24,399 bases of DNA from a virus, in IMG/VR virus record IMGVR_UViG_3300012039_000027, positions 1-24,399 of that record; one strand, 5' to 3'. The notes beneath the pieces are model-generated. The model searched no databases. It was given only the letters and a program-made list of their open reading frames with translations, and had not been told where the DNA came from. Shown here piece by piece: positions 1-24,399 of the stretch; within the stretch, counting starts at the first letter, position 1, and each line of letters starts with the position of its first letter. The position numbers and the translations under genes were made by a program.

Positions 1-1
1 C

Positions 2-433
2 AACAACACCGACATTGCGGCATACGAGATAGGCACATCCGGGAATCCGACTCCGCCAGGAAATCTGCTTGTGTCAGAAGCCTGTGACACCATCCGAAAC
101 GACAACAAATGGTTCTGGGGCACGGCGCCAGATTCGGGCCTTTCTGCGGCACAAATCAGTAGCGACGTTGCAACCTTTAATGGCAGGCGAAGCGCGTTTC
201 TGTTGAACTGCCCGCCAGCTTTAGACGCGCGATTGCCTTTGACGACAATGAAGACGCTCGCTGCCGTTGGATCGACGGCATTCGAGACGGTAAACGATGC
301 AAACGATCTTCCTTCTACGCCTCTGCATCCGCCTCAATCGGTACTCACCTTGACGGCCGAGTCTCAACGTGGTGCGACGGCCAGCATTGATCCGGATGGG
401 AAAATCCGGATCGCTATCGGCACGCTGACCTGA
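2..433 (+). CDS. C-terminal part of a GH29 (alpha-L-fucosidase)-like virion protein, 5' truncated
   Basis: The frame is open to the left edge, so the start and most of the protein lie outside the window; 143 residues are visible. The order of features matches the end of the GH29 fucosidase catalytic domain: a YE dipeptide, then SEACDTI (fucosidases have W-E-x-C-x-T/S-I), then WFWG (usually SWGY), a short helix, and SAFLLNCPPALDARLP (usually GGNxLLNxGPxxDGxIP), then LAAVG. After that comes about 50 residues of probable beta structure. Catalytic residues are not visible here, so activity cannot be judged. Placement beside a repeat-rich structural gene suggests a virion depolymerase or adsorption protein, which is inference. 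Alternative: a GH29-derived domain that only binds glycans. The stop is followed at once by the next ATG. Confidence 0.6.
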   Translation, partial: NNTDIAAYEIGTSGNPTPPGNLLVSEACDTIRNDNKWFWGTAPDSGLSAAQISSDVATFNGRRSAFLLNCPPALDARLPLTTMKTLAAVGSTAFETVNDANDLPSTPLHPPQSVLTLTAESQRGATASIDPDGKIRIAIGTLT

Positions 434-434
434 A

Positions 435-1553
435 ATGTGGGGCGCATTCCCATGGGCGGATAAACCGTGGGCTGATGCGCCTGCGGTTGCTGGTGGCACA
501 GATGCGTCGGTCACGCTCACCGGAGCGACGACGACAGCGAGCGCCGGCACGCTCACGGCAACCGGAGCGGCCACGGCGACGCTCACCGGCGCCAGCACCA
601 CCGCCGACGCAGGAACAGTCAGCGCTTCGGCATCCACCGACGCGACGGCGACGCTCACCGGCGCGAGCACCACAGCATCGCCAGGCGCACTGACGGCCAC
701 AGGCGCGGCGACTGCCACGCTGACGGGCGCGTCCACCACGGCCAGCGCCGGCACGGTCAGCGCATCCGCAGGCGTCAGCGCCGAAACAACGCTCACCGGC
801 GCCACGACAACCGCGTCACCCGGATCTCTCACGGCGACAGGCGGCGCCACGGCGACCCTGACCGGCGCAGACACAACATCGGCCGCTAGCGGAGTCACAG
901 CCACCGCGGGAGGCTCGGCGACAGCCGTCATCACCGGCGCCACGTCAACGTCCAGCGTCGGCACATTGTCGGCGGCTGGGGATGCGTCGGTCACGCTTAC
1001 CGGAGCGACAACGACCGCTAGCGCCGGCACAGTCTCGGCGTCAAACTCGACCGACGCTGCAGTCACGCTGACCGGTGCAGCAGTCTCCGCCACCGTCGGT
1101 GCGCTCGCAGCCTCGGGCGCCGCTCAGATCACAATCACCGGAGCTTCGACCACATCGTCAGCCGGCACGCTCGGCGCGAGCGGCGGCGCGACGTTGGACG
1201 GCGCCGTCACGCTCACCGGCGCGGGCACCACCTCTTACGCCGGCACGCTGGTCGCGTCGTCGCCGACGAACAACGAGCTGATCGCGGCGGCGGTTTGGGG
1301 CCACACTCTTTCTAATGGGTTGACCGCGGAGGAAACACTGGTGGCGGTTCTCGAATGCTGCCAAACCGGGCGCATGGCTCGGGTCGAGAAGTTGCTTCGC
1401 AACAAGCAGATCACCGACCCGGTGACGGGTAGGCTGACGTTGTTCGATGACGACGATGTGACGCCTTTGCTTGAGGGCGACCTGTTCGAAGATGCGGACG
1501 GCACAACACCGTATCGCGGGCGCGGTGCAGAGCGTCGGGAGCGATTGGTATGA
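435..1553 (+). CDS. Thr/Ala/Gly repeat structural protein, probably tail or fibre associated
   Basis: This 372-residue protein has three parts. Residues 1-21 are Trp/Pro-rich (MWGAFPWADKPWADAP). Residues 22-276 contain 11 repeat units of the form xxLTGAxTTxSAGTLxA. Residues 277-372 are a non-repetitive tail with AAAVWG, LLRNKQITDPVTGRLTLFDDD and YRGRGAERRERL, a pattern I associate with conserved phage structural proteins. The regular spacing of hydrophobic and Gly residues suggests stacked beta strands in an elongated spacer. No signal peptide is seen. The start is one base after the upstream stop, without a clear Shine-Dalgarno site, so translation is probably coupled. A single further repeat unit ends the protein encoded at 12,976-13,362, suggesting the two act in one assembly. 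Exact function unknown. Confidence 0.75.
   Translation: MWGAFPWADKPWADAPAVAGGTDASVTLTGATTTASAGTLTATGAATATLTGASTTADAGTVSASASTDATATLTGASTTASPGALTATGAATATLTGASTTASAGTVSASAGVSAETTLTGATTTASPGSLTATGGATATLTGADTTSAASGVTATAGGSATAVITGATSTSSVGTLSAAGDASVTLTGATTTASAGTVSASNSTDAAVTLTGAAVSATVGALAASGAAQITITGASTTSSAGTLGASGGATLDGAVTLTGAGTTSYAGTLVASSPTNNELIAAAVWGHTLSNGLTAEETLVAVLECCQTGRMARVEKLLRNKQITDPVTGRLTLFDDDDVTPLLEGDLFEDADGTTPYRGRGAERRERLV
498..1262 (+). repeat. 11 in-frame tandem repeats inside the repeat protein gene
   Basis: Eleven units of roughly 66-78 bases encode the core LTGAxTTxSxG. Copies differ in sequence, but some are close at DNA level: bases 501-550 and 981-1,030 agree at 46 of 50 positions by direct comparison. 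Unit length varies slightly, always in multiples of three. This is a coding repeat, not a CRISPR array or origin iteron set. Confidence 0.85.
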
Positions 1554-2005
1554 CGATCGTCGCACGCGGCTTTGGACTCGGCACGGCGGGCACGATCCTT
1601 GTCACCGCGGGCTACGGCTTGGGCGTGTTCACCGAAGTGCTCGGCGGCAGCAGCGGAGCGGGCGCTGCGCGGCGCCGGTTGGACGACGCGATGGACGCGC
1701 TGGAGCGGTTCCTTGATAAGCGTCGCATCGGCATCCGGCCGCAACCCGCGCCCGACGCTAGCGCCGCGCTCGCCTCGTTCTACACTGACCAGGAAGCCGC
1801 GGAACGGGTCGCCGCAGCGCTCGCCGCGGCTCGGGAAGGGGCGGCTATGGGCGAGGCTGATTCCGTAGCCCTGCGGGCCATCCTGGCCGCAGCGCGGGCG
1901 CGTGGCGCGCGCGATCGGATGTCGGCGGAGGAGGCACGGCGCGAACGGCACGCGAGGAATCGCTGGCGCGCCATCATCCTCATGGCACTTCTCATGCTGT
2001 CATGA
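1550..2005 (+). CDS. Small protein with C-terminal membrane segment, function unknown
   Basis: The product has 151 residues. The N-terminus (VARGFGLGTAGTILVTAGYG) resembles the Gly-rich start RGFG..G.ILVT.GYG seen in many phage structural-region proteins. The middle (residues 40-135) is Ala/Arg/Glu-rich and probably helical, and the last 12 residues (AIILMALLMLS) are hydrophobic. The ATG overlaps the preceding stop as ATGA and has GGGAG eight bases upstream. It starts a chain of five genes encoding membrane-type proteins. No family with a known function was recognised. Confidence 0.7.
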   Translation: MTIVARGFGLGTAGTILVTAGYGLGVFTEVLGGSSGAGAARRRLDDAMDALERFLDKRRIGIRPQPAPDASAALASFYTDQEAAERVAAALAAAREGAAMGEADSVALRAILAAARARGARDRMSAEEARRERHARNRWRAIILMALLMLS

Positions 2006-2130
2006 GCGCGTGGCTGCTTTTCTCCGATCTCGACGTGATCGTGCTCGTGTGGTCCGCGACCTTGGTCGTCGCGTTTGGCGCCGGGATGTTGGTGGGGTGG
2101 TGGGTAACTCTTGAACAAGGAGACGAATGA
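2002..2130 (+). CDS. 42-residue single-pass membrane protein
   Basis: The ATG overlaps the previous stop (ATGA) and the TGA overlaps the next ATG (2,127). The peptide begins MSAWLLFSDLD, continues with one long hydrophobic stretch (about residues 11-36, rich in Val, Leu, Trp) and ends with the acidic LEQGDE. The last codons also carry the Shine-Dalgarno sequence AAGGAG for the next gene. Function unknown; a holin, antiholin or envelope-directed role is possible but unsupported beyond size, topology and position. Confidence 0.6.
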   Translation: MSAWLLFSDLDVIVLVWSATLVVAFGAGMLVGWWVTLEQGDE

Positions 2131-2321
2131 TGGGCCTGATCGAACTGATCGTTTTGATTGTGGTGGTGGGCGTGCTGCTGTGGGCGGTGAACACGTACGT
2201 CCCGATGGACGGCAAGATCAAGAAGATTTTGAACATCGTCGTGGTCGTCGTACTGGTGATCTTCTTGCTGACGCTGTTCGTGCCGCTCGGGCACCTCGCC
2301 AACATTCGCGTCGGGAGATGA
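2127..2321 (+). CDS. Thivi_2564-like small membrane protein
   Basis: The product has 64 residues with two hydrophobic segments: residues 3-20 (GLIELIVLIVVVGVLLW) and about 35-52 (ILNIVVVVVLVIFLL). A short hydrophilic loop, NTYVPMDGKIKK, joins them. This layout and the NTYxPM...IK.ILN motif resemble the Thivi_2564 family of small bacterial and phage membrane proteins, whose role is not established. AAGGAG precedes the ATG at good spacing. Two-helix topology is compatible with a pinholin-like or envelope protein, but nothing shows lysis function. Confidence 0.7.
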   Translation: MMGLIELIVLIVVVGVLLWAVNTYVPMDGKIKKILNIVVVVVLVIFLLTLFVPLGHLANIRVGR

Positions 2322-2521
2322 GCGTGACGCTTCGCGAGTTTCAAAGCGAACGCGATGCCGCAGCGGGCATCGCCAGCGAAGTTGCGCGCGGCTACTGGGA
2401 TCACATCCCGGAGCCTCCGCCCCGGTTCGATCCGCTGCGCGTGGCGATCGTGGCGATTGGTGTGGCGATCTTGGTGCTGTTCCTGTGCATGGCTGTGGCG
2501 ATGTGGTGGGTGCGCAGGTGA
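2318..2521 (+). CDS. 67-residue protein with C-terminal membrane anchor
   Basis: The start at 2,318 is chosen because its ATG overlaps the preceding stop (ATGA), the rule for this whole cluster; longer readings in the same frame would run through the upstream membrane protein gene. Residues 1-40 are hydrophilic (MSVTLREFQSERDAA...HIPEPPPRFDP). Residues 42-63 form one strongly hydrophobic segment, ending WWVRR. The N-terminal part is probably cytoplasmic, given the positive residues after the helix. No homologue with a function was recognised. Confidence 0.65.
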   Translation: MSVTLREFQSERDAAAGIASEVARGYWDHIPEPPPRFDPLRVAIVAIGVAILVLFLCMAVAMWWVRR

Positions 2522-2652
2522 GCAACACGGTCCCGTTCTTCTTCGGCGTCATGACGACGCTGTTTTGCACGATGCCGTTGCTGGCGATGCTTTTGCTCGT
2601 GGACATGGACAGGCGGCGCAATGCCCATCTCGAAGAACCAAGCGCTGGTTGA
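2518..2652 (+). CDS. 44-residue membrane peptide with GTG start
   Basis: The GTG overlaps the previous stop as GTGA. Residues 5-29 are hydrophobic (PFFFGVMTTLFCTMPLLAML), followed by an abrupt charged tail (DMDRRRNAHLEEPSAG). The last 32 bases overlap the start of the minor head protein gene in another frame. Evidence is limited to the overlap pattern, the clean membrane segment and the similarity in style to its four neighbours; it may be dispensable or spurious. Confidence 0.45.
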   Translation: MSNTVPFFFGVMTTLFCTMPLLAMLLLVDMDRRRNAHLEEPSAG

Positions 2653-3655
2653 CGAATCGATCGGGCACGCGATCGACTTGCAGTACTACGCGAACGGCGT
2701 GGTGCGCGAGGAGGTGGGCGGTTTGAACGCGGATGATGATGAGCTTTTCGCGCTGCTGCTCGCCGCGCTGCTCGCGTTGTCGCCCGGTGCTACGCCGGCG
2801 CAGATCGACGCCGCGATTGGCCCGGCGTTGATGTTGAGTGAGCGTGCCTACGGCGACGTGAGCCGCGAACTTGCAGCGAAGATGGAGGAACTGGCGCGTG
2901 AGGAGGCCGACTACCAGCAAGAATTGTTGGCTGCGGCGCAGGACGTAACGCCGACTCCGATGGACACCAACGGCACCATCGCCGAGATGCTCGCCGTGCC
3001 GATCCTCGGGCTGACCATCGCCGAAACGATGCGCGGATTGTCCGCTGCCCGTTCGGACGCTATCCGCCGCGCCGCGCAAGCCGGGTTCGTCAACGGCCAA
3101 ACGCCCGACGAGATTGTGCGCGCGTTGCGCGGCACCAAATCAACCGGCTTCACGGACGGCACCTTCAACAAACTCCGGCATCACCTCGAAACCACGATTC
3201 GCACAGCCCTGAGCCACGCCACCTCGTACGTCACCGCCGCCGTCCGCGCGCTGAACTCGAACATCGTGCGGGCCGTTATGTGGGTGTCGGTGCTCGACTC
3301 GGCGACCAGTTCCTGGTGCATCGCGCGGGCCGGGAAGCGCTACACGGCCGACAACGCCCATCGGCCCATCGGCCATTCGTACGATTGGGGCGCCGGACCC
3401 GGGCGCTATCACTACAACTGCCGCTCCACCTCCGCCCCGCTTCTGGCGGGCGAGGTGCCGAACGCCAACGCCTTCGGCGACTGGCTCGGCCGGCAAAGCG
3501 CCGCCCGGCAAGACGAGGTGCTCGGCCCGACGCGCGGCGCCCTGTATCGCCGCGGGCAGGTTTCGGTCGAAGGATTCCTGAACAACAAGGGGAAACTCCT
3601 GACGCTGGCCCAACTTCAAGCGCGGAATGCGGGAATTCCCGCACTCGCAGCGTGA
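2621..3655 (+). CDS. Minor head protein, phage Mu gpF / SPP1 gp7-like
   Basis: This 344-residue protein belongs to the Mu-F-like head morphogenesis group, whose members join the procapsid near the portal and act in head assembly or DNA ejection. The N-terminal half is helical. Residues about 225-275 hold the family core, with D...WC (C233) and a later YHYNCRS (near residue 267), corresponding to the usual D-x-x-T-C and H-P-x-C-R-C positions. Residues about 295-340 carry RQDEVLGPTRGALYRRG and LLTLAQL, typical of the C-terminus of these proteins. It precedes scaffold and capsid genes, as expected. The portal and terminase genes that normally precede it are absent from the window. The start overlaps the tiny upstream gene, and its Shine-Dalgarno (AGGCGG) is weak. 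Confidence 0.85.
   Translation: MPISKNQALVDESIGHAIDLQYYANGVVREEVGGLNADDDELFALLLAALLALSPGATPAQIDAAIGPALMLSERAYGDVSRELAAKMEELAREEADYQQELLAAAQDVTPTPMDTNGTIAEMLAVPILGLTIAETMRGLSAARSDAIRRAAQAGFVNGQTPDEIVRALRGTKSTGFTDGTFNKLRHHLETTIRTALSHATSYVTAAVRALNSNIVRAVMWVSVLDSATSSWCIARAGKRYTADNAHRPIGHSYDWGAGPGRYHYNCRSTSAPLLAGEVPNANAFGDWLGRQSAARQDEVLGPTRGALYRRGQVSVEGFLNNKGKLLTLAQLQARNAGIPALAA
3628..3643. promoter_or_regulatory. 16-base perfect palindrome near the end of the minor head gene
   Basis: TGCGGGAATTCCCGCA reads the same on both strands. In RNA it would give a six-pair stem with an AAUU loop, just before the stop codon at 3,655. It is the first of five inverted repeats within about 150 bases. It lies in coding sequence (Asn-Ala-Gly-Ile-Pro-Ala), so chance cannot be excluded. 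Confidence 0.5.
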
Positions 3656-3667
3656 AGGTTCAACGTA

Positions 3668-3688
3668 GAATCTCACGTCGTGAGATTC
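3668..3688. promoter_or_regulatory. 10-1-10 perfect inverted repeat, candidate operator or terminator
   Basis: GAATCTCACG, one T, then CGTGAGATTC: two 10-base arms with a single central base, 12 bases after the minor head stop. As RNA it folds to a nine-pair stem with a three-base loop, followed by CATCTTTTCTC, a weak U-rich tail. It may be an attenuating terminator before the capsid genes. As DNA it has the symmetry of a dimeric repressor or activator site. Both readings are inference. Confidence 0.6.
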
Positions 3689-3711
3689 CATCTTTTCTCA
3701 AAATGCCAAAA

Positions 3712-3779
3712 TCGCGGATGCGAGATTGGCGCACCGGGCCGGATGGCCCCTCCGCACTGCCTGGGCGGATGCCCGCAGT
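3712..3779 (+). promoter_or_regulatory. Three consecutive hairpins, each with a GGAT loop
   Basis: Three hairpins with an identical loop follow one another in the leader of the scaffold gene: TCGC-GGAT-GCGA (3,712-3,723); GGGCC-GGAT-GGCCC (3,736-3,749); and GGGC-GGAT-GCCC (3,763-3,774) extended by ACTGC/GCAGT (3,756-3,760 with 3,775-3,779) across a two-base bulge. The last one ends 18 bases before the scaffold ATG, which has no purine-rich Shine-Dalgarno. GGA exposed in a hairpin loop is the core site of CsrA/RsmA-type RNA-binding proteins, but that protein is only one possible reader. Repetition of both shape and loop argues for a function. Confidence 0.55.
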
Positions 3780-3797
3780 AACCTCCAAAGCCTCAAC

Positions 3798-4562
3798 ATG
3801 AAACTCAAACTCACCCCCGACGGATCAGCCGTGGTCCAAGACGGCAAGCCGGTCTACGTGCACGACGACGGCAAGGAAATCGCCTTCGACGCAGTGGGCA
3901 CCGCCGCCACGATCCAGCGCCTCAACGCCGAGGCCCGCGACCACCGCGTCCGCGCCGAAGCCGCCGAAGCCGCCCTCAAGCCCTTCGCGGGCATCGAGGA
4001 CGCGGCCAAGGCGCGCAAAGCGATGGAACTGGTGGCGAACCTGGACGCGAAGAAGCTGGTGGATGCCGGCGAGCGCGACACGGCCGTCGCACAGGCGATC
4101 AAGTCGGTGGAAGACAAGTTCATGCCCGTTCAGCAAGAGCGCGACAAACTGCAAGAGCAGCTTCACGCCCACATGGTTGGCGGAGCGTTTTCGAGGTCGA
4201 AGTACATCGCCTCGAAATTCGCTACCGAAGGCCCCGCGGGCGTCGAGATTGCGCAGGCGCTGTTCGGGAAGCAGTTGAAGGTCGAGGACGGGAAGGTAGT
4301 CGCATACGACGCCAACGGCGCCAAGATTTACTCCCGGTCCCGCCCGGGCGAATTCGCGGACCCGGAAGAGGCGATTGAGTTGTTGGTGGAGGCGCACCCT
4401 TACAAGGCGAATCTCCTCAAAGGCTCGATGGCCTCGGGCGGCGGCGCCGGTCCCTCCGGCCACAACGCTGGGGGCAGTGGACAACTTCGAGGCAAGCTGG
4501 ATGGCACGCCCGAGGAGCGGACGGCATATTTCGCGTCTAAGTATCAAGAGCTCAAAACGTAA
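3798..4562 (+). CDS. Phage scaffold-like protein (DUF6651-type)
   Basis: This 254-residue protein lies directly upstream of the major capsid gene, the usual scaffold position. The N-terminus (MKLKLTPDGSAVVQDGKPVY) followed by VHDDGKEIAFDA resembles phage proteins of the DUF6651 type. Residues about 30-130 are Ala/Glu/Lys-rich and predicted to be a long helix or coiled coil (KLQEQLHAH near its end), the classic form of a scaffold that guides procapsid assembly. A compact C-terminal half and a Gly/Ser linker follow, ending in a charged tail. The frame stays open to 3,726, but the start at 3,798 is preferred because the family begins with MKLK and the upstream part is the hairpin tract. The usual Shine-Dalgarno is missing. 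Confidence 0.7.
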   Translation: MKLKLTPDGSAVVQDGKPVYVHDDGKEIAFDAVGTAATIQRLNAEARDHRVRAEAAEAALKPFAGIEDAAKARKAMELVANLDAKKLVDAGERDTAVAQAIKSVEDKFMPVQQERDKLQEQLHAHMVGGAFSRSKYIASKFATEGPAGVEIAQALFGKQLKVEDGKVVAYDANGAKIYSRSRPGEFADPEEAIELLVEAHPYKANLLKGSMASGGGAGPSGHNAGGSGQLRGKLDGTPEERTAYFASKYQELKT

Positions 4563-4604
4563 CCCATGCCCTGAAACACTGGGCGAACCAAAGGACTTAC
4601 TGCT

Positions 4605-5567
4605 ATGGCACTCAGTGACATGAAGGTTTTCAATCAATACGTTCGCGAAGCGACGATTGAAACCCTCGCCCAGATGGTCGACAAGTTCAACGGCGCCTCC
4701 GCGGGCGCGATCCAACTGTCCACGACCGGCTTCGACGGCGACTACATGATGCGCTCGTCGTTCTCCAGCCTGCACAGCGCGCAGCGTCGCGTGGATCGCT
4801 ACGCGACGAACACGTCTGCGGCCGCAACGGTGCTCGCGCAACTCCAGCACAACACGGTCAAGATCGCGGGCGGATTCGGCCCCATCGAATGGGAGCCTTC
4901 GCAACTGCGCTGGGTGGGAGACAACCCTGCCGCCGCTGTCGAGGTCATCAGCCGCAACATGGCCGAGTCGATCATGAAGGACATGTTGAACACTGCCATC
5001 GCGGCAGCGGTCGCTGCCATCGAGAACGTCGGCGCTACCGCCTACTTCGATACCGGCACCGGACCGATTTCACTGGCAGACCTCAACAGCGCTCACGCCA
5101 AGTTCGGCGACATGAGCCAACTGCTGGTGTGCGATGTCATGGATGGCACCACGTACCACGCTCTCATCGGCCTGAATCTGGCCAATGCGGCGACGCTGTT
5201 CCAAGCCGGCAACGTCACCGTGGTGAACATTCTCGGCAAGACCACGGTCGTCACTGACGCCCCGGCTCTGCGCGAGACGGGCACCGGTGCGGACCAGAAG
5301 GTGTTGTCCCTGGCTTCGGGCGGCGTCGTGGTCCACGACGCGGGCGATCTGGTCACCAACATCGAAACCACGAACGGCGCGCAGCGCATCGTGACCACGA
5401 TGCAGGCGGACTACACGTTCGGCCTCGGGCTGAAGGGCTACGCTTGGGACACGACCAACGGCGGCAAGTCGCCGACGGACGCGGAACTGGCGACGGGTTC
5501 GAACTGGGACAAGATCGCCACGAGCCTGAAGCACACTGCGGGCGTCTTGACGCTGGCGAACATCTAA
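4605..5567 (+). CDS. Major capsid protein
   Basis: This 320-residue protein is assigned from its position after the scaffold, its size, and a composition typical of HK97-fold capsid proteins. It shows an N-terminal helix (MKVFNQYVREATIETLAQMV), then a middle region with TVKIAGGFGPIEWEPSQLRW. A helix (SRNMAESIMKDMLNTAIAAA) and a second domain with MSQLLVCDVMDGTTYHALIG follow. The C-terminal strands include TNIETTNGAQRIVTTMQADY and GLKGYAWDT. AAAGGA precedes the ATG at good spacing, fitting high expression. No protease gene is visible nearby, so maturation cleavage is uncertain. The exact capsid family was not identified. Confidence 0.75.
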   Translation: MALSDMKVFNQYVREATIETLAQMVDKFNGASAGAIQLSTTGFDGDYMMRSSFSSLHSAQRRVDRYATNTSAAATVLAQLQHNTVKIAGGFGPIEWEPSQLRWVGDNPAAAVEVISRNMAESIMKDMLNTAIAAAVAAIENVGATAYFDTGTGPISLADLNSAHAKFGDMSQLLVCDVMDGTTYHALIGLNLANAATLFQAGNVTVVNILGKTTVVTDAPALRETGTGADQKVLSLASGGVVVHDAGDLVTNIETTNGAQRIVTTMQADYTFGLGLKGYAWDTTNGGKSPTDAELATGSNWDKIATSLKHTAGVLTLANI

Positions 5568-5589
5568 GCGGGCGCCCCGGAGACGGGGT

Positions 5590-6153
5590 GTGGACGTGAT
5601 GATGGACTTGCTGGCCCAAGAGCGCGACAAGTACCGCACCATCTGGGGAGACGCGCAATACCGCGTTGTCTCCCCCGGTGCGCGGCACTTGGCGTCTGCG
5701 ATCGAGTGGATGGCGCCGGAACCGGGAGCGACTTTCACGGATTGGGGCTGCGGCACCGGACGCGCGGCCGACGAGTTGTTTGCGAGGGGCTTCGATGTCC
5801 GTCTCGTGGACCTTGCCGGCAACGCCTACGTTGGCGCGCTCCCGTTCGTGGAGGCGTGCTTGTGGGACTTGCCGCCTGAAATGCCCGCGACAGAGTACGG
5901 ATTCTGCGCGGACGTGATGGAGCACATCCCGACGGAGCACGTGGACGCCGTGCTGGCCGGCATTCGGCTGCGCACGGGGCGCAAGTGCTATTTCCAGATC
6001 GCGCTGTTCCACGACTCCCACTTCACCCAAGCCGGGCCGCTGCACCTGAGCGTGTTCCCTGGCGAGTGGTGGGAAGCGAAGCTGATGTGCCACTTCGACA
6101 AAATCGAAGTGCGCAAGATTCGTCTCAAGCACTTGCTGGTGGTGGTGGAATGA
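5590..6153 (+). CDS. Class I SAM-dependent methyltransferase
   Basis: The 187-residue product carries the SAM-binding glycine loop DWGCGTGR at residues 51-58 and an acidic residue in VRLVD after the second strand. The post-strand-4 motif is DVMEHIP (108-114), the form common in small-molecule or peptide methyltransferases. Residues 150-170 (LHLSVFPGEWWEAKL) resemble phage and O-antigen-cluster methyltransferases. It lacks the N/D-P-P-Y/W motif of DNA amino-methyltransferases and a target recognition domain, so DNA methylation is unlikely. GGAG precedes the GTG at 5,590 by seven bases; ATGs at 5,599 and 5,602 are alternatives. Its TGA overlaps the next ATG. A role in modifying a virion protein or glycan is inference from its place among head genes. 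Confidence 0.75.
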   Translation: MDVMMDLLAQERDKYRTIWGDAQYRVVSPGARHLASAIEWMAPEPGATFTDWGCGTGRAADELFARGFDVRLVDLAGNAYVGALPFVEACLWDLPPEMPATEYGFCADVMEHIPTEHVDAVLAGIRLRTGRKCYFQIALFHDSHFTQAGPLHLSVFPGEWWEAKLMCHFDKIEVRKIRLKHLLVVVE

Positions 6154-6959
6154 TGATCGCGCTGCACAGTTTCGGCGAGCTCGTGATGCGTCACAAGGGC
6201 GCGCGTATCTGCGTGATGGGCGGCGGGCCGAGTCTGGCCGCTGACATCGAGCGGGTCGAGGCCGACGTCTGGATCAGCACCAACGCACACGGTGCGCGGC
6301 TCCGCAAGGTGGATTACGTCGTGGCGATGGACAACCTCCACACCGTCACCGCGGAACCCATGGAGCGGCTCATCCGCGCGCACACCGACGCGCCGATCAT
6401 CGGTCTGTGGCACTGGTGCACCTATGGCATCACCAATTACCCGCTCGCGCCTCGCCTGATTTTCTCGGGCGTGATCGCGCAGTGGGCGGCGGGGCTGATG
6501 GGGGCGCATCCGGCGATCATGGCCGGCTTCGACTGCTACGGGTTCGGTGCCGACCGGACGTTGCCCGAGGGGCGTCGCTCCTTCAATCAGCACCGCGATT
6601 TCGTGCCGCACCTGCGGAGCGATGTGCGCGTGGTGAGCGGGCCGCTGACCGAACTGTGGCCGACGTACGATCGGGCGGAGGTGTTCCCGCCGTACGTTGT
6701 TCCGGACGTGTTCGACTGGGCGAACGACGATGCGCACGGAGTGTGCGTCCGGGTCATGAAGGCGATCGAGATTCGCGGCCAGCAATACCCCATCGGCACC
6801 ATCATCCGCGTTCCGCGCGCGGAGGTGTGGCGCCAGATCAAGCACCGTTCCCTCGCGGAAATTCCCACGCCAGCAGCACCCCGGCCCGCTGTCGGTAAAT
6901 TGTCGAACGTGATGAAGGCCGCATCGCGAACAGCAGGAGCATCAAGTGTCCAACGTTAA
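6150..6959 (+). CDS. DUF115-like Rossmann protein fused to a small C-terminal domain
   Basis: This 269-residue protein starts at the ATG overlapping the methyltransferase stop. Residues 15-175 look like a Rossmann-type fold related to DUF115/MAF and phage sugar-transferase-like proteins: GGGPSL (24-29), STNAHG, then VVAMDN and GLWHW, with AGFDCYGFGADR later. Such proteins in bacteria are linked to glycan or nonulosonate transfer, so glycosylation is plausible but not shown. Residues about 198-240 form a separate domain ending QIKHRSLAEIP, matched by QLKHRSLVEVP in the next gene product (about 17 identities in 40). A low-complexity tail follows. The pairing with a methyltransferase suggests they modify the same target. 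Confidence 0.6.
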   Translation: MMIALHSFGELVMRHKGARICVMGGGPSLAADIERVEADVWISTNAHGARLRKVDYVVAMDNLHTVTAEPMERLIRAHTDAPIIGLWHWCTYGITNYPLAPRLIFSGVIAQWAAGLMGAHPAIMAGFDCYGFGADRTLPEGRRSFNQHRDFVPHLRSDVRVVSGPLTELWPTYDRAEVFPPYVVPDVFDWANDDAHGVCVRVMKAIEIRGQQYPIGTIIRVPRAEVWRQIKHRSLAEIPTPAAPRPAVGKLSNVMKAASRTAGASSVQR

Positions 6960-7137
6960 GCACATCTACGTCAAAGTCCTCAAACCCGTCGACATCCTCG
7001 GCAAGCTCCAGCACGCGGGCGCCGTCCTGCGCGTGACGGCGGACGAGGCGCGGCTTCAGTTGAAGCATCGCTCCTTGGTCGAGGTGCCACGCGGCACCAA
7101 GTCCGAAGACGATTCGGCGCCGCCCGCCGACGAGTGA
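6946..7137 (+). CDS. Small phage protein with DUF7210-like domain
   Basis: The 63-residue protein is essentially one domain: VKVLKPVDILGKLQHAGAVL at the N-terminus, then RVTADEARLQLKHRSLVEVP and an acidic tail (SEDDSAPPADE). Small phage proteins of the form vKvlkpi.i.G....G.vv.v...ea..L are common near head-tail genes; their role is unknown. The GTG start has AGGAG eight bases upstream (6,934-6,938) and overlaps the end of the preceding gene by 14 bases. The same domain ends the preceding protein, so this looks like a duplication followed by fusion, or the reverse. Confidence 0.65.
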   Translation: MSNVKHIYVKVLKPVDILGKLQHAGAVLRVTADEARLQLKHRSLVEVPRGTKSEDDSAPPADE

Positions 7138-7187
7138 TCCCCCTTTCCTAATCTCACACCCAATCCGCCCACAGGAGCATTCACGAA

Positions 7188-8204
7188 ATGACCACCGCAA
7201 AAGACGCAAAACTGCAATACGAGGCGGGGCAGAATGCCGTCGCCATGGGGCTGTTGACGAACAGCGGCGACGAACTCACGTTCACCAGTGCCGCCACGCT
7301 GTGGTCCGGGCGATCTGGCTACGCGCCGGTGATCCGGCCGAATGGGCTGCTGACGGGCGGTCTTTGCATTCCGGACAACGCGGCGGCAAACAACGTCGTG
7401 GACGTGGCGGCGCTGACGTGCAACTTGGCCGGGGTGGTGACATCGGTGTCGGCGGGCAGCGTGACTTCGACGCGCCCCGCCACGGCGGTGGCCAAGATCA
7501 ACTCGATCACCGTGGACAGTTCCGGCGCGCTGGCTCTCGTGGCCGGCACCGACGGCGCCGACACCACGTTCAGCGAAACTCGTGCCGCGGCCGGTGGCCC
7601 GCCGTTGATCCCGGTCGGCTCGATCGAGATTGCGCAGACGCGGGTGATTTCCAACACCGCTGCGCCGATCGCATCTAGTGAGATTTTCCAAGTGGTCGGC
7701 CTGCACGCCGAGCGCGCCGACTTCCCGCTGTACGACACCAACTACGGCCCGACGATCGTCGGCGGCGTGCAGACCAAGGCGGGCGGGAGCGTCACGTTCC
7801 TGTCGGCTCTGCCCGAGATTCACACCGGCACGCTGCCGAAGCGGGTGTACGCGTCCTACTCGTCGCCGATCTTTGCGGACATCTCGCTGGCGTCGGACTT
7901 CGTGCCGCCCGAGACTTCCAACAGCGTCACCTCCACACAGGTCTACGGCGCGACGATCGGCGCAGCGGCGAGCACGCTCAATCAGGGCACGTTCACCGCG
8001 TACCTGACCAACGGCATCACCGACGCGCTCGTGTTGCTGAAGGACGCGACGCTGTGGTTCAAGTTCTACAGCGACCGCTACGCCACGCCGTACATGCTGA
8101 CGCAAGGCGTGCTCGGCATCGCGCGGACGTTCCCGGTGGCCGACCAGATTCAGGCCGCGTGCACCATCTCCGCCACCGTCGCGGCGGTTGAAATCGCGGC
8201 GTAG
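7188..8204 (+). CDS. Probable major tail (tube) protein
   Basis: This 338-residue protein is rich in Thr, Ser, Ala and Val and predicted to be beta-rich. It lies between the capsid module and the chaperone/tape-measure genes, the normal place for the tail tube gene. Recognisable stretches include LPEIHTGTLPKRVYASYSSP and the C-terminal LLKDATLWFKFYSDRYATPY and TQGVLGIARTFP, which I associate with tail proteins of environmental siphophages. CAGGAG lies 11-16 bases before the ATG. A strong terminator follows the gene, as is common after highly expressed tube genes. Tail assignment rests mainly on position and composition; another abundant virion protein is possible. Confidence 0.6.
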   Translation: MTTAKDAKLQYEAGQNAVAMGLLTNSGDELTFTSAATLWSGRSGYAPVIRPNGLLTGGLCIPDNAAANNVVDVAALTCNLAGVVTSVSAGSVTSTRPATAVAKINSITVDSSGALALVAGTDGADTTFSETRAAAGGPPLIPVGSIEIAQTRVISNTAAPIASSEIFQVVGLHAERADFPLYDTNYGPTIVGGVQTKAGGSVTFLSALPEIHTGTLPKRVYASYSSPIFADISLASDFVPPETSNSVTSTQVYGATIGAAASTLNQGTFTAYLTNGITDALVLLKDATLWFKFYSDRYATPYMLTQGVLGIARTFPVADQIQAACTISATVAAVEIAA

Positions 8205-8371
8205 GGCGCTTGTTCATCCAGGCGCAGTAGGGGAACCAGGGCATGGTCGAGAAAATCGCACCCTGCCCCGATTTGCCCGGCGCCTGGGCCGTTTGTCTCC
8301 TCTGGCCGATGCTCGATTCGGCCTTGCCGCCCGGTTCACGCCGGGCGGCTTTCTAACTGAGAGCGAAAACG
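8205..8371 (+). other. Hairpin-rich intergenic region after the tail protein gene
   Basis: The 167 bases between two + strand genes hold several inverted repeats: GGTCGA-GAAAA-TCG(C)ACC near 8,246-8,264, CGGC/GCCG near 8,279-8,292, GGCCGA/TCGGCC at 8,304-8,323, and the terminator at 8,326-8,354. A 37-codon reading (8,243-8,356) crosses them and is judged unlikely to be a gene. The region probably lowers expression of the chaperone and tape-measure genes relative to the capsid and tube genes. Confidence 0.5.
8326..8354 (+). terminator. Rho-independent terminator
   Basis: GCCGCCCGG, a six-base loop TTCACG, then CCGGGCGGC gives a perfect nine-pair G+C-rich stem followed at once by TTTCT. It ends 17 bases before the chaperone ATG, so genes downstream depend on read-through or on a promoter of their own. 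Confidence 0.8.
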
Positions 8372-8827
8372 ATGCCGTTTAACCCTGACAAGTTCCTGGC
8401 AGCCAAGCTGGAGGCGCGGCAAAAAGCCGTTCCCGTTCCGGCGCTGTCGGGATGGTTTGACGAGGGCGAGGAGCCAGTGTGGACCGTGCGCGGCCTCACC
8501 TCGAACGAATTGAACGCAGCGATGGAAGCGAAGGCTCGCCGCGCGTCCATCGACAACGTCATTACCGCCCTCACCAACAACGATCAGGCGCAAGCGGTGC
8601 GCGAGATGATCGGACTGACGAAAGGCTCACCGGCCGAGATCGTGAAGCGGCTGGAGATGCTGGTGCTCGGGTCGGTCGCGCCGAAAATCGAGTTGCCGCT
8701 GGCGGTGAAGCTGGCCGAGGCGTTCCCGATTGAATTCCTGACACTCACGAACGAAATCACCTCGCTCACTGGAATGGGCTTCGACCTTGTAAAGCCCGAG
8801 GCCGCCTCGCAACCGATCACGCATTGA
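8372..8827 (+). CDS. Tail assembly chaperone
   Basis: The 151-residue protein precedes the tape measure gene, the fixed position of tail chaperones in long-tailed phages; these hold the tape measure protein until the tube polymerises. It begins MPFNPDKFLAAKLEAR, continues WFDEGEEPVWTVRGLTSNEL, and has helical stretches AAMEAKARRASIDNVITAL and IVKRLEMLVLG, typical of lambda gpG-like or HK97-like chaperones. The TGA at 8,825-8,827 overlaps the ATG of the next small gene (TGATG). I saw no standard X-XXY-YYZ slippery heptamer in the region where the -1 frame is open (8,734-8,825), so the second product is probably made by reinitiation. Confidence 0.7.
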   Translation: MPFNPDKFLAAKLEARQKAVPVPALSGWFDEGEEPVWTVRGLTSNELNAAMEAKARRASIDNVITALTNNDQAQAVREMIGLTKGSPAEIVKRLEMLVLGSVAPKIELPLAVKLAEAFPIEFLTLTNEITSLTGMGFDLVKPEAASQPITH

Positions 8828-8976
8828 TGACCTCGATGGCCATGATCGACAAGCGCGGCGGCTTTCTGTACGAGCACCGCCCCGACGTGATCCCGCAAGG
8901 GTTCGTCACGGAGGAGGAAGTGACGCTGTGGTGCGCGTATTACGAGCGTCGCGGTAAGGACGGCAAGAATGGCTGA
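8827..8976 (+). CDS. Second tail chaperone-type small protein
   Basis: This 49-residue product, MTSMAMIDKRGGFLYEHRPD then VIPQGFVTEEEVTLWCAYYE, lies between the chaperone and tape measure genes, where lambda has the T part of G/GT. It sits in the -1 frame relative to the upstream gene, begins by a one-base overlap (TGATG) and overlaps the tape measure start by eight bases. The LW.AYYE pattern is common in such second chaperone proteins. Size and position support the call; it could also be a minor accessory protein. Confidence 0.65.
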   Translation: MTSMAMIDKRGGFLYEHRPDVIPQGFVTEEEVTLWCAYYERRGKDGKNG

Positions 8977-11260
8977 CCTGACGCGCACCGTTGCCGTCAT
9001 CTTCCAAGGCGTTGACAGCAGCCTGAGTCAGGCGACTGCGCAGATCGAAAGTTCATTGCGCGGCGTCTCGACCGCTGCTGGTTCAGCGGCGCCCGCGCTG
9101 GACGACACCGCCGCGGCTTCGACTAGGCTCGGCACCGCAGTAGGAGGGGCAGGCGGTAGCATCGGCGAGCTGACGCGGCTCATGCAAGGCCTGGCCGGGT
9201 CGCTCGTCGTCAAGGAGTTCATCGACGCCAACGTGGCGATCGAGAATTTCGGCCGGGCCATGACGCTGGTGACCGGCTCGACGGAGGGCGCGGCGGAGTC
9301 GCTCAGCTACATCAAGAGCATTTCGAACACGCTGGGCCTCGAAATCAGCGGCACGGCGGACAACTTCGTCAGCCTGTCCGCAGCGGCCAAGGGCACGGCG
9401 CTTGAGGGCCAAGCCACCCGCGACATTTTCGAAGCGGTCAGCAAGGCGATGTCACTGCTGGGCAAGTCGAGCAGCGACACGCAAGGCGCGCTGCTGGCGA
9501 TTCAGCAGATGATCAGCAAGGGGACCGTCTCCGCCGAAGAATTGCGTGGACAGCTCGGCGAGCGTTTACCCGGCGCGTTCCAACTCGCGGCGCGGGCGAT
9601 GGACGTGACGACGGCTGAGCTGGGTAAGCTGCTGGAAGGCGGCAACGTCGTCGCCACCGACCTGCTGCCGAAGCTGGCCGCGGAGCTGAACAAGACGTTC
9701 GGCGAAACGACGTACGTCACGACGTTCAACGCTGAGCTGAACCGGCTGATCAACTCGCTCAAGGAATTGGCCGTCGCAGGAGGCAAGAGCGGACTGTTTG
9801 CCGACTTGACGCAGAGTCTCGTCGATGTCGCTTCAAAGAACAAGTCCACCGTAATCGAAGTCCAGTTGCTCACAGGCGCCTTTAAAGCAACACGGGACTT
9901 TTTGGCGTCCGGTGGAAAAGATTGGGACGAGTACAAGGCCGCGATGCAGCGAGTAAGCATCGAGGCGGGGATAACGCAGAGCGAATTTTTCAAGACAAAC
10001 GAAGCCCTCGCGGAGACGAAACGGTTAGCGCGCTCCGGCACGGCCGATCTGATCGACTGGTCAACGCAGGTAAACGAATCCGCAGCCGAGTCAAAGCGCC
10101 TCGGCATAGAGGGCACGGGTGCCACGGCGGCGCTGGTTGACGCGTACAAGAAGCTCGGCTTCACCGCCAAGTCCATCGGCGCAGACTTCACCGCGGCTTT
10201 CGAGTTGATCGTCAAGTCCGCCGACTCCACCGGCGACGAAATTTCCAAAGCGCTGAAGGTCGTCATCCCGAAGATCGACAACATCGATGATCTGGAGCGT
10301 GCGGTCGCGGCCTTGGCGAAGGCGGCCACGGACGGTAAGATCACTTGGGAGCGGTACGCCGTCGAGGTGGACAAGTCCGCCGATGCGTTCCTCAAGAACA
10401 CCGGCTACGTTAAGCAAACAACGTCCGCGGTCCAGGACCAGACGGCCGGATTCGCAGTGGCGACGGGCGCGACTGAAACGTTCACGATAAGCACAGAGAA
10501 GCTGGCGAGAAGTAATCAAACGGTGTTTGCCGCCGTCGAGGACGTCACAGGCAAGCTGTACGACATCAGCGCGTCCGTGGACAACGTCGGAGCGAAAACC
10601 ACAACGTACGTCGAGGTAAACAAACGGCTGGTCGATGGTTACAAGAACATCGTAGAGGTTGTCGACGCCAGCACCGGCAAAATCATCGGCTACGAGCAAG
10701 CCAACGTCAAGGCCACCGCGACCACCGACAAAGCAACCACTGCCGCAATCAAATCGGCGGCTGAACTGGAAAAGCAGAAAGAGGCAGTCGCCAAGCTCGC
10801 CCTGGAACTGGAGAAGATCGCCTCGAATGAACGCATCAAGACGATGGAGTTCAAGGCCAATATCGACGTTGCACGGATCAAGGCCGACGCCGAGAAGGTC
10901 CAAGCTGCGTTTGCGTCGATCAACGTCGGCATCGAGAGCACCGGCGACATGCTCGGAAAGTTGTTCGGGTTGTTCGACAAGCTCGGCAACTTGGATAGCA
11001 CCGCGTACCGCGCCGTTTTCGATCAGATCGACAAAGAAAACGTCCTGCGCGAAAAGTCCTTCCAGCTTCAGGAGAAGCTGACGCAGGCGCAGATCGACAA
11101 CCTCAACGCGCAGACCAAGGCGCTCGCCTCCGGCGACGCCATTATCAAAATCGACGGCGCCGGGCTGCAGCCGCACCTGGAGGCGTTCATGTGGGAAATC
11201 CTGAAAGCCGTGCAGGTCCGGGCGAACCGCGACGGACTGGCATTCTTGTTGGGTGTGTGA
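8969..11260 (+). CDS. Tail tape measure protein
   Basis: The 763-residue protein has the N-terminal tape-measure domain: TRLMQGLAGSLVVKEFIDAN, then an AIENFGRAM...GSTEGAAESL segment, and at about residues 184-205 GTVSAEELRGQLGERLPGAF, the hallmark of this family. The rest is mostly Ala/Lys/Asp-rich helix, with a late coiled coil (ELEKQKEAVAKLALELEKIA) near residue 595-615. The tape measure sets tail length; at about 0.15 nm per residue this predicts a tail near 115 nm (inference). Long hydrophobic membrane segments of the type seen in some tape measures are not obvious, and no lytic transglycosylase or peptidase domain was noticed. Confidence 0.9.
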   Translation: MADLTRTVAVIFQGVDSSLSQATAQIESSLRGVSTAAGSAAPALDDTAAASTRLGTAVGGAGGSIGELTRLMQGLAGSLVVKEFIDANVAIENFGRAMTLVTGSTEGAAESLSYIKSISNTLGLEISGTADNFVSLSAAAKGTALEGQATRDIFEAVSKAMSLLGKSSSDTQGALLAIQQMISKGTVSAEELRGQLGERLPGAFQLAARAMDVTTAELGKLLEGGNVVATDLLPKLAAELNKTFGETTYVTTFNAELNRLINSLKELAVAGGKSGLFADLTQSLVDVASKNKSTVIEVQLLTGAFKATRDFLASGGKDWDEYKAAMQRVSIEAGITQSEFFKTNEALAETKRLARSGTADLIDWSTQVNESAAESKRLGIEGTGATAALVDAYKKLGFTAKSIGADFTAAFELIVKSADSTGDEISKALKVVIPKIDNIDDLERAVAALAKAATDGKITWERYAVEVDKSADAFLKNTGYVKQTTSAVQDQTAGFAVATGATETFTISTEKLARSNQTVFAAVEDVTGKLYDISASVDNVGAKTTTYVEVNKRLVDGYKNIVEVVDASTGKIIGYEQANVKATATTDKATTAAIKSAAELEKQKEAVAKLALELEKIASNERIKTMEFKANIDVARIKADAEKVQAAFASINVGIESTGDMLGKLFGLFDKLGNLDSTAYRAVFDQIDKENVLREKSFQLQEKLTQAQIDNLNAQTKALASGDAIIKIDGAGLQPHLEAFMWEILKAVQVRANRDGLAFLLGV

Positions 11261-11264
11261 CCTC

Positions 11265-11612
11265 ATGCTGAACACTTTGTCCGCCCTCACCTTTGACCTG
11301 TCGGGTTATGTCGAGATTCACACGGACACCTTCCCCGACCGGGACACCACGCGCCGCATCAATCGTGTCGTCACTCTGGATGGTGGCGTGGCGATCAACG
11401 ACGGCGGCTACAGCGACGGCGACTTGACGTTTGAGTTGGAGTGGAATTCAGACGTGGCCGTCAACTCCGCCGTCCTGCGCATGCTGCAAATCTACCCGCG
11501 CGCCGTGCTCTCGACGCGCGAGGGGGTGTTTGAAGTCGTGCTAGAAACTTACCGCTTGAACGCGGGCACGTCGCGCCTCGTGTGCCTGCCCGTCGCCCGA
11601 CTATCCGAATAA
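11265..11612 (+). CDS. Minor tail protein, small, unknown family
   Basis: The 115-residue protein begins at the ATG five bases after the tape measure stop; an in-frame GTG at 11,253 is an alternative. It is predicted to be beta-rich: SGYVEIHTDTFPDRDTTRRI, then VVTLDGGVAINDGGYSDGDL and TFELEW. These strands recall short baseplate or distal tail proteins placed directly after the tape measure. It probably belongs to the tail tip. No conserved catalytic residues were seen. Confidence 0.6.
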   Translation: MLNTLSALTFDLSGYVEIHTDTFPDRDTTRRINRVVTLDGGVAINDGGYSDGDLTFELEWNSDVAVNSAVLRMLQIYPRAVLSTREGVFEVVLETYRLNAGTSRLVCLPVARLSE

Positions 11613-11628
11613 CCGCGAGGACTCAACA

Positions 11629-12018
11629 ATGCCCGCCCCATCAGTCGCAACCTACTCCGCCCAGGCCAAGATCGACGCCCACACGGCGTTCCTGGCGCTT
11701 GTCGATTCCGGCACGGCCGGGTCGATCAAGACCTACGACAACAGCGACGTGCTGCTGGTGACGCACACGTTGACCGATCCGGCCGGCACCGTCAACGGTA
11801 CTACGGGCCAACTGACGCTCACCACCGCCGCCACGACGGTGAACGCCACGACGAGCGGTACGGCGGCATACTCGAACGTCTGCACGAGCGGCGGCACGGT
11901 GCACTTGTCGATCCCTGCGCAGCAAGGCACAGTCGCCGTCGCGGGCAAGATCGTTTTCAACACGCTGACCATCGTCTCGGGCCAGCCCGTGCAGATTCTC
12001 AGCGCGCTGATCGGCTGA
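11629..12018 (+). CDS. Small beta-rich virion protein
   Basis: The 129-residue protein is rich in Thr, Ala, Val and Ser with alternating polar/hydrophobic residues. It starts MPAPSVATYSAQAKIDAHTA, then FLALVDSG and SIKTYDNSDVLLVTHTLTDP. The C-terminus (IVFNTLTIVSGQPVQILSAL) is typical of short phage tail proteins. GAGGA lies ten bases before the ATG. Specific function unknown; it may cap or decorate the distal tail. Confidence 0.6.
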   Translation: MPAPSVATYSAQAKIDAHTAFLALVDSGTAGSIKTYDNSDVLLVTHTLTDPAGTVNGTTGQLTLTTAATTVNATTSGTAAYSNVCTSGGTVHLSIPAQQGTVAVAGKIVFNTLTIVSGQPVQILSALIG

Positions 12019-12025
12019 AGCCGCG

Positions 12026-12976
12026 ATGGCCATCCCGACCGTCTACCGTTCCGACGACACCTCCGCCCCGGTCATCACCGGCACGGCCGGCGATCTGGTC
12101 ACGGCGCTGGACGCGATCTTGGTGAACGGGTACGGCTCGAAAGCTGCGGCCGGATGGACGGCGCCGTACACCGGAACGAACAAGCGCGTCTACCGACAAG
12201 GCTCCGGCCCGCAGCACTACCTGCGCGTGGACGATGCGGACGCGCGGCTGTCGCGCGTTGTGGGCTACGGTGCGATGAGTGATGTCGATACGGGAACCAA
12301 TCCATTCCCGACCGCAGCGCAAATCTCCGGTGGGCTTTATGTGCGCAAGTCGATCGCTGCGAGTGCTACCGCTCGGCCATGGATTTGCTTCGCCACTAAC
12401 GCAACCGTCTACCTGTTCATCTACGGCAATCGAACCGCGACGTTGCCCACTGCCAGCCACGATGGCGGCGACGCGAACATGGGGTTCGGCACGCTCATCA
12501 ACACGCGCGTCCCCTCGGATATCAACGCCAGCTTCTTGTGCGCTAGTTCCGACACGTCGGCCACGAGCACCACGGCCAGCGACACGCGTCAATGTCTCGT
12601 CTCGTTAGGCACCGCTGCGCAATCAACGCTGTACCTGAACGGCAGCTACAACCAAGGGTCCAGCGCATCGACCAATTGCTACAAGCGCGCTTCGAATCTG
12701 TACTCAACCAGCCAGTCCGGCAACGCGGGCACGGCGTTCCCGGACACGACACGCGGCGCGTTGATGCTGTTTCCGTTTGTGGTTATTGAGCCAACGGCGA
12801 TTGCGCGCGGCGACTTCCCGGGCATCTTGTCGATGGGCCACGCGGCGACGACGACTGGCACCCCAGGACACTTGGTCATCGTTGAAGGCAAGGGCGCCTA
12901 CTCCGGCAGGACGTTCTATCGCGTGGGGACCGGGAGCGTGTGGGGCGTTGCCATCGAAATAACTGGAGGTTGGTGA
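12026..12976 (+). CDS. Distal tail protein, paralogue A
   Basis: This 316-residue protein opens MAIPTVYRSDDTSAPVITGT and continues LDAILVNGYGSKAAAGW and later ARPWICFATN. A second gene at 13,364-14,302 encodes the same layout (MATPTIYRSTDSSAPVITGE, LNAILVDGYGSQAAAGW, ARPWICLATD), so the two are paralogues of about equal length that have diverged strongly. Proteins of this YRS.D.SAPV.TG..G type are familiar from phage tail regions without known function. The gene shares its stop with the next start (TGATG). Probably a distal tail or fibre subunit (inference). Confidence 0.65.
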   Translation: MAIPTVYRSDDTSAPVITGTAGDLVTALDAILVNGYGSKAAAGWTAPYTGTNKRVYRQGSGPQHYLRVDDADARLSRVVGYGAMSDVDTGTNPFPTAAQISGGLYVRKSIAASATARPWICFATNATVYLFIYGNRTATLPTASHDGGDANMGFGTLINTRVPSDINASFLCASSDTSATSTTASDTRQCLVSLGTAAQSTLYLNGSYNQGSSASTNCYKRASNLYSTSQSGNAGTAFPDTTRGALMLFPFVVIEPTAIARGDFPGILSMGHAATTTGTPGHLVIVEGKGAYSGRTFYRVGTGSVWGVAIEITGGW

Positions 12977-13362
12977 TGGCTGATCTGGGTTCGGTTGGGG
13001 CGAGCGCGGAAATCGAGATGGTGGCCGTGCGACTCATAGAGATTGGCGCAGCCCCGTCTTTGACCAAGACCGTTTCGGGCTTCATTTACGACGATACGAA
13101 CGCAGTCACGGCGCGCACCGTGCGCGTTTATGCCCGAGCGAGCGGCCGATTGATTGGCGAGATTGTCAGCGACGCAGGCACTGGAGCGTATGAACTGGAC
13201 TGTCCCGACGAGGAGGTTCAGCGCGTGGTGTTGGACGACGATGCGGGGACGTTGTACAACGACCTGATCGACCGCGTGCTGCCGGGACTGACCGGCGCGG
13301 TCTCCATCACAGGCGCCTCCACAACATCGTCAGCCGGAACCGTTTCAGCATCGAGCCCATAG
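12976..13362 (+). CDS. Ig-like/regulatory-fold protein ending in one repeat unit
   Basis: The 128-residue protein starts at the ATG overlapping the previous stop, with GGAGG six bases upstream; an earlier in-frame ATG (12,940) is less likely. Residues about 30-95 read VSGFIYDDTNAVTARTVRVY, then ARASGRLIGEIVSDAGTGAY and YNDLIDRVLPG, like the small beta-sandwich modules common in phage structural proteins. The C-terminus, AVSITGASTTSSAGTVSASS, is a single copy of the unit repeated 11 times in the protein encoded at 435-1,553. The gene is inserted between two paralogues. Shared repeat units suggest the two proteins pack together or exchange modules. Confidence 0.65.
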   Translation: MADLGSVGASAEIEMVAVRLIEIGAAPSLTKTVSGFIYDDTNAVTARTVRVYARASGRLIGEIVSDAGTGAYELDCPDEEVQRVVLDDDAGTLYNDLIDRVLPGLTGAVSITGASTTSSAGTVSASSP

Positions 13363-13363
13363 C

Positions 13364-14302
13364 ATGGCCACCCCGACAATCTACCGCTCAACAGACAGCA
13401 GTGCCCCAGTCATCACTGGCGAGGTCAGCAAGCTGCGGCTCGCGCTGAACGCCATTCTCGTGGACGGCTACGGCTCACAAGCCGCGGCCGGGTGGACCAA
13501 GGCGTACGAGAGCGCCGGCAGTCATCTAGTCGCCTACCAACCCGGCTCGGGCCTTCAGCGCTACTTGTACCTGGACGACTCACCGACGCGAGTGTCGGAG
13601 TTTCGCGGCTACCGTAGCATGTCGAGCGTCAGCGTCGGCACCGATCCTTTCCCTGCGTTGAACAGCGTGACGGTGAAGTGTCGCAAGTCGGTCACCGCGG
13701 ACACCACGGCTCGGCCGTGGATTTGTCTTGCCACCGACAAGACGTTCTACATGATCATCTTCGGCAATCAAACCACGCTCGGATCATCCGACGGCGGCGA
13801 CGCGCACATGGCGTTTGGTGAGGTGATTGACTCGCCTGTTGCAGATAGTCAGTTTCTGACGTTCATTTTGGGTGCAAACGATACGAGTACAACGTCCACA
13901 ACCGCAACCGTTGCGCGACAAGCCTTCAACTTCAACAACAACAGCAGCGTCACGGCTCCTCTTGGCAACGTTGAAGGTTATCCGTCACAGGTGGCGGTGC
14001 CAGCGCGGATGCTGCAAAGCGCATGCGTGCCGTGGAACGAGGTGTTGTCGGGCGGCTCCAGCTTTCCGACTTACCCGGACCCCTCGACCGGCGATTTGCT
14101 GATCGCGCGCTTTCACGCGATGCTCGAATCGCTGTACTACGGTGTGGGCTATTTGCCAGGGTTGTGGCTTGTGTGCCACCCTGCGTCCAGCTTCACGAGC
14201 ATGGACACATTTTCCGGCAGCGGCACGCTCGCCGGGCGGACGTTCCTGATCGTCAAGACAGGCACCGGTGCGGTCGTGTTCGAGACTGGCGGAAACTGGT
14301 AA
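13364..14302 (+). CDS. Distal tail protein, paralogue B
   Basis: This 312-residue protein is the paralogue of the product of 12,026-12,976. It has the same start pattern (YRSTDSSAPVITGE), GYGSQAAAGW near residue 41-50, a YLYLDD strand, ARPWICLATD near residue 115 and a C-terminal GRTFLIVKTGTGAVVFETGG matching GRTFYRVGTGSVWGVAIEIT in the other copy. The ends are best conserved; the middle differs more, as expected for a recognition or surface region. The ATG follows the previous stop by one base. No Shine-Dalgarno is obvious, so coupling is likely. Confidence 0.65.
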   Translation: MATPTIYRSTDSSAPVITGEVSKLRLALNAILVDGYGSQAAAGWTKAYESAGSHLVAYQPGSGLQRYLYLDDSPTRVSEFRGYRSMSSVSVGTDPFPALNSVTVKCRKSVTADTTARPWICLATDKTFYMIIFGNQTTLGSSDGGDAHMAFGEVIDSPVADSQFLTFILGANDTSTTSTTATVARQAFNFNNNSSVTAPLGNVEGYPSQVAVPARMLQSACVPWNEVLSGGSSFPTYPDPSTGDLLIARFHAMLESLYYGVGYLPGLWLVCHPASSFTSMDTFSGSGTLAGRTFLIVKTGTGAVVFETGGNW

Positions 14303-14308
14303 CTGGCG

Positions 14309-15247
14309 ATGGCGTACACGCGGCCAGACTATAACGATGCGGATGCATCGTGGCTCGGCCTCGCGGCATACACGCGTCTCGCTTACAACGATGCAGACGC
14401 GACTTTCTATGAGCCGACAATTGCCACGGTTGAGGGCATCCTGGCGGACGGTGGGCTGCCTGCCGCGCCGTCGTTCACCTCCACGCCGTGGATCGTGTCG
14501 CTGCTTGCTGATGATGGACTGCCGGCCGCGCCGTCCATCCTCGCTCTGTACGGTGTTGGTGGCTGGCTCTCGGATGGCGGACTGCCATCTGCGCCTTCGT
14601 TCGTCGCGGCGAAGGGTGTCGTGTCGTGGTTGTCGGACGAGGGGTTGCCGTCGCCGCTCTCCGGCGCCGTGTACACCGACCCAACACCGTTCATCGACCC
14701 GAATGCGGCGGTGCTCTACGTAATGGATTTGCTGGTAGACGGCGAACTGGTACGAGTGCCGATCAGTTCTTGGCAAGCGACGCTCCAGACCGACTCAAGC
14801 AGCTATGTGCAGTGCGTCGTGTCGGCGTGCGGCGATTGGCTCGACACGATCAACGCCGCAACCGAATTCGTCGTCAGTCGCGTCGGTACGCTCTACCCGG
14901 CGTATGGAGGCGCGCTTGTCGAGGGGCAACTAGCGCGCGGCCCGGTGCAGACGGTCGCAGTGTCGCGCGGCGCCACCAACTACTCCGCCGTCATCAGCGG
15001 CTACATCGACGCCATCGAAGCGGACGATGATCCCGCCAGCCTCTATGACCGCGAACTCCAAGACGTTCGCTCAGTCGCCACATACGGCGAAACAATTTCC
15101 ATTCGATGCGGCATCGACTGGCTTCTGCGGCCAGGGCAACGCGCGGTCTACGGCTCTGTGAATTTCGTCGTCAGCTACATAAATTACTACGTGACCAGTT
15201 ACGCGACTTCGATCGACGCGTACATGGACGTTGGCCACAGGACTTGA
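14309..15247 (+). CDS. Tail protein with two sets of short internal repeats
   Basis: The 312-residue protein shows YTRPDYNDADASW and YTRLAYNDADATF near residues 3-33, then four tandem units of about 24-26 residues centred on LADGGLPAAPS, LADDGLPAAPS, LSDGGLPSAPS and LSDEGLPSPLS (residues 40-128). From about residue 140 it is non-repetitive: LYVMDLLVDGELVRVPISSW, then CVVSACGDWLDTINAATEFV and a Tyr-rich end. The repeats probably form a linker or stalk and the C-terminal half a structural domain, perhaps in the tail tip or baseplate given the next gene. No named family recognised. Confidence 0.6.
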   Translation: MAYTRPDYNDADASWLGLAAYTRLAYNDADATFYEPTIATVEGILADGGLPAAPSFTSTPWIVSLLADDGLPAAPSILALYGVGGWLSDGGLPSAPSFVAAKGVVSWLSDEGLPSPLSGAVYTDPTPFIDPNAAVLYVMDLLVDGELVRVPISSWQATLQTDSSSYVQCVVSACGDWLDTINAATEFVVSRVGTLYPAYGGALVEGQLARGPVQTVAVSRGATNYSAVISGYIDAIEADDDPASLYDRELQDVRSVATYGETISIRCGIDWLLRPGQRAVYGSVNFVVSYINYYVTSYATSIDAYMDVGHRT

Positions 15248-15251
15248 GGCG

Positions 15252-17219
15252 ATGGGCTGGGCTACGCTCACGAACAATCTTGGCGAGGGCCGCTACCGCA
15301 TCAAGATCGACTCGGGTGAGTCGCGTCGGGTTGCTCTTTTGAACGCGGCCAACCAAGCGCTCGCCATCGTTGGGACCAAGATCAACGCTTCGCAGGAGCT
15401 CGTCACGCAAGCCGATGCGTTGGAATCCGCCGCGCGCGGCGCGCTTACTGCGCTGATTGATGCTCTTGTTGCGGAAAACGATCCTGTCGCAGCAGGCTTG
15501 GCACAAAAAGTTCTTGCTGTCGAGCAAAAGAAGTATGCGGCCCTGGTCGCATCGAATCAACCGCTTCGACAGCAACACGCGACGCTAAAGAATACGCAGA
15601 CCGATCTGGTGCGTCAACGCAGCGCATGGGACGCTTTGCAGACGATCACGTACAAAGAAGCGTGGTGCACAGATTACACCGTCGGCGCTTCGGGATCATC
15701 GTCTATTCGTGCCACGATCGATATTCCAGGCGACCCGTCGCTGACGTTGCTTGCGCCCGGATGCCGCACGGCTCGCTCAGGCGACGGCACCATTTCATCT
15801 GCACGCAAGGCTGCGGCTCTGAGTCGGCGCGCGAACGAACTGATAAGGACCAACGAGAGTCTGGTGGCAGCCAATGCGTCTTTGACTACGGCCCGCGCGA
15901 CTGAAACGACGCTGAAAACCGAGGTCGCTGCTGCGCAAGCCACGTACGTCGCCACGCCGACCGATGCCAACTACGTGATCTTTGAAACCAAGACACGGGA
16001 ACTCGCCGCGAAGCGACACGAGATTGCAAATCTGACCGTCAGCAAGCAGTACATCGACATCACCATCGCGAGACTGAGTCAGGAAATTACTTACTGGTCT
16101 GGTCGTGCGGCGTCCGAAACGCCAAACCCTGGCGACGGTGCGCTGCTTGAGCGCGAATTGACGTCGCCAGCACAAGCCTACTTTAACGCCGCCATCTTTC
16201 CGGCATGGCAAAAATGGCTGCCGACGTACCGCTGGGGCACAGCGTCAAATGTCGATGAAAGGGCCAACACGATGACGGTGACGTTGGCCGCCGCGACTTC
16301 CCTCGCGCAGCGGCTGAACGTGAACAAGGAATCGACGCTGAGCAACGTTCCCGTTGTTTACATGACGTGCAACGCGGCAGCGTTTGAGGACGGAGACCGG
16401 GTGGTCGTGGGCTTCACCGGACAATCGTTCGAGTCGCCCACAGTCATCGGATTCCTAGACAACCCGCGCGAGTGCCTAGCATGGCCAACTGTTGTCATGG
16501 ACTTGTGGTTTGAGTGCGTGGTGGAGTCGTCTCCTGGCACTCGGCCATGGGCCAACGTTCACTATGGCATCAGTGATTGTGCGAACGTGTACGAGCGAAC
16601 GTTCATCAACTCAATGGCCAACCGGCCGATAGCGCCCACCGCCACTCACTCTATCAGACTGGAGAGTCCGGTTTTTTCCTCCGCAGGCGACGACCAACAC
16701 TTCACCATCAACGTCGAGGACGGAAACTTCAGCACGTTGTGGACGGGCAGCAGTTCGGCGTTTGCGTTTGACGTGGGAGATGGTTCCACCGCGGCTTGCC
16801 CGGGAAGCACATCGCTGGCCAGCTATTTCACGACGTTGGCGACGGGCGGAGCTGCGTTTGTGCGACTGGTCGAGCACTCTACATCGTCCTTCACCCAGGG
16901 CGTGGTGCACGGTTACAACAACACCGTGCCGGGTGACGGTTCGTGCGTCATCAACAACCAACAATCCTCGGGCGCGTGGATCAATCCGGGCAACGTGAAC
17001 GATGGCGTCCAGCAGGTGCCGGTCGATGCCGTTTACCACTTTGACGCTGCTGCTGAGGAGTTTCTGAACTCTCAAGGTGCGTTGCCCACCGCCATCAACG
17101 TCACACGTAATCGGGGCGGGCGCACGCCTTCTCTGTACGTGCTGACAGGCACCAGTGAAACGGAATTCGACAGCGGGCTACGTCGCCGCTGGCGTTTGAC
17201 GTACGAAAGGCAAGTATGA
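15252..17219 (+). CDS. Large tail-tip/baseplate protein with coiled coils
   Basis: This 655-residue protein starts at ATG 15,252 (AGGA nine bases upstream); a TTG 21 bases earlier is an alternative. It opens MGWATLTNNLGEGRYRIKID, then helical stretches about residues 35-125 and 180-280 (SRRANELIRTNESLVAANAS). Between them lies CTDYTVGASGSSSIRATIDI-like beta sequence ending LTLLAPGCR. Residues about 330-420 (TMTVTLAAATSLAQRLNVNK, then DRVVVGFTG) could be an OB-type strand domain as in gp5/gp27-class hubs, but this is a weak call. The C-terminal 230 residues are Ser/Thr/Asn-rich, possibly receptor-facing. Position and size support a tail-tip role; the precise homologue is not identified. Confidence 0.6.
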   Translation: MGWATLTNNLGEGRYRIKIDSGESRRVALLNAANQALAIVGTKINASQELVTQADALESAARGALTALIDALVAENDPVAAGLAQKVLAVEQKKYAALVASNQPLRQQHATLKNTQTDLVRQRSAWDALQTITYKEAWCTDYTVGASGSSSIRATIDIPGDPSLTLLAPGCRTARSGDGTISSARKAAALSRRANELIRTNESLVAANASLTTARATETTLKTEVAAAQATYVATPTDANYVIFETKTRELAAKRHEIANLTVSKQYIDITIARLSQEITYWSGRAASETPNPGDGALLERELTSPAQAYFNAAIFPAWQKWLPTYRWGTASNVDERANTMTVTLAAATSLAQRLNVNKESTLSNVPVVYMTCNAAAFEDGDRVVVGFTGQSFESPTVIGFLDNPRECLAWPTVVMDLWFECVVESSPGTRPWANVHYGISDCANVYERTFINSMANRPIAPTATHSIRLESPVFSSAGDDQHFTINVEDGNFSTLWTGSSSAFAFDVGDGSTAACPGSTSLASYFTTLATGGAAFVRLVEHSTSSFTQGVVHGYNNTVPGDGSCVINNQQSSGAWINPGNVNDGVQQVPVDAVYHFDAAAEEFLNSQGALPTAINVTRNRGGRTPSLYVLTGTSETEFDSGLRRRWRLTYERQV

Positions 17220-17674
17220 CCATCCGCATCACCGTCATCGGCGTCCCCGAGCTACAGCGCACGCTGGCGCTGATCGGCGGCATCCCTGCGCAGGTTGTGG
17301 ACGACATGGCGGCGATCGCGTACCAAGGCATGCGCGAGGGCGCCGCGCGGCACTCGCCGCGGCCCGAAGGCACGGGCAACCTGTTCCGCTCGCTGTTCCG
17401 CGAAGGCGCCGGAACAAAGACGCAGCGCGTGGGCCACTCGTTGGACGATGCGCCGCAAGCGGAGCACGTCATTTTCGGGTCGCGGCCGCACGAAATCCGA
17501 CCCAAGAAGCCGGGCGGCGTGCTGGCGTGGCGGTCGAGGTTTGGAGGGCCGATGGTGTTCGCGCGGCGCGTCTGGCACCCTGGCTACATCGGGGACAATT
17601 ACCGCGATGTGGCGTTGAATGATGCGTTCCGGCGCTTCCCGGATTTCGTGACGCAACGCATGGGAGCCCTGTGA
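17216..17674 (+). CDS. HK97 gp10-like tail completion/neck protein
   Basis: The 152-residue protein shows the usual layout of HK97 gp10-type proteins. It has an N-terminal strand, VIGVPELQRTLALI, then a helix ending AYQGMREGAARHSPR. GNLFRSLF follows, then a His-containing segment HEIRPKKPGGVLAW and VFARRVWHPGY near residue 120, where the family has H-x-I-x-P-K...L-x-W and V-x-H-P-G. A C-terminal helix follows. Members act in head-tail joining or tail completion. The ATG overlaps the previous stop. It is unusual that this gene follows, rather than precedes, the tail genes. Confidence 0.75.
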   Translation: MTIRITVIGVPELQRTLALIGGIPAQVVDDMAAIAYQGMREGAARHSPRPEGTGNLFRSLFREGAGTKTQRVGHSLDDAPQAEHVIFGSRPHEIRPKKPGGVLAWRSRFGGPMVFARRVWHPGYIGDNYRDVALNDAFRRFPDFVTQRMGAL

Positions 17675-17675
17675 A

Positions 17676-17999
17676 ATGGCGCTGACCTACACGTACCCGG
17701 ACGCATACCTCGACACCCGCATCAGCGAGGAGCGCGAAGCGCGCGCCATCGAGGAGGTGGAACTGCTCGCGGGCTCGCGCACGCTGTCGGCGGACTGGAC
17801 CGAAAAGCTCGTCATCCTCCAGGCATACATCCTCGCGTGCCTGGAGCACCAGGGGAAGGTGGACGACCTGTTCACCGCGAAGCTGAAAACGTACCGCGAG
17901 GAGATGGCGATTCAGTTGCCGCGCGCCCTGGCAGCGGCCGACGAGGAGGCCAACGCCACGACCAGTTCCGTGTACACGATCCCGGTGAGACGCGCATGA
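17676..17999 (+). CDS. Small helical protein, possible head-tail connector
   Basis: The 107-residue protein is largely helical: RISEEREARAIEEVELLAG, then DWTEKLVILQAYILACLEHQ, then DLFTAKLKTYREEMAIQLP. It lies between a gp10-like and a tail-terminator-like gene, and its size fits head-tail adaptor proteins, which use helical bundles to dock on the portal. No diagnostic motif was seen, so the function is from context. GGGAG precedes the ATG, and the end overlaps the next gene as ATGA. Confidence 0.5.
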   Translation: MALTYTYPDAYLDTRISEEREARAIEEVELLAGSRTLSADWTEKLVILQAYILACLEHQGKVDDLFTAKLKTYREEMAIQLPRALAAADEEANATTSSVYTIPVRRA

Positions 18000-18805
18000 G
18001 CACCACTCCGGAGATGATGCCTGCGCTGGAGCACGCGCGCGACGCGCTCGCGGCGATCATGGGACTGGTGTCGTGCGAGATCGGGCGCAAGGAGGATGTG
18101 TCGCCCGATGACTACCCAATGATCCAGATCGTCCCGACGCGCATTTCGCCCGGCGCGGCCTACGCGGGGCGCACGATCGAGGTGTGGATTTACTTCGGTG
18201 TGCCCATCGAAAAGGTGGACGAGTTGTCCAGCGTGTACGAGGGGCTGTCGGCGCTAGAGGTGGAAATCCTCGACATCCTCGGCACGATCCAGGGCCAGTA
18301 CCGCGAGACGATCACGGACCAGGACTTTTTCGAGACGTACAAGCTCGCCGCGATCCGCGCGGAGTTGTCCGCGCCGGAGACGCCGCACGTGAAGTGTGCT
18401 GTTTACACCGCCTCCTCCGTCGAGGCGCTGGGCGCGTCGCCCGTCGCCGTGGCCCCGGCCACGCAACTCCTCCACAACAGCAACGCTGCCGACTGGACGC
18501 CGACGCTGGCCGCAGGGTCGATCACCAGGCTGCTGAACGGCGCGGCGAGCACGCGCACTAAGGTCACCGTCTCCGGTTACGTGGCCGGCGCAGCCGCGTC
18601 CGAAGTCGCCATCGGCATCTACGCGGGAGGAACCCTCGTCGGAAACCGCACCCTGGTGGCCGTAACGGGCGCAGGCTCGCCGATCGCCTTCACGGTGGAG
18701 GCTACCTACGTCGCCGCGCTCGACACGGCCTACGATGTGCGGGCGACGGGCACGGTGGGCTCCTACACGTTCACCGCCCTCGCCATGACGGCGCAATCGC
18801 TGTGA
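17996..18805 (+). CDS. Tail terminator-like protein with added C-terminal beta domain
   Basis: The 269-residue protein starts at the ATG overlapping the previous stop. Residues 1-130 match the general pattern of tail terminators (lambda gpU class): ALEHARDALAAIMGL, then DDYPMIQIVPTRI, a strand EVWIYFGVPI, and a helix with LEVEILDILG. Such proteins form a ring that caps the tail before head joining. Residues about 145-269 are a separate Thr/Ala/Gly-rich beta domain (NGAASTRTKVTVSGYVAGAA, GTLVGNRTLVAVTGAGSP), like phage decoration or Ig-like modules. Known terminators are about 130-150 residues, so the extra domain is unusual. The function of the extension is unknown. Confidence 0.55.
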   Translation: MSTTPEMMPALEHARDALAAIMGLVSCEIGRKEDVSPDDYPMIQIVPTRISPGAAYAGRTIEVWIYFGVPIEKVDELSSVYEGLSALEVEILDILGTIQGQYRETITDQDFFETYKLAAIRAELSAPETPHVKCAVYTASSVEALGASPVAVAPATQLLHNSNAADWTPTLAAGSITRLLNGAASTRTKVTVSGYVAGAAASEVAIGIYAGGTLVGNRTLVAVTGAGSPIAFTVEATYVAALDTAYDVRATGTVGSYTFTALAMTAQSL

Positions 18806-19236
18806 CCGCGCTCACGGACCTGCCGACGCCTGAGATGGAAGCCGTGGTCATCCGCGCGCACCTCGCCGCGCTCAAGTCCATGGGCGAGCACCCCGCCCCG
18901 CTCACCAAGGCGCAGGCCATCCAGGCCTCCTTCACCGCCATCATGCGCGAGGCGCTGGCCGCCGCGCGCAGCAAGTTCCGGCCCGAAGCGCTCCAAAACC
19001 AGCTCACCGTCGTCGGCGTCCGGGCGATTCACGAGAAGCAGGCTGGGTTGCTGCCGCGCGAACGGTTGGTGCAGCGCATCAAGTCGCTGCCCAAGGATCA
19101 GGCCACAGCGTACTCGCTCCGCTACGAGCACGAGTATCCGGATTGGAAAATCGCAGAGATCATGGGCATCACCGAGGACCAAGTGGTGGCCCTGATCCTG
19201 CGCGCCCTTTTGACCACTACCGGAGTGCAAGAATGA
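18802..19236 (+). CDS. Sigma-70 region 4-like HTH protein
   Basis: The 144-residue product begins at a GTG overlapping the previous stop (GTGA). Residues 96-137 read LPKDQATAYSLRYEHEYPDW, then KIAEIMGITEDQVVALILRA: the L..DQ..A..LRY.....W.IAEIMGIT...V..LI.RAL pattern of sigma-70 region 4 and ArpU-type phage late regulators, a DNA-binding helix-turn-helix. The N-terminal 90 residues are helical with no visible region 2, so it is not a complete sigma factor. A late-gene activator or a small DNA-binding protein acting in packaging are the alternatives. It sits inside the structural operon, so its expression would rise with late transcription. Confidence 0.5.
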   Translation: MTALTDLPTPEMEAVVIRAHLAALKSMGEHPAPLTKAQAIQASFTAIMREALAAARSKFRPEALQNQLTVVGVRAIHEKQAGLLPRERLVQRIKSLPKDQATAYSLRYEHEYPDWKIAEIMGITEDQVVALILRALLTTTGVQE

Positions 19237-19583
19237 ACTTACCTGCCGCCCTCGAAACCGGCCCAGGGATGGCCGGGCTGCTTGTGACGATCCTGGGCGC
19301 GCTGTGGTTCCTGGTGCGGCGCAAGCTCAGTTCCGACACCACAGGCAACTCTGTCGATCACGCCGTCCGCGAACAACTCGCGCGCATGACCGAGGAAAAC
19401 ATACGTCTCTCGGCAGACTTGAAAGAGGAGCGCCGGTTGCACAAAGCCACCCATGCGGAGTTGCACCAGTACATGCGCGAGCTTTATGACGCGATGTCGA
19501 AGCTCCAGCCATCCCAACGCGACGAACTGCCGACGGACTTCGCGGCTCTCGGGGACATTGTCGAGAGGATCGAGCCTAAATGA
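19233..19583 (+). CDS. Membrane-anchored coiled-coil protein, possible inner spanin
   Basis: The 116-residue protein has an N-terminal hydrophobic segment (residues 14-28, GLLVTILGALWFLV) followed by RRK, then a long charged helix (residues 45-90, REQLARMTEENIRLSADLKE) with coiled-coil spacing. One membrane segment plus periplasmic-type coil is the form of i-spanins (Rz) and of DUF2730-like phage proteins. A nested or following lipoprotein o-spanin was not found, which weakens the spanin idea. The ATG overlaps the preceding stop, and the end overlaps the next gene as ATGA. Confidence 0.5.
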   Translation: MNLPAALETGPGMAGLLVTILGALWFLVRRKLSSDTTGNSVDHAVREQLARMTEENIRLSADLKEERRLHKATHAELHQYMRELYDAMSKLQPSQRDELPTDFAALGDIVERIEPK

Positions 19584-19846
19584 ATAGCCATGAGTCGCGC
19601 ACAATTTGGTGGGACGGGCATCGCGGGCGGATCACCGTCCACCCGGTGCTGGATGAGCTGAGTCTGCGCAAGCCCCCGATCATCAACGGCGCTCCGGTCG
19701 TGCAAATCGACTATGCGCCGTTGATCGGCCGGCACGACATCTTGGAAGCGGGACACGCGTGGCGGCGGATGACGGCGGCGGAGTGCAAGGACATCGATGA
19801 GCGGCTCAAGGCCACCGTCGCGGCCGGATTGGCCGTGTGGGAATGA
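19580..19846 (+). CDS. Hypothetical 88-residue protein
   Basis: The product reads MNSHESRTIWWDGHRGRITV, then HPVLDELSLRKPPIINGAPV and ends with a helix, DERLKATVAAGLAVWE. It is soluble in character and acidic at the C-terminus. The ATG overlaps the previous stop. Its neighbours on both sides have membrane segments. No family was recognised and no function is proposed. Confidence 0.55.
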   Translation: MNSHESRTIWWDGHRGRITVHPVLDELSLRKPPIINGAPVVQIDYAPLIGRHDILEAGHAWRRMTAAECKDIDERLKATVAAGLAVWE

Positions 19847-19864
19847 TTAGCATGGGAGCAAGCC

Positions 19865-20101
19865 TTGAAGTTGATTCCGAATTGGCGTAAAGCCTGGAGA
19901 TTTGCCACAGTGCAAATAGGCGCTCTTGCTGTGCTTTGGATCGCACTACCGGCAGAGACGCAAGCATCAGTCCTTCAGGCGCTGCACATCGACAAGCAGT
20001 TCCTTCCCGGCATCGTCGGCCTAGCAGTCATCATCGGCCGGCTTATCGCACAGCCGAAGGCGCAAGCGGAAATCTACACGCAAGAAACGATGCTCGACTG
20101 A
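19865..20101 (+). CDS. Holin-like membrane protein (DUF7940-type)
   Basis: The 78-residue product uses a TTG start with GGGAG at 19,854-19,858. It begins with the pattern (M)KLIPNWRKAWRFATVQIGAL, followed by a first hydrophobic segment, a short polar stretch (PAETQASVLQALHIDKQ), and a second segment FLPGIVGLAVIIGRLI before a polar tail. The L-I-x-x-W-R-x-A-W-x-x-x-x-V-Q start and final GRL are features of a family of small phage holin-like proteins (DUF7940). Holins permeabilise the inner membrane at lysis. No endolysin gene is visible nearby. Its TGA overlaps the next ATG as TGATG. Confidence 0.6.
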   Translation: MKLIPNWRKAWRFATVQIGALAVLWIALPAETQASVLQALHIDKQFLPGIVGLAVIIGRLIAQPKAQAEIYTQETMLD

Positions 20102-20319
20102 TGAGCGATGCCCTCTACGTCGCCCGCCTGCGCTGGTCCGGACGCACCGGATGCGCGAAGCTCGGAGACTTTCATCGGCGCCTCGTCGCTCCTCCTGACC
20201 TCGGCTTCTCCTACGTCGAGATCGACTACCGGCCGCCAGTTGCGGCAATCGTCAGGCCATATCCGTGGAGTGAGCCTCGGGACATGATCCCCTCAGAGTC
20301 TGCGGCATGCGTCCGCTAA
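20101..20319 (+). CDS. Hypothetical 72-residue protein
   Basis: The start is set by the TGATG overlap with the holin-like gene. The product reads MSDALYVARLRWSGRTGCAK, then DFHRRLVAPPDLGFSYVEID and ends PRDMIPSESAACVR. The ending resembles small phage proteins with EPR-M-x-x-x-E-x-A-A-C. It is the last gene of the rightward block. Function unknown. Confidence 0.5.
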   Translation: MSDALYVARLRWSGRTGCAKLGDFHRRLVAPPDLGFSYVEIDYRPPVAAIVRPYPWSEPRDMIPSESAACVR

Positions 20320-20368
20320 CTTGGGGGAGATGACGCGCGATGCTCGTTGCGACAGTTATTCAGAGGTG

Positions 20369-20382
20369 CCGGATATTTCCGG
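20369..20382. other. Short hairpin in the convergent gap
   Basis: CCGGA-TATT-TCCGG is a perfect five-pair stem with a four-base loop, in the 86-base gap between the converging + and - strand operons (20,320-20,405). It has no U-rich tail on either strand, so it is not a typical Rho-independent terminator. No other convincing terminator was seen in the gap. Confidence 0.35.
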
Positions 20383-20405
20383 GGACGTGTAGCATTCATC
20401 GTGAC

Positions 20406-20630
20406 TCATGGCGTTTCGCCAATGTGCTTGTCGTTTGTCCTGCGCCGCTCCACGCACAGGATCAAGTCATCCATGCAGGCATCGCCGAAACGCATAACTT
20501 CTCCGCCGCGATCTGAAACCACGACTGTGGTTGTCCTTTGTTGTCGAGGGCAAAACCACGCCGTGATGAATCCGACCACAAGCCCGAAGGCAAACGAGCC
20601 AACGGCAAACATCGGAGTCAATGTGCTCAC
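20406..20630 (-). CDS. 74-residue membrane protein
   Basis: The GTG start at 20,630 overlaps the stop of the preceding leftward gene as GTGA. Residues 6-26 are hydrophobic (PMFAVGSFAFGLVVGFITAW), then CPRQQRTTT and a soluble, Asp/Arg-rich remainder (VMRFGDACMDDLILCVERRR). It is the last gene of the leftward operon. Topology suggests an N-terminal anchor with a cytoplasmic domain. No family recognised. Confidence 0.55.
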   Translation of the reverse strand: MSTLTPMFAVGSFAFGLVVGFITAWFCPRQQRTTTVVVSDRGGEVMRFGDACMDDLILCVERRRTNDKHIGETP

Positions 20631-21019
20631 GGCGCTCCTTTGATTGCTGCGTCGAACTCTTTTGCCATCGCGTCAAAGTCTTCCATCAACACCAGCACAT
20701 AGGCTTTGCGGTCTACGGTTGTGTCTTCGCTGATAGGTCCACCGTTGTTGTGCAGCGCGTTTTGAATCAGGTTGCGCCACCGCTCCGCATCCGCCACCGC
20801 AGCATCACGCTCGGCGCGTAGCATGTTGATGAGTGTCGGCTCGCCCCAGCCAGAAGCGCAAGCCTCTCGCAGCCGCGATATCTCTGCAGCTTGTGCTTCG
20901 ACCAGCACGTACAGCGCGCGCATGTCGAATCCCTGCAACGTGCACCAAACCGTTTCGCGTTCGTCAGCCTTCGGCAATGCATCGAACAGTCGCGCCTTCA
21001 GGTCGGTGTGGTCTGTCAT
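20627..21019 (-). CDS. Hypothetical 130-residue helical protein
   Basis: The protein reads MTDHTDLKARLFDALPKADE, then YVLVEAQAAEISRLREACAS and later MLRAERDAAVADAERWRNLI. Most of it is predicted helix with coiled-coil character, resembling generic early-region phage proteins with an Ead/Ea22-like style, though I cannot assign a family. The ATG overlaps the stop of the HTH gene (ATGA) within a 19-base sequence duplicated at the next junction upstream (21,209-21,227). Confidence 0.6.
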   Translation of the reverse strand: MTDHTDLKARLFDALPKADERETVWCTLQGFDMRALYVLVEAQAAEISRLREACASGWGEPTLINMLRAERDAAVADAERWRNLIQNALHNNGGPISEDTTVDRKAYVLVLMEDFDAMAKEFDAAIKGAP

Positions 21020-21033
21020 GGCTTCTGCTCCGC
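21015..21033 (-). repeat. 19-base direct repeat, copy 1, at a stop/start junction
   Basis: On the - strand, GCGGAGCAGAAGCCATGAC ends the HTH gene (Glu-Gln-Lys-Pro-stop) and starts the next gene (Met-Thr). The identical 19 bases occur at 21,209-21,227. The sequence includes GGAG eight bases before the ATG, so it is a complete reinitiation signal. Confidence 0.85.
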
Positions 21034-21213
21034 CAGTTCATAGGTCACAACACGGCGCAGGCGCAGTTTGCGCAGCACTGCGGGGCCTGGGTTTTTAGTT
21101 ACGCCACTCCGCAGGCGACAGAGGTAGCTAGGTGAGCACGCCATCACCCGCGCCAATGCTCTCAGGCTTCCGTGCTGCCTAGTCAGCTCTTCAATTCGCT
21201 CGGCTAGGGTCAT
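21016..21213 (-). CDS. Cro/CI-like HTH regulator
   Basis: The 65-residue protein contains a compact helix-turn-helix: MTLAERIEELTRQHGSLRAL, then ARVMACSPSYLCRLRSGVTK, followed by NPGPAVLRKLRLRRVVTYEL. The ALARVM...S.SYL.RL.SG core is the Xre-type motif (helix 2, turn, recognition helix), and the VLRKLGLRRVVTYE-type end is common in small phage regulators. It probably binds operator DNA as a dimer and may set early transcription. No obvious symmetric operator lies immediately upstream, since the gene is internal to an operon. The ATG overlaps the preceding stop. Confidence 0.7.
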   Translation of the reverse strand: MTLAERIEELTRQHGSLRALARVMACSPSYLCRLRSGVTKNPGPAVLRKLRLRRVVTYELAEQKP

Positions 21214-21227
21214 GGCTTCTGCTCCGC
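21209..21227 (-). repeat. 19-base direct repeat, copy 2, at a stop/start junction
   Basis: This is identical to 21,015-21,033. Here it ends the 54-residue gene (Glu-Gln-Lys-Pro-stop) and starts the HTH gene (Met-Thr). The repeat therefore brackets the HTH gene exactly. Confidence 0.85.
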
Positions 21228-21374
21228 TGCGGCAAGGATGGCGCGGGCAAAGTCAACAAACGCAGCGAAGATTGAACATGTATGTGCTGCTGTGTTGCGG
21301 GTCGCTGCTGTGCTTGTATCTCCATGCCGTGCGGCGCGCAACTCGGCGCGTCGCTTTTCGTCGGCCGCGTTCAC
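21210..21374 (-). CDS. 54-residue hypothetical protein
   Basis: The GTG start at 21,374 overlaps the preceding stop (GTGA) and the stop overlaps the HTH gene start (ATGA). The product reads (M)NAADEKRRAELRAARHGDTS, then a Thr/Ala-rich middle and a C-terminal helix FAAFVDFARAILAAAEQKP. The exact fit between two overlapping junctions is the main support. Function unknown. Confidence 0.5.
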   Translation of the reverse strand: MNAADEKRRAELRAARHGDTSTAATRNTAAHTCSIFAAFVDFARAILAAAEQKP

Positions 21375-21568
21375 GGCTTCACCGCCAAGTCCCGCACCAT
21401 CGCATTGAGCAGCGCGATGCCCGCCGTGCTGTTCATGTCGCCCAGCTTGACGTTGTGCTCGGTGCCGTCCGGTTCCACGACGCGCAGCGTCTTGTCGTGC
21501 TCTCGCCGCTCAAAGAGCCACGCGGCGCCAGCCGCGCGCTTGCGCCGGCGCGGCTTCACAGCGCCCAT
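21371..21568 (-). CDS. 65-residue hypothetical protein
   Basis: The start at 21,568 is preferred over longer readings because the upstream part is covered by another gene in a different frame. The product opens with a basic patch, MGAVKPRRRKRAAGAAW, then LFERREHDKTLRVVEPDGTE and MNSTAGIALLNAMVRDLAVK. It overlaps the preceding gene by 13 bases and the next by four. The basic N-terminus could contact nucleic acid, but this is speculation. Confidence 0.5.
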   Translation of the reverse strand: MGAVKPRRRKRAAGAAWLFERREHDKTLRVVEPDGTEHNVKLGDMNSTAGIALLNAMVRDLAVKP

Positions 21569-21819
21569 CCCAGCACCCACGCCGCCGCGACCGCCGCGCC
21601 GGCCAAGTACAGAACTGGGCCGGCTCCGAGAAAGCTGAAACGCCGTGGCTGCTTCGGCAGCGGCGCGAGGAGCGTCTGCTGCATGAACGCCGAGTCGGGC
21701 TCGATGTTGCAGAGGTTGACCGCCGCGTAACTGCTGTCTCCGCCGCGGCTCACGCGCTCCCCCTCGCGCCACCCGCGGGAGATGGGAACTTTGACCTTGT
21801 TGATGTCGCTCGGCATCAT
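21556..21819 (-). CDS. 87-residue protein with C-terminal membrane segment
   Basis: Start 21,819 is chosen from the ATGA overlap with the preceding 25-residue gene; a second ATG follows directly. The soluble part reads MPSDINKVKVPISRGWREGE, then SSYAAVNLCNIEPDSAFMQQ. Residues about 66-87 (GAGPVLYLAGAAVAAAWVLG) form a hydrophobic C-terminal anchor. Tail-anchored topology is likely. No family recognised. Confidence 0.55.
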   Translation of the reverse strand: MMPSDINKVKVPISRGWREGERVSRGGDSSYAAVNLCNIEPDSAFMQQTLLAPLPKQPRRFSFLGAGPVLYLAGAAVAAAWVLGWAL

Positions 21820-21893
21820 CCCCTCCACGCCAAAAGCACGCCGATCACCGCGAACAGCAGCATCAGCGCGAGGTTGCCTAGAAGTCGTTTCAT
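21816..21893 (-). CDS. 25-residue membrane peptide
   Basis: The short frame MKRLLGNLALMLLFAVIGVL then LAWRG is a single hydrophobic helix with positive ends. It has a strong Shine-Dalgarno (AAAGGAA, about nine bases upstream) in a 14-base leader sequence that recurs before the gene at 22,590. Its TGA overlaps the next ATG. This is too small for standard gene calling, but the signals around it are better than for most genes here. Confidence 0.5.
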   Translation of the reverse strand: MKRLLGNLALMLLFAVIGVLLAWRG

Positions 21894-22062
21894 TTTGCTC
21901 AGTTCCTTTCTGTTGTCGATTGAAAGTCGGGGCGGGGGTGGCCGGCGCTGATCTCCGGCTTTCTACTCGCTATGCCGCTGCTTGCTCGGTACACAGTGGA
22001 CGTTGCGGCCCTACTTCCCCCACTGTTTGCGCATCAGCCTGCGCGTTACACCCCCATAAACC
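21894..22062. other. 169-base intergenic region of the leftward block
   Basis: No gene is supported on either strand. It holds three modest inverted repeats: GCCGG/CCGGC (21,941-21,959, with TTTCT after it on the + strand), ACAGTGG/CCACTGT (21,993-22,026, 20-base loop), and GCGCA/TGCGC (22,029-22,044). The last could end transcription of the 22,063 gene on the - strand, but lacks a good U run. A promoter for the downstream leftward genes would be expected here; I saw no convincing -35/-10 pair. Confidence 0.4.
21901..21914 (-). promoter_or_regulatory. 14-base leader/Shine-Dalgarno element, copy 1
   Basis: On the - strand AACAGAAAGGAACT lies just before the 25-residue gene. The same 14 bases occur at 22,595-22,608 before another gene that follows a gap. 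The element contains AAAGGAA, a good ribosome-binding site. Confidence 0.65.
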
Positions 22063-22305
22063 TTAGCGAGCAACCTTGGTCGCAGGCTTCTTGCTCGCGG
22101 CCGGAGCGCGCGAGGGCTTCGACCATTCGAGGTTGTTGGTGCGCATCCACTTCACCGTTGTTCCTGCTGCGGTGGCGGAATTCACGCCCTTCTCGCCCAG
22201 CGCGCGGATCGCGTCCATGCGGCTGATGCGGCCAGCCTTGATGCGCTCGGCGTTCTTGCTGAGGAATGCGTTGGTGATGGAGACGGGACCGTTGGTTGCT
22301 GCCAT
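22063..22305 (-). CDS. Small basic protein with Lys/Ala/Pro tail
   Basis: The 80-residue product reads MAATNGPVSITNAFLSKNAE, then RMDAIRALGEKGVNSATAAG and a tail SKPSRAPAASKKPATKVAR. The middle resembles a winged or simple helix-turn-helix, and the tail resembles histone H1-like basic tails, so nucleic acid binding is plausible. AGGAGG lies nine bases before the ATG, the best Shine-Dalgarno on this strand, and overlaps the stop of the preceding gene. High expression is likely. No named family recognised. Confidence 0.65.
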   Translation of the reverse strand: MAATNGPVSITNAFLSKNAERIKAGRISRMDAIRALGEKGVNSATAAGTTVKWMRTNNLEWSKPSRAPAASKKPATKVAR

Positions 22306-22318
22306 GATGATGAACCTC

Positions 22319-22498
22319 CTACTTGTGAGTGGTCAATGGGAGTCGAAATTCTACTTGCGGCGCGTCCTCCTGCGGCTGATCGAACATGGTGGAAAGGGCG
22401 CTGTCGCGCTCCTTGCCGGTGAGTTCGCGGGCGTAGAACCCCGCGAACAACCAACTGAACGCCGCGCGCAGGCGCGAAGTGATGGCGGAGAAGATCAC
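22319..22498 (-). CDS. 59-residue hypothetical protein
   Basis: The GTG overlaps the stop of the preceding 31-residue gene (GTGA). The product reads (M)IFSAITSRLRAAFSWLFAG, then FYARELTGKERDSALSTMFD and a polar end. The first 22 residues are amphipathic to hydrophobic and could lie on a membrane. Its stop lies within the Shine-Dalgarno of the next gene. Supported by coupling on both sides; function unknown. Confidence 0.45.
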   Translation of the reverse strand: MIFSAITSRLRAAFSWLFAGFYARELTGKERDSALSTMFDQPQEDAPQVEFRLPLTTHK

Positions 22499-22590
22499 AG
22501 CGACCTCACCAGCGTTCTGAAGCCCATGAAGAAAACGGCTTGGGTCGCGGCCATTTTGTAAGTGCGCTTCTTAATTCTTCGTAGGCTCAT
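22495..22590 (-). CDS. 31-residue basic peptide
   Basis: The frame MSLRRIKKRTYKMAATQAVF then FMGFRTLVRSL is very basic at the N-terminus and hydrophobic in the middle. It is preceded by AAAGGAAC at good spacing, inside the 14-base sequence also present upstream of 21,893. The TGA overlaps the next GTG. It may act as a leader peptide for the next gene or as a small membrane-active or DNA-binding peptide; evidence is only from signals and position. Confidence 0.4.
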   Translation of the reverse strand: MSLRRIKKRTYKMAATQAVFFMGFRTLVRSL

Positions 22591-22594
22591 TTCA

Positions 22595-22608
22595 AGTTCC
22601 TTTCTGTT
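22595..22608 (-). promoter_or_regulatory. 14-base leader/Shine-Dalgarno element, copy 2
   Basis: This is identical to 21,901-21,914 (AACAGAAAGGAACT on the - strand), five bases before the ATG at 22,590. The rest of the 98-base gap (22,591-22,688) has a GCCGCG/CGCGGC inverted repeat with a long loop near 22,640-22,683 but no clear terminator. Confidence 0.6.
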
Positions 22609-22688
22609 CAACAAGTGAGCGAATTCTGATCCAGATCGCCGCGTGGCCGAATCAGTGAAAACCCTTACTCAACTGCGCGGCGCATCCG

Positions 22689-23561
22689 TTAGAACTTCCC
22701 GGCCGGCGCGATCCCGTCCACGTTGTCCGTGGACACGTCCAGATCGTCATACTTCGCCTCGACCTTGCCCGCGGCGACGAGGTGATTGAACTCGCGGCCC
22801 GCCTTGTACAGATCGCTGTCCGGCCGCAGCAGGTCGCCGTCGAACTCGAACCGCACGCCGTACCAACTGCCCTTGTCGTTGGACTCCGGGACGGACGTGA
22901 GCCGCACCAAGCTCGCCCACGAGGCGGGCTGGATGATGCCGCTGGCGGTGCGCACCTTGCGGCTCGCGATCATCGACGCAAGAAGCTTGGACTTCTTGAT
23001 CTGCGTGGAGGTGAGCGAGAGCAGCGCCGTGGTCCACGTGCCGTCCTCATTCACGACGAGGCAGTAGTGGTTGCGCGTGTCGCTGATGCGGTCGGACTTC
23101 TTCTCGTTGATCGAGCCGTCGGGCATCGGCACGTACAGCTTGTTCTCCAACTCCTTCACCTCGCCCTTGTCGCGCATGATGGCGACCTGATCGACGGAGA
23201 GTTCTCCCTTGAACCCGCCGCCGCTCTCGCCGCGCGCTCCCCAGCGCAGGTACACGCGCCGGTATGCGCAGGGGACGATGAGCACGCCCTTCTTGCCGTC
23301 GTGCATGCGGCCGGTGACGGACTCGAAAATCATGCCCGCCCGCGCACCCTCGATCGCCACGCCGCTGGCTTCGTCCACCTGCGGCGAGCCCTTCTGCAGC
23401 ACCGACAGGAACGGCACCGCGTACGAGTCGGACGTGGCCCCTTCCAGCCCGCCGCCCGCGTCCGCGCCGTAGTCATCCGGCTCCACCATCGTCACCGCTT
23501 GCACCGGGCGCTCCGCCACGGCGGTGTTGCTGTCTTGCGTTTTCTCTTGCTTCGTTGCCAT
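22689..23561 (-). CDS. Conserved phage protein of the replication module, possible ssDNA-binding role
   Basis: The 290-residue protein starts at ATG 23,561 with AGGAG eight bases upstream; an in-frame TTG lies three bases earlier. It opens with an acidic, disordered 45 residues. Then come YAVPFLSVLQKGSPQVDEAS, GARAGMIFESVTGRMHDGKK, and LIVPCAYRRVYLRWG with ESGGGF. Later parts are HYCLVVNEDGTW, LTSTQIKKSKLLASMI and NDKGSWYGVRFEFDG. This pattern is familiar from a widespread phage protein found near replication and recombination genes, sometimes thought to bind ssDNA. I cannot confirm that role from motifs. No nuclease or helicase residues are evident. Confidence 0.6.
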   Translation of the reverse strand: MATKQEKTQDSNTAVAERPVQAVTMVEPDDYGADAGGGLEGATSDSYAVPFLSVLQKGSPQVDEASGVAIEGARAGMIFESVTGRMHDGKKGVLIVPCAYRRVYLRWGARGESGGGFKGELSVDQVAIMRDKGEVKELENKLYVPMPDGSINEKKSDRISDTRNHYCLVVNEDGTWTTALLSLTSTQIKKSKLLASMIASRKVRTASGIIQPASWASLVRLTSVPESNDKGSWYGVRFEFDGDLLRPDSDLYKAGREFNHLVAAGKVEAKYDDLDVSTDNVDGIAPAGKF

Positions 23562-23618
23562 CAAGGCTTCTCCTACTTCAGTTCGGCGCGCACTCGGGGC
23601 GGCGCGCCTTGGCCCGTT

Positions 23619-23828
23619 TCACTTCGCGGTCGCGCTCCGCGCTGCTGCGGCCTCCACAGCCTTGCGCGCGGTTTCGCGCGAGATGTAATCACCCAGCGAC
23701 TCACCGGAAAAGGTGGCGTTGTAGCAAGCCTCTTGGCCCAGGCCAATTTCGGTGATCGCACCGACGATCCGCCCCGTCTCATCGATCATGACCGCCTTGC
23801 GTAGATAGTCTTTCCAACTCGGCTTCAT
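23619..23828 (-). CDS. 69-residue conserved phage protein
   Basis: The start at 23,828 overlaps the preceding stop (ATGA) and follows GGAG by about seven bases; longer readings of this frame are covered by the upstream gene. The product reads MKPSWKDYLRKAVMIDETGR, then VGAITEIGLGQEACYNATFS and SLGDYISRETARKAVEAAAA. It has an alpha/beta look with a helical end. No function is proposed. Confidence 0.6.
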   Translation of the reverse strand: MKPSWKDYLRKAVMIDETGRIVGAITEIGLGQEACYNATFSGESLGDYISRETARKAVEAAAARSATAK

Positions 23829-24352
23829 CGCTTGCTCCGTGGCGCGACAACCTTTGCGCGCGAGTAGGGGTGCACGCCGAACAGGTCGAAGGGCAGCGGC
23901 CGGCCGTCCTGGACTTGCTCCTTGACGAACGCCTTGAGCGTCTGCGGGTGCACCGTTTCGCTCAGGTTCACTTCGTGCCCCTCGTGCTCGGCGCGAATCT
24001 GCGCGGCGAGCTCTGCGGCCTCTGCCTCCTCGCCGCGTCCGAATGGGACTGTGACGAGCACCTTGATGATCCCGGCGAAGTTGTGCGTCCGGAGCCATTC
24101 GTGCGCCGCCGCACGGCGCTCCTCGGTGATCGAAGCGGTGACCTCCTCGGTGACGGTGACCTTGAGCCCGTTCGTGAGCGTCATCTCCGACAGCCCCAAC
24201 TCCCGCATCAGCTCCGGTAAGTCCTCCCGCTCGACGCGCAAGTAGTCGGCCCGGAGCACGTCCAGCGCCGTTTCCGTCGCGGCGATCCGTCCCGCCAGAT
24301 CGTCCATCAGGTGCACCATCGCCGTGACCCGCTCGATTGCCGATGTGCTCAT
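23825..24352 (-). CDS. Conserved phage early-region protein
   Basis: The 175-residue form starts at 24,352, with AAGGA eight bases upstream and an ATGA overlap with the preceding gene; an in-frame start 27 bases earlier is less likely. The N-terminal half is helical (MVHLMDDLAGRIAATETALD, then LPELMRELGLSEMTLTNGLK). The rest contains VTEEVTASITEERRAAAHEW, GIIKVLVTVPFGRGEEAEA and a final VHPQTLKAFVKEQVQDGRPL then FDLFGV. This order of segments is common in phage proteins encoded near nuclease and ssDNA-binding-type genes, but its biochemical role is not known to me. Confidence 0.65.
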   Translation of the reverse strand: MSTSAIERVTAMVHLMDDLAGRIAATETALDVLRADYLRVEREDLPELMRELGLSEMTLTNGLKVTVTEEVTASITEERRAAAHEWLRTHNFAGIIKVLVTVPFGRGEEAEAAELAAQIRAEHEGHEVNLSETVHPQTLKAFVKEQVQDGRPLPFDLFGVHPYSRAKVVAPRSKR

Positions 24353-24399
24353 GGCGCATCCTTGGTGGCCGCCGCGCACGCGGCGACGGCGGCGTTGAG
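24349..24399 (-). CDS. 3' end of a leftward gene, 5' part outside the window
   Basis: The last 16 codons, ending AATKDAP and TGA, are open to the right edge. The stop overlaps the next ATG (ATGA), the same coupling seen throughout the operon. The visible Ala-rich end gives no clue to function. Confidence 0.45.
   Translation of the reverse strand, partial: LNAAVAACAAATKDAP

Follow-up and report, generated by a model that had tools for sequence, protein, structure and literature searches.

The window analysed here is the whole of a 24,399-nucleotide stretch, a 24.4-kb viral contig (IMG/VR record IMGVR_UViG_3300012039_000027). Its + strand carries a run of head genes. A head morphogenesis protein gene (2621–3655; Phage_Mu_F-like, phrog_241, PHROGs E 2e-84, with the Pfam family Phage_Mu_F slightly below its cut-off) is the upstream neighbour of a scaffolding protein gene (3798–4562). 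The latter was assigned to DUF6651 (Pfam E 7.7e-33) as well as to phrog_784 and the head scaffolding family phrog_206 (PHROGs E 1.1e-87 and 2.8e-19), and is followed by a major capsid protein gene (4605–5567; Gp13-like, phrog_247). Between the first two genes, a pattern scan located an intrinsic-terminator-like hairpin of 9 bp with a T-rich tail (3668–3698, + strand), and immediately downstream of it lies an array of three hairpins that share the same loop.

Hairpin array upstream of the scaffolding gene

The first-pass annotation had described three GGAT-loop hairpins within 68 bases, namely TCGC-GGAT-GCGA (3712–3723), GGGCC-GGAT-GGCCC (3736–3749) and GGGC-GGAT-GCCC (3763–3774) with further outer pairs (3756–3760/3775–3779), and had placed the scaffold ATG (3798) 18 nt past the last stem, without a Shine-Dalgarno sequence. 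Both descriptions were confirmed, and folding placed all three hairpins on the + strand. Hairpin 1 (3705–3730) consists of an inner stem (3712–3715/3720–3723) closing the loop GGAU (3716–3719) and an outer stem (3705–3709/3726–3730), which the first reading had missed and which extends the whole element to 3705–3779 on the + strand. Hairpin 2 (3736–3749) carries its GGAU loop (3741–3744) on a single stem (3736–3740/3745–3749), while in hairpin 3 (3756–3779) the GGAU loop (3767–3770) is closed by an inner stem (3763–3766/3771–3774) within the outer one.

Judged from the window alone, the case for the hairpins was modest. The + strand contained four GGAT tetraloop hairpins with stems of 4 bp or more, where 0.48 were expected, and a triple with any identical tetraloop within 70 nt arose in 2 of 150 shuffles of the window. 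The folding energy of the element was not unusual (z −1.36; z −0.36 for a longer stretch). Elsewhere in the window, a 7-bp GGAT hairpin (14334–14351) occurs singly, without an array, inside the coding sequence of an ORF (14309–15247), and a minus-strand match at 16568–16665 (14.7 bits) was taken as chance. The phage of this window has no second GGA array, including before its major capsid gene. The comparison with relatives provides the decisive evidence for the hairpins.

Conservation of the loops and covariation of the stems

Related loci were collected through the scaffold protein, giving 80 viral, 80 bacterial genome and 13 phage record loci, and the region 5' of each scaffold start was inspected. 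At least one GGA-loop hairpin was present in 148 of the 153 distinct leaders, and 133 of them held two or three. Upstream of the scaffold starts, 320 of 554 GGA trinucleotides (149 leaders) opened a tetraloop whose stem had 4 bp or more. The figure was 3.0% elsewhere on the same strand of these loci, and the opposite strand gave 1 of 62. When all 64 trinucleotides were compared, the runner-up to GGA reached 8%. The loop was GGAU or, less often, GGAA, and the hosts of the GGAA form included Pasteurellaceae, Neisseria and Moraxella. GGA was nearly invariant while the stems, which close on a Y-R pair, varied freely.

Covariation was measured in an alignment of 120 leaders that had neither been selected for hairpins nor fitted to the structure. 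Standard pairs occupied 88.4% of its cells, two-sided changes were found in 330 cells as opposed to 110 after shuffling, and the covariation score of 0.534 exceeded those of the shuffled (0.190) and best slid (0.131) controls; the counts span related sequences, and are thus not independent events, and were set against these shuffled and slid controls. Both the inner and the outer stem of hairpin 1 covaried. Hairpin 2 was paired in 98.7% of cells in a selected alignment of 46 sequences, with two-sided changes at all five pairs, and the inner stem of hairpin 3 was paired in 92.8% of cells in the unselected alignment, also with two-sided changes. One pair of hairpin 3 illustrates the pattern, appearing as GC 38 times, CG 30, UA 30, AU 7 and UG 2, with 6 exceptions. 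The selected alignment as a whole was 93.8% paired. The stem changes were visible even among the closest relatives (77–80% protein identity).

At pairs 3–4 of the stems, GU was observed 74 times versus 17 for AC. GU is therefore tolerated far better than AC, which indicates that the constraint acts on the + strand RNA. The earlier suggestion that the shared loop on differing stems reflects selection on loop and shape was thus borne out, given the invariant loops, the compensation in the stems and the + strand RNA signature. A search for relatives that lack the compensatory changes or the loops was also carried out, and the idea survived it. Four loci (L097, L112, L150 and L153) have normal scaffold genes and no hairpin array. 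One of them, L097, retains a GGTC/GACT stem, but its loop is AAAT.

Placement, further copies and host range

Of 137 distinct leaders, 128 had their last GGA hairpin ending within 25 nt of the start codon, and 82 contained an SD-like sequence. Directly 5' of the element, 117 of 150 distinct leaders had a terminator-like hairpin with a T run, versus 26 of 395 control windows. This hairpin sits inside the late operon and has to be read through in late transcription, for instance with the help of a Q-type antiterminator like the one annotated in Escherichia phage HK639.

Several features of the collected records were noted alongside. In three loci (L163, L164 and L174), the public annotation puts the scaffold start 5' of the conserved MKLK start, so that the leader hairpins are annotated as coding. 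Acinetobacter phage records, e.g., OQ101254 and MZ675741, label the scaffold 'telomere regulation protein', a name whose source is probably a chance Pfam Stn1 match (E 0.36 here). Two tRNA genes lie directly upstream of the scaffold leader in one viral contig (L017, 1385–1537).

A covariance model detected a second copy in the scaffold-to-major-capsid gap of relatives, made up of hairpin 1, again with its outer stem, and hairpin 2. It covaried in the same manner, with hairpin 2 paired in 99.3% of cells. This copy was present where the gap is long and missing where the capsid gene begins a few bases past the scaffold stop; the capsid genes that follow it encode proteins of at least two families. 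A third copy, a two-hairpin module, was located directly 5' of a tail-tube-like gene in L294, the contig of L026 (11522–11616, minus strand), and again in L338. Some capsid leaders (L008, L085, L095, L130 and others) offer an alternative long-range helix of 8–12 bp, in which a segment immediately 5' of the Shine-Dalgarno sequence pairs with the GGAU loop and the 3' arm of hairpin 1; this helix was the minimum-energy fold in four examples. The competing helix could provide a switch between two folds in these leaders; it scored better than shuffled sequences in 8 of 23 capsid leaders, and is thus not general.

Searches that disregarded the genes led to the same positions. A pattern comprising two of the hairpins had at least 120 matches in the viral collection; among the 120 matches listed, 107 lay before a scaffold start (101 by HMM and 6 ending at the scaffold's first codons), while the 13 with no scaffold after them were judged to be chance matches in coding sequence. 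The 40 matches to a second gene-blind pattern comprised 36 in the scaffold-to-capsid gap, three before a scaffold and one before a tail-tube-like gene. Across nine phage sequences, tandem arrays occurred only 5' of scaffold and capsid genes, except for one stray pair in HK639. A host-wide system of GGA hairpins was sought with the covariance model in 369 gammaproteobacterial genomes, where only the copy in a PA7 prophage was convincing. The weak matches in those genomes were rejected, since they lacked a scaffold as well as properly formed tandem GGA arrays.

The element was found in well over a hundred phages of diverse bacteria. DUF6651 phages with it infect Alpha-, Beta- and Gammaproteobacteria, Cyanobacteria and Planctomycetes, and phages of Caulobacter, Synechococcus and Rhizobium are among its carriers. 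Neither the window nor the leaders of 14 relatives contained a match at or above the gathering score of any Rfam 15 family, and permissive Rfam scans of three leader sets returned matches at chance level or to parts of terminators only. The element is absent from Rfam 15, and is an uncatalogued RNA family and a candidate for a new database entry. Judging by the alignments and searches, it is almost certainly a structured RNA under selection in the leaders of phage structural genes, in respect of both its structure and its specificity.

Candidate readers of the loops and comparison with known systems

The balance between scaffold and coat protein in tailed phages is an old question, and feedback in phage P22 was described decades ago. 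The first-pass annotation had raised the possibility that an RNA-binding protein controls the translation of the head genes, and had pointed to CsrA/RsmA. The part of this proposal that concerns gene expression held: the invariance of the loops, the compensation in the stems, the + strand signature and the position at translation starts make a role of the element in expression very likely, and very probably it acts as a control switch that sets the amount of capsid protein made. A reader of the loops that works in all these hosts would have to be a factor that every bacterium has or one that the phage supplies. An all-against-all BLASTP comparison of eight divergent phages with the element, five of them represented by records to 50 kb, found only two families common to all eight, the portal and the DUF6651 scaffold.

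The CsrA part of the proposal fared differently. Several GGA motifs in hairpin loops, one of them near the ribosome site, are the anatomy of Csr targets, both of CsrA/RsmA-controlled leaders and of the CsrB/RsmZ sRNAs, and host control of the head genes through such sites would account for the array. Csr/Rsm proteins bind with high affinity to a stem capped by an ANGGAX hexaloop (PMC4005645), and a SELEX consensus is available for CsrA (PMC7652899). The A at position −2 of ANGGAX was present in 3 of 317 hairpins, and bases −1 and −2 were paired and covaried. The loop is therefore a closed GGAU or GGAA tetraloop on a varying Y-R pair, unlike the hexaloop or pentaloop with an unpaired A. In addition, CsrA was not found in 22 host genomes whose prophage carries the element, using a model that gave positives in Escherichia coli, Bacillus and Thermotoga controls. 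These hosts include Variovorax, Acidovorax, Janthinobacterium, Comamonas, Castellaniella, Aquitalea, Rhizobium, Neisseria and Moraxella; some of the genomes are draft or metagenome assemblies and several are isolates, and the absence follows taxonomy. CsrA was found in most gammaproteobacterial and in the planctomycete hosts, and 0 of 35 phage records encoded it. As hosts without CsrA carry the full element, host CsrA cannot be the general reader of the loops, and we consider it very improbable that the hairpins are CsrA/RsmA sites. Hairpins with GGA loops are by themselves no proof of CsrA control.

Other explanations dispense with CsrA. The array may act on the ribosome, as a standby or enhancer site, or protect the 5' end from RNases, and in either way support high expression of structural genes without a dedicated regulatory protein. 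Any universal factor would work in hosts of three phyla, the copies stand 5' of the most abundant structural proteins, and the terminator-like hairpin upstream suggests processed or separate mRNA ends; a stabiliser, however, would not require a particular loop, whereas GGA hardly changes on stems that vary freely, and two or three equal copies suggest recognition, which leaves this explanation somewhat unlikely. If a protein does recognise the loops, it might be another phage product, such as the portal, the capsid protein or an unrecognised small regulator. The portal too was present in 8 of 8 phages, and capsid and tail-tube genes also carry copies, but the capsid proteins behind the element come from different families and no small protein family was shared by 8 of 8 in the BLASTP comparison, which misses distant relatives and in which five records extended to 50 kb. 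We therefore judge a different phage binder to be unlikely.

A transcriptional role in the manner of the HK022 put element, in which the RNA would act on RNA polymerase so that late-operon terminators downstream are read through, appears more doubtful still. Its tandem hairpins and the universality of the polymerase would suit it, as would the terminator-like hairpins 5' of the element and, often, in the scaffold-to-capsid gap. The conserved terminator nevertheless precedes the element and is out of reach of such an RNA, and the last hairpin is at the ribosome site in almost all leaders, which an antiterminator does not need. To our knowledge, put has no GGA loops. It resembles the element in its tandem hairpins in phage RNA and works in cis, but it acts on early genes via RNA polymerase and its position relative to terminators is the opposite (PMC9378689). 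A packaging or replication signal at the DNA level, the former also suggested by the first-pass annotation, would suit an element among head genes; it fits poorly with the GU/AC asymmetry, which is seen at the RNA level, with the strand specificity and with copies at several gene starts that are placed by gene start rather than by genome end, and is hardly credible.

With these alternatives in view, we interpret the element as a structured mRNA leader that would serve as a translational operator of phage head genes, most likely bound by free scaffolding protein, a reading that we hold with middling confidence. In almost all leaders the last hairpin ends within 25 nt of the start codon, where a bound protein would stop the ribosome; this position, together with the scaffold feedback of P22, makes autoregulation by the scaffold the best mechanism that we can infer. 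The nascent leader would fold into two or three small hairpins with identical GGA(U/A) tetraloops, the last of them lying where the 30S ribosome has to sit on the scaffold gene. A protein with specificity for the GGA tetraloop in the setting of this stem shape would bind the tandem sites jointly, and initiation would be blocked or its rate set. Scaffold that is free, i.e., outside procapsids, would in this way shut off its own synthesis, and capsid or tail-tube genes with their own copy would be shut off as well, matching supply to assembly.

The scaffold is our best single guess for the reader of the loops. Relatives of solved structure are lacking, and no RNA-binding domain or fold could be recognised in it (AlphaFold model of modest quality, pLDDT 71.6; Foldseek matches all with E >1). 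Against it stand the four loci without the array, which keep a normal scaffold; its conserved N-terminus is unchanged in them, and there is thus no co-loss. The capsid and tail-tube copies are as compatible with a regulator of structural genes in general as with a scaffold-specific reader, and the host range would be explained equally well by a host factor common to all bacteria, for instance the ribosome. A fuller reading, which we advance tentatively and with less assurance than the operator itself, is that the uncatalogued family is the operator of a scaffold-sensing loop kept in DUF6651 phages of all the proteobacterial, cyanobacterial and planctomycete hosts above. Free scaffold would read the GGA tetraloops before its own gene, before the major capsid gene (in a subset via the competing long-range helix) and occasionally before the tail-tube gene, and the supply of head and tail would follow assembly. 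The RNA is compact, covaries strongly across very divergent phages and can be cloned with its gene for a single reporter strain, and it points to one prime suspect protein.

Other RNA motifs invite comparison. GP20-a and GP20-b are reportedly conserved RNAs that lie 5' of a scaffold-type structural gene in Firmicutes phages. The element would share this placement, but its scaffold belongs to DUF6651, and PF06810 (GP20) was not among the Pfam matches of that scaffold even at E 5. Tandem hairpins with a conserved GGA-containing loop reportedly also form the TwoAYGGAY RNA motif. That family, named in PMC2864571, did not turn up in the Rfam scans of the leaders. It also differs in its loop, AYGGAY, and in its organisms, and has no tie to scaffold genes.

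King and co-workers in 1978 and Wyckoff and Casjens in 1985 reportedly found that unassembled P22 scaffolding protein (gp8) lowers its own synthesis. The loop proposed here would be of the same kind, with unassembled scaffold feeding back on its own mRNA, although the scaffold family and the RNA site differ. We know of no such hairpin array and of no RNA site family for the P22 feedback, and a literature search on scaffold autoregulation, DUF6651 and the GP20 motifs returned nothing usable. The R17/MS2 coat operator is a phage translational operator. Together with the operator sites of T4 gp32, RegA and gp43 (reviewed in PMC3014915), it resembles the element in that an RNA structure at the ribosome site is read by an abundant phage protein, the reader being a proposed one in our case. 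Unlike these operators, the element consists of two or three equal hairpins, stands before several structural genes and is spread over very divergent dsDNA phages.
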